DNA from: Yoonia sp.
Lineage (GTDB): Bacteria > Pseudomonadota > Alphaproteobacteria > Rhodobacterales > Rhodobacteraceae
Reading direction: 5' to 3'
Length of the DNA: 64,000 nt
Assembly: GCF_014859355.1 (NCBI RefSeq)
Contig: NZ_JACUUJ010000008.1
Coordinates: 1 to 64,000, forward strand
Part shown: positions 1-64,000 of the stretch, piece after piece
How the letters are laid out: each line of letters opens with the position of its first letter
Numbering within the stretch: the stretch's first letter is position 1
Notes under the pieces: generated by a model
Seen by the model: only the letters and a program-made list of their open reading frames with translations
Databases searched by the model: none
Told to the model about the DNA's origin: nothing
Translations under genes and position numbers: made by a program

Positions 1-435
1 CGGGTCAAGTGCGCGGGCAAAGGCATCAATTTCGCGCAACAGGTCGATTTTGGTTGGAAATGTTGCCTGCAGCATCGGGTCTTCGTCACTGTAAAGCTTG
101 CGGTTGGTGCCTGCGGGGCCGTCTGCCATGGTGCCGCCGCCATCGCCCACGGCCAACCTTGCGGTGGCTACGGCACGTTTGAGTGCATGTTCATCAATCG
201 TCGTGGAATGGGCATAACCGGCGGTTTCGCCGCGCACGGCGCGCAAGCCGAAACCTTCGGCAGCATCGAAGCTCGCCGTTTTGACATGGCCATCATCGAA
301 TGACAGCACTTCGGACTTGCGGCGTTCAAGAAACAGCTCTCCATCATCGGCACCAGCGGTCGCTTCGCGCAGCAGGCGCAGCGCGGTTTCCTGATCCAGG
401 TTGGTTTCGAATGGGCGAAAAGGATCGGTGGACAT
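1..435 (-). CDS. tldD: Metalloprotease TldD, N-terminal part (cut by window edge)
   Basis: Only the first 145 codons lie in the window; the rest is beyond the left edge. The minus-strand reading starts at the ATG at 433-435 with MSTDPFRPFETNLDQETALR and continues through DDGHVKTASFDAAEGFGLRA, the pattern of the TldD N-terminal domain (the region that packs around the bound peptide). TldD pairs with TldE/PmbA to form a zinc protease that degrades unfolded peptides and matures modified peptides; the HExxxH metal site would be in the missing part. The gene is divergent from ctaC across about 170 bp. Placement next to the cytochrome oxidase block is usual in Rhodobacterales, from memory. Confidence 0.85.
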   Translation of the reverse strand, partial: MSTDPFRPFETNLDQETALRLLREATAGADDGELFLERRKSEVLSFDDGHVKTASFDAAEGFGLRAVRGETAGYAHSTTIDEHALKRAVATARLAVGDGGGTMADGPAGTNRKLYSDEDPMLQATFPTKIDLLREIDAFARALDP

Positions 436-604
436 AAGAATTTCCTTTGGTTGGCGCAATTTCGTGGCAAAAGCGGCTGTTTGCCGCAACAGCGGTTCTT
501 GAGTTGTCTCTCAGGATATGGGACACGGTGAGCCAGATACAACGGGATTCCTGACAGGGTCTCGGGGCAGACGCGCAAGATGCGCCACGAAGTTAGGGTA
601 GAAT

Positions 605-1429
605 ATGCGACTGAAAACCTTTGCGACCTCACTCTGGGCTACGGCCGGCATGATAATGGTGGGCGGTGCTGTGCTGGCGCAGGACGTCAATCAAGAGCTT
701 GAAATCATAGGCGCACCAACACTGGGCGCCATGGGTTTTCAGCCCGCAGCGACAGAACTGGCGCGTGATGTTCATTGGCTGGACGGCATGTTGCTGGTGA
801 TTATTACGGCGATCACGCTTTTCGTAACTGGGCTGCTTGCATGGGTTGCGATCCGCTACAATCAAAAGCGCCAGAAAGAGCCCGCGACGTTCACCCACAA
901 CTCTCCGCTAGAAGTGGCATGGACGGTGGTGCCGATTGTTATTCTGGTCTTTATCGGCGCATTTTCTTTGCCAGTTCTTTTCAAGCAACAGGAAATTCCC
1001 CAAGCCGACCTGACGATCAAAGTCACGGGTTATCAATGGTATTGGGGGTATGAATATGTGGATGAAGGTGTGAGCTTTGAAAGCTTCATGCTGGCCGAGG
1101 ATGAACTGGAAGATTTCGGTTACACGCGGAATGAATACTTGCTTGCAACAGATACGTCCGTTGTCGTGCCCGTTGGCGCGACCGTGGTGATGCAGGTGAC
1201 GGGTGCTGACGTGATCCATTCTTGGACGATCCCGGCCTTTGGCGTAAAGCAGGACGCCGTGCCTGGTCGCCTGGCGCAACTGTGGTTCGCGGCTGAGCGC
1301 GAAGGCATCTATTTTGGCCAGTGTTCAGAGCTTTGCGGCAAGGACCACGCCTATATGCCGATCACGGTCAAAGTGGTCAGCCAGGAAACCTATGACCAGT
1401 GGCTGGCCGAAGCCAAGGGAACGTCTTGA
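605..1429 (+). CDS. ctaC: Cytochrome c oxidase subunit II
   Basis: Subunit II of aa3-type cytochrome c oxidase; it takes electrons from cytochrome c through the binuclear CuA centre and passes them to subunit I. The 274-aa product has a signal peptide (about residues 1-25, cleaved near VLA-QD), two transmembrane hairpin helices (about 55-80 and 100-120) and a periplasmic cupredoxin domain. The CuA ligands are visible as C240-SEL-C244-GKD-H248-AY-M251, with the upstream ligand His in DVIHSWTIPAF. The aromatic electron-entry patch is present as GYQWYWGYEY. First gene of the ctaC-ctaB-orf-ctaG-ctaE set. Subunit I (ctaD) is not in the window. Confidence 0.97.
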   Translation: MRLKTFATSLWATAGMIMVGGAVLAQDVNQELEIIGAPTLGAMGFQPAATELARDVHWLDGMLLVIITAITLFVTGLLAWVAIRYNQKRQKEPATFTHNSPLEVAWTVVPIVILVFIGAFSLPVLFKQQEIPQADLTIKVTGYQWYWGYEYVDEGVSFESFMLAEDELEDFGYTRNEYLLATDTSVVVPVGATVVMQVTGADVIHSWTIPAFGVKQDAVPGRLAQLWFAAEREGIYFGQCSELCGKDHAYMPITVKVVSQETYDQWLAEAKGTS

Positions 1430-1501
1430 TCCAGGGCAGGGTCTGCCTGATCGGAAATTAAGTGCGGGGTGGCAAATGCGCGCCCCGCTTGAAAGGTTAA
1501 G

Positions 1502-2434
1502 ATGAGCGACGTCAGTTTGCAGGAAGGCGCATACGAAACCGGGATGGGCGATTATTTTGCCCTGCTCAAACCGCGTGTGATGTCGCTTGTGGTATTCACA
1601 GCCCTTGTAGGGTTATTGGTGGCGCCGGGCGCGGTGCACCCGTTCATCGGGTTTGTCGGGATCCTTTGTGTTGCTGTTGGTGCGGGCGCATCTGGTGCGC
1701 TGAACATGTGGTGGGACGCGGATATCGACGCCCGCATGAAGCGAACGGTGGGCCGGCCCATTCCGTCTGGTCGCGTTGCCCCGGGTGAAGCCTTGGGTAT
1801 CGGTTTGGCGTTGTCGGGTTTTTCGATCGTGATGCTGGCACTGGCCACGAATTTTCTGTCGGCTTTCTTGCTGGCGTTTACGATATTTTTCTACGCTGTC
1901 GTCTATTCCATGTGGCTCAAGCGGGCGACGCCCCAGAATATTGTGATCGGCGGGGCCGCTGGTGCCTTTCCACCGATGATTGGCTGGGCCATCGCCACCG
2001 GGTCTGTCGGTATTGAAAGCCTGTTGATGTTCGCGCTGATCTTTATGTGGACGCCACCGCATTTCTGGGCGCTCGCCTTGTTTGTCAAATCGGACTACGG
2101 CCGCGCGGGTGTGCCGATGTTGACCGAAACGCACGGGCGCGATGCAACCCGGCGGCATGTGCTGATCTACACGCTGCTGCTGGTGCCTGTTGCGCTTGGG
2201 CTCGGGCTGACCTCGATCGGTGGACCGTTTTACATGACGGTCGCTGTAATCATGAACGCCTGGTTTCTGAATGGGGCCTATAAGATCTGGCGCCGGAATG
2301 ACGCGGATTGCGACGCTGACAAACACAAGGTCGAGATTGGCGTTTTCAAGGTTTCGCTTTACTATTTGTTCTTGCACTTTGGTGCGTTGTTGGTCGAGGC
2401 GGCGCTGCGCCCCTACGGCTATGGGGGATGGTAA
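1502..2434 (+). CDS. ctaB: Protoheme IX farnesyltransferase (heme O synthase)
   Basis: Transfers a farnesyl group from farnesyl diphosphate to heme B, giving heme O, the precursor of the heme A used by the oxidase encoded here. The 310-aa polytopic membrane protein has the UbiA-family aspartate motif at N68-xxx-D72-xxx-D76 (NMWWDADIDARMKR) and the second conserved stretch YSMWLKRATPQNIVIGG. Eight or nine hydrophobic segments are visible. It starts 72 bp after ctaC, preceded by GAAAGGT. Its TAA overlaps the next ATG by one base (TAATG), so translation is probably coupled. Confidence 0.96.
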   Translation: MSDVSLQEGAYETGMGDYFALLKPRVMSLVVFTALVGLLVAPGAVHPFIGFVGILCVAVGAGASGALNMWWDADIDARMKRTVGRPIPSGRVAPGEALGIGLALSGFSIVMLALATNFLSAFLLAFTIFFYAVVYSMWLKRATPQNIVIGGAAGAFPPMIGWAIATGSVGIESLLMFALIFMWTPPHFWALALFVKSDYGRAGVPMLTETHGRDATRRHVLIYTLLLVPVALGLGLTSIGGPFYMTVAVIMNAWFLNGAYKIWRRNDADCDADKHKVEIGVFKVSLYYLFLHFGALLVEAALRPYGYGGW

Positions 2435-2637
2435 TGGCCATCAAGGTTGAACATGAAATCCACACGCGCCGTCTTGGCCGCAACGTCGGGGTCGGGCTTT
2501 TGCTGGCCGGGTTTATCGCGATTGTCTTTGGCCTTACCGTCGTGAAGGTGCTGCAACTGGGCGATGCGAAGAAATTCGAAACGTTTGATCACGTGGCGCG
2601 CCCGCAACTCATTCCTGAAGATGAGCCGCGCCAATGA
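2434..2637 (+). CDS. Small single-pass membrane protein of the cytochrome oxidase operon
   Basis: A 67-aa protein between ctaB and ctaG. The start chosen is the ATG at 2434 that overlaps the ctaB stop (TAATG); an ATG two codons upstream is possible. The N-terminus is short and charged (MAIKVEHEIHTRRLGRN), followed by one hydrophobic helix (about residues 18-41) and a 25-residue polar tail. A small protein in this slot is conserved in Paracoccus- and Rhodobacter-type operons and is often labelled an oxidase assembly factor, but no mechanism is known to me. Tight coupling on both sides (TAATG, ATGA) supports a role in oxidase biogenesis or as a small accessory subunit. No metal-binding residues are seen. 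Confidence 0.85.
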   Translation: MAIKVEHEIHTRRLGRNVGVGLLLAGFIAIVFGLTVVKVLQLGDAKKFETFDHVARPQLIPEDEPRQ

Positions 2638-3251
2638 AGATTTTTCCGAAACTGCAAGGGCCGAACCGGACGGCGGCGCAAACCGTCGGCGTTGTGATCG
2701 TCATGGGATCACTGGCTTGGGCGTCAGTCCCTTTTTATGACTGGTTCTGTCGCGTTACCGGTTTTGGCGGAACGACGAATGTCGCTGAAGCCGGAAGTGA
2801 TATGGTCCTTGATCAGACAATCAAGGTGCGCTTCGATGCATCGCTTGAACGGGATATGCCCTGGACATTCAAACCCGAGGTGCGCGAAATTGAAGTGCGT
2901 ATCGGGGAAACGGCACTTGCCTTTTACGAGGCGCATAATCCAACCGATGTTCCGGTAGCCGGGCAGGCAGCGTATAATGTGACGCCCTATGCTGCTGGTG
3001 CCTATTTCGACAAGATCGCATGTTTCTGCTTTACCGAACAGGTTTTGCAACCCGGTGAAACTGTGATGATGCCCGTCAGCTTTTATGTTGACCCGGCCAT
3101 CGTGAATGACCGTGAAGGCAAATATGTGCATACCATCACGCTCAGCTACACATTCTACCAGATCGACCTGCCCGAAGAATACGTGCAGGCTGCGGTTGAT
3201 CCCGCAACATCTTTGACATCGGTGCCGCAAAGCGCCATAGAAACGAACTGA
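2634..3251 (+). CDS. ctaG: Cytochrome c oxidase copper chaperone CtaG/Cox11
   Basis: Membrane-anchored chaperone that delivers Cu(I) to the CuB site of subunit I. The 205-aa product has an N-terminal transmembrane helix (about residues 15-34) followed by a conserved Cys at 39 (FYDWFCRVTGFGG) and an immunoglobulin-like periplasmic domain. The copper motif CFCF is at 130-133, followed by TEQ as in the family, and the domain closes with a VHTITLSYTFY strand. The ATG overlaps the upstream stop (ATGA), which fixes the start. Length matches the family. Confidence 0.96.
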   Translation: MKIFPKLQGPNRTAAQTVGVVIVMGSLAWASVPFYDWFCRVTGFGGTTNVAEAGSDMVLDQTIKVRFDASLERDMPWTFKPEVREIEVRIGETALAFYEAHNPTDVPVAGQAAYNVTPYAAGAYFDKIACFCFTEQVLQPGETVMMPVSFYVDPAIVNDREGKYVHTITLSYTFYQIDLPEEYVQAAVDPATSLTSVPQSAIETN

Positions 3252-3277
3252 AGACAAGCCGATAGGGAACGCTCCAC

Positions 3278-4078
3278 ATGGCGCATGCTAAAAACCACGA
3301 TTATCATATTTTGCCACCTTCCATCTGGCCGCTGATTGCTGCTGTTGGTGCTTTCGTCATGCTGATAGGTGCGACGTTCTGGATGCATGGCTCTGGGCCT
3401 TACATTTTTTTGATCGGTTTCGCAGCCATCCTTTACGTGATGTATGCATGGTGGTCTGACGTTGTGAACGAAAGCCGCGTGGGCGATCATACGCCAGTGG
3501 TCCGGATCGGCCTGCGCTACGGTTTCATCATGTTTATCATGTCCGAAGTCATGTTTTTTGCGGCTTGGTTCTGGTCGTTTTTCAAGCACGCGATGTATCC
3601 GATGGGGCCGATGAGCCCGATTCAGGATGGTGTATGGCCACCCGCCGGGATCGAGACCTTTGATCCATGGCATTTGCCGCTGATCAACACGCTGATCCTG
3701 CTGTGTTCGGGTGCGGCCGCAACATGGGCGCACCACGCTTTGGTGCATGAAAATAACCGTCAAGACATGAAATGGGGTCTGATCCTTGCTGTTGCCTTGG
3801 GCGCGCTGTTCACTGTGTTTCAGGTTTACGAATACAGCCATGCAGCCTTTGGTTTTGCGGGCAATATTTATGGCGCGAACTTCTTCATGGCGACAGGTTT
3901 TCATGGTGTGCATGTGGTCATCGGAACGATCTTTCTTTTGGTCTGCCTGATCCGGTTGCAAAAGGGCGACTTTACACCCGAAAAGCATGTCGGATTTGAA
4001 GCGGCCGCGTGGTACTGGCACTTTGTTGACGTCGTTTGGCTGTTCCTGTTTGCGGCTGTTTACGTCTGGGGTGGCTAA
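3278..4078 (+). CDS. ctaE: Cytochrome c oxidase subunit III
   Basis: Third core subunit of aa3 oxidase; it binds lipid and supports proton uptake through the D pathway. The 266-aa protein has seven predicted transmembrane helices. Diagnostic stretches are [13 protein letters not shown]-like [15 protein letters not shown], the membrane glutamate in [18 protein letters not shown], and the C-terminal [13 protein letters not shown] and [14 protein letters not shown] segments. It lies 26 bp after ctaG and is followed by a hairpin at 4118-4145 that probably ends the oxidase transcript before the SURF1 gene. Confidence 0.97.
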
Positions 4079-4117
4079 GTCACGGGTACCCCCGACTTTC
4101 GGGGCCAGGAAAGTTTC

Positions 4118-4145
4118 AAACGCGCGGGGCCGCTCGCGCGTTTTT
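4118..4145 (+). terminator. Rho-independent terminator after ctaE
   Basis: Perfect 9-bp stem AAACGCGCG / CGCGCGTTT around an 8-nt loop, running into a short T tract. It lies 40 bp after the ctaE stop and 18 bp before the SURF1 start, so it probably attenuates rather than fully isolates the SURF1 gene. Confidence 0.6.
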
Positions 4146-4162
4146 CACATCAAAGGCGCAAA

Positions 4163-4843
4163 ATGCTGCGTAAAATCCTTTTTCCAATCCTTCTGGGCAT
4201 CGCAGGTTGCGGTGTGCTAATCAGCCTTGGTACGTGGCAGGTGCAGCGGCTTGCGTGGAAAGAGGATATTATTGGCGCTATCAACGCCAGATTATCCGCA
4301 CCACCGATTCCCCTTCCGCTATCTCCGACAGAGGACGACGACGAATACCGGCGGGTTACGGTGAGCGGCACGCCGCTGGGGCAGGAATTGCATGTTTTGA
4401 CATCGGGCACGCAGGCCGGGACTGGCTATCGTGTGATTTCCAGATTTGCGACAGACGATGGCCCTGTCATCCTTTTGGATCAAGGCTTGATCACACTCGA
4501 CGCGAAAGAGGCCGCGCCACTGACCCGCCCGATGCAGGTCACTGGAACGCTCTTGTGGCCTGATGACCAGACGGCCAGCACGCCATCACCCGATCTGGGC
4601 AAAAACATCTGGTTTGCGCGCCACGTAGAGGCGATGGCTGACGCCCTTGATACGGTGCCGGTGATGGTTGTCGCGACCCACACCACCCCTGCTGATCCGC
4701 GGATCACGCCTTTGCCAATCAACACCGCCGATATAAAGAATGACCACCTGGAATATGCGATTACGTGGTTTTCGTTGGCCCTCGTTTGGGCCATCATGAG
4801 CCTGTTTTTGATTTTCCGCATGACCCGACCAAAGGACGTTTAA
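4163..4843 (+). CDS. SURF1 family cytochrome oxidase assembly protein
   Basis: The 226-aa protein has the SURF1 plan: an N-terminal transmembrane helix (about residues 5-22) directly followed by the signature LGTWQVQRLAWKE, a long periplasmic domain, and a C-terminal transmembrane helix (about 198-218). The conserved EYAITWFSLAL stretch before the last helix is present. SURF1 (Shy1) is involved in heme A insertion into subunit I and was shown to bind heme A in Paracoccus. It sits just after ctaE and only 5 bp before thrC. Confidence 0.93.
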   Translation: MLRKILFPILLGIAGCGVLISLGTWQVQRLAWKEDIIGAINARLSAPPIPLPLSPTEDDDEYRRVTVSGTPLGQELHVLTSGTQAGTGYRVISRFATDDGPVILLDQGLITLDAKEAAPLTRPMQVTGTLLWPDDQTASTPSPDLGKNIWFARHVEAMADALDTVPVMVVATHTTPADPRITPLPINTADIKNDHLEYAITWFSLALVWAIMSLFLIFRMTRPKDV

Positions 4844-4848
4844 GCCAG

Positions 4849-6234
4849 ATGCGCTATATCTCGACCCGCGGGACGGCCCCCGCACTGACCTTTGAACAGG
4901 CAATGCTGACCGGGCTTGCGCGTGATGGCGGGCTGTATGTGCCCGAAGTTGTCCCAACCCTGACCCATGCGCAGATTGCAGCGATGGCGGGTCAGACATA
5001 CGAGGACGTCGCCTTTGACGTCATGCGCCCGTTCATTGGCGATACGTTTACGGATGATGAATTTCGCAAGCTGATCGCGCAGGCCTACGCCGGTTTCGGA
5101 CATGCCGCCCGCGCGCCGCTGGTGCAGCTTGATGCCAACCATTTCCTGCTGGAACTGTTCCATGGCCCGACGCTGGCGTTCAAGGATTTCGCCATGCAGC
5201 TGATCGGCCAGATGTTTCAGGCGGCGCTGTCGCGGTCGGGTGAACGGGTCACGATCGTGGGGGCCACCAGTGGCGACACCGGATCAGCCGCGATCGAGGC
5301 GTTTCGCGGGCTGGAAGCTGTGGATGTGTTTATCCTTTACCCGCATGGTCGCGTGTCCGAGGTGCAGCGCCGTCAGATGACCACACCGACCGAATCCAAT
5401 GTGCATGCGCTGGCGGTTGATGGCGATTTCGATGATTGTCAGGCCGCAGTCAAAGACATGTTCAACGACTTTGCATTTCGCGACGATGTGCGCCTCGCCG
5501 GTGTCAATTCGATTAACTGGGGCCGTGTGTTGGCGCAGGTGGTCTATTATTTCACTGCTGCCGTCAGCTTGGGTGCGCCCCATCGGCAGGTTAGCTTTAC
5601 GGTGCCAACGGGGAATTTTGGCGATATTTTCGCGGGTTATATCGCGCGCCAGATGGGATTGCCAATTGCCGATCTGGTGGTTGCCACAAATCGCAATGAC
5701 ATTCTGCATCGGACATTGGAAACCGGTGCCTATACCAAACAAGGCGTGATGCCGACGATCAGCCCGTCGATGGATATTCAGATCAGTTCGAATTTTGAAC
5801 GTGCTTTGTTTGATGCTTATGGCCGTGACGGGGCTGCTGTGGCAACCCAGATGGCTGATTTGAAAAACGGCGGGTTCCAGATCAGCCAGGGTGCCTATCA
5901 GATGTTGAAGGAAACGTTCAAATCCGGCCGCGCCTCGGAAGAGCAAACAACTGCGGCCATCCGGCGCTATCGTGCCAACCATGGCGAACTGTTGTGCCCG
6001 CACACCGCTGTGGGCGTCCATGTGGCAGAGTCGTATCTGGGCACCACCCCAATGGTCACTTTGGCCACTGCGCATCCGGCGAAATTTCCTGATGCTGTCA
6101 AGGATGCCACCGGCATTACGGCCCCTCTTCCCCCGCGCATGGCAGACCTGTATGACCGGCCCGAGCGCGTGACGCGCGTGTCAGCAGATTTGGCCACATT
6201 GCAAGCGGTCATCAAAGAACGGATCAACCAGTGA
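4849..6234 (+). CDS. thrC: Threonine synthase
   Basis: PLP enzyme converting O-phospho-L-homoserine to L-threonine. The start is the ATG at 4849 giving MRYISTRGTAPALTFEQAML, the usual N-terminus; a longer frame reaching back into SURF1 is not needed. The product is 461 aa, normal for the long proteobacterial form. The PLP lysine is K112 in FHGPTLAFKDFAMQ, followed by the phosphate-contact loop GATSGDTGSAAIEAF. The gene overlaps the next one by 4 bp (GTGA). Confidence 0.97.
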   Translation: MRYISTRGTAPALTFEQAMLTGLARDGGLYVPEVVPTLTHAQIAAMAGQTYEDVAFDVMRPFIGDTFTDDEFRKLIAQAYAGFGHAARAPLVQLDANHFLLELFHGPTLAFKDFAMQLIGQMFQAALSRSGERVTIVGATSGDTGSAAIEAFRGLEAVDVFILYPHGRVSEVQRRQMTTPTESNVHALAVDGDFDDCQAAVKDMFNDFAFRDDVRLAGVNSINWGRVLAQVVYYFTAAVSLGAPHRQVSFTVPTGNFGDIFAGYIARQMGLPIADLVVATNRNDILHRTLETGAYTKQGVMPTISPSMDIQISSNFERALFDAYGRDGAAVATQMADLKNGGFQISQGAYQMLKETFKSGRASEEQTTAAIRRYRANHGELLCPHTAVGVHVAESYLGTTPMVTLATAHPAKFPDAVKDATGITAPLPPRMADLYDRPERVTRVSADLATLQAVIKERINQ

Positions 6235-7499
6235 CGATTGAACTGCATCGGCTGTCCAACGGCTTTCGCATTGTGACCGAACATATGCCAGGCCTGCAAT
6301 CTGCCAGCATTGGTATCTGGGTCGAAGCGGGCGGCCGCCATGAGCGGTTGGAAGAAAACGGGATCGCGCATTTTCTGGAGCATATGGCATTCAAGGGCAC
6401 CAAGACCCGCAGTGCGCTGCAAATTGCGGAAGCGATCGAAGATGTGGGTGGCTATATCAATGCCTATACCAGCCGTGAAATGACAGCCTATTACGCCCGC
6501 GTGCTGGAAGATGATGTCGCGTTGGGGCTGGAAGTGATTGCCGATATCCTGCTGAACCCTGTCTTTGATCCCGCCGAGATCGAGGTGGAACGCGGTGTGA
6601 TCCTGCAGGAAATCGGGCAGGCGCTCGATACGCCCGATGATATCATCTTCGACTGGCTGCAAGAGGTGGCTTATCCTGATCAGGCGCTTGGCCGCACTAT
6701 TCTGGGGCCATCGGAACGCGTGAGCGCTTTTGACAGGAACGATTTGGCGGGGTTTGTGAGGCAGCATTACGGTCCCAACCAGATGATCCTGTCAGCCGCA
6801 GGGGCGGTAGACCATGACACAATCGTGCGTCAGGCAGAGGCGCTGTTCGGTCATTTGCCTGCCGTGACCCGACCTGCGTCTTTGTTGCAGCCGGCGTCTT
6901 TTCGCGGGGGGGAACGGCGCGAACTGAAAAATCTGGAACAGGTGCATTTTGCCCTGGCGCTGGAAGGGCCGCATTACCGAGACCCGCTGATCTATACGGC
7001 ACAAATCTATGCAGCAGCGATGGGCGGCGGTATGTCGTCGCGGCTGTTTCAGGAAATCCGCGAAAAACGGGGGCTGTGCTATACGATCTTTGCGCAAGCC
7101 GGGGCCTATGAAGACACCGGGATGACAACGATATATGCAGGCACAAGTGCCGAACAGATTGCGGAACTGGCGCATATTACCATCGATGAAATGAAACGCG
7201 CCGCTGACGACATGACAGATGCAGAGGTCGCGCGCGCGCGCGCGCAAATGAAAGCCGGGTTGCTGATGGGGCTTGAATGCCCCAGTAACCGGGCGGAACG
7301 GTTGTCGCGGCTGTTGTCGATCTGGGGGCGCATCCCTGATCTGGCTGAAACGGTAGACCGGATTGATGCGGTCACAACGCAGGATGTGACGACCTTTGCC
7401 GGGCAGATGGCGGGGGACGCTGGCGCGGCGCTGGCGCTTTATGGTCCTGCAGAGACGGCACCTGACCTTGCGGCGCTGAAAGCGCGGCTTGCCGCCTGA
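6231..7499 (+). CDS. M16 family zinc peptidase (mitochondrial processing peptidase-like)
   Basis: The 422-aa product starts with GTG overlapping the thrC stop (GTGA). The inverted zinc motif HxxEH is intact at residues 47-51 (HFLEHMAFKG), with the distal glutamate in EIEVERGVILQEI, so this is a catalytically competent single-chain M16B peptidase. The substrate-binding stretch is GGGMSSRLFQEIREKRGLCY. In alphaproteobacteria this gene commonly follows thrC; its substrate is not established. A 17-nt alternating CG tract lies in the gene at 7229-7245. The stop overlaps the next start (TGATG). Confidence 0.93.
   Translation: MTIELHRLSNGFRIVTEHMPGLQSASIGIWVEAGGRHERLEENGIAHFLEHMAFKGTKTRSALQIAEAIEDVGGYINAYTSREMTAYYARVLEDDVALGLEVIADILLNPVFDPAEIEVERGVILQEIGQALDTPDDIIFDWLQEVAYPDQALGRTILGPSERVSAFDRNDLAGFVRQHYGPNQMILSAAGAVDHDTIVRQAEALFGHLPAVTRPASLLQPASFRGGERRELKNLEQVHFALALEGPHYRDPLIYTAQIYAAAMGGGMSSRLFQEIREKRGLCYTIFAQAGAYEDTGMTTIYAGTSAEQIAELAHITIDEMKRAADDMTDAEVARARAQMKAGLLMGLECPSNRAERLSRLLSIWGRIPDLAETVDRIDAVTTQDVTTFAGQMAGDAGAALALYGPAETAPDLAALKARLAA
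7229..7245. repeat. Alternating CG dinucleotide tract inside the M16 gene
   Basis: Seventeen bases of strict C/G alternation inside the M16 peptidase reading frame, coding for a short Val-Ala-Arg-Ala-Arg stretch. Such a tract is prone to slippage and can adopt Z-DNA. The frame is intact here. Confidence 0.8.
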
Positions 7500-8083
7500 T
7501 GCTGGGGGTCAGGCGCAAAATTCGGATCGAAACCGAAAGGTTGGTCCTGCGCCCGCCCATGCATGCCGATTTTAGACCATGGTCCAACTTGCGCCGCGAA
7601 AGCATTGATTTTTTGGCGCCATGGGAACCAACATGGGCGCCTGACCATCTGTCGCGCAAGGCATTTACCAACCGGGTTTATTGGGCGCAGCGGTCGATCG
7701 CCAATGGCAACGCTGTTCCGTTGTTTTTGATCCGCCGCACCGATGATACCTTATTAGGCGCAATCACGCTGGATAACATCCGCCGGGGGCCAGCGCAGGC
7801 AGGCACCACAGGATATTGGATTGGCGCGCCCTATGCCCGCCAAGGATATATGCGCGAGGCGATTGCCGGTTTGGTCTATTATGCCTTCAACGTGCTGGAT
7901 ATCAGCAGGATCGAGGCAGGCTGCCTGCCGGAAAACACCCCGTCGCGCAGCTTGCTGGAAAGTTGCGGTTATAAATACGAAGGCGTGGCGCAAAGTTATT
8001 TGCAGATCAACGGGCGCTGGCGCAATCACGTGCTTTACGCCAACCTGCGCCATGACCGGCGCGGCAAGACCGATGTAGGTTGA
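7499..8083 (+). CDS. GNAT N-acetyltransferase, RimJ/RimL type
   Basis: A 194-aa protein whose ATG overlaps the M16 stop. It opens with the typical RKIRIETERLVLRPPMHAD strand, and the acetyl-CoA loop is seen as GYWIGAPYARQGYMREAIAG, the Q/RxxGxG/A-type pyrophosphate loop of the superfamily. The C-terminal half has LPENTPSRSLLESCGYKYEG, characteristic of the RimJ/RimL branch that acetylates N-terminal alanine or serine of ribosomal proteins. Whether it modifies a ribosomal protein or a small molecule cannot be told from sequence. It is translationally coupled to the peptidase. Confidence 0.88.
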   Translation: MLGVRRKIRIETERLVLRPPMHADFRPWSNLRRESIDFLAPWEPTWAPDHLSRKAFTNRVYWAQRSIANGNAVPLFLIRRTDDTLLGAITLDNIRRGPAQAGTTGYWIGAPYARQGYMREAIAGLVYYAFNVLDISRIEAGCLPENTPSRSLLESCGYKYEGVAQSYLQINGRWRNHVLYANLRHDRRGKTDVG

Positions 8084-8113
8084 CCGCTGGTTGGCGCATA
8101 AAGGAACCGCAAC

Positions 8114-9529
8114 ATGCTGAACCCTGTCACCCCTGCGATTGAAGCCCGGTTGCACAGCCTTTTGCCTGCTGCTGCCTTTCGGCCCGACAGTGCGCTTTAT
8201 CTGCGCGAACCGCGCGGGCGCTGGACGGGGCAGGGGTTGGTGTTGGCGCCCGCAAACACCGAGGAGGTGGCGCAAGTGGTCAAGACCTGTGCCGAGGCAG
8301 GCGTGGGGATCGTGCCTTATAGCGGTGGCACAGGTTTGGTTGGCGGGCAGTTGATGGCGGAAGGGCCTGTTCCTGTCATCTTGTCGCTGGAACGGATGAA
8401 CCGTATTCGCGATGTCTATGTTGCGGAAAATGTGCTGGTCTGTGACGCAGGCGTCATTTTGGCCGACATCCAGAAGGCCGCTGCCGATATCGGGCGGTTG
8501 TTTCCGCTGTCGCTGGCCTCTGAAGGATCGGCGCGGATCGGCGGGCTGTTGGCGACCAATGCGGGCGGGGTAAATGTGCTGCGCTATGGCAATGCGCGCG
8601 CGCAATGTCTGGGGCTGGAGGTGGTGCGCCCCGATGGCACGATCTGGCACGGGCTGACGCGGCTGCGCAAGGACAACACCGGCTATGACCTGCGTGACCT
8701 GATGATCGGGGCCGAGGGCACGTTGGGCGTGATTACGGGGGCGGCGTTGAAACTGGCACCGCGCCCTGTGGGGGTAGGGGCGGCGCTGATGGCCGTGCCG
8801 TCGCCTGCTGCCGCCCTGGAATTGCTGGCGCTGGCGGGCGAAAGGATCGGTGACGGTGTGTCAGCGTTCGAGATCATGCATCGGCAGGGTTTTGATTTTC
8901 TGGCCGAGGTCGGGCCGAAGGTGAAACAACCCTTTGATGACATTCCCGCGTGGTGTGTGCTGATTGATGTGGGCCTGCCCGCAGGGCTGCCACCGGAGGC
9001 GGCGCTTGAAGGTCTGTTTGAAGCAGCCTTCGCGGCTGGTTTGGTGACTGATGGTGTGATTGCCCAGGCCCTTGGCCAGCGGCAAGAGTTGTGGGACATT
9101 CGCGAAAATATCCCCGAGGCAAACCGCCGGATCGGGTCGGTCAGTTCGCATGATATTTCCCTGCCACTGAGTGCGGTGCCCGATTTCATTGCCCGCGCGC
9201 CCGGTATGCTGGCTGGCATCGGGGATTTCCGTATCAACTGCTTTGGTCATCTGGGCGACGGCAACCTGCATTACAATGTCTTTCCCGCCCAAGGCCGTAC
9301 CCGTGCCGCATACGAGGATGTGCGCCCTGCCGTCAAACGCGCCCTGCATGATCTGGTGCATGCGATGGATGGGTCCGTCAGCGCCGAACATGGGATCGGG
9401 CGGCTGAAGGTGGATGATCTGGAACGCTATGGCGATCCGGTCAAGCTGGCGATGCTGCGGGCGATCAAGGCAGCACTTGACCCGCAGGGTATCATGAACC
9501 CCGGCGCGGTGCTGCGGCAGGGGAGATGA
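8114..9529 (+). CDS. FAD-binding oxidoreductase (GlcD / D-2-hydroxyacid dehydrogenase family)
   Basis: The 471-aa protein has the VAO-type FAD domain first (PYSGGTGLVGGQL about residues 78-90; ASEGSARIGGLLATNAGG; GAEGTLGVITGA) and the FAD-oxidase C-terminal domain with FGHLGDGNLHYNVF and SAEHGIGRLK. The Gly-His-x-Gly-Asp-Gly motif and the late Glu-His pair bind metal and substrate in D-lactate and D-2-hydroxyglutarate dehydrogenases. No partner subunits (glcE, glcF) are adjacent, favouring a stand-alone D-2-hydroxyacid dehydrogenase. The exact substrate is not assignable. It is followed by a hairpin at 9568. Confidence 0.9.
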   Translation: MLNPVTPAIEARLHSLLPAAAFRPDSALYLREPRGRWTGQGLVLAPANTEEVAQVVKTCAEAGVGIVPYSGGTGLVGGQLMAEGPVPVILSLERMNRIRDVYVAENVLVCDAGVILADIQKAAADIGRLFPLSLASEGSARIGGLLATNAGGVNVLRYGNARAQCLGLEVVRPDGTIWHGLTRLRKDNTGYDLRDLMIGAEGTLGVITGAALKLAPRPVGVGAALMAVPSPAAALELLALAGERIGDGVSAFEIMHRQGFDFLAEVGPKVKQPFDDIPAWCVLIDVGLPAGLPPEAALEGLFEAAFAAGLVTDGVIAQALGQRQELWDIRENIPEANRRIGSVSSHDISLPLSAVPDFIARAPGMLAGIGDFRINCFGHLGDGNLHYNVFPAQGRTRAAYEDVRPAVKRALHDLVHAMDGSVSAEHGIGRLKVDDLERYGDPVKLAMLRAIKAALDPQGIMNPGAVLRQGR

Positions 9530-9567
9530 CATTGCAGTCCGGTGGCGCGGGTTGTGGGGGCAGGAGC

Positions 9568-9585
9568 CTCCGGCGGGAGTTTTTT
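9568..9585 (+). terminator. CCTCCGGCGGGAG hairpin terminator/repeat
   Basis: Short stem CTCC-GGCG-GGAG followed by six Ts and then GACCAAGATGAAG. I recall the same CCTCCGGCGGGAG-T-run-AAGATGAAG arrangement as a recurrent intergenic element in Rhodobacteraceae genomes. Here it ends the FAD oxidoreductase transcript and faces the end of apt. Confidence 0.6.
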
Positions 9586-9613
9586 GACCAAGATGAAGGG
9601 GGAGCGGTGTGCC

Positions 9614-10144
9614 TTATTCCCCGGCGAAGGCGCAGAGTGCGTGGACGTTCATGCCGAGCGTTTCAAGTTTCTTGCGCCCGCCCAAATCGGGCAGGTCGAT
9701 GATGAAGGCGCAGCCGATGACCTCTCCTCCCAACCGTTCGATCAATTTGATCCCAGCCTCGGCGGTGCCTCCGGTTGCCAGCAGGTCATCGACCAGCAGG
9801 ATTTTTTCGCCCGGTTGCAAGGCGTCGTCGTGGATTTCAAGCACGGCCTCGCCGTATTCGAGCGTATAGCTTTGGGCGATGGTTCTGCCCGGCAGTTTGC
9901 CCTGTTTGCGGGCAGGCACGAAGCCGACGGAGAGTTGGTGGGCGATCGCCCCGCCAAGGATGAATCCACGCGCTTCAAGCCCCACAACCTTGTCGATGGG
10001 CCGGCCCGCGTAGGGGTGTAGCAACTGGTCAATTGCAATGCGAAAGCCGCGCGCATCGCTGAGCAGCGTGGTGACATCGCGGAACATGATGCCCTTGTGC
10101 GGGAAATCGGGGATCGTGCGGATATAGTCCTGGACGGTTTTCAT
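9614..10144 (-). CDS. apt: Adenine phosphoribosyltransferase
   Basis: Converts adenine plus PRPP to AMP. The 176-aa product is of normal length. The PRPP-binding signature is [17 protein letters not shown] (two acidic residues, then the ATGGT loop), with the upstream [20 protein letters not shown] segment. It lies 13 bp downstream of mtnP on the same strand, which makes biochemical sense: MtnP releases adenine from methylthioadenosine and Apt recaptures it. Confidence 0.97.
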
Positions 10145-10157
10145 GTGGTTCCAATAT

Positions 10158-11024
10158 TCAAAGAACGCGGCCGGCGATGGCGTCGAGTTTGGCGACCAGT
10201 GCAGTGTCGCGGTTGTCGGGGTCGGTCATTAGCGCGTGGTCCAGCGCCCGGTCGCAGCCGTGCGGGCAGGGGGCGCGGTCTGGACCCAGCAATGCGGCAA
10301 GACGTGCGATCAGGTCGCGGGCCCTGGTGCCGTTGTCTTGCAAGGTTTTGATCACATCGCTGACCTGCACTGCGCCATGGTCGGGGTGCCAGCTGTCGTA
10401 ATCGGTGATCATGGCAACGGCGGCATAGCAAAGCTCTGCCTCGCGGGCGAGTTTCGCCTCGGGCATGTTTGTCATGCCGATCACATCGCAGCCCCAGCTG
10501 CGGTAGAGTTTGCTTTCGGCCTGGCTGGAAAACTGCGGGCCTTCCATCGCCAGATAGGTGCCACCCCTGTGGATCGTGATGCCGGCGTCGCGGCCTGCGA
10601 TCTGGCAGGCGTCTGACAGCCGCGCGCAGGTTGGGTGGGCGAGGCTGACATGTGCGACGCATCCGGTGCCAAAGAACGACTTTTCGCGTGCGAAGGTGCG
10701 GTCGATAAACTGGTCCACGATCACGAAATCGCCCGGCGCCATGTTTTCGCGGAATGATCCGCAGGCGCTGACGCTGATCACATCGGTTACGCCCAGCCGT
10801 TTCAGCACATCGATGTTGGCGCGGTACGGCACGGTTGTGGGGCTATGCACATGCCCGCGCCCGTGGCGGGGTAGGAAAATCATGGCAACACCATCCAGAT
10901 TGCCGGTCAGCACCGCATCAGATGGCGCACCCCAAGGGCTTGCCACGTTGACCCAGGCTGCATCTTGCAACCCGTCCATGCCATAGATGCCAGAGCCGCC
11001 GATGATTCCGATTTTTGTTTGCAT
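10158..11024 (-). CDS. mtnP: S-methyl-5'-thioadenosine phosphorylase
   Basis: Phosphorolyses methylthioadenosine (from polyamine synthesis or homoserine-lactone synthesis) to adenine and methylthioribose 1-phosphate. The chosen start is the ATG at 11024 giving [19 protein letters not shown], with GAAGG six bases upstream; a longer reading has no support. The product is 288 aa. Family markers are [28 protein letters not shown] (phosphate and purine site) and the [12 protein letters not shown] and [16 protein letters not shown] stretches. Asn-Met-Pro-Glu-Ala in the base-specificity region fits the MTAP branch. First gene of the mtnP-apt pair. Confidence 0.95.
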
Positions 11025-11206
11025 GCTGCACCTTCTTTTGTCCACGGGTTGCAGACTGAACCGGTAGATATGAAATGTGAAGCCCGGGTCGGGCCGCGTG
11101 TTGTTCTATCTACTTGATTTGGGGTGGCTATCACATCATCTAGAGCATTGCGCGCCCGGTCGTTGGCGCGCTGCACCTTGCAACCGCAGCGACCGGGATT
11201 TTGCCG

Positions 11207-12127
11207 ATGTTTGTCGATCTGATGCTGGTATTGGGCGGACTGGCGGCCCTTGTCGTAGGGGGGGATCTGCTGGTGCGCGGGGCGGTCGCTGTCGCCTTGC
11301 GCGTGGGGCTGTCGCCGTTGGTTATCGGGGTGACGCTGGTGGGCTTTGGCACGTCGATGCCGGAATTGATGACCAGCCTGATTGCCGCCTTCGAGGGATT
11401 GCCGGGGATCGCGCTGGGCAATGTCGTGGGCAGCAATATTGCAAATATCCTGCTAATTCTGGGCCTGTCTGCCATGATTGCCGCCTTGCCGGGGCACGCG
11501 TTCCTGCACCGTGACGGGTTGGTCATGTTGGCGGTGACGGGCCTGTGTGCCACGCTGATGTGGACCGGCACGGTGGGGCGGCTGGCGGGGGGGGCCTGCC
11601 TTGTGATGTTGGCGGGTTATCTGGTGGTGACTTTGCGATCGGGTCAGACAGCCCCGCAGTTGGGGCAGGATGTGCCACCACCGCCGGTCTGGCGTGGTGC
11701 GGGGCTGTTTGTGCTGGGGCTGCTGGGGGTGATGATCGGGGCGCGGTTTCTGGTGGATGGTGCCAGCGACATTGCCCGCGCCTTTGACGTGTCGGACGCG
11801 GTGATCGGGCTGACCATCGTAGCGGTTGGCACGTCGCTGCCCGAACTGGTTACGTCCGTGATTGCGGCCCGCAAGAGGCAGGGTGAAATTGCGATCGGCA
11901 ATGTGATCGGGTCGAATATCTTTAACGTGTTGGGGATTCTCGGGATCACGGCTGTGGTGCAGCCGCTGTCTGTCCCGACCGAGATGCTGGGCGTTACGTT
12001 ATGGGTGTTTCTGGCGGCTGCGCTGGCGCCTGCTGCGGTTTTGATCTTGCGCGGGCGCTTGGCCTTGGGCGTTGGTGCGGGATTTGTTGCCGCTTATGTT
12101 GCTTATACGTTGGCCCTGATCATCTGA
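11207..12127 (+). CDS. Calcium/sodium antiporter (CaCA family, YrbG type)
   Basis: The 306-aa membrane protein starts at ATG 11207 ([19 protein letters not shown]); a TTG two codons upstream is less likely. It has the two inverted alpha repeats of CaCA exchangers: [10 protein letters not shown] with [16 protein letters not shown] in the first half, and [13 protein letters not shown] with [16 protein letters not shown] in the second. The Glu and Asn/Ser residues in these repeats coordinate Ca2+ and Na+. About ten hydrophobic segments are visible. It stands alone and ends at a good hairpin at 12148. Confidence 0.93.
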
Positions 12128-12147
12128 AAGCGGGGCATCGCGCCCAG

Positions 12148-12182
12148 CCGCGACACGGCTGGTGCCGAAAGGTCGCGGTTTT
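12148..12182 (+). terminator. Rho-independent terminator after the Ca2+ antiporter gene
   Basis: A 7-bp stem (CCGCGAC / GTCGCGG) encloses a smaller hairpin (CGGC-TGGT-GCCG) and is followed by TTTT. It lies 20 bp past the antiporter stop and just before the convergent flavin reductase stop. Confidence 0.6.
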
Positions 12183-12185
12183 ATG

Positions 12186-12791
12186 TTATTCACCGGGGCG
12201 TTTGAGGCTGAACACCTCGCGCACAACCGCATAGTCGCGATAGCCGAGGCGTGTCAGCGGGTTGAAGGTGGTCACATCGAACACCCCGTCCACGATGCAA
12301 TCGTCGCGCAAGTGGACGCCCGTGACTTCACCGAAAACAACAAAATTTGCAGCACCGGCCAGTTGCACGATCTGGGTCAGCTTGCATTCCAGTGTGGCCG
12401 GGGCATTTGCGACGCGAGGGCAGTCGATGGTTGCGCAGGCGGCCTTTTCGATGCTGGCAAGGATGAATTCATCCCTGTCCCGGTCCCAACTGCCCGATGT
12501 CTGGTTCATGGCGTCGCGGGCGGTATATTCGACAATGTTGACGGCAAAGACCCCAGTATCGCGAATATTGGCAACGCTGTCCTTGGTGCCGTCGCGATCG
12601 GGTTTTGCACTGGTCGAGGCAAACATCACCTGCGGCGGCGCGTAGGCGACGGCGTTGAAGAATGAATAGGGTGCCAGATTATCCCGGCCATCTGTGCCCC
12701 GCGTTGCGATCCAGCCGATGGGCCGGGGGGCGATGATCGCCGAAAACGGATTATGCGGTAGCCCGTGCCCATCTTTGGGTTCATAAAACAT
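12186..12791 (-). CDS. Flavin reductase-like / FMN-binding split-barrel protein
   Basis: The start is taken at the ATG at 12791 (MFYEPKDGHGLPHNPFSAII), preceded by GGAAAGG; the open frame extends 24 codons further but would run close to the divergent GNAT gene. The 201-aa product shows APRPIGWIATRGTDGRDNLA and PYSFFNAVAYAPPQVMF, the FMN-phosphate and isoalloxazine contacts of the DIM6/NTAB flavin reductase family, and ends in a FNPLTRLGYRDYAVV stretch typical of the subgroup. These proteins bind FMN; some feed reduced flavin to monooxygenases, but none is adjacent here. Function beyond FMN binding is not assignable. Confidence 0.88.
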   Translation of the reverse strand: MFYEPKDGHGLPHNPFSAIIAPRPIGWIATRGTDGRDNLAPYSFFNAVAYAPPQVMFASTSAKPDRDGTKDSVANIRDTGVFAVNIVEYTARDAMNQTSGSWDRDRDEFILASIEKAACATIDCPRVANAPATLECKLTQIVQLAGAANFVVFGEVTGVHLRDDCIVDGVFDVTTFNPLTRLGYRDYAVVREVFSLKRPGE

Positions 12792-12861
12792 TGCAATGGC
12801 CTTTCCGTCTGGTTGTCCATTGGGTAGCGTGACGCGACGCGCGAGGCCAGACGAAAGAGAC

Positions 12862-13377
12862 ATGCAAAGACTATCTATTCAACTGGCCCCCGAAGCCCCC
12901 GCTGATTGGTGGGAAGTCGAGGCGTTATATGATCTTTGCTTTGCCCCGGGGCGCACTGCGCTATCGTCTTATCGCCTGCGCGAAGGAATCGCACCCATTG
13001 CAAAATTGTGCTGGACGGCCCGCGACACCGATGGCGTCTTGGCGGGCGTTGTGCGTTGCTGGCCGGTTTGTGTGGGTCCGCATGTGGCCATTTTACTGGG
13101 GCCAATTGCGGTGCATCCAACCCGACAGGGTGAAGGCATTGCGGCGCTTTTGATGCACAAGGTCATCCATACCGCGTTGGGCGCAGGTTGGGCGCGGATC
13201 CTACTGGTGGGTGATTTGCCTTTTTATGCACGTTTTGGGTTTGAACGCCTGACCCGCGTGGTCATGCCGCCGCCTACCAACCCCGAACGGGTGCTGGGCC
13301 TTGCGCTGCACGATGGGGCATGGGACGGTGTTATCGGGCCTGTGCGCAAGGTGGATGATTGCATTTGCGCTGGTTGA
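12862..13377 (+). CDS. GNAT N-acetyltransferase, YhbS-like
   Basis: The start is the ATG at 12862 (MQRLSIQLAPEAPADWWEVE), preceded by GAAAGAGA. The 171-aa product contains LLGPIAVHPTRQGEGIAALL, the Q/RxGxG/A acetyl-CoA loop, followed by AGWARILLVGDLPFYARFGF, the YhbS-type signature with the conserved Tyr-Ala-Arg-Phe-Gly-Phe. The family acetylates unknown small molecules or proteins. It is divergent from the flavin reductase (70 bp apart) and is followed 6 bp later by the EcsC gene, so the two are probably co-transcribed. Confidence 0.88.
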   Translation: MQRLSIQLAPEAPADWWEVEALYDLCFAPGRTALSSYRLREGIAPIAKLCWTARDTDGVLAGVVRCWPVCVGPHVAILLGPIAVHPTRQGEGIAALLMHKVIHTALGAGWARILLVGDLPFYARFGFERLTRVVMPPPTNPERVLGLALHDGAWDGVIGPVRKVDDCICAG

Positions 13378-13383
13378 TCCCAC

Positions 13384-14181
13384 ATGAGAGTCATGGAAAA
13401 CGCGCCAACGTCCCGCACTGACCTGATCCCTGCCGTGCAACCTGTGCCGCTGGATGACGCTGCGCGTCAGGAAATTGCCCTGCTTGCGCTGCGCCAGCAC
13501 CGGGCAAACGGTGTCTTGATGAAAGGGATCACTTTTGTTGGCGGTCAGGTTGAGGATGGGCTGAAAATGTTGCCAGCCTCCACCCGAAATCAATTTGACG
13601 CTGTCGTCAAACGCGCCCTGCGCCAAAGCTATGATCTGGCGCATCGGTCGCGATCAGGGGTGGGGCGCGACATCGGGTCGGACGGTCTGCACAAACTCAT
13701 CGGCACACTGTCGGGCGCCTTGGGTGGTTTTGGTGGGATTGCGACGGCGATGGTTGAACTGCCGGTGGCCACGACCGTGATTTTCCGTGCCGTGCATCAC
13801 GTTGCCACCCAATATGGAGAAGACCCTGAATCCGCAGAAACACGGATGCAATGTCTTGCGGTATTCGGCACTGGCGGGCCGGGCAGGGATGATGACGGGA
13901 TTGACACGGCTTTTATCGGGGCGCGGTTGGGTCTGTCGGGGGCGGCTGTCAACGGGTTGATCAGCCGCGTGGCCCCCCGATTGGCAGCGGTCCTGTCACA
14001 AAAACTGGCTGCGCAAACGGTCCCAGTGCTGGGTGCGGCTGCGGGGGCGGGGATCAACTACGCCTTTGTCGATTATTACGTGGCGCTGGCGCATGTGCAT
14101 TTCGGACTGCGCAAACTGGGCCGGACCTATGGTCAAGAATCGGTGACAGAGGCGTTTCACCGCGCCTTGGTTCAAACCTGA
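13384..14181 (+). CDS. EcsC family protein
   Basis: A 265-aa protein matching the EcsC family pattern: an N-terminal helix rich region (ALRQHRANGVLMKGITFVGG), a GLHKLIGTLSGALGGFGGIATA glycine-rich hydrophobic segment, and ALAHVHFGLRKLGRTYG near the end. The family is named from the Bacillus ecs operon, but its biochemical role is unknown. Two in-frame ATGs (13384, 13393) are both possible. Its last 10 bp overlap the convergent ptsP gene. Confidence 0.85.
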   Translation: MRVMENAPTSRTDLIPAVQPVPLDDAARQEIALLALRQHRANGVLMKGITFVGGQVEDGLKMLPASTRNQFDAVVKRALRQSYDLAHRSRSGVGRDIGSDGLHKLIGTLSGALGGFGGIATAMVELPVATTVIFRAVHHVATQYGEDPESAETRMQCLAVFGTGGPGRDDDGIDTAFIGARLGLSGAAVNGLISRVAPRLAAVLSQKLAAQTVPVLGAAAGAGINYAFVDYYVALAHVHFGLRKLGRTYGQESVTEAFHRALVQT

Positions 14182-16415
14182 TATACCAACCAGTCAGAGA
14201 CAGCCCGGCGCACCGATTGGTCGCCATTGGCAATTGCTTCATCCATGACCGCCCTGACTTCGCCCAGATCAACCCGTCGGATCAGGTGTTTGACCGGGCC
14301 GATCGACGCCGGGCGCATCGACAGGGTGCGCAAACCAAGGGCAGCAAAACACAGCGCTTCGACCGGGCGGCCTGCATCTTCACCGCAAAATGACAGTGGC
14401 GTATTTGCCTTTTCGCAGCGGGCAATCACATGTTGGACAAACGACAGGAAACTGCTGTCCAGCGTGTCATAGCGTTTGCGTACACGTTCATTTTCGCGAT
14501 CGGCTGCGAAAAAGAATTGTTTCAGGTCGTTGCCCCCGATCGATATGAAATCAACTTCTTCAAAGAAAGCATCGGGCGCGTAGGCCAGCGATGGCGTTTC
14601 CAGCATTGCGCCAACTTCCAATCGCGCGGGCAATGGCAAGCCAAGCCGCGTTTCGCGTGCGATGGCCTTGTCCATTTCGGCCTTGGCGGCGCGAAATTCG
14701 TTGGTCTGGGTCACGAATGGAAACATCACCGCCAAAGGCGCGCCCGCTGCTGCGCGGATCAAGGCCTGCAACTGCATCCGCAGCACACCCGGTTTATCCA
14801 GCCCCACCCGGATCGCTCGCCAGCCCATTGCCGGGTTGGGTTCATCGTTGGGCTTCATATAGGGCAGAACCTTGTCTGACCCGATATCAAGCGTGCGGAA
14901 CGCCACGCGTTTGCCCTGCGCTGCCTTCAGCACACGGCTGTAAAGCGCGGACAGTTCCCCGCGCCGGGGCATCTGGTTTCGGATCAGGAATTGCAATTCG
15001 GTGCGGAACAGGCCGACACCTTCGGCACCGGACCCTTGCAATGACGGCAGATCGGCCATCAGGCCCGCATTCATTTGCAACGAAATCGTCGTGCCGCATT
15101 TTGCCGTGGCAGGCAGATCACGGATCGAGGCATAGCGTTCCTGTGCGCGGGTCTGCATCGCAATCTTGTCGCGGAATGCCGTGTGGACAGTATCATCGGG
15201 CCGCAGATGCGCGATGCCCTGTTCGCCATCCACAAGAATGGTATCGCCATTCAGCGCCTCGCGGGTGATCCCCTTGGCGTTGATCACAAGCGGAATGGCC
15301 CATGCCCGCGCCACGATGGTCGCATGGCTGCCGACCGATCCTTCCTCAAGCACGATGCCTTTCAGCTTTTTGCCATATTCCAGCAATTCACCCGGCCCGA
15401 TATTGCGTGCCACAAGGATCGGATTTTCCGGCATGTCGGCGCGCGCATCCACCCCTTGACCGGTCAGGATTCGCAACAGGCGGTTTGACAGATCATCAAG
15501 ATCGGACAGACGTTCGCGCATGTAGGGGTCAGCTGCTTTGCCCAACCGGGCGCGCGACAGTGATTGTTCCTTTTCCACCGCGGCTTCAGCGGACAAACCA
15601 TTGCCCACGTCTTCTTCCATCCGCTTGATCCAGCTGGAGGAGTTGGCAAACATCCGATAGGCTTCCAGCACTTGAATCTGGTCCGCATCCACAGACCGCG
15701 CCCCGGTCAGCATGCTGTCAACTGAACGGCGCAGCTGATCGACGGCTGTGCGCAGCCGCGCCAGTTCGGTGTCTGGGTCTTCCGAGATGGGGTTCGTGAC
15801 GACGACGCGGGGTTCGTGCAGGAAAACCTTGCCTTCGCTGGCCCCTTCTTGAGCGACAGTGCCGCGAAACATCACCGCCTGCTGGTGGCGTGCAGACAGG
15901 GCAGCCCCTTCGCCCACGAAGGCACCAAGTTCGGTCATTTCAGCGATGACCATGGCCACGATTTCAAGAGCATACACCTCGTCCGGTGTAAATTCGCGTG
16001 CTGCTTTTGATTGCACCACCAGGACGCCCAAAACCTCGCCCAGTCGCTGGATCGGGATTCCGCAGAACGACGAATAGCGTTCTTCGCCCGTTTCGGGCAT
16101 ATAGCGAAACCCTTTGGCAGAGGGGGCGTTGGCTGTGTTCACGACCCGCCGCGTGCGGGCAGTCAGACCCACGAGACCTTCGCCCAGACGCAGCCGGGTC
16201 TGGTGCACCGCTTCTTGCTGCAAGCCTTGGGTGGCACAAAGTTCAAGTGTTTCCGCGTCGCGGAACAGATAGATCGAACAGACTTCTGTTTCCATCGAAT
16301 CGGCAATCAGCGCGACCACCTCATCCAGCCGTTCCTGACCCGCGCTATCGGCTGCCAGCGCCTGACGCAGCCGCCCAAGCAGCTTGCGGCTTTCTGTTTC
16401 GGTCCGATATGGCAT
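14172..16415 (-). CDS. ptsP: Phosphoenolpyruvate-protein phosphotransferase PtsP (EI-Ntr)
   Basis: First enzyme of the nitrogen-related PTS; it moves phosphate from PEP to NPr and then PtsN, and so senses nitrogen status. The 747-aa product has an N-terminal GAF domain (about residues 18-160), the HPr-binding and swivelling domain with active-site His364 (GSVGSHATIVARAWAIP), and the PEP-binding barrel with GLFRTELQFLIRN, FRTLDIGSDKVLPY and FCGEDAGRP. The length and the GAF domain separate it from sugar EI. It lies 33 bp after lysC on the same strand, an arrangement conserved in alphaproteobacteria. Confidence 0.96.
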   Translation of the reverse strand: MPYRTETESRKLLGRLRQALAADSAGQERLDEVVALIADSMETEVCSIYLFRDAETLELCATQGLQQEAVHQTRLRLGEGLVGLTARTRRVVNTANAPSAKGFRYMPETGEERYSSFCGIPIQRLGEVLGVLVVQSKAAREFTPDEVYALEIVAMVIAEMTELGAFVGEGAALSARHQQAVMFRGTVAQEGASEGKVFLHEPRVVVTNPISEDPDTELARLRTAVDQLRRSVDSMLTGARSVDADQIQVLEAYRMFANSSSWIKRMEEDVGNGLSAEAAVEKEQSLSRARLGKAADPYMRERLSDLDDLSNRLLRILTGQGVDARADMPENPILVARNIGPGELLEYGKKLKGIVLEEGSVGSHATIVARAWAIPLVINAKGITREALNGDTILVDGEQGIAHLRPDDTVHTAFRDKIAMQTRAQERYASIRDLPATAKCGTTISLQMNAGLMADLPSLQGSGAEGVGLFRTELQFLIRNQMPRRGELSALYSRVLKAAQGKRVAFRTLDIGSDKVLPYMKPNDEPNPAMGWRAIRVGLDKPGVLRMQLQALIRAAAGAPLAVMFPFVTQTNEFRAAKAEMDKAIARETRLGLPLPARLEVGAMLETPSLAYAPDAFFEEVDFISIGGNDLKQFFFAADRENERVRKRYDTLDSSFLSFVQHVIARCEKANTPLSFCGEDAGRPVEALCFAALGLRTLSMRPASIGPVKHLIRRVDLGEVRAVMDEAIANGDQSVRRAVSDWLVYQV

Positions 16416-16448
16416 GTCAATCCCTTACACACGCCGATCCGGCAAAGA

Positions 16449-17687
16449 TCAGCCCGCTTTTTCCAGTTCGAATGCATCATGCAGGGCTTGCACGGCAAGT
16501 TCCACGTATTTTCTATCTATCAACACGGAAATCTTTATCTCAGAGGTTGTGATGACCTTGATGTTGATCCCTTCGGCGGACAGTACTTTGAACATCTTGG
16601 CGGCAACGCCGGTATGGCTGCGCATCCCGATGCCCACGACGCTGACTTTGGCGACACCTTCGTCGGCTACCAGATCGTGAAAGTTGATGTCACCCTTGAC
16701 CTTGGCGTCCTGCATCGCGCGTTCGGCACGCAGCACCTGATCGACCGGGCAGGAAAATGTCATGTCGGTGCGGCCTTCCTCGGAGATGTTCTGCACGATC
16801 ATGTCAACGTTCACGCCCGCATCCGACAATGGCCCGAAAATCGCGGCGGCAATGCCGGGGCGATCAGCGACCGAGATCAGGGTCATCTTTGCCTCGTCGC
16901 GGGAATAGGCGACACCGGCCACAACATTGGATTCCATGATTTCCTCCTCATCGCAGACCAGCGTTCCTGCTGTGTCCGATGGTTCCTCGAATGACGACAG
17001 CACGCGCAGGCGCACCTTGTAGCGCATGGCCAGTTCGACCGAACGGGTTTGCAACACCTTGGCCCCGAGCGAGGCCAGTTCGAGCATTTCCTCGAACGCG
17101 ATGCGATCCAGCTTGCGCGCCTTGGATGTGATCCGCGGGTCGGTTGTATAGACCCCGTTCACATCCGTGTAGATATCGCAGCGTTCCGCGCCGAAAGCGG
17201 CGGCAAAGGCAACAGCCGTGGTATCCGATCCACCGCGCCCCAATGTGGTGATGCGGCCCTCGGGGCTGATCCCTTGGAAACCCGCTACCACTGCGACGCG
17301 CATGCCTTCGCCGAACTTGGCGTTGATATGATCGGTCGGGATTTCTTCGATCCGGGCGTTGGAATGGGCCGATGTGGTTTTCACCGGCACCTGCCAGCCC
17401 TGCCAGCTGCGCGCGGGGATATCCATTTCCTGCAACCGCAGCGCCATAAGCCCGGCGGTGACGTTTTCGCCCGATGAAACGATCGCATCATATTCGCGCG
17501 CATCATACAGGGGCGATGTTTCTTCAACCCAGCCGACCAGTTCATTGGTTTTGCCGGACATGGCCGAGACGATCACAATCACATCATAGCCATTGGCGAC
17601 CTCAACCGACACACGTTTGGCCGCGCGCGCGATCCGGTCAAGGTTGGCCACCGAAGTGCCGCCAAATTTCATCACAAGCGTCGGCAT
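16449..17687 (-). CDS. lysC: Aspartate kinase
   Basis: Phosphorylates aspartate, the first step to lysine, threonine, methionine and diaminopimelate. The 412-aa product has the kinase domain (MPTLVMKFGGTSVANLDRI; DVIVIVSAMSGKTNELV; TLGRGGSDTTAVAFAAAFGA) and two C-terminal ACT domains (about 265-410; DRPGIAAAIFGPLSDAGVNV and GIGMRSHTGVAAKMFKVL), which carry feedback control. It is a monofunctional class II type of usual length. The upstream leader has a stable hairpin at 17705-17733. Confidence 0.97.
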   Translation of the reverse strand: MPTLVMKFGGTSVANLDRIARAAKRVSVEVANGYDVIVIVSAMSGKTNELVGWVEETSPLYDAREYDAIVSSGENVTAGLMALRLQEMDIPARSWQGWQVPVKTTSAHSNARIEEIPTDHINAKFGEGMRVAVVAGFQGISPEGRITTLGRGGSDTTAVAFAAAFGAERCDIYTDVNGVYTTDPRITSKARKLDRIAFEEMLELASLGAKVLQTRSVELAMRYKVRLRVLSSFEEPSDTAGTLVCDEEEIMESNVVAGVAYSRDEAKMTLISVADRPGIAAAIFGPLSDAGVNVDMIVQNISEEGRTDMTFSCPVDQVLRAERAMQDAKVKGDINFHDLVADEGVAKVSVVGIGMRSHTGVAAKMFKVLSAEGINIKVITTSEIKISVLIDRKYVELAVQALHDAFELEKAG

Positions 17688-17704
17688 AGGGTTTTTCCCG
17701 GGTA

Positions 17705-17733
17705 AAAGGAGCGGTTAAATCCGCACCTCCTTT
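17705..17733 (-). terminator. Hairpin in the lysC leader (terminator or attenuator)
   Basis: Read on the minus strand: AAAGGA, a GGT bulge, GCGG, ATTTAA loop, CCGC, TCCTTT, then TTA. The 10-bp stem lies 18 bases before the lysC start and 56 bp after the DUF1178 stop. It could end the NUDIX-upstream transcript or hold lysC expression down; no leader peptide was recognised. Confidence 0.45.
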
Positions 17734-17788
17734 AAACGTCGTCACCTGCAAGGGCAAACAGTTAGTAAGGATGCGCCTGACGTGCCTG

Positions 17789-18193
17789 TCAGTTTGTTTT
17801 CTTGCGCGGGATAAACGGCAGGGGCACGACGGGAATGCCCTCATCAACCAGTTTTTTCGCCTCGCCGAGCCGCGCTTCGCCATAAATCGGGCGTTCGGGG
17901 ATGACACCGTCATGCATGTCGCGGGCCTGCTTGACGAAACTGCCGCCGACATAGCTTGCATTCTTTTCCACTGCGTCACGTATTTTCGCCAGTGTGGCAT
18001 CCAGTTGCTGCGGTGGCGCGACATGTGGCGATGTGCTGACAGCCGGTGCCATGACGGATTTCATAACCTGCGCAGACCCGCAAACGGTGCATGTTACCAT
18101 GCCGTTTTTCACCAGCTTTTCGAACGCCTCGTTTGACTGAAACCAGCTTTCAAAGCCGTGATCTTGGTCGCATTTAAGGTGAAAACGGATCAT
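17789..18193 (-). CDS. DUF1178 family protein
   Basis: The start at 18193 gives MIRFHLKCDQDHGFESWFQS, the standard N-terminus of this alphaproteobacterial/betaproteobacterial family. The 134-aa protein has a zinc-ribbon-like pair (KCDQDH and VTCTVCGSAQVMKSVMAP), a proline-rich middle and a basic C-terminus (PLPFIPRKKTN). The Cys pairs suggest metal binding but no function is known to me. It lies 26 bp after the NUDIX gene on the same strand. Confidence 0.85.
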   Translation of the reverse strand: MIRFHLKCDQDHGFESWFQSNEAFEKLVKNGMVTCTVCGSAQVMKSVMAPAVSTSPHVAPPQQLDATLAKIRDAVEKNASYVGGSFVKQARDMHDGVIPERPIYGEARLGEAKKLVDEGIPVVPLPFIPRKKTN

Positions 18194-18219
18194 TTTGCCT
18201 GTCGCTACATTATCCAACT

Positions 18220-18729
18220 TTAAATAAGCTGTTTTTTCGCAGCTGCAATGGCCGGTTCATGCAGGAAGGGATGCGGCTGAAATGTCGCGACGATGCGTTG
18301 CAGCGCGGGTTCCGACAATTTCTCAGCCGCCTTGTGCTGGTTGAACCACTTGCGCCGCCGCTGGGTCATTTCCGGCCAGGTCTTGTAAACTTTCTGCACA
18401 TGCACGGGATAAACCAGCGTGATGATCGGTGTCGCACTATCACCCAGAGGTTTGACATAGCTGTAGGCGCCAAGGCAGGTATCATAGGCCTTGCCGGTCA
18501 CGCCGGCTTCTTCGAATGCTTCTGTGGCGGCGGCTTCTGCGGGGGTCTGTTTGTGCATTGGCCAGCCCTTGGGCAGAATCCAGCGGCCACGGGTCCGGCT
18601 GGTGACCAGACAGATTTGCAGCTTGCCATCCTTGATTCGCCAGCACAGCGCCGCGAATTGCGCACGCACATCGGTTTTGCCGCCGGTCGGAAATTTCAGG
18701 GGGAGTTGTGTTGCAGATGTTTTCGCCAT
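18220..18729 (-). CDS. NUDIX hydrolase (diphosphoinositol-polyphosphate hydrolase-like)
   Basis: The start is taken at the ATG at 18729 (MAKTSATQLPLKFPTGGKTD), so it does not collide with the divergent deacetylase gene. The 169-aa product carries a NUDIX box after WILPKGWPMHKQTPAEAAAT, ending EAFEEAGV. The pattern is close to canonical except that the usual Arg before the first Glu is Thr. The three Glu residues that bind Mg2+ are present. The LPKGW form is typical of DIPP/MutT-like enzymes acting on nucleoside or inositol diphosphate derivatives; the substrate is unknown. Confidence 0.88.
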   Translation of the reverse strand: MAKTSATQLPLKFPTGGKTDVRAQFAALCWRIKDGKLQICLVTSRTRGRWILPKGWPMHKQTPAEAAATEAFEEAGVTGKAYDTCLGAYSYVKPLGDSATPIITLVYPVHVQKVYKTWPEMTQRRRKWFNQHKAAEKLSEPALQRIVATFQPHPFLHEPAIAAAKKQLI

Positions 18730-18763
18730 GGTTCTTATCTGAATTTGGATTACATCCGCCGGT

Positions 18764-19921
18764 ATGTCCGCAGTTATCCACGCCTCTGACCAACCCACAA
18801 CCCCCCCGCCGCGATTTATCGGGTCCGAGGTCTATCGCCATTCCAGTTATGGCGGCTGGCACCCCTTGCGGGTGCCGCGCGTGTCCACCGTCATGGATAT
18901 GACCCGCGCGTTGGGCTGGTTGCCGACTGGGCAGTTTATCATCAGCCCACGCGCCAAAGCGGCCGCTCTGACCAGCTATCACACGCCTGAATATCTTGCC
19001 GAACTGCAAAAGGCAGAGGCGACACAGGCTGTCAGTGATGAAACCCGTGCGCGTTACGCGCTGGGCACGCCATCCAACCCGGTTTATCCCGAAATGTTCC
19101 GCCGTCCGGCGACGGCTGCGGGGGCATCGCTGCTGGCGGGCGAGTTGTTGGCGCGCGGCGGTGTGATTTACAGCCCCGGCGGCGGCACGCACCACGGAAT
19201 GCCCGACCGCGCCAACGGATTTTGTTATCTAAACGACGCGGTGCTGGCGATCCAGTCATTGCGCCACTTTGGTGCGACCCGCATCGCCTATGTCGATATT
19301 GATGCGCATCACCCTGACGGGGTGGAACATGCCTTTGCCCATGATCCTGAAACGCTGCTGGTGTCGGTGCATGAACAAAACCGCTGGCCGCGCACCGGCG
19401 TGCTGACCGATTGCGGGGCAGGGCAGGTCTTTAACCTGCCGGTGCCTGCTGGGATGCATGACGATGACATGGCGCTGATCCGCGACCATGTGATCCTGCC
19501 GGTGGTCGCGGCCTTTCGCCCCGATGCGATAATTCTGCAGTGCGGTGCCGATGCCGTGACAGAGGACCCGCAATCGCGCCTTGCCCTGTCAAACAATGCG
19601 CTTTGGGCGATTGTTGCGGCGCTGCGGACCATGGCGCCGCGCTATCTGGTGTTGGGTGGGGGCGGGTATAACCCGTGGTCGGTCGGGCGGGCATGGGCCG
19701 GGGTCTGGGCCACGCTGGCGGGGGCCGAAATCCCCGATGTTCTGCCGCAACAGGCACAAGATATCCTAGCCGCGTTACAATGGGATGGCCCGATCCGGCG
19801 GCACTACCCGCAACCCCATTGGACCAGCACCCTGCGCGATGCCCCCCGTCATGGCACGATCAATGATGATCTGCGCGCGCGTGTGACAGCCATGACGGAA
19901 CGTCTGCGCGTCTGGGTCTAA
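18764..19921 (+). CDS. Histone deacetylase family protein (AcuC/acetylpolyamine-hydrolase type)
   Basis: The 385-aa product has the zinc deacetylase fold. The His-His dyad is in GGGTHHGMPDRANGFCYLND, the zinc ligands are in YVDIDAHHPDGVEHAF (Asp and His) with a distal Asp in the LQCGADAVTEDP stretch, and the transition-state Tyr is in GGGGYNPWSVGRAW. In bacteria these enzymes deacetylate acetyl-lysine proteins (AcuC) or acetylated polyamines. The neighbours do not discriminate. Its last 4 bp overlap the convergent GT30 gene. Start at ATG 18764. Confidence 0.92.
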   Translation: MSAVIHASDQPTTPPPRFIGSEVYRHSSYGGWHPLRVPRVSTVMDMTRALGWLPTGQFIISPRAKAAALTSYHTPEYLAELQKAEATQAVSDETRARYALGTPSNPVYPEMFRRPATAAGASLLAGELLARGGVIYSPGGGTHHGMPDRANGFCYLNDAVLAIQSLRHFGATRIAYVDIDAHHPDGVEHAFAHDPETLLVSVHEQNRWPRTGVLTDCGAGQVFNLPVPAGMHDDDMALIRDHVILPVVAAFRPDAIILQCGADAVTEDPQSRLALSNNALWAIVAALRTMAPRYLVLGGGGYNPWSVGRAWAGVWATLAGAEIPDVLPQQAQDILAALQWDGPIRRHYPQPHWTSTLRDAPRHGTINDDLRARVTAMTERLRVWV

Positions 19922-21201
19922 CCGCCAACCGCCCTGTCAATCGCCGCAAGCGTGCGCACGACACCGCCGGCGTGATCGGCATAAAACCGGCTGATCTGCG
20001 CATCGGTGATTGCGGGCGGCTCTTGCACCACTTGTTGCAACGCCTTTGCCGTCTGGACGTGCGTGCAAACCCCTGCGGCAATCGCCTCGGTCGCGGGATA
20101 GGCGATCGTCCAGATATGCGGGCCGACGATGACGGGTTTTTTCAGCGCAAGCGGTTCGATGATGTTATGCGCCCCCTTGGTCACGAATCCGCCCCCCACG
20201 ATGGCGCGGTCGCACAGGCCAAGGTAAAAATACATCTCGCCCATGCTGTCGCCCAGCAGCACGTCGATTTCTGGGGCATCGCCGGTCAGGCGCAGATCGC
20301 CATCCAGCATGTCCGACCTGCGGGCAAAGCGCAGGCCGGCATCGGCCAGCATGCCTGCCACCTCGTCAAACCGTTCGGGTGCGCGGGGAACGTAGATGAA
20401 AAACGTATTCCGACAGGCGCGGATCATGTCGATGTATAGCGCGTCTTCGCCTTCGACCACGCTGGTTAGGGTGATGGCGGGGCGGCCCTTGCGCAGACTG
20501 CCGCGCAGCAGGTCGGCAGCCGCCAGATGCGCCTGCGGGATCGGCTGGTCGAACCGCAATTCGCCGGTGACATGCAGGTTGGGCATGCCTGCGGCGGCGA
20601 AGCGGGTGCGCTGGTCTTCGGATTTGACGAAACCGCCAGCAAAACCCCGCAGCAATTCCGCGCGCAATCCGCCCGCGTCTTTTTCATAGCTTTTCTGCGG
20701 GTATTGCGCGTTGCACATGAACAGCGGCGTGCCATGGGCGCGGCAGGCCATGATCATGCGCGGCCAGATCTCGATTTCCATGACCAGCCCGTATTTGGGG
20801 GTAAAGGCGCGCAAAAAACGGCGGTAGGCAAAGCCGTATTCAAACGGCACCCAAAGCGCGCGCAGGCGACCCGCATGAATCTCGGGGGCAAATTCGCGGT
20901 TGGCCTCGCGGCGGCCAGCGGGGGTAAAATGGGTGGTGATGACGGTTTCGCCCCGGTCCAGCAGCGCCCGGATCAGCGGCGTGGCCGATCGCATTTCACC
21001 AAGCGATACCGCATGCACCCAGACAGCCCCATTAGGTGTGGCCCCATAGATGCCAAAGCGTTCGGCCAGATGTGCGCTATAGTCAGGGTCGCGCCGACCG
21101 CGCTGCCACAGATAGATCAGGACGGCAGGCAGTAGAGCCCACCAAAAAAGGCTATAGGCGATCAGGCCAAGGCGAAGTTTCAGGCTTGGAAAAGCAGTCA
21201 T
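19918..21201 (-). CDS. WaaA-like glycosyltransferase (GT30, Kdo-transferase fold), divergent copy A
   Basis: The 427-aa product has an N-terminal membrane anchor (about residues 8-32, FWWALLPAVLIYLWQ) and the WaaA N-domain with the base region VWVHAVSLGEMRSATPLI, whose Glu corresponds to the catalytic residue of Kdo transferases. It departs from canonical WaaA where ETELWP and NARLS are expected: it reads EIEIWPRMI and LFMCNAQYPQKSY. The C-domain has VGGGFVTKGAHNIIEPLALKKPV, the nucleotide-site Gly/Glu motif. It is last in the neuB-to-GT30 operon, 1 bp after copy B, and convergent with the deacetylase. It could be the lipid A Kdo transferase, or may use another CMP-sugar such as the CMP-nonulosonate made by this locus. 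Confidence 0.82.
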   Translation of the reverse strand: MTAFPSLKLRLGLIAYSLFWWALLPAVLIYLWQRGRRDPDYSAHLAERFGIYGATPNGAVWVHAVSLGEMRSATPLIRALLDRGETVITTHFTPAGRREANREFAPEIHAGRLRALWVPFEYGFAYRRFLRAFTPKYGLVMEIEIWPRMIMACRAHGTPLFMCNAQYPQKSYEKDAGGLRAELLRGFAGGFVKSEDQRTRFAAAGMPNLHVTGELRFDQPIPQAHLAAADLLRGSLRKGRPAITLTSVVEGEDALYIDMIRACRNTFFIYVPRAPERFDEVAGMLADAGLRFARRSDMLDGDLRLTGDAPEIDVLLGDSMGEMYFYLGLCDRAIVGGGFVTKGAHNIIEPLALKKPVIVGPHIWTIAYPATEAIAAGVCTHVQTAKALQQVVQEPPAITDAQISRFYADHAGGVVRTLAAIDRAVGG

Positions 21202-21202
21202 A

Positions 21203-22438
21203 CTAGCGCCTTAGCAGGGAAACCAGATCACTGGCCAGTGCGTCTGTGCGCACGGCGGCGGTGCTGATGATCTGACTTGCGTTTTCCGCCATTGCACCGG
21301 GCGATTGCACCGCATCTGCAACATCCTGTGCGGTCATGACGCCCCGTGCGGCCCCTGCGGCATCCAGCACGGCAAAATCTGCAGTGAAATTCGCCACCTG
21401 TGGCCCATGCAAGATCGCGGTATCCAGTGCTGCGGCCTCCCACGGGTTATGGCCCTGAGTGCCGCAAAAGGTGCCACCGATCAAGACTGTCTCGGCCAGC
21501 CGGTAGATCAGCCCCAAGTCGCCAAAGGTGTCGCACAGCCAGACCGGATCATGCGCGTCGGGAATTTCACCTTTTGACCGCATCTTGATCGGGGCCGCGA
21601 CAATTGCATCCCGCCTGTCAGGAAAACGCGGCGCGATGATCAGCAGGGCGGTTGGATCGGCCTTGCGCACCACCGCATGCGCCGCCAGCGCCAGCGCCTC
21701 ATCAGCCGGATGCGAAGGGGCCACCGCCCAGATCCTGCGGTCAGCCAGCGTCTTTTGCAGCCGCGCCAGTTCGTCCGCATCACAAGCCAGCGGCGGGCTG
21801 GCTGGTTTCAGCGATCCGGTCACGGTGACGTTTTGCGCGCCAAGCTGTGCCAAGTGATCGGCGGTCGCCTGATCCTGCGCCGTGACCAGCGCCATCGCGC
21901 GGTAAAGGTCGCGGTAAACGGCCCGCGCCTTGCGATGGGATGCGTGCGATGCGGCATTCATGCGTGCGGCGATCACAACCTGCGGGATGCCGCGCGCGGC
22001 GGCGTCACTCACAAACCCGGGCCAGATATCCTGTTCCACCCAGACGCCCAGATCGGGGCGAAAAGTGTCCAGAAACCGCCGCCGGTAGGCGGGCGCGTCG
22101 ATGGGCAGAAACTGGTGGATCGTGCGGGGGGGCAGGTTGCGGGCAAAAACCTGCGCCGATGTGACCGTGGTGGATGTGACCAGAAACGCCAGATCGGGCC
22201 GCAGGTCGGCCATCCGTGTGATCAGCCCGCGCAGGGATAACACCTCGCCCAGTCCGACCGCATGCAGCCAAATCAGCGGGCCATCAGGGCGTGGGGTAAA
22301 CCCTTGCCCCAGCTTTTCACGCCAGCGGTCTGGGTGTTCCTTGCCGCGGTCCAGCCGTTGGCGCAGCACGCGTCCGGCAAACAGCGGGAACAGATGGCTG
22401 GCCAGCAGATAGGCCCGCAGCGCCAGCCCGCGATGCAT
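21203..22438 (-). CDS. WaaA-like glycosyltransferase (GT30), copy B
   Basis: The start is set at ATG 22438 (MHRGLALRAYLLASHLFPLF), one base after the neuC stop; an ATG at 22456 overlapping neuC is an alternative. The 411-aa product has PLIWLHAVGLGEVLSLRGLI (catalytic-Glu region), WVEQDIWPGFV and VIAARMNAASHASHRK in the places of canonical ETELWP and NARLS, then ALVTAQDQATADHLAQLGAQ and VTGSLKPA, closer to E. coli WaaA than copy A is. The C-domain motif is IGGTFCGTQGHNPWEAAALD. Two GT30 genes in tandem are unusual. One may be the true Kdo transferase; no lpxK is adjacent to settle it. Confidence 0.82.
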   Translation of the reverse strand: MHRGLALRAYLLASHLFPLFAGRVLRQRLDRGKEHPDRWREKLGQGFTPRPDGPLIWLHAVGLGEVLSLRGLITRMADLRPDLAFLVTSTTVTSAQVFARNLPPRTIHQFLPIDAPAYRRRFLDTFRPDLGVWVEQDIWPGFVSDAAARGIPQVVIAARMNAASHASHRKARAVYRDLYRAMALVTAQDQATADHLAQLGAQNVTVTGSLKPASPPLACDADELARLQKTLADRRIWAVAPSHPADEALALAAHAVVRKADPTALLIIAPRFPDRRDAIVAAPIKMRSKGEIPDAHDPVWLCDTFGDLGLIYRLAETVLIGGTFCGTQGHNPWEAAALDTAILHGPQVANFTADFAVLDAAGAARGVMTAQDVADAVQSPGAMAENASQIISTAAVRTDALASDLVSLLRR

Positions 22439-22439
22439 A

Positions 22440-23564
22440 TCAGGCTTTGGCGTCATGAAATGTTTTCTGCAACGGCGCATCCCAGAATGCGGGGTCTTGC
22501 AGCACCGCCACAAACCGGCCCGCCGCACTGCCGCCGCCAAAGGCATCGTCGCGGGGATAGCGCCGCGCCCATTGGTCGGTCAGGAAACCGGCGATGGCGG
22601 CGGTATCCGTTGCATCGGCAAAAAACACCGAACCCGCCTTGGCGCGGTTTGTCTGCCGCGTGCCGATATCCAGCGATGGCAGGCCGATAAAGGGGGCCTC
22701 GCGCACGCCAGCGGATGAATTGCCCACCATGCAGCTTGCGTTTTTCATCAGTTCGGAAAAATGCGCAAAGCGCATCGACGGCAGCACGCGGAACCGGCCG
22801 GCGGGCAGCGTATCAAGAGCGGCGAAAATATCCGCCGATCCGGGGTCGTTGTTGGGGGCGATCACGACAAAATTGCGCCCGCTGGAATCCAGCGCGCCGA
22901 ACAGCGCCTGCGCCTGTGCGGCCATTGTTGCGGTCTCGGATGTGACAGGGTGGAACACGGCAATCCCGAAATCATCAAACGGAATGGCATAGCGCGCGCG
23001 CACATCCGCGATGGTCACACCGGATGGGCCGGCGTGAAAATCCAGTTCGGGCGATCCGATGGCTTGGATATGCCCCGCGTCCTCGCCCAGCGCCATGACC
23101 CGGCGGGCGGCATCATCCGATGATACGAAATGATGGCTGGCCAGCTTGCTGTTACAATGGCGGTAAATTTCGTCAATGGTGCCTGACACCTCGCCGCCCT
23201 CGACATGGGCGCAGCGGATGTAATTGGTGGCGCAGACCAGCGCGCAGGCCAGCGCCTCGACCCGGTCACCATGGATCACGACAAGATCTGGGGCGTGTTC
23301 GTGGATAAAATCGGAAAACCCGATCACCGTTTTCGCCAGGATCATATCTTGCGGGTCGCCCGGCCGCTGGTTGAGGAATTCATGCACCCCCACACCCTTG
23401 GTGCGCTGCACCTCCAGCTTGGTCAGGCCATAGCGGTCCAGCATATGCATGCCGGTGACAAAGAACGCCACATCAAACCCCGCATCACGGGCCGCAATGG
23501 CAAGCGGCTCCAGCTTACCAAAATCCGCGCGGGTGCCGGTGACGAAAAGGATGGCGTGGGGCAT
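22440..23564 (-). CDS. neuC: UDP-N-acetylglucosamine 2-epimerase (hydrolysing), NeuC type
   Basis: Makes ManNAc (or a related 2-epimerised amino sugar) and UDP from the UDP-HexNAc, the first step to sialic or legionaminic acid. The 374-aa product reads ILFVTGTRADFGKLEPLAIA at the N-terminus, VVIHGDRVEALACALVCATN in the middle, and CMVGNSSAGVREAPFIGLPS (the UDP-binding Asn-Ser-Ser-Ala-Gly-Val-x-Glu motif) in the C-domain, all typical of the hydrolysing rather than WecB-type enzyme. It is 3 bp from the FkbM gene upstream and abuts GT30 copy B downstream. Confidence 0.94.
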   Translation of the reverse strand: MPHAILFVTGTRADFGKLEPLAIAARDAGFDVAFFVTGMHMLDRYGLTKLEVQRTKGVGVHEFLNQRPGDPQDMILAKTVIGFSDFIHEHAPDLVVIHGDRVEALACALVCATNYIRCAHVEGGEVSGTIDEIYRHCNSKLASHHFVSSDDAARRVMALGEDAGHIQAIGSPELDFHAGPSGVTIADVRARYAIPFDDFGIAVFHPVTSETATMAAQAQALFGALDSSGRNFVVIAPNNDPGSADIFAALDTLPAGRFRVLPSMRFAHFSELMKNASCMVGNSSAGVREAPFIGLPSLDIGTRQTNRAKAGSVFFADATDTAAIAGFLTDQWARRYPRDDAFGGGSAAGRFVAVLQDPAFWDAPLQKTFHDAKA

Positions 23565-23567
23565 CGT

Positions 23568-24281
23568 CTAGGGTTCCAGTCGTTCAAACACCACCACGGT
23601 GCCGCCGCAATGCTCTATCTTGGGATAAAGCTGGTTGGCGATAAAATGATCGTAAATTCCAGCGACCTCGCCCGCCGACAAAACATGCGGGTGCAATTCT
23701 ATGACCGCAGCGCGGATCGTGGCAAGGTCCACCTGTGGTAACAGATCGGCCTCTGCCCCTTCAATGTCACAAATCAGAACGTCGGGCTGAAAATCGGCCT
23801 GAACCGCTACCAAATCATGCGTTGGCACAGTGATCGTGCTCACCGCGTGCGACATTGGCCGCAGAGAGCTTTCCGCAAAGGATTTTGCCAGATGAAAGGT
23901 CTGTTCGGCCTCGGTGGGGTCTTTCACCAGAACACCGTGGCGGATTTCAACGTTGGAAATGCCATTCAGCCGAACAAGGTTGCGGGCGTCCTCGATCAGA
24001 TCGGGGTTGGCTTCAAAGCTGAGCACATGGCCGTTCTTGGCCTGCCGCGCAGAGAGTGATGTGATGATGCCAAGCCCGGTGCCCAGTTCCAGCACCTTGT
24101 CTGTGGGGTGGATGACAGCTTGCAGGCCTTTGATTTCATGTGCTTCGTAGAGACCGTGATATATTAGTTCTCTGATTGCCGGAGAGTATTGATGACCGGA
24201 AAAGCGAATATCAAGACCGAAGAATTCTTGTTGGTTCATTTTGCGGTAACGGTAATTTTTATATGCGCGGCGAAGCCCCAT
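23568..24281 (-). CDS. FkbM family methyltransferase
   Basis: A 237-aa SAM-dependent methyltransferase of the FkbM family. The SAM-binding motif I is DKVLELGTGLGIITSLSARQ, followed by HVLSFEANPDLIEDARNLV (acidic loop) and DVLICDIEGAEADLLPQV, the FkbM signature Asp-x-Glu-Gly-x-Glu. In polysaccharide loci these enzymes O-methylate sugars, which suggests a methylated residue in this glycan. The first codons are AT-rich compared with the flanks. It lies between the RgpF-like gene (45 bp) and neuC (3 bp). Confidence 0.9.
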   Translation of the reverse strand: MGLRRAYKNYRYRKMNQQEFFGLDIRFSGHQYSPAIRELIYHGLYEAHEIKGLQAVIHPTDKVLELGTGLGIITSLSARQAKNGHVLSFEANPDLIEDARNLVRLNGISNVEIRHGVLVKDPTEAEQTFHLAKSFAESSLRPMSHAVSTITVPTHDLVAVQADFQPDVLICDIEGAEADLLPQVDLATIRAAVIELHPHVLSAGEVAGIYDHFIANQLYPKIEHCGGTVVVFERLEP

Positions 24282-24326
24282 GAATTCATCCTTTATATTT
24301 TTCGCGCATTGTTGATGCGTCAGAAA

Positions 24327-25472
24327 TCACGATTTTGCGGAATTATTATGTAACTTAACCGAAGTTGCAAGTTCGGTTGCGATATTTGGAGGCAAGGGAA
24401 AAATTGCTCCGTCATTGCTGGCGGCGAGATACTTTTGGCGCATCGCATGGTTCAATGGATCATGATGTTTTTTGATCAGAGTCACATCGAAAACTTGGCA
24501 CACACCAACCCAGAAAGAGCCGTTCAACGGTTCTCTTATCAAAGACTTGCAAATGAAAGAAAAAGCTTCTTCGTGCCACTTATCGTGATTATTTCTATTT
24601 GAAATTACTTCATTGCATTCCTGACGAAATTTTTTGTCTCTAAACGTAGAGTAATTTAATATAAACATCAATTCATCTGAATTACACTTGATTAATTTTT
24701 CTATAAATTTACCTTTTGAAATTAATGCGGATGTTTTTACCTTGTTTTTATTAAGGTGACTAGTGAATGAGACCTCTCCAAATCTAATTGTTCTTCTTTT
24801 GCTGCTTGTCATTTTGTATTCACTCCAGAAGCTCCAAAAGTAGGAGGCGTTCCAAACGGATTTATTGAATAGAAAAAAATATGATTGAAGGTTTTGAGGT
24901 TTTATATCAATTTTGGTATCCCGAGCTTCTATCAGTTTGCTCTCCTGCACCAACCCGACAACATCCTTGTCCTCTGCCACCAATCTTTCCCAAAGGTCCG
25001 GTGTGAATTCCAGCCAGACGCTGTCATTCATGATGATCAGGTATTCCAGCGTTTCCTTCAGGTCGCGCAAGACAAACAGCGCATCCTGATATCCCCCAAA
25101 GTCATATCCGAAATTGGGCCGCTCCATCACCTTCCACGCCACAGCGTCAATCCTGTCACGGTCGGTGGGTGACAAGGGGGCGTTGGATACAATAAAGGGC
25201 GAAAAACCCAGTGCGATCATGTTTTCACACAGGGAAATCGTGCTTTGTGCGACGCCCTCGGGTTGATAGATCAAAAAGATTACAATGCGCTGTGTTTCCG
25301 CGACCTGTCCATCATCGACCGATACACGCGCGTTGAACTCTTTTCGATGTTTATATCTCCAGAATGGCTCCATCAGGCGTTCGTAAATATCAAAGACAAG
25401 GTAGGGCGCGCCAAGAATTTGATTGCCGATGCGGCGCAGTTCGCGATTCAGTTTCCAAAGTGGTATTGTCAT
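24327..25472 (-). CDS. Rhamnan-synthesis RgpF-like glycan protein, mosaic base composition
   Basis: The 381-aa product matches the RgpF pattern in its first two thirds: RIVIFLIYQPEGVAQSTISL, the FGYDFGGYQDALFVLRDL core (Asn-x-Gly-x-Asp-x-Gly-Gly-Tyr), YLIIMNDSVWLEF and LQSYFFLFNKSVW. These are the marks of the rhamnan synthesis F family, large-polysaccharide glycosyltransferase-like proteins. The 5' part has GC near 50-55%, while the 3' part (24327 to about 24950) is strongly AT-rich: 29 G+C in the 120 bases 24601-24720. It looks like a recombinant or newly imported gene. The sugar transferred is not known. Confidence 0.82.
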   Translation of the reverse strand: MTIPLWKLNRELRRIGNQILGAPYLVFDIYERLMEPFWRYKHRKEFNARVSVDDGQVAETQRIVIFLIYQPEGVAQSTISLCENMIALGFSPFIVSNAPLSPTDRDRIDAVAWKVMERPNFGYDFGGYQDALFVLRDLKETLEYLIIMNDSVWLEFTPDLWERLVAEDKDVVGLVQESKLIEARDTKIDIKPQNLQSYFFLFNKSVWNASYFWSFWSEYKMTSSKRRTIRFGEVSFTSHLNKNKVKTSALISKGKFIEKLIKCNSDELMFILNYSTFRDKKFRQECNEVISNRNNHDKWHEEAFSFICKSLIREPLNGSFWVGVCQVFDVTLIKKHHDPLNHAMRQKYLAASNDGAIFPLPPNIATELATSVKLHNNSAKS

Positions 25473-25575
25473 GGGCAGTCCAGATTATAGCGATCAACAA
25501 AAGGGTCTGTATGCGACTTGGGGGTGTGAAGCATGTTATGGCAGATGCAGCAAGTTGAAAGGCCCGTGGGAACAG

Positions 25576-26361
25576 TCACTCCATCTGCCCATCCCGCGGC
25601 CACAGCCGCCCCTTGCGGGCCAGCCACCATGCGCGGCGGACATAATTCGCGGCCTTTAGCCGATAGTGCGGCAGCCGCCGATACCATTTGAATTTATGGA
25701 CATCGGCAAAGCCGGTGCCGGTGATCGCACTGACGCCACCGTCGTCCACATGGGATGAAAACGGCTCTAGCCCCAATTGCCGGAAATCATGGTGGAAAAA
25801 TCTGTTTAATTCATGATCAAACGCACGGGTCTGCGGCCAGAGGTTGGGCAGAAGTCGCTGGCAAACAGATTTACTTAGCAAGTAAGTCGCCGTTCCGGTT
25901 GAGGGACCGACGTATGCGTTTATCGAGTAGTTCGCAAGTTTGCCTTGTTTGATCGGCAGTTTGGACCGTATGCAGTTGAACCGCAGCATGTCCCAATGCG
26001 CGGCCCCGGCCAGAGCGATATCAAGGCTTTCCAGAAAATCGTCGTGGAACACCACGTCATCCTCAAGGATCAGCGCCACCTTGTGGGCCGAGGCGACGAA
26101 AGTTTCCCAAACAGTGAGATGGCTGACATAGCAACCCATATCGCCAGGTAGAATCGCTCGTCCCATGTTGCGCGCATAGGCGGCGGCATCGACGCGTTTT
26201 GACAGTTCTGCTGCGTGGTCCTTGCCGTAAATCGCCGGAAACCGCGTGTAGGGCAGGCCCATCGCGTCTAGCTGCGCGGTCATGCCTGCCAGCCTGTCCT
26301 TGTCGCGATCAAGGTTGATCAGCCAGACACCCAGATCGGCGCGGGTCAGCGCCTTAGCCAT
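25576..26361 (-). CDS. Glycosyltransferase family 25 (LPS biosynthesis)
   Basis: The 261-aa protein shows the GT25 marks: VWLINLDRDKDRLAGMTAQL at the N-terminus, FPAIYGKDHA, LPGDMGCYVSHLTVWETFV, and the metal-binding KVALILEDDVVFHDDF. GT25 enzymes add galactose or other hexoses to LPS or capsule oligosaccharide. The ATG overlaps the neuB stop by 8 bp, so it is coupled to neuB. The donor and acceptor cannot be read from sequence. Confidence 0.92.
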   Translation of the reverse strand: MAKALTRADLGVWLINLDRDKDRLAGMTAQLDAMGLPYTRFPAIYGKDHAAELSKRVDAAAYARNMGRAILPGDMGCYVSHLTVWETFVASAHKVALILEDDVVFHDDFLESLDIALAGAAHWDMLRFNCIRSKLPIKQGKLANYSINAYVGPSTGTATYLLSKSVCQRLLPNLWPQTRAFDHELNRFFHHDFRQLGLEPFSSHVDDGGVSAITGTGFADVHKFKWYRRLPHYRLKAANYVRRAWWLARKGRLWPRDGQME

Positions 26362-27385
26362 CCAGATCCCCCCATTTCAACTGTGTATTCCGCGTCACGG
26401 CGCGGTTCAGCGTTTTACCCAGCACCTTGTCAAAGTCATAGCCTGCAATCTCGCCCGAACCGGGGCGGCGGGCCCAGATGTCGGATTCGGTGATGACATG
26501 GCCCTTGGCAAGGTCACGGTCGGCCACCACGGATGCGCGGGCAAAGCGATAGACGTCTTCCTCGGCCGATGTGCGTTGTTTTGGGTTGTGCAGTGCTGTG
26601 TGGATTTCGCGTGACCGGTCGATGATGTGGCGCAGTTCGGACGGGTCCATCGAATTGATGATATCCGGCCCGCGGCGATAGCGCGTGTCGGTATAGTGCC
26701 GTTCCAGAATGCACGCGCCCAATGCGACCGACGCCAGCGCCATTTCCGGCCCGATGGAATGGTCGGAAAACCCCACAACGGCATTGGGAAAGGCGTTTTT
26801 CAGGTCGGTCACCCCTTGCAGTGACACGATTTCGGGCGGTGACGGATACAGGTTGGTGCATTCCAGCAAGGCATAATCCACGCCCGCATCATCAAGGATC
26901 TGCACCGATGCGCGGATTGTGTCGATGGTCTGCATTCCTGTTGACATGATCACCGGCTTGCCCATCCGCGCGATGTGCCGGATCAGGGGCAGGTTATCCG
27001 CCTCGCCCGACCCGATCTTGAAGGCGGGCACGTCCAGTTCATGCAGGAAATCCGCCGCCGCGCGGGAAAACGGCGTCGAAATCCAGATCATGCCCAGTGA
27101 TTCAGTATAGCGTTTCAGCTCTGCCTCGGCCTCTGGCGACAGGGCGCAGGCGGCCATCACATCCCAGATCGACACATCGGCGTTGGGCGGAAAGATCTGT
27201 TTGGCTTCCTCTGTCATCTCGTCTTCGATGATGTGGGTCTGGTGTTTGATCATCTCGCAGCCCGATCCTGCGGCAAGGCGCACCATTTCCTTGGCCACGG
27301 CCAGATCGCCACCATGGTTGATCCCGATTTCAGCAATGACAAGGGGCGGGTGCTGTGGCCCTATCTTGCGGCCTGCGATATCCAT
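26354..27385 (-). CDS. neuB: N-acetylneuraminate (or legionaminate) synthase
   Basis: Condenses PEP with ManNAc or its 2,4-diacetamido-6-deoxy analogue to the nine-carbon acid. The 343-aa product has the NeuB barrel (PLVIAEIGINHGGDLAVAKE; GCEMIKHQTHIIEDEM; STPFSRAAADFL; FKIGSGEADNLPLI; IMSTGMQTIDTIRASV; GFSDHSIGPEMALASVALG; ILERHYTDTRYRRGPD) and the C-terminal antifreeze-like SAF domain (about 285-343). First gene of the minus-strand glycan operon. No legB or pseB homologue is in the window, so the Neu5Ac route is the simplest reading. Confidence 0.95.
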   Translation of the reverse strand: MDIAGRKIGPQHPPLVIAEIGINHGGDLAVAKEMVRLAAGSGCEMIKHQTHIIEDEMTEEAKQIFPPNADVSIWDVMAACALSPEAEAELKRYTESLGMIWISTPFSRAAADFLHELDVPAFKIGSGEADNLPLIRHIARMGKPVIMSTGMQTIDTIRASVQILDDAGVDYALLECTNLYPSPPEIVSLQGVTDLKNAFPNAVVGFSDHSIGPEMALASVALGACILERHYTDTRYRRGPDIINSMDPSELRHIIDRSREIHTALHNPKQRTSAEEDVYRFARASVVADRDLAKGHVITESDIWARRPGSGEIAGYDFDKVLGKTLNRAVTRNTQLKWGDLDG

Positions 27386-27514
27386 GCGCTGTCTCCTTGG
27401 TGGCGTTTCGGGGTCTGTTTACGGCCTTTGTTCAGGCTGGGCAATCGCCCCGCACCATTGCAATGATGGTCATCATGGTCCAAGTGGGATGCTGAACAAA
27501 AGACCAGAGGCCCG

Positions 27515-28222
27515 ATGATCCGCAAACTGCTAGAAGCGCTGGACCGCAAAGAGCGTGAATTGCGCAATTCCTTTGGTCACGACATCACCGACCCGGTAGA
27601 ACGCAAACGGTCGGTGCAGCATATGCGCTGGCTGGATCATGGGATTTTACGTGTCTACTGGCATAACTTTGACCAGATCGCGCCGGGGGTGTTCCGGTCA
27701 AACCAGCCCGACCACAAAAGATTTGCCGCCTATGCCGAACAGGGCATTAAGACGGTGTTGAATCTGCGCGGCCCGGCGCAGCAGCCGCATTATCTGTTCG
27801 AGGTTGAAAGTTGCGCGCGCCTTGGTCTGACGCTTGTCAATCTGCCAATGGGGGCCCGCCGCGCGCCTGACGTGGCCACGCTGACGGCGCTCCTGGATGC
27901 GTTTGCGACAATGGACCGCCCGTTTCTGATGCATTGCAAATCGGGTGCTGACCGCACGGGGCTGGCCGCCGCGATCTACCTGATGGTGCAGGAAGGTCAG
28001 CCGCTGGAGGCGGTGCGCAAGCAACTGAGCTTTCGTTATATCCATATTCGCCGGACGGCGACCGGCATTCTGGATCATTTTCTGGATGTTTACGGCATCC
28101 GCGCGGCGCAGTCGCCCATTACGCTGGATGACTGGATTCGCACCGAATACGACCCGGCTGCGCTGACCGCCAGCTTTGCCGCAAAACAGGCCGCACTGAA
28201 ACCATGGCAGGGCTGGCGTTAG
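27515..28222 (+). CDS. Dual-specificity/tyrosine phosphatase-like protein
   Basis: The 235-aa protein carries the Cx5R phosphatase loop MHCKSGADRTG with catalytic C141 and R147, and the upstream RSNQPDHKRFAAYAEQGIKT and VLNLRGPAQ segments, where the Arg-Ser-x-Gln-Pro pattern is typical of the atypical DSP/Siw14-like group. It sits on the plus strand between neuB and neuA, both on minus, and overlaps the neuA 3' end by 4 bp. It may control glycan synthesis by dephosphorylating a tyrosine kinase or may act on a phosphoinositide-like substrate; both are inference. Confidence 0.88.
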   Translation: MIRKLLEALDRKERELRNSFGHDITDPVERKRSVQHMRWLDHGILRVYWHNFDQIAPGVFRSNQPDHKRFAAYAEQGIKTVLNLRGPAQQPHYLFEVESCARLGLTLVNLPMGARRAPDVATLTALLDAFATMDRPFLMHCKSGADRTGLAAAIYLMVQEGQPLEAVRKQLSFRYIHIRRTATGILDHFLDVYGIRAAQSPITLDDWIRTEYDPAALTASFAAKQAALKPWQGWR

Positions 28223-28923
28223 CGCAGGCCCTGTTCAATCTGGCGCCCCAGCAGAAATTCAATCACGTCCCAGTCAAAGGGGCTGTCCACGTCCAGCCCG
28301 CGTTCGTTCGGCACAATCAAAGGGATCACGCGCCCTTCAAAAAGGCTTGCTGCGCGGCGCAGGTAATCGGGGCGCACCACATAGACCAGCCCGACATGGT
28401 CATAGACCATCGGGGCCTGCTGGCGGGCGACGACGCCGTGCGGCAAGGGTTTGGACACATGCAGCGCGCCGGTCTCGTCGGTTTCCAACATGTTGAAATA
28501 GGGATTCTTGCGGCTTTCGCAGCAGGACATGACCATATCGGGTTTTGCCTGTTCAAACAGGTCCAGCCCTGCGTCGATGTCCTGCGGCAGGCGCAGGGGC
28601 GATGTGCAGTCAAGGTCCAGAAACGCATCCGCCGGGCCGGTCTGTTTTTCGGTTTCTGCCAGCGCATGCTGCCAGACGTTCCATTTGGCTGCCGTATCCG
28701 TGGCCAGATGTGCGGGCCGCAGCCCGATATCAATACAACCGCGCTTCACCGCATGGGCGTGGATGTCTGGGGAATCGGTAGACACGACCACATGATCCAC
28801 ACGGTCGTTGGCAAATAGCTGGTCCAGTGACCAGTCGATCAGATGCTTGCCGTGCAACATGCGGAAATTCTTGTTTGGCACGCCTTTGCTGCCCGCGCGT
28901 GCGCCGATATGCCCAATGATCAT
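28219..28923 (-). CDS. neuA: CMP-N-acetylneuraminate cytidylyltransferase (CMP-sialic acid synthetase)
   Basis: Activates the nonulosonic acid with CTP. The start at 28923 gives MIIGHIGARAGSKGVPNKNF, the nucleotide-binding P-loop-like motif of the family (Ala-Arg-x-Gly-Ser-Lys-Gly-x-x-x-Lys-Asn); the open frame runs 33 codons further upstream without homology. The 234-aa length means the C-terminal esterase domain of some NeuA proteins is absent. DAFLDLDCTSPLRLPQDID and YFNMLETDETG also fit. It is separated from neuB by the antisense phosphatase gene. Product identity (Neu5Ac, legionaminic) is open. Confidence 0.93.
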   Translation of the reverse strand: MIIGHIGARAGSKGVPNKNFRMLHGKHLIDWSLDQLFANDRVDHVVVSTDSPDIHAHAVKRGCIDIGLRPAHLATDTAAKWNVWQHALAETEKQTGPADAFLDLDCTSPLRLPQDIDAGLDLFEQAKPDMVMSCCESRKNPYFNMLETDETGALHVSKPLPHGVVARQQAPMVYDHVGLVYVVRPDYLRRAASLFEGRVIPLIVPNERGLDVDSPFDWDVIEFLLGRQIEQGLR

Positions 28924-29009
28924 CTTCTGTCCCCTTCGGTTGCAGGGACAATTGACTGCAACCTGCCACAGCGTCAATGGTTCTGAACCAATGGGCGGGT
29001 TTGCAAGTG

Positions 29010-29022
29010 TTGCGAATCGCAA
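29010..29022. promoter_or_regulatory. Palindrome TTGCGA-A-TCGCAA, possible operator
   Basis: A perfect inverted repeat of 6+1+6 bases about 87 bp upstream of neuA. It could be a regulator binding site for the neuA side; no regulator is identified. Confidence 0.3.
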
Positions 29023-29079
29023 AGACGCAGTGATGGGCTGGCTGCAGTTTAGGGGTTGGTTGATGCCCTTTGGGGGATC

Positions 29080-29115
29080 AAACCGCCAAAGATATCGTGC
29101 CAGTCGGCGGTTTTT
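29080..29115 (+). terminator. Terminator-like hairpin upstream of ihfB
   Basis: Perfect 8-bp stem AAACCGCC / GGCGGTTT with an 18-base loop, followed by further Ts. It points toward ihfB and lies 5' of neuA, so no gene in the window needs it; it may be left over from a displaced upstream gene. Confidence 0.35.
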
Positions 29116-29232
29116 GGGTGGAAACGATGACCCAATGCTATTCCGTCATGCCAAGATTGCGCCTATAGTGTTTTGAAAAAGCGGGATTAAACCCATTCGT
29201 TGAAATGCTGTGTCTAAGGGGAGGCCACCGCG

Positions 29233-29514
29233 ATGATCCGTTCAGAACTTATCCAGAAGCTTGCTGACGAAAACCCGCACCTTTATCAACGCGACGTTGA
29301 GAGGATTGTGAACACGATTTTTGATGAAATCACCGGTGCCATGGCGCGGGGCGATCGGGTTGAACTGCGCGGGTTTGGGGCTTTTTCGGTCAAGAAACGT
29401 GACGAACGTGTTGGGCGCAACCCGCGCACGGGCGAGGCTGTGCATGTTGAAGAAAAACATGTCCCGTTCTTCAAGACCGGCAAGCTGTTGCGCGATCGGT
29501 TGAATGACAACTAA
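29233..29514 (+). CDS. ihfB: Integration host factor subunit beta
   Basis: Small DNA-bending protein that pairs with IHF-alpha in nucleoid structure, sigma-54 promoter looping and recombination. The 93-aa product has the HU/IHF fold: [21 protein letters not shown]-terminus, [20 protein letters not shown] core, and the DNA-intercalating arm with [20 protein letters not shown] (Pro at the arm tip). The ending [12 protein letters not shown] fits. Strong ribosome site GGGGAG. First gene of the conserved ihfB-lapA-trpF-trpB string; rpsA, its usual upstream partner, is not here. Confidence 0.96.
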
Positions 29515-29523
29515 GGACCAAAG

Positions 29524-29877
29524 ATGAAAACTATCCGTTACGCATTCTGGGCAATCGTCGGTCTGTGCCTGATATTGGTTGGTTTGGCGAACCGTGGCGT
29601 TGTCACGGTGCGGGCGCTGCCGTCGTCACTTGCTGAATTGTTTGGCGTGTCGCCGGATATTGCACTGCCTCTGTTTGTTGTGATCATGCTGGGGGTAGGT
29701 GCGGGGCTGTTGATCGGATTTGTGTGGGAATGGCTGCGCGAACACCGCCAGCGAGCAGAGGCGCGCGCGCAGGCCCGCGAACTTGCCGCGCTGCGTCAAG
29801 AGGTTGCGCAATTGCGCGGTGCAGCCGCAAAAACCAAGGGTGACGATGTTCTGGCGCTGCTGGACAAAGCCAGCTGA
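29524..29877 (+). CDS. LapA-domain membrane protein (lipopolysaccharide assembly protein A type)
   Basis: The 117-aa protein has two transmembrane helices (about residues 5-24 and 45-70) separated by a short periplasmic loop, then a charged coiled coil (about 75-105, [20 protein letters not shown]). This is the DUF1049/LapA plan; E. coli LapA works with LapB to tune LpxC degradation and so LPS synthesis. It starts 9 bp after ihfB, and its stop overlaps the trpF start (TGATG). The position after ihfB is conserved in alphaproteobacteria. Confidence 0.88.
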
Positions 29878-30527
29878 TGCCAGCTGATGTGCGGGTAAAG
29901 ATTTGTGGCCTGCGGGACGTTGCCCTGATGCAGGCGGCGGTGGATGCGGGCGCATCCTATGTCGGGCTGGTATTTTTCCCAAAATCCCCGCGCCATGTGT
30001 CCCTTGCGAAAGCTGCAAAAGTGGCCCAAATGGTGCCGCCGGGTATCGCCAAGGTCGCGCTGGTCGTGGATGCGGACGATGCGCAGCTTGATGCGATCAT
30101 GGATGTTGTCCCGTTGGATATGCTGCAGTTGCACGGCAAGGAAACACCTGATCGGGTCACGAATATCCGGGCGCGGTATGGTTTGCCTGTGATGAAGGCG
30201 GTGGGCGTGGCTGATGCCGCCGATCTGACCGCGATCGACAGTTACGCCAAAGTCGCCGATCAGTTGTTGATCGATGCCAAACCGCCCCGCAACGCTGATT
30301 TGCCTGGCGGAAACGGCTTATCCTTTGACTGGCGGCTGATCGCGGGCCGGCGCTGGCCTGTGCCGTGGATGTTGGCGGGCGGGCTGACGGCGGACAACGT
30401 GGCCGAAGCCATTCGTCTGACAGGGGCACGGCAGGTCGATGTTTCATCGGGCGTGGAAAGCGCGCCGGGGGTCAAAGATACCGATCGGATCGCGGCCTTC
30501 TGCAAGGCGGCGCTTGCGGCCAAATAA
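29877..30527 (+). CDS. trpF: Phosphoribosylanthranilate isomerase
   Basis: Converts phosphoribosylanthranilate to CdRP in tryptophan synthesis. The 216-aa product opens with [20 protein letters not shown] (the Lys-Ile-Cys-Gly catalytic Cys), has [20 protein letters not shown] and LHGKETPD, and the phosphate-binding end [18 protein letters not shown] and GVDVSSGVE-like [16 protein letters not shown]. The ATG overlaps the lapA stop. trpB follows after 82 bp. Confidence 0.96.
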
Positions 30528-30609
30528 CCGCAGCCATTCGCGGCTTTGGTCGCTTTACCATCGGGCCGCAGGGCGATAATGCTGGTAGCCGAAAAACAAG
30601 AGGTGTCCC

Positions 30610-31836
30610 ATGGCCAACGATCTTTTCAACAGCTTCATGACAGGCCCCGATGAAAAGGGACGGTTTGGCAATTTTGGTGGGCGGTTCGTGTCCGAAACCC
30701 TGATGCCGCTGATCCTTGAGCTGGAAGAGCAATACGAACACGCCAAGACGGATGAAACATTCTGGGCGGAAATGCATCACCTGTGGACACATTACGTTGG
30801 CCGCCCCAGCCCGCTGTATCATGCAGAGCGTCTGACGGAACATCTGGGCGGTGCCAAGATTTACATGAAGCGTGACGAACTGAACCACACCGGCGCGCAC
30901 AAGATCAACAATGTGCTGGGTCAGATCATTCTGGCCCGCCGCATGGGCAAAACCCGGATCATTGCCGAAACCGGTGCAGGCCAGCATGGGGTGGCGACGG
31001 CGACGGTCTGTGCCAAATTCGGGCTGAAATGCGTGGTTTATATGGGCGCGCATGACGTGGAACGCCAAGCCCCCAACGTGTTCCGCATGAAACTGCTGGG
31101 CGCAGAGGTGGTGCCGGTGACATCCGGTCGCGGCACGCTGAAGGACGCGATGAACGACGCGCTGCGCGATTGGGTGACGAACGTGCGCGATACTTTTTAT
31201 TGCATCGGCACGGTGGCCGGTCCGCACCCCTATCCTGCCATGGTGCGGGATTTTCAGGCGATCATCGGGCAGGAAACCAAGACCCAGATGCAAGAGGCCG
31301 AAGGCCGTCTGCCCGATACGCTGATCGCCGCAATCGGCGGCGGGTCGAATGCGATGGGGCTGTTTTATCCGTTCCTTGACGACAAAGACGTCAACATCAT
31401 CGGGGTAGAGGCGGGCGGCAAGGGCGTGAATGCCAAGATGGAACATTGCGCGTCGCTGACCGGCGGGCGGCCCGGCGTGCTGCACGGCAACCGCACCTAT
31501 CTGTTGCAGGATGACGACGGCCAAATTCTGGAAGGGTTTTCCATCTCGGCAGGGCTTGATTACCCCGGGATCGGGCCGGAACACGCGTGGCTGCATGACA
31601 TCGGGCGCGCGCAATATGTTGCCATCACCGATGTGGAGGCGCTGGAGGCGTTTCAGCTGTGCTGTGCACTGGAAGGGATTATTCCTGCTTTGGAACCGTC
31701 ACACGCGCTGGCACATGTGATGAAAATTGCGCCAGAATTGCCCAGCGACCACCTGTTGGTGATGAATATGTGTGGCCGCGGGGACAAGGATATCTTTACC
31801 GTCGCCAAGCACCTTGGCTTTGACATGACAATCTGA
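30610..31836 (+). CDS. trpB: Tryptophan synthase subunit beta
   Basis: Joins indole and serine to tryptophan. The 408-aa product has PLP lysine K98 in [13 protein letters not shown], the substrate loop [18 protein letters not shown], the PLP-phosphate loop [13 protein letters not shown], and the monovalent-cation region. The N-terminal [18 protein letters not shown] is standard. Its partner trpA is not adjacent: it lies 5 kb away on the other strand. A weak hairpin at 31846 follows. Confidence 0.97.
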
Positions 31837-31845
31837 AGAATGGGC

Positions 31846-31863
31846 AAACCCCTTGGGTTTTCC
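31846..31863 (+). terminator. Possible terminator after trpB
   Basis: AAACCC-CTT-GGGTTT followed by TCCT, 10 bp past the trpB stop. The stem is short, so confidence is limited. Confidence 0.35.
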
Positions 31864-31950
31864 TAACCAAGACAAAGGCCCGCATGTTTGCGGATCCTTT
31901 GCGTTGCTGATGTTCTGCGCGTGTGTCTGATCTTGCGGGGGGGGGCAGTG

Positions 31951-32331
31951 TCAGCCATCCAGCGGCAGGGCGTTTTCGCGCAGCACATCAATAGACACAA
32001 CATCAAGCGCACGCACATGGGTGGCATGCAAGTTCACCTTGGGCGCGCAGCCTTCTTCATGCGCTTGCAGGAAACGCCCGGCGCAAAGGCACCAGCCGTC
32101 ACCTGCCTTCAACCCCGGAAAGCCGAATTCGGGGCGCGGCGTGCTCAGGTCATTGCCAACGTATTTGGAAAACGCCAGAAATTCATCCGTCATCACCGCG
32201 CAGACCGTGTGGCTGCCGGTGTCGGCGGCACAGGTGTCACAGGCACCGTTGCGGAAAAATCCGGTCATGGGGGCCGTGGAACAGGTTGCCAAGGTGCTGC
32301 CAAGGACGTTGAAGGACGGGTCTTTTTCCAT
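31951..32331 (-). CDS. DUF2237 family protein
   Basis: The start at 32331 gives MEKDPSFNVLGSTLATCSTA, the usual N-terminus. The 126-aa protein has the family's many Cys residues (TGFFRNGACDTCAADTGSHT and DGWCLCAGRFLQA) and ends PKVNLHATHVRALDVVSIDV. DUF2237 proteins are found in bacteria and some eukaryotes; structure suggests a small-molecule or metal site but the function is unknown. It is convergent with trpB and stands alone. Confidence 0.88.
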   Translation of the reverse strand: MEKDPSFNVLGSTLATCSTAPMTGFFRNGACDTCAADTGSHTVCAVMTDEFLAFSKYVGNDLSTPRPEFGFPGLKAGDGWCLCAGRFLQAHEEGCAPKVNLHATHVRALDVVSIDVLRENALPLDG

Positions 32332-32415
32332 TGTTTCAGTCTTTCTGCGTTGCGGCAACGTCGATCAAAGTTAAACTAGCGCTGACGCCTGTTATTGACA
32401 CGCCTTTTTTCCTTG

Positions 32416-33090
32416 TTATCGAAATCGGTCGATTAGCTTTTGCATCGGGTTGCGGTTATCTTCAGGCGGTTGCGGCAAGGTCGTTGGGGGTGCCGGTTTT
32501 GCCGCTGTTGTAGATGACCTTGGCGGCGCGACCCGCAGTGCGATGGCATTGAGGAACTTTGGCCCGTCGCCTGCGACCATATGCGCGATCCCGTCGCTGA
32601 TGCCGCGCATTTCATCGTCCAGCCAATCCTGATCCGCCTTGGCAAAATCACGCAAGACATATCCCGCCACCGCATCCTTGTGACCGGGGTGGCCAACACC
32701 CAGCCGCACCCTGTCATAATCTGGCCCGATATGCCCATGGATGGACCGCAAACCATTATGGCCCGCATGGCCACCGCCAGATTTCAGGCGCACCTTGCCA
32801 GGGGCCAGATCAATTTCATCGTGAAAAACGATCACATCCGCAGGCGCCAGTTTGAGATAGCGCATCGCGTCGCCAACAGCTTGCCCGGACAAGTTCATGA
32901 AGGTCTCAGGCTTCAACAGAAACACCTTGTCAGAGCCGAATTTGCCTTCGGCGATTTGCCCCTGAAACTTGGCCCGCCACGGGCTAAACCCGTGGTCTGC
33001 CGCGATCTGGTCAACGGCCATAAAGCCGATGTTGTGTCGGTTCTGCGCATATTTTGCGCCGGGATTCCCAAGGCCTACGATCAGTTTCAT
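32416..33090 (-). CDS. pth: Peptidyl-tRNA hydrolase
   Basis: Releases peptides from dropped-off peptidyl-tRNA. The 224-aa product opens with KLIVGLGNPGAKYAQNRHNI, which holds the catalytic His and the conserved Asn, continues with LLKPETFMNLSGQAVGDAMR and VFHDEIDLAPGKVRLKSGGG (catalytic Asp), and GHNGLRSIHGHIG. The C-terminal tail (about 185-224) is proline-rich and variable. Downstream of rplY on the same strand, a conserved pair, but a strong terminator (33166-33194) lies between them, so pth probably has its own promoter or reads through. Confidence 0.96.
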   Translation of the reverse strand: MKLIVGLGNPGAKYAQNRHNIGFMAVDQIAADHGFSPWRAKFQGQIAEGKFGSDKVFLLKPETFMNLSGQAVGDAMRYLKLAPADVIVFHDEIDLAPGKVRLKSGGGHAGHNGLRSIHGHIGPDYDRVRLGVGHPGHKDAVAGYVLRDFAKADQDWLDDEMRGISDGIAHMVAGDGPKFLNAIALRVAPPRSSTTAAKPAPPTTLPQPPEDNRNPMQKLIDRFR

Positions 33091-33165
33091 GCGATCAAAC
33101 TAGCGGATGCGGCTGCGCGGTGCCAGTGGGCAGTTGCAGTTGACACTGTGCAATCCTGTTTTGCC

Positions 33166-33194
33166 AAAAAAAGGGCACCCCGCGTGGGATGCCC
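33166..33194 (-). terminator. Rho-independent terminator after rplY
   Basis: On the minus strand GGGCATCCC-ACGC-GGGGTGCCC (one G-T pair) is followed by seven Ts. It lies 46 bp past the rplY stop. A textbook terminator. Confidence 0.85.
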
Positions 33195-33240
33195 TGATCG
33201 TGCCGCCTGCCGCTGTATGTTCAGCGCCGTCAGCGGTTGA

Positions 33241-33861
33241 TTATGCTTCTTCGTCTTCTTCCGTCTCTTCGTCGCCGTCGCCAGCCAGAACTGCGCGCGG
33301 TGCAGAAATGTTGGCGATGACGAAATCACGGTCGATGACCGATTTTGCGCCTTCTGGCAAAGTCACGTCACTGATGTGAATGACGTCGCCCATTTGATGG
33401 CCTGCCAGATCGACAGTGATGTGATCAGGGATTTCACCCGCCAGCACTTCAAGTTCGACTTCGTTACGCACAACCGTCAGCACGCCACCTTTTTTGATGC
33501 CGGGGCAGGTATCGGTATTGTCGAATTGCACGGGGATGAACAGCTTGACACGGCTGGTCCGCTTCAGGCGCATCAGGTCGATATGCGTTGGCAAGTCTTT
33601 CACCACGTCACGCTGCACGCCACGGCAAATCACGCGCACATCGTCCTGGCCTTCAACCTTTAGGTTGAACAGCGTTGACATAAAGCGGCCCTTACGCAGT
33701 GTGGTCAGCAAGTAGTTGAAAGGGATGGTAATCGCGAGAGGGTCAACCCCACCGCCATAAACCACGCCAGGTACGTCGCCGTTACGGCGAGCTTGACGGG
33801 CGGCCCCCTTGCCTGTCCCCGTCCGTACCGTGGCGACCAGATCAGGGATCTTATCAGCCAT
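33241..33861 (-). CDS. rplY: 50S ribosomal protein L25/general stress protein Ctc
   Basis: The 206-aa product is the long CTC-type L25 that binds 5S rRNA. It has [20 protein letters not shown] and [20 protein letters not shown] (5S rRNA binding), then the C-terminal beta domain with [20 protein letters not shown] and [13 protein letters not shown], and ends in an acidic tail ([12 protein letters not shown]). Acidic tails are common in this group. Upstream of pth on the same strand. Confidence 0.96.
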
Positions 33862-34047
33862 AGTCGTATTCCTTCATGTAGGGGCACGCCTCCAAGGGTG
33901 TTCGCGCCCGGTGAAGCCGTGCCTATAGGGGGGTTTTGCGCATTTGGAAAGAGGGTCTGGCACGTGTTGCGCATTTTTCGGTCCAATCAGCAGCTTGAAA
34001 CCAGTTGTGACTTGCAGTGGTCTGATTTCGCTGTCAGTCGGGTTGCC

Positions 34048-35208
34048 ATGTCTATTATTCATGCCCTGATCCTGTCCCGTCGTCCTGCGGCTGCCTTTGT
34101 TGTGATTGGCCTGTTTTGGGGGTGCTTTGCGGCCCATGTGCCGGTGATCAAGGCTCAGCTTGGCGCGTCGGATGCGTTGTTTGGCACCGTGTTGCTGGGG
34201 TCGGCGTTTGGTCTGGTGTCAGCTATGTGGTTGGCCCCGCGCGCGGATCGGTTGTTGCAGGGGCGCGGGATGCAGGTTGGCGTCGTGCTGCTGGCGTTTG
34301 CATGGATGTTTCCGGCGCATATTTCGCTGCCCTTGGCCTTTGCTGTGTCGATGGCATTTGTTGGTCTGGCCTCTGGCCTGCTTGATGTGGTGATGAACGC
34401 CCGCGTCAGCGAATTGGAAGCGCAGCACAACCAGCCCTTGATGAATGCCAATCATGCGATGTTTTCCGTGGCCTATGCGGTTGCGGCCCTGACTGTCGGC
34501 GCCACCCGCGAGGCCGGTATCGCGCCTGCGCTGGTTTTTGCCGGTTTCGGTCTGGTCTGTCTTTTGCTGGTGCCGTTCATGCGGATGGATGTCACCGTTG
34601 TCGCGGCAGAGGATGGGTATACCGGGCGCTATCCGGTCTGGCCGATCCTGCTGTGTGGGTCCATCGTGCTGATCGCCTTCATGTCCGAAGCCACGGTCGA
34701 GGCATGGTCGGCCCTGCATGTGGAACGCACCCTTGGCGGTGGTGCGGTCGAAGGTGCGATGGGGCCTGCGATGTTGGGCTTTACCATGGCGGTGGGGCGG
34801 TTTTCCGGTCAGGTGATCGTGTCCCGCATGGACGAGGCGCGCGTGGTCATTATCGCGTCGCTTGTCTCGGCGCTGGGGGCCACCATTGTGGCGGTGGCAC
34901 CGACACCGTCGGTGGCCTATCTGGGCTTTGCCATTCTTGGGCTGGGCATTTCCGTGATCGGCCCGATGGGGCTGGCGCTGGTAGGAAAGCTGGTAGTGCC
35001 GCACCTGCGGACCGAGGCGATCAGCCGGACCGCTGTCATGGGGTTTTCGGGGTTCTTCTTGGCGCCTGTGCTGATGGGGCTGGTGTCGCAGATCATGGGG
35101 CTGCGCGTGGCCTTTGCTGGCGTGGCGCTGATCCTGATTGTGCTGATTCCGCTGGCGGTGCTGGTGCGGCGGCAGCCGCACAACGGCGCAAAGACCGCTG
35201 CGATCTAA
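34048..35208 (+). CDS. MFS transporter, YbjJ-like
   Basis: The start is the ATG at 34048 (MSIIHALILSRRPAAAFVVI); the open frame extends into the rplY promoter region but without homology. The 386-aa protein has about twelve transmembrane helices in two halves, with the loop LAPRADRLLQGRGMQ between helices 2 and 3, in the place of the MFS GxLaDrxGrr motif. The family is close to E. coli YbjJ and fucose-permease-like proteins; substrate unknown. A bidirectional terminator follows. Confidence 0.9.
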   Translation: MSIIHALILSRRPAAAFVVIGLFWGCFAAHVPVIKAQLGASDALFGTVLLGSAFGLVSAMWLAPRADRLLQGRGMQVGVVLLAFAWMFPAHISLPLAFAVSMAFVGLASGLLDVVMNARVSELEAQHNQPLMNANHAMFSVAYAVAALTVGATREAGIAPALVFAGFGLVCLLLVPFMRMDVTVVAAEDGYTGRYPVWPILLCGSIVLIAFMSEATVEAWSALHVERTLGGGAVEGAMGPAMLGFTMAVGRFSGQVIVSRMDEARVVIIASLVSALGATIVAVAPTPSVAYLGFAILGLGISVIGPMGLALVGKLVVPHLRTEAISRTAVMGFSGFFLAPVLMGLVSQIMGLRVAFAGVALILIVLIPLAVLVRRQPHNGAKTAAI

Positions 35209-35219
35209 ATTACCGCAAT

Positions 35220-35252
35220 GCAAAAGGGCAGCATGATGCGCCGCCCTTTTGC
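35220..35252. terminator. Bidirectional terminator between MFS gene and small secreted protein gene
   Basis: Perfect 10-bp stem GCAAAAGGGC / GCCCTTTTGC with a 13-base loop. The A and T tracts in the stem allow it to act on both strands, and it sits between two convergent genes. Confidence 0.65.
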
Positions 35253-35272
35253 GGAATGTTGTCGCGGCAGTC

Positions 35273-35506
35273 CTATTGTGGAATAATGGTTGGTTCGCTA
35301 TTGCTGCTACCCGATGCTGCGATCAGCAAAAGGGCAAGAATGCCCAGCACCACGAACGTCGGGTCAACAGAGCTGCCGGCAGGTTCAAAGGTATCCACGA
35401 CAACCGGGGGTGTTTCGATGATTTCGGGCGACAGGCCGCCGGCATTGGCAGATAAGGTTGAAATGGCCAGGGCTGCAGCGGCCGTCATATGAATACTAAA
35501 TCGCAA
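35273..35506 (-). CDS. Small exported protein with C-terminal membrane segment
   Basis: The 77-aa reading begins at TTG 35506, with AGGA nine bases upstream; this gives a positively charged n-region (MRFSIH) before the hydrophobic core and a likely cleavage after ANA. An ATG at 35488 would leave a signal peptide without that charge. After cleavage there is a short Pro/Val-rich stretch (SPEIIETPPVVVDTFEPAGS), then a hydrophobic helix (about 50-66) and a polar tail. Similar tiny proteins are common in Roseobacters and are sometimes mislabelled ferrochelatase; nothing here supports that. Function unknown. Confidence 0.7.
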   Translation of the reverse strand: MRFSIHMTAAAALAISTLSANAGGLSPEIIETPPVVVDTFEPAGSSVDPTFVVLGILALLLIAASGSSNSEPTIIPQ

Positions 35507-35657
35507 GGCTGTTTCCTTTTCAATAAGTTATTGTGCGCACAGGATCCGGCGCGCACGGCCAAATTTTTTACAGAGGCCAGCCTCTGGTCAACTATTTTTT
35601 AACAAAATTGCCGAAACGAGGACCGAAGCGGCAAAGTTTGTGATGCAATGTGTGATT

Positions 35658-36821
35658 TCAGACCCAGTTCCCCTCAAAATCTGCCGGCACCAGCAGAATG
35701 TCACGATCCAGCGTCGTGATGTCACGCCGCCCGCAGAGCGCCATGGTTGTGTCCAATTCCTTGTGGATCACCTCTAACGCTTTGGTGACGCCTTTTTCGC
35801 CCATCGCACCCAGCCCGTTAACATAGGCCCGCCCGATATAGGTGCCCTTGGCCCCCATCGCGAGCGCCTTAAGCACATCCTGCCCTGACCGGATTCCGCT
35901 GTCGAAATGCACCTCAACCTTGTCGCCGACCGCATCCAGAATGGCAGGCAAGGCGCGAATGGACGACAGGGCGCCATCCAGCTGCCGACCGCCGTGGTTT
36001 GACACGATGATCGCATCGGCCCCAAGCGCGGCAGCTTTGCGGGCATCGTCCGCGTCCAGTATCCCCTTGAGGATCACCTTGCCGCCCCACATTTTCATCA
36101 ATTGCGCCACACGGTCCCAGTCCAGTGCGTGATCGAATGCCTCGGCGGTCCAGGACGACAGCGATGAAGGGTCCGACACCCCCTTGGCGTGGCCCACGAT
36201 ATTGCCAAAGAAACGGCGTTTGGTTTGCAGCATTTCAATGCCCCAGGGCCATTTAGTCGCCAGATCGGCCATGCTGGCAATGGTGAATTTTGGCGGCGCG
36301 GACAGGCCGTTTTTCAGATCCTTGTGGCGCTGGCCCAGGATTTGCAGATCAAGTGTAATCACAATGGCCGAACAGCCCGCCGCGCGCGCGCGATCGAACA
36401 GGCGCTGCATGAAATCATCATCTTTCAGCGTGTAGACCTGAAACCAGAACGGTTTACTGGTGTTCTCGGCGACGTCTTCGATCGAACAGATCGACATGGT
36501 GGACAGTGTAAAAGGCACACCGAATTTTTCAGCCGCTTTCGCCGCCTTGATTTCCCCATCGGCACATTGCATCCCCGTCAGTCCGACAGGGGCCAGCGCC
36601 ACGGGCATCGCCACATCCTGCCCGATCATCCGGCTTTTGGTGGTGCGGTTGGTCATATCGACCGCGATACGCTGGCGCAGGCGGATCTTGTCGAAATCGG
36701 ATGTGTTTTCGCGAAAGGTCTGTTCGGTCCAACTTCCGCTTTCGGCGTAGTCATAAAACATCCGTGGCGTGCGGCGTTTGTGCAGACGTTTGAGGTCTGC
36801 AATGGTGGTAATAACAGTCAT
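35658..36821 (-). CDS. lldD: FMN-dependent L-lactate dehydrogenase / alpha-hydroxy-acid oxidase
   Basis: Oxidises L-lactate (or a related L-2-hydroxyacid) to the keto acid using FMN. The 387-aa product has the family barrel: YAESGSWTEQTFRENTSDF, MPVALAPVGLTGMQCADGEI, PFWFQVYTLKDDDFM, CSAIVITLDLQ, KVILKGILDADDARKA, and the active-site motif SNHGGRQLDGALSSI with catalytic His and Arg. The C-terminal HFDSGIRSGQDVLKALAMGA binds FMN phosphate. It stands alone; no lactate permease or regulator is adjacent. Other L-2-hydroxyacids remain possible substrates. Confidence 0.9.
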   Translation of the reverse strand: MTVITTIADLKRLHKRRTPRMFYDYAESGSWTEQTFRENTSDFDKIRLRQRIAVDMTNRTTKSRMIGQDVAMPVALAPVGLTGMQCADGEIKAAKAAEKFGVPFTLSTMSICSIEDVAENTSKPFWFQVYTLKDDDFMQRLFDRARAAGCSAIVITLDLQILGQRHKDLKNGLSAPPKFTIASMADLATKWPWGIEMLQTKRRFFGNIVGHAKGVSDPSSLSSWTAEAFDHALDWDRVAQLMKMWGGKVILKGILDADDARKAAALGADAIIVSNHGGRQLDGALSSIRALPAILDAVGDKVEVHFDSGIRSGQDVLKALAMGAKGTYIGRAYVNGLGAMGEKGVTKALEVIHKELDTTMALCGRRDITTLDRDILLVPADFEGNWV

Positions 36822-36887
36822 GGTGTGGCCTTGTGAAATTGGTCATGAAACATTACCGATTTCACAGGGCAAATCAAGGCGCGACGG

Positions 36888-37679
36888 TCAGCCGCGATGT
36901 GCACCATCAGAAAGTGTTTTCACAAAGGCCAAAACATCAGCCAAGCTATCGCCATTGGCGATCCGGTCCACGATGGCGGAACCAACGACCGCCCCATCGG
37001 CGATGCTGGCAATATTTTCGGCGGCTGCGGGCGTTTTTATGCCAAAGCCGACAATCACCGGCAGATTTGTTTTGGCTTTGATCCGGGCCACTTCTGGGGC
37101 GACATCGGCTGCCTGTGCCTCGGCAGTGCCGGTGATTCCCGTGACCGAGACGTAATAAACAAAGCCGGATGTATTTTGCAGCACCTTGGGCAGGCGTTTG
37201 TCATCGGTGGTCGGGGTGGCCAGCCGGATAAAGTTGATCCCGGCGGCCTGCGCGGGGATGCACAATTCGTCGTCTTCTTCGGGGGGCAGATCGACGATGA
37301 TCAGCCCGTCGATACCCGCCGCGACCGCGTCTGACAAAAACCGGTCAACGCCACGCGAATAGATCGGGTTGTAATAGCCCATCATGACAATGGGGGTGGT
37401 GTCATCCGTCTTGCGCAGCTCGCGGGCGTATTGCAGCGTTTTTTCAAGAGTTTGGCCACCCTCCAACGCGCGCTGACCGGCCAGCTGGATCGTGATGCCG
37501 TCGGCCATCGGATCGGTAAAGGGCATGCCCAGTTCGATGATATCAACGCCCGCGCCGGGCAGACCTTTGACGATATCCAGCCCAATGTCGTAGTTGGGAT
37601 CACCCGCCATCACATAGGCGACAAAGGCTTTCTTGCCCTCGGCGCGCAACTGCGCAAATTTCGCGTCGATTCTGCTCAT
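36888..37679 (-). CDS. trpA: Tryptophan synthase subunit alpha
   Basis: Cleaves indole-3-glycerol phosphate to indole and G3P, passing indole to TrpB. The 263-aa product has [40 protein letters not shown] (catalytic Glu and Asp), [33 protein letters not shown], and the phosphate loop [13 protein letters not shown] with [19 protein letters not shown]. It is on the minus strand, about 5 kb from trpFB, so alpha and beta are expressed from separate transcripts. Confidence 0.96.
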
Positions 37680-37824
37680 GATGACCCCCGTTTTGAAACC
37701 TTCGTCGGTGTGCGCGATGGGACACGGAAAATCAATGGGGGCGGTGAATTCTTCTGGGGTGCTGCGGCGCTTGCGTCAGCGGGCAAGCGCGCCTAGAAGC
37801 GCGATGAATTAAAGGAGAGCCGCC

Positions 37825-38922
37825 ATGGGTTTCAAGATGGGTATCGTGGGCTTGCCGAATGTCGGCAAATCAACCCTTTTCAATGCGCTGACGAAAACAG
37901 CCGCCGCACAGGCCGCCAATTTCCCGTTCTGCACGATTGAACCCAATGTGGGCGACGTGGCTGTACCCGATGCGCGGTTGGACAAGCTGGCAGAAGTTGC
38001 CGGATCCAAGCAGATCATCCCAACGCGGATGACCTTTGTCGATATCGCAGGTCTGGTCAAAGGGGCAAGCAAGGGCGAAGGGTTGGGGAACCAGTTTTTG
38101 GCCAACATCCGCGAATGCGACGCAATCGCCCATGTCCTGCGCTGTTTTGAAGATGATGACATTACCCATGTCGAAGGCCGCGTTGACCCGGTGGAAGACG
38201 CCGATGTGATCGAAACCGAACTGATGCTGGCCGATCTGGAAAGCATCGAGAAACGCCTGCAAAACCTGACACGCAAGGTCCGTGGTGGTGACAAGGATGC
38301 GGTGCAACAGGTGCGGCTTTTGGAGTCAGCACAAGCGGCATTGGAAAAAGGTCAGCCTGCCCGCACGGTAGCGGTGGACCCAGAGGACGCCAAGCAATGG
38401 CGGATGCTGCAACTGCTGACGACGAAACCGGTGCTTTATGTGTGCAACGTGGAAGAAGAAAGCGCACAGAGTGGCAACAGCCAATCCGTCCGCGTGGCGG
38501 AAATGGCGGCGGCACAGGGCAATTCCAGTGTCGTGATCAGCGCCCGGATCGAAGAAGAAATCAGTCAGCTTGATCCCGAAGAGGCGGATATGTTCCTGTC
38601 GGAAATGGGGTTGGAGGAACCGGGGTTGGATCGTTTGATTCGCGCCGGTTATGAATTGCTACACTTGCAAACCTATTTCACCGTGGGCCCGAAAGAGGCA
38701 CGCGCCTGGACCATCAAGGCAGGGACATCAGCGCCGCAAGCGGCGGGTGTCATCCATGGCGATTTTGAACGCGGCTTTATTCGGGCGGAAACCATTGCCT
38801 ACGATGATTTCGTGACATTGGGCGGTGAACAAGGCGCGAAAGAGGCGGGCAAGATGCGCGCGGAGGGCAAGAATTACATTGTCAGGGATGGTGATGTTTT
38901 GCACTTCTTGTTCAATACGTGA
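37825..38922 (+). CDS. ychF: Redox-regulated ATPase YchF (Obg-like)
   Basis: The 365-aa P-loop protein has Walker [16 protein letters not shown], switch [16 protein letters not shown], and the altered base-specificity motif NVEE (YVCNVEEES) in place of NKxD, which explains ATP rather than GTP preference. A coiled-coil insert and the C-terminal TGS domain ([35 protein letters not shown]) follow. Preceded by AAGGAGAG. It associates with ribosomes and is a negative factor in oxidative stress in E. coli. Confidence 0.97.
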
Positions 38923-39006
38923 CAGGCTAAGGGCATCTTTCTTTCTGGTTTGTTTTTGCGCAGGTCAGTCAGGGAATATCTGGCATTTCACCGCGTTCCG
39001 CGGCTG

Positions 39007-40289
39007 CTACGCAACCCTGACGGTCGTGGCGATGTCAGCCATGTCATGCGTGTCGGGCGCAAAGCGCAGATGAGATACAAGATTGCGCAAATTAACAGCC
39101 TGTCCGCGCATCGTTTGCATGGCGCGCAACGTTTCTTCGACCATGCTCGCGTTCATTTGGGTCATGCGGTCCATTTCCGTTACCGCGCTGTTGATTTCTT
39201 CCAGACCTTGTGACTGTTCGCGCGCGGCCTCGGACGAACGCACGGCCGGTGATCGCACCTCGAAGGCGACAACAGCAAAGCCGCGCCCTGCATCGCCGGC
39301 CCGTGCCGCTTCCACACCAGCGTTGAGTGCGAGCAGATTGGTTTGAAATGCAACATCGTCAATCATGCCGGTGATCCGGGAAATACTACCCAATGAAATG
39401 TTGATCGCTTCCATTGCACTCGCTGCAAGGGCAATGATCTCTGCGCCTTTTCACCAACCTCGCTGGTCTGAAGTGCATTTTCCGAGGATGATGCGATGCG
39501 CGCGGTCATCTCGTTCATTGCGGTGGCTGTTTGCTCTAGCGCGGCGGCTTGGCTGACGGTGCGGGTTGACAGTTGATCGGCAGACTAGGTGATATCACCT
39601 GACAGCCGTGAAAGCGACTGCATCGCGGCTGACATTTTCTGAATCGTTGCCCCCAACAGGCGCGTCGCATCGTTAAACTTGATCCGCACAAGATCGTATC
39701 GCTTGGGGAAATCGCTGGTTACGGGGCTGCTGATCATATGCCCTAAATTTCCACGGGCCAATTTGTCGATCGCGATGCCAAGGTAATCAAAGGCTTTCTT
39801 CTGTTCCTCGCCCCAGACGGTAAAAGTAATATCGACCACCCTTTCCATGTCCAGCGCCAGGGCCCGCGTCAGGGTCGCGACGACGGCTGCAGACCGCCCC
39901 GACCTACGGCGGAAAAATTCACGCGTCAGCTTTTTCATAAAAATTTAAATCAGATGGAAAGAGGCGCAGGCATAGGCAGAAAGGGACATATCCAGCGGCA
40001 AGTTGATCCTTGCGTGGGTCCGCCCGATCCGTTCGGTCGAAGCGATGTAATTGGGGCCGAAATCCCCCGCGAACAGAATTTGCCAGTGTTTTTTCTGGGC
40101 ATTGCGCGCTGAATCAACCTGCCCCGGTCAGGGAAAGAATTTCACGGTTTCACCATCCACGAGCGCCCGTTCATAGAAGCGGCCAAGAACCTCATCCAAG
40201 GCGGGCATCAAATGTTGCCCGGCCTCTTTCAATAAATTCAGATTTCCGAGGTCGAATTGCCGCAGCTTGTGAGCGATTGAGAAGGTCAT
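39007..40289 (-). pseudogene. Decayed globin-coupled methyl-accepting chemotaxis protein (HemAT-like)
   Basis: Reading from ATG 40289 the frame gives a protoglobin start (MTFSIAHKLRQFDLGNLNLL; ALDEVLGRFYERALVDGETV), an in-frame TGA at 40128, and then clear continuation in the same frame: QKKHWQILFAGDFGPNYIAS and RIGRTHARI, the globin helix with the heme-ligand His. A TAA follows, then a linker from MKKLTREFFRR with ALDMERVVDITFTVWGEEQK, an in-frame TAG near 39586, the methylation-helix stretch QAAALEQTATAMNEMTARIA, and a frameshift near 39445. Next come the signalling tip [20 protein letters not shown] and [16 protein letters not shown], and an internal deletion of roughly 50 residues between SSEAAR and [10 protein letters not shown]. 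At least five lesions, so no full receptor can be made. It would have been an oxygen-sensing chemoreceptor. Confidence 0.88.
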
Positions 40290-40382
40290 GTGTGTTCCGC
40301 GAAAAACAGGTTTCACCTTCTGGATTACAGTCTCGGTGTTAGAAAAGCGTAAACCAGTGGCGCTGTCATGCGGAACGTTTCA

Positions 40383-41225
40383 TTATTTATCCCGCGCCCC
40401 CTCATTGCGCAGTCTTTGGCGAATACGGGCGGCGCGTTCCGGCGGCAGGGTTGGCGCGGCGTCGCGCATCTGTGCGACCTTTGCCTCGGCACCTGCTATC
40501 AAGCCCGGAATGTGCTGCGCCTCGGGCAGGTTTTTCCAGTATTTGCGCGGCATTTCCGATGTCATCGCCTGCACCTTAACCCTTGCAGGGTTGAAGATAT
40601 TGCAGAAATATGTGCCCCAAAGCGCCTCTGCTGCGTCATCTGGCAGGTCTGGTTTTGGCTGGCCGGGGTGAAATGTCAGATTGCCGTCCACGAACTGCGC
40701 CGTCACATCCGGTGTGGCGATCATCCAGTCCATGTCGGCAAACCGGCGACCGAAGAAGGGGGCGGTGGGTTCGACCGTGTGATGCGTGGGTTCAAACCAC
40801 GCGGCAAAACTGCGGCGCGCGCCACCTTGTCGCAGGTCGCGAAAGCGGACAAAGGCCTTCATCTTGTGTTTGCATCGCTGCACGGCCTTTTCCATCTGGA
40901 GCAGTTTGGCCAGATCAGGATCAGTCTGATCTTGCATCAGCCCCTTTTCATGCCGCAAGCGCCACAAGAGCGTGTAAAGCCGGGCAAACCGTTGCGGGTC
41001 TTTGTGCCAAATCACCGTATTGGCCAGTTGCAGGAAACTTTGCGGGGCTTTTACGGGGCGCGTGGGCGGGGGCAGGTCGGTTGTGCCTTCGAACAGGGCG
41101 GGCATGTCGTGGTCAAAATCCCACAGCACGTTCTGTGGTGATACGCCCGCGCCAATCAGCCGTTTCGCGGCATCGCGCCACGCCAGATCGGTGCCGATGC
41201 GGGGTAGGGGGACTGTGTAGATCAT
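40383..41225 (-). CDS. DUF4130 domain, putative DNA metabolism/repair protein
   Basis: The start at 41225 (MIYTVPLPRIGTDLAWRDAA) overlaps the upstream gene stop (ATGA). The 280-aa product has WRLRHEKGLMQDQTDPDLAK, CKHKMKAFVRFRDL, FAAWFEPTHHTVEPTAPFFG and DMDWMIATPD, which I recognise as the DUF4130/TIGR03915 family. In many genomes this domain is fused in front of a UdgX uracil-DNA glycosylase; here it stands alone and the C-terminus (about 205-280) shows no glycosylase motifs. It always pairs with the radical SAM gene next door, as here. The biochemical role is unknown. Confidence 0.82.
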   Translation of the reverse strand: MIYTVPLPRIGTDLAWRDAAKRLIGAGVSPQNVLWDFDHDMPALFEGTTDLPPPTRPVKAPQSFLQLANTVIWHKDPQRFARLYTLLWRLRHEKGLMQDQTDPDLAKLLQMEKAVQRCKHKMKAFVRFRDLRQGGARRSFAAWFEPTHHTVEPTAPFFGRRFADMDWMIATPDVTAQFVDGNLTFHPGQPKPDLPDDAAEALWGTYFCNIFNPARVKVQAMTSEMPRKYWKNLPEAQHIPGLIAGAEAKVAQMRDAAPTLPPERAARIRQRLRNEGARDK

Positions 41226-42457
41226 AGCAGTTGCAATTGTTCCGGTGGCGGGGCAAAGCGCGCGCGCAAATCGGCGCTGTCGGTCAGCGCGCCTGGCCGC
41301 CAATCCTGCGCCACGATAAAGGCGCGGGCCTTTTTCAATGCGGCCCCCATGCGCAGCAGATCATCATAGCGCAGGGTGCGATGCCGCCTTGTCTGCAATA
41401 TGCGGCCGACTGTGCGCGTCCCGAAGCCCGGCACGCGCAACAGCATATCGCGCCCGGCCCGGTTCACATCCACCGGAAAACGCGCGCGGTTCTGCAAAGC
41501 CCATGCCAGTTTTGGATCAATGTCCAGATCAAGGTTGCCATCGGCGCGGGCGGCGGTGATTTCAGCCACGTCAAAGCCGTAGAACCGCAAAAGCCAATCC
41601 GCCTGATACAGCCTGTGTTCGCGCACCAGCGGTGGTTTGATCAGCGGCAAAACGGCGGACGCATCGGGAATGGGCGAAAATGCCGAATAATACACCCGCC
41701 GCAGTCCGTAATTGCAATAAAGTCGGGTGGATTGCCCCAATATCGTTGCATCTGTCGCACCATCTGCGCCCACGATCATCTGGGTGGATTGGCCCGCGGG
41801 CGCGAATTTTGGCCCCCTTTTGCCGCGATAGCTGCGTTCGTCTGCCGCGGCTTTGCGTTCCTTGACATCGCCCATCGCCTTGCGGATCGTCACTGGGTTC
41901 TTTTCGGGGGCATAGGCGCGCACGGCGGCATCTGTCGGCAGTTCCACGTTGATCGACAGGCGGTCGGCAAATAGCCCCGCCTGTTCGATCAGTTCGGGGG
42001 CAGCATCTGGGATGGTTTTCAGGTGGATATAGCCACGAAACCCTTCATTCTCGCGTAGGCGCTTGGCGATTTGAACCATTGCTTCCATCGTGGCGTCGGG
42101 GGACCGGATGATGCCCGAGGATAAAAACAGCCCTTCGATGTAATTACGGCGGTAGAATTCGATAGTAAGCTGCACGACCTCGTCCACCGAAAACCGTGCA
42201 CGGGCCACGTTTGATGACACGCGGTTGATGCAATAGGCGCAATCGTAGATGCAAAAATTCGTCATCAGGATTTTCAACAGGCTGATGCAGCGGCCATCGG
42301 GGGCGTAGGAATGGCAGATACCCGACCCTTCGGTCGACCCCAGCCCCTTGCCGTCGCGGCTGTCGCGCTGCGTGGTCCCGCTGGATGCGCAGGACGCATC
42401 ATAGCGGGCGGCATCGCTGAGAATCGCAAGTTTTTCTGTCAGTGTGAATCGGCCCAT
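41222..42457 (-). CDS. Putative DNA modification/repair radical SAM protein
   Basis: The 411-aa product has an iron-sulfur CxxxCxxC in NFCIYDCAYCINR, placing it in the radical SAM superfamily, and a C-terminal helix-hairpin-helix (DMLLRVPGFGTRTVGRILQT) typical of DNA-binding proteins. SYAPDGRCISLLKILMTNF and TLNVELPTD-like RLSINVELPTDAAVRAYAPE fit the TIGR03916 family. It is translationally coupled to the DUF4130 gene (ATGA). The pair is thought to act in DNA modification or repair from domain content; no reaction has been shown to my knowledge. Confidence 0.88.
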   Translation of the reverse strand: MGRFTLTEKLAILSDAARYDASCASSGTTQRDSRDGKGLGSTEGSGICHSYAPDGRCISLLKILMTNFCIYDCAYCINRVSSNVARARFSVDEVVQLTIEFYRRNYIEGLFLSSGIIRSPDATMEAMVQIAKRLRENEGFRGYIHLKTIPDAAPELIEQAGLFADRLSINVELPTDAAVRAYAPEKNPVTIRKAMGDVKERKAAADERSYRGKRGPKFAPAGQSTQMIVGADGATDATILGQSTRLYCNYGLRRVYYSAFSPIPDASAVLPLIKPPLVREHRLYQADWLLRFYGFDVAEITAARADGNLDLDIDPKLAWALQNRARFPVDVNRAGRDMLLRVPGFGTRTVGRILQTRRHRTLRYDDLLRMGAALKKARAFIVAQDWRPGALTDSADLRARFAPPPEQLQLL

Positions 42458-42576
42458 TTGTTCATGTTATGTTCTTATTCTGGCGGTGGCAAGCCGCGGC
42501 ACGACACTGTGGCAGATCAAGTTTGCACTGCCCGGCGTGCAAGGGTCATGGACATCCACGGCCCTTGCAAGTCGTT

Positions 42577-45500
42577 TTATCCAATTTCGCGCAAACGGGC
42601 GACAGCGGCTTTCAACTGGGTTTCCTCTGCTTCGCGCAGGGCCAGATTTTCGCGGGCTTCGGCGACCACATCATCGGGGGCAGAGGCCACGAAATTGGGG
42701 TTGTTCAGCCGCCCGCGCAGGCCACCCAATTCCTTGCCCAGCTTTTGCAAGGTCTTTTCCAGACGCGCAATTTCTTCGGGGACGTCTATCAGATCCGCCA
42801 GCGGCAAACCAAAGGTGCCGCCGTCCATCGGTATCGTCACACAGCCCTTTGGGAAAGCATCGACATGGGTCAGGCTGTCGATCCGGGCCAGCCGCTGGAT
42901 CAGCGCGGCGTTGGTATCCCACGCCGCCTGTCCGCGCGCATCCAACCCCATGACGACCAGCGGCACCTTGGCCCCTGCGGGCACATGGGCCTGCGCACGG
43001 GCGCTGCGGGTGTTGTCGATCAGGTCAATCACCCAGTTCATTTCCCGGTCGGCATCGGCATCGACCAGTTCCGCCGCCGCGTATGCGGGCCAATCGGCAT
43101 GGGCCAGCATCTTGGCGCGGTTTTTGGCCAGCCCCCACAGTTCTTCGGTGATGAACGGCATGATCGGGTGCAACAGGATCAGGCATTGGTCCAGCACCCA
43201 GCGCAAGGTCTGTTCGGTCTCGGCCTTGGCGGGGGCATCATCGCCTTGCAGAATGGGTTTGGAAAATTCCAGATACCAGTCACAGACTTTGCCCCACGTG
43301 AAGGCATAAAGCACGTTCGCGGCATCGTTGAAACGATAGCTTTCCAATGCGGCGTCCACGTGTTCGCGCACCTTTGCCGTCTCACCAATGATCCATTTGT
43401 TCAGCGTTTGCGCGACTACTGGCCGGGTCGCATCGCCGGGGTAGGGAATCTCGTAGTGTTCGGCAAAGCTGAAGGCGTTCCAAAGTTTCGTGCCGAAATT
43501 GCGATAGCCCTTGATCCGGTCCTCAGAGATTTTCAGCACGCCGCCAAGCGCCGCCATCTGCGCGTTGGAAAACCGCAGGGCGTCTGCGCCGTAAAGGTCG
43601 ATCATATCCAGCGGGTCGATGACGTTGCCCTTGGTCTTGGACATTTTCTCGCCTTTGGCGTCGCGGACTAGCTGGTGCAGATAGACGGTGTGGAACGGTG
43701 CGGTTTCCATGATCGACTCTGACATCATCATCATGCGGGCAACCCAGAAAAACAGAATGTCCTGCCCCGTGATCAGCACGTCACCGGGGAAATATTTTTG
43801 CAGTTCCGGCGTGTTTTCGGGCCAGCCCAGCGTGCCAAACGGCCAAAGGCCGGAGGAAAACCATGTGTCGAGGACGTCGGGGTCGCGCCAGACGGGAAAG
43901 ACCAGTTTCATGGGGTCTTGTGTCACGTTATATTCCGCCAGACTGGCCGAGAAACGGTCAATCGCGGTGGCCTTGTCTGCGACTTCGATAACGGTTGCAT
44001 GGCTTAGCGGGCTGGGGATATCGGCGTTATCAAAGATAAACGCCGATTTCACACTGTCGAAATCCGGCCCGCAATGCATGACCGTTCCGCGGTGAACCAT
44101 GCCATCCAGCAACAGGCCCAAAAGCGCGACCTCATCCAGATCGCCAGAGGGGTTGTGTTCATCCGCGACCCCAAGGTCGAGCCCATACCACACCGGAATT
44201 TGGTGCCCCCACCACAGCTGTCGTGAAATGCACCATGGCTCGATGTTCTCCAGCCAGTGATAATAGACCTTTTCGCCGCTTTCAGGGATGATCTTTGTCC
44301 GCCCGGTCCGCACCGCATCCAGCGCGGGGCCGACGATTTTGGCTGTGTCCACGAACCATTGGTCGGTCAGCATCGGTTCGATCACAACCTTGGAGCGGTC
44401 GCCGAACGGCTGCATGATCTTTTTGTTTTCGACGAAGGGAACGAATTCCGGTTCGTCGTCGATGGGTGAACCCGCCGCCGTGGCGTCGGAACCACCCATC
44501 CTACGGGGGTTGGGGATCATCACCGCCAGCCCCTCTGCTGTGACATCCGCAATGACGCGCTTGCGCGCCTCGAACCGGTCCAGCCCGCGATATTCATCAG
44601 GCACAAGGTTCATCGCCGCGATTTTTGCCTCGTCGAAACCTTCTTCGCCATTGGCGATGGCTTGCGCGATGGCGGCTTCTTCGGCGTAGGGCAAGCCGTC
44701 GGCGCGCATCGCGCCCTTGGTGTCCATCAGCGCATACATCGGGATATTGCCGCGCTTTGCGACTTCGTAGTCATTAAAATCATGTGCGCCGGTGATTTTC
44801 ACCGCACCTGACCCGAAATCAGGATCAGGGTAAGGGTCGGTGATGATCGGGATCAGGCGGCGGTGTTCGCGTGGCCCCACGGGGATTTCGCACAGCTTGC
44901 CGACAAGCGGGGCATAGCGCGCATCATCCTTGTGGACGGCAACCGCGCCGTCGCCCAACATCGTTTCGGGGCGCGTTGTGGCGATCGCGATATAATCGCG
45001 CGTCTCGCGCAGGGTCACATTGCCGTCTGCGTCTTTTTCGACGTATTCATAGGTTTCCCCACCGGCCAGCGGGTATTTGAAATGCCACATATGGCCGTCA
45101 ACTTCGATATTCTCGACCTCTAGGTCGGAAATCGCGGTTTCAAAATGCGGGTCCCAGTTGACCAGCCGCTTGCCGCGATAGATCAGGCCCTTGTGATACA
45201 TTTCCACGAATACACGGATCACGGCATCGTGGAAATTGCCGGGCTTTTCTGTGGCTGGCGCGCTGTCGGCCCCCGACATGGTAAAGGCGGATCGCCCCCA
45301 ATCCATGCTGTCGCCCAGACGGCGGGCCTGCTGTTCGATGACGCCGCCCTTGTCGCTTTTCCAGTCCCAGACTTTTTTCAGAAATTCCTCGCGGCCCAGA
45401 TCAACCCGCTTGGGCTGGCCCGTGGCGGCCAGTTCCTTTTCGACCATCAACTGCGTGGCGATCCCCGCGTGATCCAGCCCCGGCTGCCACAGCGTGTCAA

Positions 45501-45714
45501 ACCCCTGCATCCGTTTCCAGCGCGTCAGGATATCCATCAGCGTATGGTTAAAGGCGTGCCCCACGTGCAGATGCCCGGTCACGTTGGGAGGCGGCAGCAT
45601 GATGCAGAACGTGTCGTCGCGTGACGCATTGGCCCCCGCTTTGAAGGCCCCTGCATTTTCCCACATTTGATAGATGCGCGGTTCGGCGGTTTTGGCGTCG
45701 AAGGTCTTTTCCAT
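42577..45714 (-). CDS. valS: Valyl-tRNA synthetase
   Basis: Charges tRNA-Val. The 1045-aa product has the class I HIGH motif as HVGH in [19 protein letters not shown], the KMSKS motif in [28 protein letters not shown], the editing domain ([15 protein letters not shown]), the anticodon domain with [13 protein letters not shown], and the C-terminal coiled coil ([20 protein letters not shown]). It is about 90 residues longer than E. coli ValS, mainly from an insertion between IPVWYG and the [13 protein letters not shown] motif, as in related alphaproteobacteria. Divergent from the molybdenum hydroxylase gene. Confidence 0.97.
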
Positions 45715-45886
45715 GTGTGGGCGTCCGTTCGGGATTGTTTACGTTGTTATCGTATGGCCTAGCAAACGGACCAACAAAGGAAAAGGCCGATCATCCGCAA
45801 AACATTGCGCAACTGCGCTGTCGCACGTCTGGACAACAGACAAAGTGGACCTAGGGTAGGCGCGTCAGATCAAGGGGACGCTGCAC

Positions 45887-48187
45887 ATGGAAAAATTTGG
45901 CAAAAGCCAGCCGGTCAAACGTGTTGAGGATATCCGTTTTCTGACGGGGCATGGCCGCTACGTCGATGACATCGCCCCGGCGGATGCGCTGCATGCGTGG
46001 TTTCTGCGTGCGACCGTGGCCCATGGTGCAATCACAACGCTTGATCTGGATGCGGCCCGCGCGATGCCCGGCGTGCATCTGATCGTCACAGCCGATGATC
46101 TGCTGGCTGCGGGCGTGGTGCTGGGCATGGCGGGCAAGATCGTGCAAAACCGCGACGGCAGCATGGGGGCGGCCCCCGAACGCCCGATCCTTGCCCGTGG
46201 CCGCGTGCGCCACGTGGGCGAGGCGATTGCCATGATCGTCGCCGACAGCGTGCTGGCCGCCAAGGATGCGTCCGAGGTGATCGGGCTGGAAATCGACGAT
46301 CTGCCGGTGCATGTCGCTCTGGCCGTCGGCGGCGATGCGATTCATCCCGAGGCCCCTGAAAACCTTGCCTTTGACTGGGGGATGGGGCACGAGGCCGCCG
46401 TGCGCGCGGCAATTGATGCCGCCGCAAGGGTGGTGCGCGTGGATGTTTTCGACAACCGCGTGATCGTCAATTCCATGGAACCGCGCGGCTGTTTTGCCGA
46501 AGTGACCGACGGCCGTTTGCATCTTGCGTTCAACGGGCAGGGCGTTTGGGGCATGAAGGGCGATCTGGCGCGCCATTTCGGCCTGTCGCCCGATGATGTG
46601 CGCGTGACCAACCCCGATGTGGGGGGCGGTTTCGGGATGAAGGGAATGCGTTACCCTGAATACTTCGCCGTAGCCCATGCCGCCCGCGTGCTGGGCCGCC
46701 CGGTGCGCTGGATGTCCGACCGGACCGAGGCGATGTTGACCGATAACGCAGGCCGCGATCTGACGACGACAGCAACACTTGCCCTTGATGCTAACAATCG
46801 AATCACGGCCTATCACCTTGATACGATTGCCAATATGGGCGCATATAATTCGCAATTTGCCCAAGCCATCCAGACAGAGCTGTTTTCCAAGGTCATGATG
46901 GGCACCTACGATGTGCAGACCGCCTATATGCGCACCCGCGGAGTGTTTACCAATACGACACCGGTTGATGCCTATCGTGGGGCGGGGCGACCAGAGGCGA
47001 TTTTTGTGTTGGAACGTATCATGGATGAGGCCGCACGGCAGTTAGGCATTGACCCTTGGGAGTTGCGCCAGCGTAATTTTATCCGTCCCGATCAGTTTCC
47101 TTATACTTCCGCGACCGGCGTGACCTATGACGTGGGCGACTTCGCGCGCGTGCTGTCGCGTGCCGGCGCGCAGGCGGATCGCGAAGGTTTCGCTGCGCGC
47201 AAGGCCGCATCGGCGGCGGCGGGCAAGCTGCGCGGGCAGGGGCTGTGTTACTATATCGAAAGCATCTTGGGTGATCCTGTTGAAACCACCAGGGTGGAAT
47301 TCACCGGCGACGGCGCGCTGATCTATGTGGGCACGCAATCGAACGGGCAGGGGCATGAAACCGTCTATGCCCAGTTTCTGGCCGATCAGACAGGCATTCC
47401 CGCCGACGGCATTACCGTTGTTCAAGGCGACAGTGACCGGATCGCCACCGGCGGCGGCACCGGCGGGTCGCGGTCTGTCACGGTGCAGAACACCGCCACA
47501 TTGGCCACGGTCGATGTGATGCTGGACGCCTTCACCGCATTTCTGGCCGAGGTCGCGGGCGTGGATGCCAGCGCCGTCAGTTTTGATGACGAACGGTTCC
47601 GCATCGCGGGGTCCAACCTGACACCTACCATTCTGGACCTGGCCGATATGGCCCGCGCCGCAGGCCGCGATGATCTGCTGACCCACAGTGCGCGGATCAA
47701 GCTGGACAACCGCAGTTTCCCCAATGGCGCCCATGTGGCCGAGGTGGAAATTGACCCCGATACCGGTGTCGTCACCGTGGACCGCTATACCGTGGTTGAT
47801 GATTTCGGCAACCTGATCAACCCGATGCTGGCCGAAGGGCAGGTGCATGGCGGTATCGCCCAAGGGGTCGGGCAGGCGTTGACGGAACGGGTGGTGTTTG
47901 ATGCGGATGGCCAGTTGCTCACGGCAAGTTTCATGGACTATGCGATGCCACGGGCTGATGATTTGCCCATGATCGGGTTTTCGACGCAAAGCACACCGTC
48001 GCTTTATAACCCTATGGGCATGAAAGGCTGTGGCGAGGCTGGCACCGTCGGCGCATTGGCCGCTGTCAGCAATGCCGTTGTCGATGCCCTGTGGGACATC
48101 GGTGTGCGACAGGTCGCGATGCCGTTCACACCCAACAGGATCTGGCATGCAATTGAGGCGGTAAAAGGTGAAAGTGCAGCTGCGTGA
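45887..48187 (+). CDS. Xanthine dehydrogenase/CO dehydrogenase-family molybdopterin subunit, orphan
   Basis: The 766-aa product is a CoxL-type large subunit: KRVEDIRFLTGHGRYVDDIA at the N-terminus, GGGFGMKGMRYPEYFAVAHA, PVDAYRGAGRPEAIFVLER, SNGQGHETVYAQFLADQTG, GGGTGGSRSVTVQNTATLA and MGMKGCGEAGTVGALAAVSN (with the active-site Glu). The AYRGAGR loop is the form II pattern, not the AYxCSFR loop of true CO dehydrogenase, so CO is not the likely substrate. No FeS (coxS) or FAD (coxM) subunit gene is adjacent. Its 3' end overlaps the next gene by 20 bp. Confidence 0.9.
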   Translation: MEKFGKSQPVKRVEDIRFLTGHGRYVDDIAPADALHAWFLRATVAHGAITTLDLDAARAMPGVHLIVTADDLLAAGVVLGMAGKIVQNRDGSMGAAPERPILARGRVRHVGEAIAMIVADSVLAAKDASEVIGLEIDDLPVHVALAVGGDAIHPEAPENLAFDWGMGHEAAVRAAIDAAARVVRVDVFDNRVIVNSMEPRGCFAEVTDGRLHLAFNGQGVWGMKGDLARHFGLSPDDVRVTNPDVGGGFGMKGMRYPEYFAVAHAARVLGRPVRWMSDRTEAMLTDNAGRDLTTTATLALDANNRITAYHLDTIANMGAYNSQFAQAIQTELFSKVMMGTYDVQTAYMRTRGVFTNTTPVDAYRGAGRPEAIFVLERIMDEAARQLGIDPWELRQRNFIRPDQFPYTSATGVTYDVGDFARVLSRAGAQADREGFAARKAASAAAGKLRGQGLCYYIESILGDPVETTRVEFTGDGALIYVGTQSNGQGHETVYAQFLADQTGIPADGITVVQGDSDRIATGGGTGGSRSVTVQNTATLATVDVMLDAFTAFLAEVAGVDASAVSFDDERFRIAGSNLTPTILDLADMARAAGRDDLLTHSARIKLDNRSFPNGAHVAEVEIDPDTGVVTVDRYTVVDDFGNLINPMLAEGQVHGGIAQGVGQALTERVVFDADGQLLTASFMDYAMPRADDLPMIGFSTQSTPSLYNPMGMKGCGEAGTVGALAAVSNAVVDALWDIGVRQVAMPFTPNRIWHAIEAVKGESAAA

Positions 48188-49241
48188 CTGGTTCTTTGGC
48201 CTTTTCGGGCGCCGCGCGCGCACCGAAGAAGGTGGTGCGCGCAAACGGGGTGCTGCGACGCATATCATCATTCTTGACGGCACCATGTCATCGCTGGAAC
48301 CGGGGCGCGAAACCAATGCCGGGATCACCTTCAAACTGCTATCCGAGGTCAGCCGCAGCGCCAACCTGACCGTTTACTACGAGGCCGGCATCCAGTGGCG
48401 CGACTGGAAAACCACTTGGGACGTGGTGACAGGCAAAGGAATCAATCGCCAGATTGAACGGGCCTACGGTGTTCTGGCGTCACGCTTTCGCCCCGGTGAC
48501 CGGATCGTGCTGATCGGCTATTCCCGCGGGGCCTATGCGGTGCGGTCTTTGGCCGGGGTTGTTGGTATGGTCGGGCTGGTGCGCGCCGATCAGGCCACGG
48601 TGCGCGCGATCAGGCAGGCCTATCGCCATTACCGGACCGGCGCGACCAGCCCCTTTGCGCAGCGATTTCGCGAAATCTATTGCCACCCTCACGTCGCAAT
48701 CGAGGCGGTCGCGGTCTGGGATACGGTCAAGGCGCTGGGCCTGCGGTTGCCGATCCTGTGGCGTTGGGCGCACGCGCAGCATGATTTTCACAACCACACG
48801 CTGGGCGACCATGTGCGCCATGGGTTTCATGCATTGGGCATGGATGAACGCCGCGAGGCTTACGCCCCGGTGATGTGGGCCTGTCCGCCGGGCTGGCAAG
48901 GCCATATGGAACAGGTTTGGTTCAAGGGTAACCATGGTGATGTCGGCGGACAGGTTTGGGAATATCCTTTTGCACGGCCGCTGGCCAATATTCCGCTGGT
49001 CTGGATGCTGGATAACCTGTCTGCCTGCGATATCCCGTTGCCGCACGACTGGCGGGCGCGATTCCCACAGGATGCAGCGGCACCGTCCATTGGCAGTTGG
49101 CGCGGTTGGGCCAAGATTTTTCTGTCGCGCCGCCGCCGGATTATCGGGCGGGACGTGTCAGAACGGTTTCACGAAAGCGTGCTGGATCACGCGCCTGAAA
49201 TTTCAAGCCTTGGGCAATTGCATGATAAGGCAAGTGGTTGA
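48168..49241 (+). CDS. DUF2235 alpha/beta hydrolase (Tle1-like catalytic domain)
   Basis: The 357-aa product starts at GTG 48168 inside the end of the molybdenum hydroxylase gene. It has HIIILDGTMSSLEPGRETNA and the nucleophile elbow GYSRGAYAVRSLAG (GxSxG), followed by AVWDTVKALGL and WFKGNHGDVGGQ, which supply the Asp and His. This is the DUF2235 pattern; relatives include type VI secretion phospholipases, but no secretion genes are near and there is no signal peptide. A cytosolic esterase/lipase role is as likely. It overlaps the convergent thioesterase by 39 bp. Confidence 0.87.
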   Translation: MKVQLRDWFFGLFGRRARTEEGGARKRGAATHIIILDGTMSSLEPGRETNAGITFKLLSEVSRSANLTVYYEAGIQWRDWKTTWDVVTGKGINRQIERAYGVLASRFRPGDRIVLIGYSRGAYAVRSLAGVVGMVGLVRADQATVRAIRQAYRHYRTGATSPFAQRFREIYCHPHVAIEAVAVWDTVKALGLRLPILWRWAHAQHDFHNHTLGDHVRHGFHALGMDERREAYAPVMWACPPGWQGHMEQVWFKGNHGDVGGQVWEYPFARPLANIPLVWMLDNLSACDIPLPHDWRARFPQDAAAPSIGSWRGWAKIFLSRRRRIIGRDVSERFHESVLDHAPEISSLGQLHDKASG

Positions 49242-49688
49242 TCCGGTGGCATAAAGCCTGCCATCGCTGGCCCCTCTGATTTCGCCATGTGCCACGCCAG
49301 TGCTGCGGCCTGCATGATCTGCAACTCCCGTTGCCAGAATTTCAGTGCCTATGGGGATGGCGCGGGTCAGATTAACCTTGTATTCCAATGTGGTATAAGC
49401 CGATCCTTGCGGCACCATTGTCATGATGGCACAGCCCATGCAGCTGTCCAGCAGCGTGCCATACCAACCGCCATGCACGCCGCCCATCGGGTTGGCATGT
49501 TCAACGCGCGGCGTGCTGCGAAACACGACCCTTCCGGGCGCGACGCTATCCAACCTGTAATCCAGCAAACTTCCCATGGGCGCACGCGCGATATCCCCGC
49601 GCAGCATGGCCTGCATGAACGCCAGACCCGACATGGAAAGGACAGTCTCTTTGGTGGGAATCAGGTTTGGGGTGGCGGCGTTGGACAT
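49203..49688 (-). CDS. PaaI family thioesterase (hotdog fold)
   Basis: The start at 49688 gives MSNAATPNLIPTKETVLSMS. The 161-aa product has the hotdog helix signature HANPMGGVHGGWYGTLLDSC, with the Gly-Gly-x-x-x-Gly-Gly pattern and a Asp in the active-site helix, then YTTLEYKVNLTRAIPIGTEI. PaaI-type enzymes hydrolyse acyl-CoA or aryl-CoA thioesters. The substrate is open. It lies 38 bp before metF-direction stop codon on the same strand and overlaps the DUF2235 gene tail. Confidence 0.88.
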   Translation of the reverse strand: MSNAATPNLIPTKETVLSMSGLAFMQAMLRGDIARAPMGSLLDYRLDSVAPGRVVFRSTPRVEHANPMGGVHGGWYGTLLDSCMGCAIMTMVPQGSAYTTLEYKVNLTRAIPIGTEILATGVADHAGRSTGVAHGEIRGASDGRLYATGSTTCLIMQLPKA

Positions 49689-49726
49689 GGTTTCTCCGGG
49701 CAAGTGGTTTGCCCAAAGCTGGCGCG

Positions 49727-50593
49727 TCACGCGACGTTTTGCAACCGCACTTTCGGTGTGACCCCCAGCGCGTGGCAGACATCGCGGGTCAGTTCGGGGC
49801 GGTTGAGCGTGTAGAAATGGAAATGATCAACCCCACCAATCCGCAGATCATCGCACAATTCGGTCGCCAATGCCGTGGCCAGCAGGTCGGTTGTGCCGTC
49901 GCGGGTGGCATTGGTGAATGCATCATGGATAAGTTGCGGAATATGCGTGCCGCATTGTGCCGCGAACCGCAGGGTGCCGGCCCAGTTTTCAATTGGCAGA
50001 ATGCCGGGGATGATCGGCGCGTCGATCCCTGCCTTGACGCAGGCATCGCGGAACCGGAAAAACGTGTCGGCCTCGAAAAAAAACTGGGTAATCGCGGATG
50101 TGGCACCCGCGTCGATCTTGCGTTTCAGGAACGCGATATCAGCAGCCTGGTCAATGGCTTCGGGGTGTTTCTCTGGGTAGGCGCCTACGCGGATGGTGAA
50201 TTTGCCCGTGTCAGCCAAGGCTGCGATCAATTCGACCGAGCTTGCGAATCCTTCGGGATGGGGGGTGAATTTTTTCGCCCCCTTAGGTGCATCGCCGCGC
50301 AGCGCGACGATTTCGCGCACGCCTGCATTTGCATAGCCTTCGGCGATTTCCAACGTTTCCGCGCGGGTGGCATCGACACAGGTCAGGTGCGCGGCCACAT
50401 TCAGCCCACTGGTTTTATGAATGGTGCCCACGGCCTCGTGCGTTAGCTTGCGCGTTGTGCCGCCTGCGCCATAAGTCACCGACACGAATGTCGGGTCCAA
50501 TGGCGCCAGCGTATTGACGCAGTCCCACAGGCGGAATGACGCCTCTAGCGATTTCGGGGGAAAGAATTCGAAAGAAACGGATGGGGCGGACAT
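49727..50593 (-). CDS. metF: 5,10-methylenetetrahydrofolate reductase
   Basis: Makes 5-methyl-THF for methionine synthesis. The start at 50593 gives MSAPSVSFEFFPPKSLEASF, with AGAGG upstream. The 288-aa product has the MetF marks FEFFPPK (catalytic Glu), FVSVTYGAGGTTRK, AHLTCVDATRAETLEIAEGY, IVALRGDAPKG (FAD), and GATSAITQFFFEADTFFRF. It is divergent from metR, with a MetR-type box between them, so methionine control through MetR is likely. Confidence 0.96.
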   Translation of the reverse strand: MSAPSVSFEFFPPKSLEASFRLWDCVNTLAPLDPTFVSVTYGAGGTTRKLTHEAVGTIHKTSGLNVAAHLTCVDATRAETLEIAEGYANAGVREIVALRGDAPKGAKKFTPHPEGFASSVELIAALADTGKFTIRVGAYPEKHPEAIDQAADIAFLKRKIDAGATSAITQFFFEADTFFRFRDACVKAGIDAPIIPGILPIENWAGTLRFAAQCGTHIPQLIHDAFTNATRDGTTDLLATALATELCDDLRIGGVDHFHFYTLNRPELTRDVCHALGVTPKVRLQNVA

Positions 50594-50639
50594 GGGAAAC
50601 CTCTTTGCTTGCCTAACCTTTGTCGCATCTCTATTTGAG

Positions 50640-50652
50640 TGAAGCAAATTCA
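50640..50652. promoter_or_regulatory. MetR-type binding box TGAA-N5-TTCA
   Basis: TGAAGCAAATTCA is a perfect match to the enterobacterial MetR consensus TGAANNWNNTTCA. It lies in the metF-metR divergent region, 46 bp from the metF start and 35 bp from the metR start, where autoregulation and metF activation would both be possible. Confidence 0.7.
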
Positions 50653-50687
50653 TAAACTTCACGAAGGTCATGAGGACCGCTCACATT

Positions 50688-51593
50688 ATGCATATTGAAT
50701 TCCGGCACCTGCGCACGATCAAGGCAATCCATGACACCGGCGGGCTGGCCCGTGCGGCGGATTTGTTGAACATCACCCAATCGGCGCTGTCCCACCAGAT
50801 CAAAGGGATCGAGGATCAGGCGGGCGTGGAATTGTTCGTGCGCCGGTCCAAGCCGCTGAAACTGTCGGCGGCGGGGATGAAGATGCTGGCGGCGGCGGAA
50901 TCGATTCTGCCGCAGGTGGCCGCGTTAGAGTCCGAATTTTCCGGCCTGATCGCAGGCAGCGCGGGGCGCTTGCATATCGCCATCGAATGTCACGCCTGTT
51001 TCGAATGGCTGTTGCCCGTGCTGGAACAGTTCCGCAAGGCATGGCCCGAGGTCGATGTGGATATCCGCCCCGGGCTGGCGTTCGACGCACTGCCCGCCCT
51101 GCGCAAGGAAGAGGTGGATCTGGTCATATCATCCGACCCAGAGGATTTACCCGAAACCGATTTTACCCCGCTGTTCGATTATGAACCGGTGTTCGTTGCC
51201 TCGTCCCAGCATCCGCTGGCGCAAAAGGATGTGATCGAGGCCGAGGATTTCCGGGGTGAAACCCTTATCACCTATCCGGTGGATCGCGCGCGGCTGGATA
51301 TCTTTTCGCAACTGCTGACACCGGCCAAGGTGGAACCGGCGGCTGTCCGGCAGGTGGAACTGACGGCGGTTATTTTGCTGCTTGTCGCATCCAACCGGGG
51401 CGTTGCAGTGCTGCCCGATTGGGTTGTGCGGCAGGTGCGTTTTAATTCCGATTATGTCACACGGCCGCTGACTAAACAGGGCATCACCCGCCGTCTTTAC
51501 GCGGCCACACGGGCCGAGGATACCAGCCGCCCCTTCATGGCGCACCTGATTCGCTTGGCGCGGCAAGAGGCGGTGAAGCTCCAGCGGGGCTAG
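50688..51593 (+). CDS. metR: LysR-type regulator MetR
   Basis: The start chosen is ATG 50688 (MHIEFRHLRTIKAIHDTGGL), preceded by GAGGA. The 301-aa product has the winged HTH (LARAADLLNITQSALSHQIK) and an effector domain whose LHIAIECHACFEWLLPVLEQ closely follows the [20 protein letters not shown] stretch of E. coli MetR, as I recall it. MetR activates methionine genes with homocysteine as co-inducer. Divergence from metF and the box between them agree with this identity. Confidence 0.88.
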   Translation: MHIEFRHLRTIKAIHDTGGLARAADLLNITQSALSHQIKGIEDQAGVELFVRRSKPLKLSAAGMKMLAAAESILPQVAALESEFSGLIAGSAGRLHIAIECHACFEWLLPVLEQFRKAWPEVDVDIRPGLAFDALPALRKEEVDLVISSDPEDLPETDFTPLFDYEPVFVASSQHPLAQKDVIEAEDFRGETLITYPVDRARLDIFSQLLTPAKVEPAAVRQVELTAVILLLVASNRGVAVLPDWVVRQVRFNSDYVTRPLTKQGITRRLYAATRAEDTSRPFMAHLIRLARQEAVKLQRG

Positions 51594-51660
51594 GGGCCTT
51601 GCCTCGCGTGGCATTGGGGCCTATACGCCGCGCTTGATCCCGAACCCGAAAGGCCGACCC

Positions 51661-52449
51661 ATGGCAGGCAGTGCAAATCTGAACGTAATGATGAAAACCG
51701 CCCGTAAGGCGGGGCGCGCCTTGCTCAAGGATTTCGGCGAGGTTGAAAACCTGCAAGTGAGCACCAAAGGCCCCGGCGATTTCGTTAGCCGTGCCGACCG
51801 CCAGGCCGAGGAAACAATCCGCGATGAGCTGATGCGCGCGCGCCCGTCATACGGGTTTCTGGGCGAGGAAGGCCGCGAAATCGCCGGTGAAGACCCCACC
51901 CGCCGCTGGATCGTGGACCCGTTGGATGGCACGACGAATTTTCTGCACGGGCTGCCGCATTGGGCCGTATCCATTGCGCTGGAACACAAGGGCCAGATCG
52001 TCGCCGGGGTTATCTATGACCCCGTCAAGGATGAAATGTTCTACGCGGAAAAGGGTGGCGGTGCGTGGTTGAACGAAAGCCGTTTGCGCGTTTCGGGCCG
52101 CCACAAGATGATCGAAAGCATTTTCGCCACTGGCCTGCCCTTTGCGGGGCGCGCTGATCTGCCCGATACCATCCGGGATCTGGCGCGGATTCTGCCCGCC
52201 TGTGCCGGTGTGCGCCGGTTCGGGGCGGCAGCACTTGATCTGGCCTATGTGGCGGCGGGCCGCTATGAAGGCTTCTGGGAACGCGGCCTGCATGCGTGGG
52301 ATATGGCTGCCGGTCTGTTGATCGTCCGCGAGGCTGGCGGCATTGTTGAACCGCTGAACCCCGATGGTGATATCATGGTTGATCGTCAGGTGATCTGCGC
52401 CAACGAGCCGATTTTTGAAACCTTTGCCAAGGTGATCCGCGCGTCTTAA
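51661..52449 (+). CDS. suhB: Inositol monophosphatase family protein (SuhB)
   Basis: The start at 51661 gives MAGSANLNVMMKTARKAGRA. The 262-aa product has the Mg2+-binding motifs of the family: EEGREIAGEDPTRRWIVDPL, DPLDGTTNFLHGLPHWAVSI, and the C-terminal WDMAAGLLIVREAGG. Members dephosphorylate inositol-1-phosphate and similar compounds and SuhB also acts on RNA polymerase and ribosome assembly in E. coli. The last 4 bp overlap the convergent rhomboid gene. Confidence 0.94.
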   Translation: MAGSANLNVMMKTARKAGRALLKDFGEVENLQVSTKGPGDFVSRADRQAEETIRDELMRARPSYGFLGEEGREIAGEDPTRRWIVDPLDGTTNFLHGLPHWAVSIALEHKGQIVAGVIYDPVKDEMFYAEKGGGAWLNESRLRVSGRHKMIESIFATGLPFAGRADLPDTIRDLARILPACAGVRRFGAAALDLAYVAAGRYEGFWERGLHAWDMAAGLLIVREAGGIVEPLNPDGDIMVDRQVICANEPIFETFAKVIRAS

Positions 52450-53183
52450 CGCCGCCTGACCCGCGGGATATTGCTGCGCCCGTAACCGGCCTCGGGGTGT
52501 GGCGGATGGCCCTGTGTTCTGTCCCAGAACCGCACGCCGCCGCGCCGTGCCCATAGTGGCAATGTGGCCAGAAACCCGATGATAAAGCCGCCGGCATGTG
52601 CCCAATAGGCGATGCCGCCCGCTGATGTGTCGATGTGCAGGCCGCCAAACAATTGTAGCGCGAACCAGATCGCCAGCATGATCCAGGCCGGCAGCGGCAG
52701 AATGCGGAAAAACACGATAAAGATGATCAGTATATCAACCTTGGCCTTGGGAAACAGCAACAGATAGCCCCCCATCACCCCTGCAATCGCCCCCGATGCC
52801 CCGACCGTTGGCACCGGCGACATAGGTGCCGACGCAAGTTGCAGCAAGCTGGCCCCGATGCCGCAGGCCAGATAGAAAGTCAAAAACGGGATATGCCCCA
52901 TCTCGTCTTCCAGATTGTCGCCGAATATCCATAAAAACAGCATGTTACCGCCCAGATGCATGAACCCACCATGCAGGAAAATCGAGGTGACAAGCCCGGC
53001 ATAACCTTCGCCGCCGCTGATCCGCAGCGGGATCATGGCGTAGTTGAAATAAAGCTGGTTCATTTCGCGTTCGGTCTGGAACAGGACCAGCCCGAACAGG
53101 AAAACGGCCACGTTGACCCCGATCAGGGTCAGCGTGACATAGGGTGTGCGCGTCGATGGGTTGTGGTCGCGGATGGGGAACAT
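52446..53183 (-). CDS. Rhomboid family intramembrane serine protease
   Basis: The start at 53183 gives MFPIRDHNPSTRTPYVTLTL; the open frame extends further into the putA end but without homology. The 245-aa product has six to seven transmembrane helices, the catalytic Ser130 in TVGASGAIAGVMGGY (GxSG), His196 in WAHAGGFIIGF, and the oxyanion-site Asn80 in HGGFMHLGGNMLFLWIF. All key residues are present, so it should be active; its substrate is unknown. It starts 31 bp after putA. Confidence 0.94.
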   Translation of the reverse strand: MFPIRDHNPSTRTPYVTLTLIGVNVAVFLFGLVLFQTEREMNQLYFNYAMIPLRISGGEGYAGLVTSIFLHGGFMHLGGNMLFLWIFGDNLEDEMGHIPFLTFYLACGIGASLLQLASAPMSPVPTVGASGAIAGVMGGYLLLFPKAKVDILIIFIVFFRILPLPAWIMLAIWFALQLFGGLHIDTSAGGIAYWAHAGGFIIGFLATLPLWARRGGVRFWDRTQGHPPHPEAGYGRSNIPRVRRR

Positions 53184-53214
53184 GCCGCGACCATCCGCGA
53201 TGCGGGCAGGGCGG

Positions 53215-56200
53215 TCAAGCCGCTGTTGCGCCGGCCACCTCTGCCAGCAATGCGGCGTTTCCGCCCGCCGCTGTTGTGTCGATGCAGACATGCCGTTCAT
53301 GCACCGCATGGGCAGTGTCGGGCATGTCTGTGACAAGTGCGGTGATCGGGCCGTCGCGTTTGCTTAGCGCGGTTTCAATGGCATGTCCGGTGTCGGTATC
53401 GCCCCACCAGATGACCCCGGCCAGCGGGGTGAGTGTGGCCAGCGCATCAGGGGCCAGCGTGCCCTGGGCGCTGATCCCCACACCGCCCAATGCGACAATC
53501 GCCTGCATCTGTGCCTGCGCGGCCTTTTCCCCTGGCCCCATGCACAGGATGGGCCCGCGCGCATGGGTGCTGTGGCGATTGGATTCGCCTGTCGGCCCCG
53601 GCAGGTCGTTCGGTTCTGGCGCATCGGGCATCTTGGCATTGGCCAGCCGCTTTGCCAGATCGCGCAGATCAGCGTCTTTATCCCAGCGATCGTCGGTCTT
53701 TGGGGCCGGATTCGCGCTAAAGCGCGGCAGGTAATGCGGCCCGCCCGCCTTGGGGCCCGTGCCGGACAGGCCTTCGCCACCAAAGGGCTGACTGCCGACG
53801 ATGGCGCCGATCTGGTCGCGATTAACATAGATATTGCCTGCGCGGACTCGTTCGACCACCGTTTGCACGCGGTCGTCGATCCGGCTGTGCAACCCGAATG
53901 TCAGCCCGTAACCGGTGGCGTTGATCGTGTCGATCACGCGGTCCAGATCGGCCCCCTTGAAGGTCGCGATATGCAGCACCGGCCCGAAAATTTCGCGCGT
54001 CATATCGGCAATGCTGTTCACGCGAATGGCTGTGGGCGGGATGAAATGCCCGGCCGTTGGCGTGTTCAGCTGGTGGATCACGCGGCCTTCGGCATGGGCC
54101 ACGGCGATATGATCGGCGATGGTCTTGTGTGCGGCCAAATCAATCACCGGGCCGACATCGGTGGATAGGTGCCAAGGGTCGCCAATGGTCAATTCGTTCA
54201 TCGCACCTTTCAGCATTTTCAACAGCTTGTCGGCGATATCTTCCTGCACGTAAAGGCAACGCAATGCCGAACAGCGTTGTCCGGCAGACCGGAACGCGCC
54301 GTTGATGATATCGCGCACCGCATGTTCGGGCAGGGCGGTGCTGTCAACGATCATCGCGTTCAGCCCGCCGGTTTCGGCGATCAGCGGCGTACCGGGGGCG
54401 CAATTTGCAGCCATGGCGGTGCGGATTTTCAGCGCGGTTGCGGTTGATCCGGTAAAGGCCACGCCATTGATGCGTGCGTCCGATGTCAGCGCTGCGCCCA
54501 CGTCGCCACCACCGGGCAGCAATTGCAGCGCGCTCGCAGGTACGCCTGCCTTGTGCATCATCTGCACGGCACGGGTCGCGATCAGCGGGGTCTGTTCGGC
54601 GGGTTTGGCCAGCACGGCGTTACCCGCGGCAAGGGCTGCCGCAATCTGGCCCGTGAAAATCGCCAGCGGAAAGTTCCACGGGCTGATGCAGGTCCAGACA
54701 CCGCGCGCGGTGGCGGTATCATCGGCGCGGGCGGCGTAATAGCGCAGGAAATCCACCGCCTCGCGCAGTTCGGCGAACACATCGGGCATGCCTTTACATG
54801 CTTCACGGCACATGATGGCGAACAGTTCTGCGGCGTTGGCTTCGTAAGCGTCGGCGACGGCATTCAAAACGCGCGACCGGGTGGCCTGATCGTCGGCCCA
54901 TGGTGTCGCAGCGCCAATCGCAGTCACGGCATCTTTTGCGGTCGCGGTTTGCACGGTGCCCACAATATCACCGGGCCGGGCGGGGTTGCGCACATCGGCA
55001 TTGGCACCCTTGTCCACTTTCCCCGCCAAAAGCGGTGCGCCCTGCCAATTGGCAGTGCGAAGTTTTTCGCGCCCCTTGTCAATCTGCGCCAGCGTTGGTG
55101 CATGGGTGAGATCCCAGCCTTTTGAATTGGGTCGTTCGGGCAGGAACAAATCCGGTCCGGTGGGCAGGTTGGGTGTTTCGCCTTGGGCGTCGAACGGGCA
55201 GGCGGCGACAACCTCGGGCGGGACGGTTTCATCGACGATCTGGTTGACGAAACTGGAGTTTGCGCCGTTTTCCAGCAGGCGGCGCACCAGATAGGCCAGC
55301 AGATCCTCGTGCGCGCCGACAGGGGCATAGATGCGGCAGCGGGTGCCTTCGGCCCCCAGAACGATCGTGTGCAGGGTTTCGCCCATGCCGTGCAGGCGCT
55401 GGAATTCATAATCATCCGTGCCGCGGTCCATCGCGCGCGCCAGATCAAGGATTGCCGCAACGGTGTGCGCATTATGCGTGGCGAACTGCGGATAAATCCG
55501 GTCGGTCATGCCCAGCAGTTTGCGCGCATTGGCGATATAACTGATGTCGGTGTGCTGCTTGGCGGTGAAAACGGGGAACCCGTCGATCCCTTGCACCTGC
55601 GCGCGCTTGATCTCGGCGTCCCAATAAGCGCCTTTGACCAGCCGCACCATGATCTTGCGGTCCAGCCGCGTGGCCAGATCGTGCAGATAGTCGATGACCA
55701 GGGACGCGCGTTGGCCATATGCCTGCACCACCACACCGAAACCGTCCCAGCCCGCCAGCGCAGGTTCCGACAGCACAGCGGTGATCACATCCATTGACAG
55801 CGACAAACGGTCTGCTTCTTCTGCATCGATGTTGAACCCCATACCGGCCGATTTCGCCAGTAGCGCCAGCGCGCGGACACGCGGCACAAGTTCTTCCATC
55901 ACGCGATGTTCTTGCGCGATCTCGTAGCGGGCGTGCAGGGCGGAGAGTTTCACAGAAATCCCGGGGTTTTCTGCAACCGTGTCATAGGTGCAGAAATCGG
56001 CAATCGCACTGATCGCGCGGGAATAGGCAAGGTGATAGTGCCGCGCATCCGCATCGGTGCGCGCCGCCTCGCCCAGCATGTCATAACTGTAGGTATAGCC
56101 TTTGGCGCGCATCACATCGGCGCGTTTCAACGCCTTGCCGATGTCTTCGCCCAGCACGAACTGGCGGCCCATTTCGCGCATGGCGCGGCCCACGGCAGTG

Positions 56201-56673
56201 CGAATGACCGGTTCGCCCAGCCGTTTCACCGCCCCGCGCAGATGCCGCGTGATGCCGGGTTTTTCATCGTCCAGCACACGCCCCGTCAGCATCAGCGCCC
56301 AGGTCGAGGCATTGACCAGCGATGACGCGGAATGGCCCAAATGCTTGCCCCAGTCAGATGGCGCGATCTTGTCTTCGATCAGCGCGTCGATGGTTTCTGC
56401 GTCCGGCACACGCAACAATGCCTCGGCCAGACACATCAGGGCGATGCCTTCGTCGGTGGACAGGCCATATTCAGCCAGAAACACCTCCATCAACCCTGGT
56501 GCGGCGCTGCCGCGAATTTGGCGCACCAGATCGGCCGCGCGCGCGCTGATCCGGGCGCGATCGGCGTCAGACAGATTGGCGGTTTCAATCAACGTTGATA
56601 CGGCCAAGATTTCGTCACGATACATCGCGGCGTCGATCTGGTGGCGCAGGTCGTTGGTTTCGTCACGGGGCAT
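53215..56673 (-). CDS. putA: Bifunctional proline dehydrogenase / P5C dehydrogenase
   Basis: Oxidises proline to glutamate in two steps, using FAD then NAD+. The 1152-aa protein starts MPRDETNDLRHQIDAAMYRD. It lacks the ribbon-helix-helix DNA-binding domain of E. coli PutA. The PRODH barrel (about residues 150-460) has RLVKGAYWDAEIKRAQVQG and PQFATHNAHTVAAI. The aldehyde dehydrogenase part (about 540-990) has the catalytic Cys in SAGQRCSALRCLYVQ, the Glu in LIAETGGLNAMIVD and GTGPKAGGPHYL. The C-terminus carries the domain seen in long PutAs. It is divergent from putR. Confidence 0.96.
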   Translation of the reverse strand: MPRDETNDLRHQIDAAMYRDEILAVSTLIETANLSDADRARISARAADLVRQIRGSAAPGLMEVFLAEYGLSTDEGIALMCLAEALLRVPDAETIDALIEDKIAPSDWGKHLGHSASSLVNASTWALMLTGRVLDDEKPGITRHLRGAVKRLGEPVIRTAVGRAMREMGRQFVLGEDIGKALKRADVMRAKGYTYSYDMLGEAARTDADARHYHLAYSRAISAIADFCTYDTVAENPGISVKLSALHARYEIAQEHRVMEELVPRVRALALLAKSAGMGFNIDAEEADRLSLSMDVITAVLSEPALAGWDGFGVVVQAYGQRASLVIDYLHDLATRLDRKIMVRLVKGAYWDAEIKRAQVQGIDGFPVFTAKQHTDISYIANARKLLGMTDRIYPQFATHNAHTVAAILDLARAMDRGTDDYEFQRLHGMGETLHTIVLGAEGTRCRIYAPVGAHEDLLAYLVRRLLENGANSSFVNQIVDETVPPEVVAACPFDAQGETPNLPTGPDLFLPERPNSKGWDLTHAPTLAQIDKGREKLRTANWQGAPLLAGKVDKGANADVRNPARPGDIVGTVQTATAKDAVTAIGAATPWADDQATRSRVLNAVADAYEANAAELFAIMCREACKGMPDVFAELREAVDFLRYYAARADDTATARGVWTCISPWNFPLAIFTGQIAAALAAGNAVLAKPAEQTPLIATRAVQMMHKAGVPASALQLLPGGGDVGAALTSDARINGVAFTGSTATALKIRTAMAANCAPGTPLIAETGGLNAMIVDSTALPEHAVRDIINGAFRSAGQRCSALRCLYVQEDIADKLLKMLKGAMNELTIGDPWHLSTDVGPVIDLAAHKTIADHIAVAHAEGRVIHQLNTPTAGHFIPPTAIRVNSIADMTREIFGPVLHIATFKGADLDRVIDTINATGYGLTFGLHSRIDDRVQTVVERVRAGNIYVNRDQIGAIVGSQPFGGEGLSGTGPKAGGPHYLPRFSANPAPKTDDRWDKDADLRDLAKRLANAKMPDAPEPNDLPGPTGESNRHSTHARGPILCMGPGEKAAQAQMQAIVALGGVGISAQGTLAPDALATLTPLAGVIWWGDTDTGHAIETALSKRDGPITALVTDMPDTAHAVHERHVCIDTTAAGGNAALLAEVAGATAA

Positions 56674-56718
56674 GGCAAGATCCTTTATACCTTATCTTGA
56701 CATTATATAGGATTGTTG

Positions 56719-56735
56719 GCAGGCGTTTCGCCTGC
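56719..56735. promoter_or_regulatory. Inverted repeat in putA-putR promoter region
   Basis: GCAGGCG-TTT-CGCCTGC, a perfect 7+3+7 repeat, lies 46 bp before the putA start and 47 bp before the putR start. It is a candidate operator for the Lrp-type regulator, though the palindrome is also able to form a hairpin. Confidence 0.5.
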
Positions 56736-56781
56736 TATTTGCACAAAAGTCGGGCAAGTTGTCTTAATAATGAGGGGAAAT

Positions 56782-57270
56782 ATGGCCGAAATGATTTCCG
56801 ATCTCGACGGATTTGATCGCAAGATTCTTGATGTGCTTGCCGTGGAAGGGCGCATCAGCGTAACTGAACTGGCCAAGCGGATCGGCCTGTCCAAATCGCC
56901 CACGCAGGCGCGGCTGAAACGGCTGGAAGATCACTGTGTCATCCGGGGGTATCGCGCCCTTTTTGATCCGATCCGGTTGGGGCGGGATCACGTCGCCTTT
57001 GTTGAAGTAAAACTTTCCGACACGCGCGAGGCGGCCCTGGCGGCTTTTGATGCTGCGGTGATGCGCGTTCCCGAGATTGAGGAATGCCATTTGATTGCAG
57101 GATCCTTTGATTACCTTCTGAAGGTGCGAACATCGGGCATGACAGGTTATCGGGCTGTTCTGGCCGACAAGATCTCAACCCTGCCGCATGTTGCGAATAC
57201 ATCGACCTATGTGGCGATGCAGGCGATCAAGGAAGAAGGCATATCGCCCGTTTCGCCGGTGCGGGGCTGA
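56782..57270 (+). CDS. Lrp/AsnC-type transcriptional regulator of putA (PutR-like)
   Basis: The start at 56782 (MAEMISDLDGFDRKILDVLA) follows GAGGGGA. The 162-aa product has the N-terminal HTH (ISVTELAKRIGLSKSPTQAR) and the AsnC effector domain (VPEIEECHLIAGSFDYLLKV). It is divergent from putA. A Lrp-type activator in this position is the PutR arrangement of Agrobacterium and Rhodobacter, in which proline switches putA on. This fits PutA lacking its own DNA-binding domain. Confidence 0.9.
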   Translation: MAEMISDLDGFDRKILDVLAVEGRISVTELAKRIGLSKSPTQARLKRLEDHCVIRGYRALFDPIRLGRDHVAFVEVKLSDTREAALAAFDAAVMRVPEIEECHLIAGSFDYLLKVRTSGMTGYRAVLADKISTLPHVANTSTYVAMQAIKEEGISPVSPVRG

Positions 57271-57294
57271 CTTGACGCGGGCCGTGCACGGCAC

Positions 57295-57858
57295 ATGTTC
57301 AAGTATATGAGACACATCTTGCCGCTTTGTTTTCCTGTTTTCATCGCAGCCGCGCCTGCCTTTGCACAGGATTGCCCGCCAGCCCCGGACCATTCGGCCC
57401 GCCAGGACGCGATTATCGCGCAGCTGGGTCAGGCGAAATCCGAAGGTGATGCCTTTGCGATCAGTCAGGAACTTTGGGCGCTGTGGTTTGATGCGCCCGA
57501 TGCACGGGCGCAAGCATTTTTGGATGAAGGCATCAGCAGGCGGTCGGGTCACGATTTTCTTGGGTCGCGTGACACGCTGGATGCGCTGGTAGACTACTGT
57601 CCTGACTACGCGGAAGGATACAACCAGCGGGCATTTACAAATTTTCTGCGGCAGGATTTTGCTGCGGCACTGCATGATCTTGATCAGGCATTGGCCATCA
57701 ACCCTAAACATATTGCCGCCCTTTCCGGCAAAGCGTTGACCTTGATGGGGCTGGGCCGGTTGGACGAAGCCCAAGACACGCTGGGTGCCGCTGTGAAACT
57801 GAACCCCTGGTTACGCGAACGCGCTTTGTTGGTGGACGTGCCCGGAACCGATATCTGA
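57295..57858 (+). CDS. Tetratricopeptide repeat protein with signal peptide
   Basis: The 187-aa product has a signal peptide (about residues 1-25, ending APAFA-QD), then a helical region with three TPR-like units. The clearest are YAEGYNQRAFTNFLRQDFAA and HIAALSGKALTLMGLGRLDE, each followed by a short helix. It is periplasmic and would be a protein-protein interaction scaffold. The partner is unknown. Similar proteins occur next to tRNA-Leu in other Roseobacters, as far as I recall. An ATG four codons in is an alternative start. A GC-palindrome (GCCGTGCACGGC, 57281-57292) sits just upstream. Confidence 0.8.
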   Translation: MFKYMRHILPLCFPVFIAAAPAFAQDCPPAPDHSARQDAIIAQLGQAKSEGDAFAISQELWALWFDAPDARAQAFLDEGISRRSGHDFLGSRDTLDALVDYCPDYAEGYNQRAFTNFLRQDFAAALHDLDQALAINPKHIAALSGKALTLMGLGRLDEAQDTLGAAVKLNPWLRERALLVDVPGTDI

Positions 57859-57899
57859 TCCCTTGCCCGCGCCTGCGCAGCACTTTAGGAAAGGGGCGT

Positions 57900-57985
57900 G
57901 CCCGCGTGGTGGAATGGTAGACATCGGAGACTTAAAATCTCTTGGCCGCAAGGCCGTGCCGGTTCGAGTCCGGCCGCGGGCACCA
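57900..57985 (+). tRNA. tRNA-Leu (anticodon TAA)
   Basis: Eighty-six bases including encoded CCA. The 7-bp acceptor stem is GCCCGCG / CGCGGGC with discriminator A, the anticodon stem is GGAGA / TCTCT around loop CTTAAAA with TAA at 57933-57935, there is a long variable arm, and the T loop is GTTCGAGTC. The long variable arm and size identify a class II tRNA for leucine codon UUA. Confidence 0.95.
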
Positions 57986-58029
57986 ATCATATTTCCTGTG
58001 ATGCGACGCCCTGTCCGGCGTGGCATGGT

Positions 58030-58066
58030 CCCATGGTCGGGGGGAAACCGGCCATGGGCATGTTTT
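58030..58066 (+). terminator. Hairpin downstream of tRNA-Leu
   Basis: CCCATGGTCGG / CCGGCCATGGG (one T-G pair) with a 7-base loop and then CATGTTTT. It lies 45 bp past the tRNA and abuts the convergent ligA-like stop, so it could end either transcript. Confidence 0.4.
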
Positions 58067-58431
58067 CAGGTCGCAACCGACGGGTATTCCTTGCCTTTCC
58101 AGTGCTGCAACTTCGCGGCGAATTCTTTCTGAAACGCCAGCGGGCCGCTTTTTTCCATATAGGGTTCGTCGTAGATCCCGATAAAGATCGTCAGGTTCAG
58201 GAAGAAATGCGCGCCCATTTCAAACAGCGCGACATAGTCGTGGTTGATCAGCGCCGCGCGTTCTTCAGGGGTGAAAAAGTTGACGGTGGACATTTCCGCA
58301 TCATTCAGGCGCGGCCCGATGGACTGTTCCCATGTCGCGACAAAGTTGCGCGGATCCTCGGTATAGCGTTTCAGATATTCCGGGTCGCGGTCGGTTGTGA
58401 ACAGGAATTTGTTGACGTAATACTTGCTCAT
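58066..58431 (-). CDS. LigA-type small (alpha) subunit of extradiol ring-cleavage dioxygenase
   Basis: The start at 58431 overlaps the LigB-type stop (ATGA). The 121-aa product has the LigA fold markers: [40 protein letters not shown] and [20 protein letters not shown]. In protocatechuate 4,5-dioxygenase LigA lids the LigB active site and contacts the substrate. Its gene order here (B then A) and coupling support an A/B heteromer. The aromatic substrate is not fixed by sequence. Confidence 0.9.
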
Positions 58432-59288
58432 GCTGCGGCCTCCTTTGGATACCATGTGAAATAGGCTTCCATCGTGTGGAACAGGTCAAGGTTATCGACG
58501 TAATCCGCACCTTCCGGCCCGGCGACTCCCAGCATCAGGATGAAGTTCAGGAACCCGTGGGTGGCGTTGCCCGATTTTGCCATTGATTCGTGATCGACAT
58601 TGGCAAGGATCGCGTCGATATCGCCGTTGCGCAGCCATTCAATCGCTTGGCGGTCGAATTCCGGGTCTGGCCCGGTTTCCATGAACTGGCGCGGCCCGCC
58701 CAGTTCCAGCGACAGATGCCCGGTGCCGATGGCGGCGACACGTTTGTCTGACGGGTAGGCGTCGATCGCTTTGCGGATCGCGCGGCCAAGATTGTAGAAC
58801 CGGCGGGGGCTGGGCAGGGGCGGGGCAAAGATATTGGTATAGATCGGCACGACAGGCAGGTCTGCATCGGGGCGCACGGTGATGATCGGGCAGATGATCG
58901 AATGGTCGATCTTCAATTCGTTGGAAAAGGCGAAATCGAAATCCTGATCCATCAGGTGCTGGTGCATGAAACCGGACATGTCTTCGTCACCGTCCAGCAC
59001 GTATTTCGGGATGCCGAATTCGCGTTCTTCATTATAGAATGTCGCGTCATAGCGCGGCGCCTTGCCGATCAGGAACTGTGGGCAGTTATCCAGAAATATC
59101 TGGTGGAAATGGTCGGACCCGATCATCACCAGAATGTCCGGTTTGGTGCGTTCCAGCGTTTCGCGGTAGGCCTCGATCTTGCGTTTCCATTCGGGCGCTT
59201 GCGGCATCTGCTGTTCGGGCGGCATTGTCGTCGCCCTGAGGTAGAACGGGTGGTGGGTCGAGGCAAGTGTGGCAACTAACTGAGCCAA
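58428..59288 (-). CDS. LigB-type catalytic subunit, class III extradiol dioxygenase
   Basis: The 286-aa product starts at TTG 59288, supported by AAGGAG seven bases upstream and by no nearer ATG. Iron-ligand and catalytic His residues of the LigB family are seen in [10 protein letters not shown] (12 or 13), [12 protein letters not shown] (60 or 62) and [12 protein letters not shown] (191). The region where LigB has the metal-binding Glu in SGxxxxE reads SGNATHG, giving Gly at 245. The gene follows the amidohydrolase and is coupled to ligA. The substrate may be protocatechuate, gallate or an aminated analogue. Confidence 0.9.
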
Positions 59289-59339
59289 AGTCTCACTCCT
59301 TATCTGGTCAAATGGCCGGTGCGGGCCGGGTCAGTGATG

Positions 59340-59363
59340 CCCCCGCAACAGATGTTGCGGGGG
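59340..59363 (-). promoter_or_regulatory. Strong intercistronic hairpin between amidohydrolase and dioxygenase genes
   Basis: Perfect 10-bp stem CCCCCGCAAC / GTTGCGGGGG with an AGAT loop, 6 bp past the amidohydrolase stop. There is no T tract on either side, so it is more likely a 3'-end stabiliser or processing site in a polycistronic message than a terminator. Confidence 0.55.
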
Positions 59364-59369
59364 TGTCAT

Positions 59370-60881
59370 TCAGGCAAAAAGATCGCGTTCGATTCCTGCG
59401 GCCTCGAACAGGTAGTCGCGGCTGGATTCCAGTTCCGTGCGCAGGCGGTCAATGTCAAAGCCAAGCATCTGACCTTTCCATTTCTTGATCTGACCCGCGA
59501 CCATGACAGTATCGACGTTGTTGCGTTCCATCAGGGTCACGACTGCACCGGGCACGTTGTTCAGCGGGGCCACGTTGATGGCCTGCGCATCCAGCAGAAT
59601 GATATCCGCTTCCTTGCCGGGGGTCAGTGACCCGATCTTGCGGTCCAGTTTCAACCCCTCGGCGCCGCCCATCGTGGCGTGGCGGATGGCCTGCATGCAA
59701 TTCATCAGGTCAGGGTATTCCTGCCCTGCCAGCGCCTTTTCATTGGCGAACATGCGTTGCAGCGTGATCAGCCCGCGCATCTGGGTAAAGAAATCTGCTG
59801 TCATCGTGCATTCCACGTCGGTGGAAAGCGATGTGGAAAAGCCCATGTCGATGGCTTTCTGGATCGGCGGCGTGCCGTGGCGCATGTGCATTTCTATCGG
59901 GACGGAAAGCGAGATATGCGCGCCCGCATCGGCGGCATATTTCCAGCCGTCTTCGGACATGCCTGTCATGTGGATAAAGATGTTGTCGTCGCCGAACATG
60001 CCCGCCGCGCCCAGTTCGTCGAACGTGGGTTGCATCCCGAAGGTGCCGACGACATGCAACGCGATGGGCAGACCCAGTTCGCGGCCAATTTTCCAAGCCT
60101 CTTCATAGCCGGGCAGGTAGATTTCACCGCCCATGACCATCGTGGTCAGCTGGTCCTCAGAGCTGAAATACTGTTGCTTGATGCGCGCGGCATCGGCGGG
60201 GTATTTCGCCCTTTCACCCCAGCCTTCGAAATAGCCGAAGACCCCGCGACGCCCGGCGTCGCGGAGGCCTTCGATCGCCGCATCAGAATGTTCAGGTGAG
60301 TGGTGGATCTGGCTGACATCCATGACGGTGGTCACGCCTGCATCAAGCTGGGCGATCCCGCCGAACAGCTCGTTGATATAGACGTCCTCGGGGCGATAGA
60401 CCATTGAGAATCCTTGCAGGATAGTCTCGTAGTAGTTCGACGCATTTGCCGGGCGGCCATCGTTGATCAGGATGCCGTTGGCCAGCTGGCTGCGCAGGGC
60501 CGTTTCAAACTGGTGGTGGTGGGTATCGACGAAACCGGGCATCACGACCTTGCCCGCCGCGTCGATGACAACCGCGTCCGAGGCGTCGATGTTGGCACCG
60601 ACCGCGACGATGGTCTTGCCGTCGATCAGCACATCACCAACCGCGAAATTACCAACCGCGTCATCCATTGACATGACCGCACCGCCCTTGATCAGCACGC
60701 GCCGGCCGGGTGTGCCCAGCCCCTCGGGCAGGGTGGCGGCTGCGGCTTGCTGCGCATAGGCCGTGCCTGTCAGGCCAAGGCCCGCGGTGCCCGCAGCGCC
60801 TGCAACGGCGCCGGCTTTCAGAAAGTCGCGCCGCGTTGGGCAAGGCGTCTGGGGTTTTTGGGGGTCACAAAGTCTGCACAT
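59370..60881 (-). CDS. Tat-exported amidohydrolase
   Basis: The 503-aa protein starts MCRLCDPQKP and has a twin-arginine signal (TRRDFLK, Arg at 17 and 18) with a hydrophobic stretch and cleavage near AYA-QQ at about 43. The mature part is an amidohydrolase-superfamily barrel: VVMPGFVDTHHHQFETALRS (HxH metal motif), FVGTFGMQPTFDEL-like LHVVGTFGMQPTFDELGAAG, and SLTPGKEADIILLDAQAINV near the end. The class hydrolyses C-N bonds or deaminates; Atz/Trz and hydantoinase-like substrates are possible. Being exported, it acts on a compound arriving from outside. It lies 24 bp after the IclR gene. Confidence 0.88.
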   Translation of the reverse strand: MCRLCDPQKPQTPCPTRRDFLKAGAVAGAAGTAGLGLTGTAYAQQAAAATLPEGLGTPGRRVLIKGGAVMSMDDAVGNFAVGDVLIDGKTIVAVGANIDASDAVVIDAAGKVVMPGFVDTHHHQFETALRSQLANGILINDGRPANASNYYETILQGFSMVYRPEDVYINELFGGIAQLDAGVTTVMDVSQIHHSPEHSDAAIEGLRDAGRRGVFGYFEGWGERAKYPADAARIKQQYFSSEDQLTTMVMGGEIYLPGYEEAWKIGRELGLPIALHVVGTFGMQPTFDELGAAGMFGDDNIFIHMTGMSEDGWKYAADAGAHISLSVPIEMHMRHGTPPIQKAIDMGFSTSLSTDVECTMTADFFTQMRGLITLQRMFANEKALAGQEYPDLMNCMQAIRHATMGGAEGLKLDRKIGSLTPGKEADIILLDAQAINVAPLNNVPGAVVTLMERNNVDTVMVAGQIKKWKGQMLGFDIDRLRTELESSRDYLFEAAGIERDLFA

Positions 60882-60905
60882 GTCTGGTTTCTCCTCCTGG
60901 GTGGT

Positions 60906-61766
60906 TTATTGGCCGATAACCGAGGCCAGCGCGGGATAGCGCGTCAGGGTCTGGGCAATGCTGGATGCTGCGATGCGCATTTCGGGCAGGCGTTCGCGGA
61001 TCAGATAATCGGCGTCGATCATGCCGGTGTAACCGGATGTGTTCAGCGCCGCGATCGTGCGGCCATCAACGGCGCGGATCGGCACGGCAAGGGCCGTGAT
61101 CCCGTAATCCAGCTGATCGACCGTTGTGGAATAATGCGCATCGCGCACCGCGTCGATTTCGGCGCGCAGCGCGACAGGGTCGGTGATGGTCTTGGCGGTC
61201 AGTGGTTCAATCACCAGCCCGTCGAAATACGCATCGAGATCGTCGACAGGCAGACCCGCCAAAAGAACCCGACCCAGCGATGTCGCATAGGCGGGATACC
61301 GCGCGCCAACGACGGCTGCGGCACGGCGGGCGCGCTGCACGGAACTGTGCGCGATATAGATGACATCCTTGCCGTCCAACGTGCCGACAGACGATGCATC
61401 GCCGAATTTCGCGACCAGATCGCGCAGGAAAGGCTGCAAGACCTCGTCGATTCGCGCTGCAAAATAGAATGTCGATCCCAGCGTCATGATCTTGGGGCGC
61501 AGGTGAAAGCGTTTTTCGTTCTGCCCGATATATCCGAGCGTCTTGAGCGTAATCAGGCTGCGCCGCGCGGCGGCAGGGCTAAGCGCGACCTTGCGGGCAA
61601 TCTCGCTAAGGGTCATTTCGGGGTTTGCGGCGTCGAAACATTCAAGAATAGCAAGGCCTTTGGCCAAGGCTTCGACAAATTCGGCGGGTTTTTCGGCACC
61701 GTTTGCGCGTGGTCTTCCCGATTGTGACTGGCCTGACTTGGTGGGTTCTTTGCCGCGTTCAAGCAT
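60906..61766 (-). CDS. IclR-type transcriptional regulator
   Basis: The 286-aa product has an N-terminal winged HTH (MTLSEIARKVALSPAAARRS) and the IclR effector domain (SVGTLDGKDVIYIAHSSVQR; GARYPAYATSLGRVLLAGLP; YGITALAVPIRAVDGRTIAA). The PcaR/PobR-like core (Ser-x-x-x-Gly-x-x-x-Leu in the effector-binding region) fits regulators of aromatic catabolism. It leads the amidohydrolase-ligB-ligA unit and is divergent from the citryl-CoA lyase unit, so it is the natural controller of both. A longer basic N-terminal tail (about 1-25) precedes the HTH. Confidence 0.92.
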   Translation of the reverse strand: MLERGKEPTKSGQSQSGRPRANGAEKPAEFVEALAKGLAILECFDAANPEMTLSEIARKVALSPAAARRSLITLKTLGYIGQNEKRFHLRPKIMTLGSTFYFAARIDEVLQPFLRDLVAKFGDASSVGTLDGKDVIYIAHSSVQRARRAAAVVGARYPAYATSLGRVLLAGLPVDDLDAYFDGLVIEPLTAKTITDPVALRAEIDAVRDAHYSTTVDQLDYGITALAVPIRAVDGRTIAALNTSGYTGMIDADYLIRERLPEMRIAASSIAQTLTRYPALASVIGQ

Positions 61767-61836
61767 GCTGCACCTGTGTCGTTTCCTGTGGCATCCGCAT
61801 CTCCTCTTTTGCGTTCAGGTGCGTCCCCAATAGCAG

Positions 61837-61853
61837 GCTGCGCAAATTGCAGC
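61837..61853. promoter_or_regulatory. Inverted repeat upstream of the -35 element
   Basis: GCTGC-GCAAATT-GCAGC directly abuts the TTGACG element at 61854. It is a candidate activator or repressor site for the IclR protein. Confidence 0.35.
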
Positions 61854-61882
61854 TTGACGAAAGCATAATTCGCTGCAAATAT
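61854..61882 (+). promoter_or_regulatory. Possible sigma-70 promoter of the citryl-CoA lyase unit
   Basis: TTGACG, a 17-base spacer, then AAATAT. The -35 is good (5 of 6) and the -10 is weak (3 of 6), which suits an activated or repressed promoter. It lies 45 bp upstream of the start codon. Confidence 0.4.
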
Positions 61883-61899
61883 TTCGGCAAGAGAAAAGA

Positions 61900-61916
61900 T
61901 TTTCGTTATGCGAAAA
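61900..61916. promoter_or_regulatory. Operator-like inverted repeat before the citryl-CoA lyase gene
   Basis: TTTTCG-TTATG-CGAAAA, a perfect 6+5+6 repeat between the predicted promoter and the ribosome site. A regulator bound here would block transcription; the divergent IclR gene is the obvious candidate. Confidence 0.5.
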
Positions 61917-61927
61917 AAGGAACCCAT

Positions 61928-62740
61928 ATGCGAATTGGTAAACAGGATCAGGCCTATACGGCGATTGCGACGTCAGACGCTGATTCCATCACGGTGCGTG
62001 GGCATGATTTGTGCGACGACCTGATTGGTCAGATTGATTTCAGCGATTATTTTTGGCTGCTTGTCATTGGCGAAAAGCCAACAGCGGCGCAGCGCAAGAT
62101 GCTGGATGCCTGCCTTGTTTCCATCGCAGAACACGGGCTGGTGCCCAGTGTGCAGGCCGCGCGCATGACATTGGCGGCCGGGCCGGACGCGTGGCAGGGG
62201 GCCATGGCGGCGGGTCTATTGGGCATGGGCAGTGTTGTGGCTGGCAGCACCGAAGTTTCGGGCCGGTATCTGGCCGAGGTGATGGCAAAGGCCGATTCCG
62301 ACGGCACGGATCTGGAAACCGCCGCCATCGCCAGCCTGCAAGAGCTGAAAGCGCAGCGCAAAAAGGTGCCGGGCCTTGGGCACCCACAACACAGCGGCGG
62401 CGACCCGCGTGCGAACAAGCTGCTGGCGATCGCAGATGAACAAGGTATTTCCGGCCGCTATGTCGAAACGCTGCGCGTGTTGGCCAAACACGCCCCCGGG
62501 ATCATCAACCGCCCGCTGCCGATTAACGTGTCGGGCGCGATTCCTGCGGTGATCCTTGATGCCGGTTGGCCGCTTGAGGCGCTGAAGGCGGTGCCGCTTT
62601 TGGCGCGCACGGCGGGGCTTGCGGCGCATCTTTATGAGGAATCGCTGCGATCAATCGGTTTCATCATGTCACATGCCGCCGATCAGGCGATCACCTACGA
62701 CGGGGAACCATCCGGTTCTGCCGCGAAGCACTTAGCGTAA
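61928..62740 (+). CDS. Citryl-CoA lyase / citrate synthase-like protein
   Basis: The start at 61928 (MRIGKQDQAYTAIATSDADS) follows AAAAGGA. The 270-aa product is a short citrate-synthase-fold protein: ITVRGHDLCDDLIGQIDFSD at the N-terminus, MAAGLLGMGSVVAGSTEVSG, the substrate loop VPGLGHPQHSGGDPRANKLL, and NVSGAIPAVILDAGWPLEAL. The length and sequence fit the citryl-CoA lyase group, which splits a citryl-CoA-like thioester to an acyl-CoA and a 2-oxoacid rather than making citrate. The next gene, a CoA-transferase, would make the CoA ester. It is the first gene of this unit. Confidence 0.88.
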   Translation: MRIGKQDQAYTAIATSDADSITVRGHDLCDDLIGQIDFSDYFWLLVIGEKPTAAQRKMLDACLVSIAEHGLVPSVQAARMTLAAGPDAWQGAMAAGLLGMGSVVAGSTEVSGRYLAEVMAKADSDGTDLETAAIASLQELKAQRKKVPGLGHPQHSGGDPRANKLLAIADEQGISGRYVETLRVLAKHAPGIINRPLPINVSGAIPAVILDAGWPLEALKAVPLLARTAGLAAHLYEESLRSIGFIMSHAADQAITYDGEPSGSAAKHLA

Positions 62741-62749
62741 GGCGGGAAC

Positions 62750-63898
62750 ATGGTCAAAATTCTCAAAGACATCCGCGTCATCGAACTGGGCACCTATATC
62801 ACTGGTCCCGCTGCCGGCATGCATTTGGCCGATCTGGGCGCTGACGTGATCAAGGTCGAACGCCCCGGCACGGGCGATCCATTCCGCGCGTTTAAGGGCG
62901 GGCTCTATTCGCCGCATTACCAGACCTATAACCGCAACAAACGGTCCATCGCGCTGGATACCCAAAACCCCGATGATCTGGCAGTCCTGCACGAACTTGT
63001 GGCAAGTGCGGATGTGTTTATCCAGAATTTCCGTCCCGGTGTGGCTGAAAAGCTGGGCGCGGGCGAAGATGACCTGCGCAAAACCAACCCCAATCTGATC
63101 TATTGCGCCATCTCCGGTTTCGGCAAATCCGGCCCGTATCGCGACCGCCCCGCCTATGACACCGTAGCGCAGGCTGCGAGCGGTTATTTGCGCCTGCTGA
63201 CGCCGCCCGAAAACCCGCGCGTTATCGGGCCAGCGATTGCTGATGCCGTCACCGGCCAATATGCCGCCATGGGGATCATGGCCGCGCTGCTGGAACGTGC
63301 CAGCACGGGTCAAGGCCGCAGGCTGGATATCTCGATGTTGGAGGCGATGGCGCATTTCAACCTTGATAGCTTTACCCACTTTTATTCCGAGGGCGAGGTC
63401 ATGGGCCCGCTGTCGCGCCCGGTTGTCTCGCAAAGCTATACGTTTGAATGCAGCGACGGCAAATGGGTGGCGATCCACATGTCGTCGCCCACGAAATTCT
63501 GGCAAGGGTTTCTTGCCGCAACCGGACAAGACGCGCTGGCCCAAGATCCGCGTTTTGCCGAACGGATGGAGCGGATCAAGCATCAGGATGACATGATCGA
63601 GATTTTCACTCCGATTTTCAAAACCGATACGCGCGATGCATGGTGCGCGAAACTGGACGCCGCCGAGGTGCCCCATTCGCCCGCCTATGATGCGGATGAG
63701 GCGCTGGAAGATCCACAAGCGCAGCACCTGCGCATCGCGGTCACATCACAGCACCCCGAAATGGGGGCCTTTACCACGGTTCGCCCGCCATACAGCTTTG
63801 ATGACACGCCTGAATTCGACGTGCTGGCGCCACCGACGCTGGATGAACACGGCGCTGAAATCCGGGCTGAACTGCGCAAGATCAGCAAGGCCGGATAA
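62750..63898 (+). CDS. CaiB/BaiF class III CoA-transferase
   Basis: The 382-aa product has the family N-terminus VIELGTYITGPAAGMHLADL and GADVIKVERPGTGDPFR, then NRNKRSIALDTQNPDDLAVL, GRRLDISMLEAMAHF (catalytic Asp region), and PHSPAYDADEALEDPQAQHL. These enzymes move CoA between acids through an aspartyl anhydride. It lies 9 bp after the citryl-CoA lyase gene, so the pair probably forms and then splits the same tricarboxylic CoA thioester. Confidence 0.93.
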   Translation: MVKILKDIRVIELGTYITGPAAGMHLADLGADVIKVERPGTGDPFRAFKGGLYSPHYQTYNRNKRSIALDTQNPDDLAVLHELVASADVFIQNFRPGVAEKLGAGEDDLRKTNPNLIYCAISGFGKSGPYRDRPAYDTVAQAASGYLRLLTPPENPRVIGPAIADAVTGQYAAMGIMAALLERASTGQGRRLDISMLEAMAHFNLDSFTHFYSEGEVMGPLSRPVVSQSYTFECSDGKWVAIHMSSPTKFWQGFLAATGQDALAQDPRFAERMERIKHQDDMIEIFTPIFKTDTRDAWCAKLDAAEVPHSPAYDADEALEDPQAQHLRIAVTSQHPEMGAFTTVRPPYSFDDTPEFDVLAPPTLDEHGAEIRAELRKISKAG

Positions 63899-63927
63899 AC
63901 CAGACATTCACCAAGGGAGGAATACAC

Positions 63928-64000
63928 ATGAGCGATCCGGACAACCCAAAATCAGTGCCCGCCGCCGCTGTGCGCGAAGCCAGCGGCGCGATGCTGCAAA
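63928..64000 (+). CDS. 5' end of an unidentified gene (cut by window edge)
   Basis: An ATG at 63928 follows GGGAGGAA and opens a frame of 24 visible codons (MSDPDNPKSVPAAAVREASG and onward). It is the third gene of the citryl-CoA lyase unit, 29 bp past the CoA-transferase. Too short to identify. Confidence 0.6.
   Translation, partial: MSDPDNPKSVPAAAVREASGAMLQ

Follow-up and report, generated by a model that had tools for sequence, protein, structure and literature searches.

A possible transferable catabolic unit pairing a citryl-CoA-lyase-like enzyme with alternative ring openers in Yoonia and its relatives

Does a LigAB-like ring opener belong to one pathway with the citryl-CoA-lyase-like enzyme encoded divergently beside it and, if so, what would that pathway degrade? 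The question arises at the end of a stretch of 64,000 nucleotides from Yoonia sp. (the window), where the cluster and the genes described for it proved real. On the reverse strand lie genes for an IclR-type, PcaR/PcaU/PobR-like regulator (60906–61766), an amidohydrolase of the ATZ/TRZ type (PRK08204 family; 59370–60881), a ligB-like ring-opening subunit (58428–59288; 286 aa, TTG start) and a ligA-like small subunit (58066–58431; 121 aa), the last two overlapping by 4 bases. The forward strand carries the citryl-CoA-lyase-like gene (61928–62740; 270 aa) and a gene for a class III (CaiB-type) CoA-transferase (62750–63898). At least one further gene had been predicted past the window end, and transporter genes were sought there. 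Both are present: contig C87 continues the forward arm with a YciI-like gene (63928–64332, running past position 64000) and genes for a TRAP transporter, DctP (64352–65422), DctQ (65435–65998) and DctM (65995–67308), and the arm ends with an NADPH FMN reductase (67326–67850), followed by copper-related genes (PCuAC, SCO1, P-type ATPase, FixH). A forward-strand tRNA-Leu (TAA) gene (57900–57985; positions 1335–1420 of L001) borders the left end of the cluster and is a possible insertion point for it.

The sequence-only reading joined the two divergent halves through a shared regulator and operator, and would have given up this link had the halves never co-occurred elsewhere. A search for the same gene set in other genomes clearly shows that they do. 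We assembled 92 relative loci picked by LigB, comprising 80 LigB relatives, 10 of the 11 plasmid records that reach at least 60% identity, the window, and G158; 91 of these are distinct, because L005 and L048, which have equal length and equal identities, seem to be one contig. Among the 92 loci, ligA is present in all and ligB in 91, with the lyase in 76, the CoA-transferase in 73, IclR in 71, the amidohydrolase in 61 and the FMN reductase in 39. Loci with LigBA span Alphaproteobacteria and Actinobacteria, from both sea and soil, and those that also hold the lyase show several gene orders, co-directional ones included. Mantel correlations are 0.75 for LigB versus lyase and 0.77 for LigB versus transferase, both confounded by kinship. 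G158, which represents a second genus, has the same gene order (95% identity for LigB, 86% for the lyase, 86% for the CoA-transferase), and no match to the putA-like, lrp-like or copper flanks of the window was found in the 20 kb examined there. Together with the shared operator, these data support the view that the two halves form one system.

The probable operator, TTTCG-N5-CGAAA (61901–61915), lies 12 bases 5' of the lyase start codon and is the single match in the window, against 0.09 expected. Of 48 loci tested, 44 have the palindrome in the 260 bases that precede the lyase start, against an expectation of 0.01 per 48 loci under mononucleotide shuffling. The regulator matches HTH_IclR and IclR_C (110.2 bits) but scores below the cut-off of the PcaR/PcaU/PobR model (TIGR02431, 238.9 bits versus 284.75). 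Judging from sequence, this protein may govern both arms through the palindrome.

The ring-opening pair departs from its best-known relatives. LigB passes its domain model (PF02900, 100.5 bits, cut-off 26.3), and its nearest solved relatives are gallate dioxygenase (3wku) and protocatechuate 4,5-dioxygenase (1b4u). With the class III extradiol enzymes LigAB (protocatechuate 4,5-dioxygenase) and DesB (gallate dioxygenase) it shares the LigB family, a LigA-like partner, both His ligands of the iron and a third active-site His, that of the VDH motif. By alignment, however, the Glu of the 2-His-1-Glu iron site (Glu242 in what we take to be LigB numbering) is replaced by Gly (Gly245 in the window copy), and the catalytic His of GTGGLSH (presumably His195) by Leu (Leu194, in GTGHLSL); unlike LigAB and DesB, the protein has an invariant His three residues before the lost one. 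The Gly-for-Glu and Leu-for-His motifs are each found in 90 of 91 loci. For the LigA partner, PF07746 is the sole Pfam match but scores below its cut-off in the window copy (17.0 versus 25.3 bits); it is the top match for all seven LigA copies scanned, and two relatives exceed the cut-off (L111, 26.3 bits; L043, 36.8 bits). The missing Glu ligand and catalytic His weaken the earlier assignment of the pair as a LigA/LigB class III dioxygenase.

That LigAB opens the ring is also less secure than first proposed, since an intradiol enzyme takes its place in most same-family genomes with an orthologous lyase. Such a lyase (at least 72% identity) is present in 13 of 198 genomes of the family; two of the 13 carry LigB (95–100%) and 11 a hydroxyquinol-1,2-dioxygenase-like intradiol gene (threshold: at least 72% identity to the G148 copy), while none has both and none has neither. 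The probability that all 11 intradiol genomes fall among the 13 is 2e-16 for independent draws, a figure that is overstated because the genomes are related. The intradiol gene adjoins the lyase gene in 10 genomes and lies apart from it in G018. The 10 adjoining loci hold the CoA-transferase (10), IclR (10), DctM (9), the amidohydrolase (8), the FMN reductase (8) and YciI (5), and four hold an acylpyruvase-like FAH hydrolase gene. By sequence, the intradiol protein is nearest to hydroxyquinol 1,2-dioxygenases (PnpC 3n9t; 1tmx; 8r2v), scoring 188–212 bits against solved hydroxyquinol dioxygenases and at most 121 bits against catechol-type enzymes; NCBIfam catechol/chlorocatechol models match it too, at 133–149 bits, below their cut-offs. 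It forms a separate branch, with members at least 72% identical to the G148 protein and other family members at most 49%, and keeps LLSD in 11 of 11 copies and the His motif in 10. In a tree of 66 lyases the intradiol label changes five times, and at least two of these changes are forced by well-supported branches. These data suggest that one ring opener can be exchanged for another.

The lyase matches Citrate_synt (75.8 bits) and passes the citryl-CoA lyase family score (NF004868, 312.6 bits, cut-off 193), and its best solved relative is the citryl-CoA lyase 6hxp. It belongs to the same family as that enzyme and citrate synthase and shares their catalytic His/His/Asp and two Arg, whose carboxylate-binding roles we assume by analogy with citrate synthase. 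The corresponding residues (H69, H152, R161, D211 and R227) are invariant in 18 of 18 sequences, which upholds its reading as a citrate-synthase-fold lyase. Unlike 6hxp, it is placed in a ring-opening cluster beside a class III CoA-transferase; a literature search found no paper linking a citryl-CoA lyase to a ring-cleavage pathway. The CoA-transferase is matched by CoA_transf_3 (PF02515, 362.6 bits), with succinate--hydroxymethylglutarate CoA-transferase (9br6) as its nearest solved enzyme. The motif that we take to hold its catalytic Asp is present in loose form in 85 of 85 sequences and in strict form in 59. The lyase of the actinobacterial loci is only 36–42% identical to that of the window and sits among other lyases in a tree that carries a long-branch warning; given this low identity and tree place, it may catalyse a different reaction.

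The amidohydrolase matches Amidohydro_1 (PF01979, 94.4 bits) and NF006056 (414 bits, cut-off 391), and 54 of the 55 relatives with at least 60% identity retain the HxH motif of its metal site. The suggestion that it frees an aromatic from an amide outside the cytoplasm is weakened. The window copy has a clear Tat leader (TAT_signal, 27.2 bits, cut-off 22.7), but this leader is not conserved: the strict pattern occurs in 20 of 67 amidohydrolase frames, window copy counted, and a loose RR pattern in 37 of 67, chance matches included, with some close relatives (L005, L155) lacking even the latter. Sixteen of 104 loci contain a MetE-like gene, which lies downstream in the regulator/amidohydrolase arm in 13 of them and stands directly 3' of the intradiol gene in G018; a search run without a positive control did not find one in the window's own genome. 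Among 13 actinobacterial loci, four have a LeuD-like hydratase gene nearby and three an MhpA-like hydroxylase gene. The LeuD-like gene suggests a hydration, a step superfluous to the scheme proposed here.

We give a probability of roughly 0.5 to the reading that the cluster is a transferable catabolic unit that breaks down a six-membered ring compound rich in oxygen, with an interchangeable ring opener and an otherwise largely shared set of genes. The sequences show the gene content and its co-occurrence, the mutually exclusive openers, the Glu and His losses in LigB, the retained lyase and transferase residues and the conserved palindrome; we infer all chemical steps, their order, the substrate and the pairing of regulator with operator. 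The amidohydrolase would first take off a nitrogen substituent, the TRAP transporter would import the acid, and the MetE-like methyltransferase, where present, would strip a methyl group. The FMN reductase may hold the ring in its reduced, hydroxylated state until it is opened, by the altered LigBA in the window and by the intradiol enzyme in the 11 relatives. The ring-opened product would bear an arm with a beta-hydroxy acid, R-C(OH)(X)-CH2-COOH. Once the CoA-transferase had converted this arm to its CoA ester, the citryl-CoA-lyase-like enzyme would split the ester to acetyl-CoA and a keto acid, R-CO-X; where R has a 2-oxo acid, the FAH hydrolase could complete the breakdown. On this reading, marine Roseobacter-type bacteria, rhizobia and Arthrobacter/Rhodococcus would share a pathway whose ring-opening step is followed by a CoA-dependent, citrate-lyase-like split, and in which either of two unrelated oxygenase families can supply the opener. 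The Glu-less LigB branch also raises the question of whether ring opening by this fold needs the 2-His-1-carboxylate site.

Among possible substrates, a methylated ring with oxygen at positions 1, 2, 3 and 5 fits most of these constraints. The core of gadusol and the mycosporines is one such ring; it is methoxylated at position 2 and bears a tertiary alcohol and nitrogen substituents. We tentatively suggest that bacteria use the cluster to degrade gadusols and mycosporine-like amino acids, which serve algae, cyanobacteria and fungi as sunscreens. The amidohydrolase would then detach the amino acid, and demethylation would fall to the MetE-like enzyme. Whether opened in extradiol or intradiol fashion, the resulting 1,2,3-trioxygenated ring would give an identical product, HOOC-CO-CH2-C(OH)(CH2OH)-CH2-COOH, which is already a beta-hydroxy acid for the CoA-transferase and lyase and would need no hydratase. 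The end products would be acetyl-CoA and a 2,4-dioxo acid, the latter for the FAH hydrolase. Were this so, the altered LigBA would represent a novel type of oxygenase that acts on a non-aromatic enediol. In the literature searched, including portions of PMC3083659, no paper was found that names genes by which mycosporine-like amino acids are degraded.

The earlier route strikes us as unlikely. In it, ring opening of a gallate-like benzoate gives 4-oxalomesaconate, hydration then yields 4-carboxy-4-hydroxy-2-oxoadipate, and the CoA ester of this acid is cleaved to acetyl-CoA and 2,4-dioxoglutarate in place of the LigK aldolase step. The lyase could possibly act on the CoA ester in question, as both presumed carboxylate-binding Arg positions are retained, and the two modes of opening a 1,2,3-trihydroxy ring can yield one product, matching the alternation of openers. 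In the actinobacterial loci, the LeuD-like genes could provide a hydratase for a substituted maleate. The reported lack of LigI, LigJ and LigK in the cluster extends to families genome-wide: the LigK/GalC (RraA-like) family PF03737 and the LigI/LigJ (Amidohydro_2) family PF04909 have no matches in the window's own genome, versus 7 and 6 of 14 control genomes, respectively. The cluster has LigAB homologues in common with the lig/gal 4,5-cleavage pathway but would use a CoA-dependent split instead of an aldolase. Against a gallate-like substrate, gallate and protocatechuate dioxygenases possess the Glu and His that LigB lacks, the opener that replaces it is of the hydroxyquinol rather than the protocatechuate type, and a LeuD-type gene is found in 0 of 63 alphaproteobacterial LigBA-plus-lyase loci and 0 of 10 intradiol loci. 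This route also leaves the amidohydrolase and the MetE-like gene without a role.

Rather unlikely, too, is a phenol substrate (such as 1,2,3,5-tetrahydroxybenzene from phloroglucinol, or a methoxyhydroquinone) that gives a beta-keto acid. The hydroxyquinol-type opener, the quinone-reductase-like FMN reductase (39/92), the MhpA-like hydroxylase (3/13), a P450 in 10 of 16 lyase-less loci and the FAH genes (4/10) would all suit such a compound. A beta-keto acyl-CoA needs a thiolase, though, and none was found among the proteins scanned with Pfam, which cover part of the loci; citrate-synthase-type lyases cleave beta-hydroxy acyl-CoA. In this scheme the lyase-like protein would perform an unexpected retro-Claisen step.

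We consider it improbable that LigBA, lacking the Glu ligand, has ceased to be an oxygenase and works as a metal hydrolase, lyase or isomerase, and that the lyase unit acts before ring opening, for example by splitting an acetic-acid arm off a cyclic tertiary alcohol to leave a quinone for the FMN reductase. The near-universal Gly and Leu motifs and the frequency of the reductase are in keeping with this idea; the three retained active-site His residues are not. Moreover, LigBA swaps one for one with a motif-keeping intradiol dioxygenase in the same cluster, as would be expected if both performed the same oxidative opening.

That two adjacent, unrelated operons merely share a promoter region is very improbable: 15 loci do have LigBA without the lyase, but 76 of 92 hold both halves, in varied gene orders, and the openers split cleanly among the lyase genomes. 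In those 15 loci the lyase is missing from the stretch examined (a 16th, L046, stops at a contig edge), and whole-genome searches of 13 of these genomes found no lyase ortholog (three matches, at 47, 31 and 30% identity). The lyase-less LigBA genes have as neighbours, besides the P450, a GMC oxidoreductase (5 of 16), an M20 hydrolase (5) and FAH (5), and LigBA therefore works in another setting too. Some lyase-less Rhizobium loci resemble the pathway for 3,4-dihydroxypyridine in Rhizobium (PydA) and Arthrobacter (Kpi; PMC7356986, whose main text mentions no CoA) in having ring openers of the LigB or amidohydrolase family, an alpha/beta hydrolase and an FAH hydrolase.

The minus-strand arm of the cluster holds, in reading order, iclR, an amidohydrolase gene, ligB and ligA, and the plus-strand arm a citryl-CoA-lyase-like gene followed by a class III CoA-transferase gene, all at the positions assigned in the sequence-only reading (58066..64000). 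The parent contig is 83,333 bases long, of which the window covers bases 1-64000. Reading on past 64000 for a transporter, as that reading proposed, revealed a TRAP system: the plus-strand arm continues with a YciI-like gene, DctP, DctQ, DctM and an NADPH FMN reductase gene, with copper-related genes next. The nearest structures of TRAP binding proteins are too distant to point to a ligand. A tRNA-Leu (TAA) gene lies just beyond ligA (57900-57985), where it borders the cluster on its left, and may mark an insertion site; no tRNA was found in two stretches (L005 and L032) of G158, a genome of another genus in the same family. The palindrome TTTCG-N5-CGAAA has a single exact match within the window, at 61901-61915. 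Elsewhere in the same genome (L174, on contig C64), a second pair of genes, CoA-transferase-like (34%) and lyase-like (31%), adjoins a PF05145 (AbrB) gene.

The two divergent halves belong together. The sequence-only reading had tied them by a shared IclR regulator and operator, and comparison of relatives bears out the link. We collected 92 loci selected by LigB, namely the best 80 of 515 relatives in a scan of species genomes (all at least 75% identical, and hence co-occurrence counts cover close relatives), together with ten loci from plasmids and two from whole genomes. The lyase gene is present in 76 and the CoA-transferase gene in 73, followed by those for IclR (71), the amidohydrolase (61), DctM (42), the FMN reductase (39), DctP (38) and YciI (35). 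These counts require 50-55% blastp coverage, and two passes differ slightly (73 or 74 for CoA-transferase, 71 or 73 for IclR). One caveat here is that L005 and L048 seem to represent the same contig, which the 92 would count twice, and that L046 stops at a contig edge. Ahead of the lyase gene, the palindrome was found in 44 of 48 loci, compared to 0.01 per 48 after shuffling; these 48, out of 87 lyase loci, are those in which the lyase starts with MRIGK and an IclR gene lies on the other strand. Because co-directional gene orders exist (e.g. L040), the link is more than a shared promoter region. In G158 the gene order is identical to that in the window. LigB at 60% identity or more occurs in 11 plasmid records; the ten retrieved, which include Martelella, Aminobacter, Sinorhizobium and Rhodococcus, show several gene orders. 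On plasmid pNgVX of Neorhizobium galegae (L042), ligB matches in two pieces, is not annotated as one gene and is probably a broken copy. The bacteria that carry the best 80 of the 515 relatives come from the sea as well as from land. Cultivable carriers include Pseudophaeobacter leonis, Martelella mediterranea and an Arthrobacter. We conclude that the cluster is real, conserved, horizontally spread and catabolic. It combines an unusual ring-opening module with, we infer, a CoA-dependent split of the product.

The ring opener had been described as a LigA/LigB class III dioxygenase, and here the description needs revision. When LigB is aligned with gallate dioxygenase and protocatechuate 4,5-dioxygenase, the two iron-binding histidines and the histidine of the VDH motif correspond. 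However, those enzymes have a Glu ligand and a catalytic His (in GTGGLSH), whereas in the cluster protein Gly245 and Leu194 appear to take their places. The motif with Gly for Glu is found in 90 of 91 loci, as is GTGHLSL or GSGHLSL. Among 21 distant LigB frames aligned, Glu is kept in 19 and replaced by Gly in two, those of Rhizobium rhizogenes K84 and Polymorphobacter (38-40% identical). For LigA, PF07746 was the top match in all seven proteins scanned, with the window copy scoring under the cut-off, and no convincing solved relative was found. Given the altered residues and the sub-threshold LigA match, we call the pair LigBA-like rather than placing it among the class III extradiol dioxygenases. 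We had expected this LigB to be common in the family, but it occurs at 95% identity or more in only 2 of 198 genomes (next match, 36%), and a class-wide search of 385 genomes (E 1e-30) gave no other LigB match above 38% identity. In Polymorphobacter megasporae, from lichen (L044), ∼5 kb separate a 40%-identical LigBA from three RraA/HMG-aldolase-type genes and also from an annotated protocatechuate 3,4-dioxygenase gene overlapping a LigB-like match of 27% identity.

Judged by gene content, the ring opener appears to be an exchangeable part of the cluster. Lyase orthologs (at least 72% identity; next match, 51%) are present in 13 of the 198 family genomes. Two of these are the genomes with LigB at 95% or more, LigB being in no other of the 198, and exactly the other 11 carry an intradiol dioxygenase at least 72% identical to that of G148, a genome of the same family (next match, 49%). 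The intradiol gene adjoins the lyase gene in ten of the 11; in G018 it lies apart and is followed by a MetE-like gene. The ten loci include IclR (10), CoA-transferase (10), DctM (9), amidohydrolase (8), FMN reductase (8) and YciI (5), and 10 of the 11 lyase loci of this kind retain the palindrome. By sequence, the nearest solved enzymes to the intradiol protein are hydroxyquinol 1,2-dioxygenases; NCBIfam models of the catechol type score it below their thresholds. In a lyase tree of 66 rows (from five groups of 12, 13, 13, 11 and 17), the intradiol label has to switch five times, with at least two changes forced by well-supported branches.

How could one CoA-transferase and lyase serve both openers? 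We infer that they can if three adjacent ring positions carry oxygen functions, since cutting the same bond would then give the same product by either route. In hydroxyquinol dioxygenase, the Asp of an LLSD motif would bind the 4-hydroxyl; this Asp is kept in 11/11 intradiol proteins here and suggests a further oxygen opposite on the ring. Of 10 intradiol loci, 4 have a FAH hydrolase gene within the cluster, which would suit a 2,4-dioxo acid as product. In 18 of 18 proteins, the lyase retains the citrate synthase residues His/His/Asp along with two Arg that bind carboxylate and, if these have the roles we assume, should cut a β-hydroxy acyl-CoA. No LeuD-like hydratase, the type searched for, is linked in alphaproteobacterial clusters, and hence the β-hydroxyl may already be present in the substrate. 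A MetE-like methyltransferase gene occurs in 16 of 104 loci, in 13 of them within the regulator/amidohydrolase arm, and a methyl group is therefore probably often present on the substrate; in the window's own genome, a search run with no positive control gave no MetE-like match. The amidohydrolase had been proposed to act outside the cytoplasm. The window copy does have a clear Tat leader, but a strict Tat pattern is seen in only 20 of 67 frames and a loose RR pattern in 37, partly by chance, and in close relatives, L005 and L155 among them, the leader has no twin arginine while the MCRLC start is kept. Extracytoplasmic cleavage is thus not a general feature of the cluster.

We hypothesize that the substrates are mycosporine-like compounds or gadusols, whose structures would meet these constraints. 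The gallate-like acid of the sequence-only reading meets fewer: it would need a hydratase (a LeuD-like gene lies close by in 4 of 13 actinobacterial loci) and leaves the amidohydrolase and methyltransferase unexplained. In those four (L035, L111, L117, L124), the LeuD-like gene (3-isopropylmalate dehydratase small subunit) is beside or near ligBA and possibly encodes a small subunit for catabolic hydration. As for mycosporine-like compounds, Vibrio harveyi reportedly turns shinorine and porphyra-334 into mycosporine-glycine and 4-deoxygadusol, with no genes given in the available part of that source (PMC3083659). 3,4-Dihydroxypyridine was dropped as a substrate of the lyase clusters, the text available from PMC7356986 containing no CoA step, but may be that of lyase-less Rhizobium loci. 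Naringenin/isoflavone A-ring cleavage and riboflavin catabolism were also dropped, as the accessible portions of the respective papers describe the FdeC-like protein as a putative glyoxalase, not LigB (PMC11069340), and other enzymes (PMC12746152). A literature search on homarine and trigonelline turned up nothing relevant to the cluster, and the sole paper found to combine 'citryl-CoA lyase' and 'extradiol' concerns, in its available part, unrelated Streptomyces loci (PMC13118837).

Several observations argue against the scheme above. LigBA occurs without the lyase in 16 loci, one ending at a contig edge, and no lyase ortholog was found in the thirteen of these genomes searched whole, whatever their completeness (three matches, at 47%, 31% and 30%), indicating that LigBA has a role without the lyase. 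Neighbors in the 16 include P450 (10) and GMC oxidoreductase, M20 hydrolase and FAH (5 each), as well as a DAHL-domain sensor kinase, annotated as VirA-like in one record. The actinobacterial lyases are 36-42% identical to that of the window and group in the tree with lyases of other clusters, albeit with a long-branch warning; hence LigBA and the lyase may have been brought together more than once, or the actinobacterial lyases may act differently. A Mantel test did not separate kinship from function.

The Rhizobium-type loci with ligBA and no lyase (L037, L038, L059, L077-L079, L084, L088, L091, L104, L120) have nearby some of the following: a DAHL-domain (VirA-like) kinase, a di-haem cytochrome c peroxidase, P450, M20, GMC and FAH. 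They probably represent a second pathway that relies on this ring opener. Lyase relatives of 48-52% identity (L166, L167, L168, L171) each adjoin a gene belonging to one cluster, the one from L166 encoding a PaaK-like CoA ligase, another CoA-activating partner for the lyase family. More distant relatives (36% identity; L172, L173) lie with biotin carboxylase, HMGL-like and acyl-CoA dehydrogenase genes, perhaps in a branched-acid pathway.
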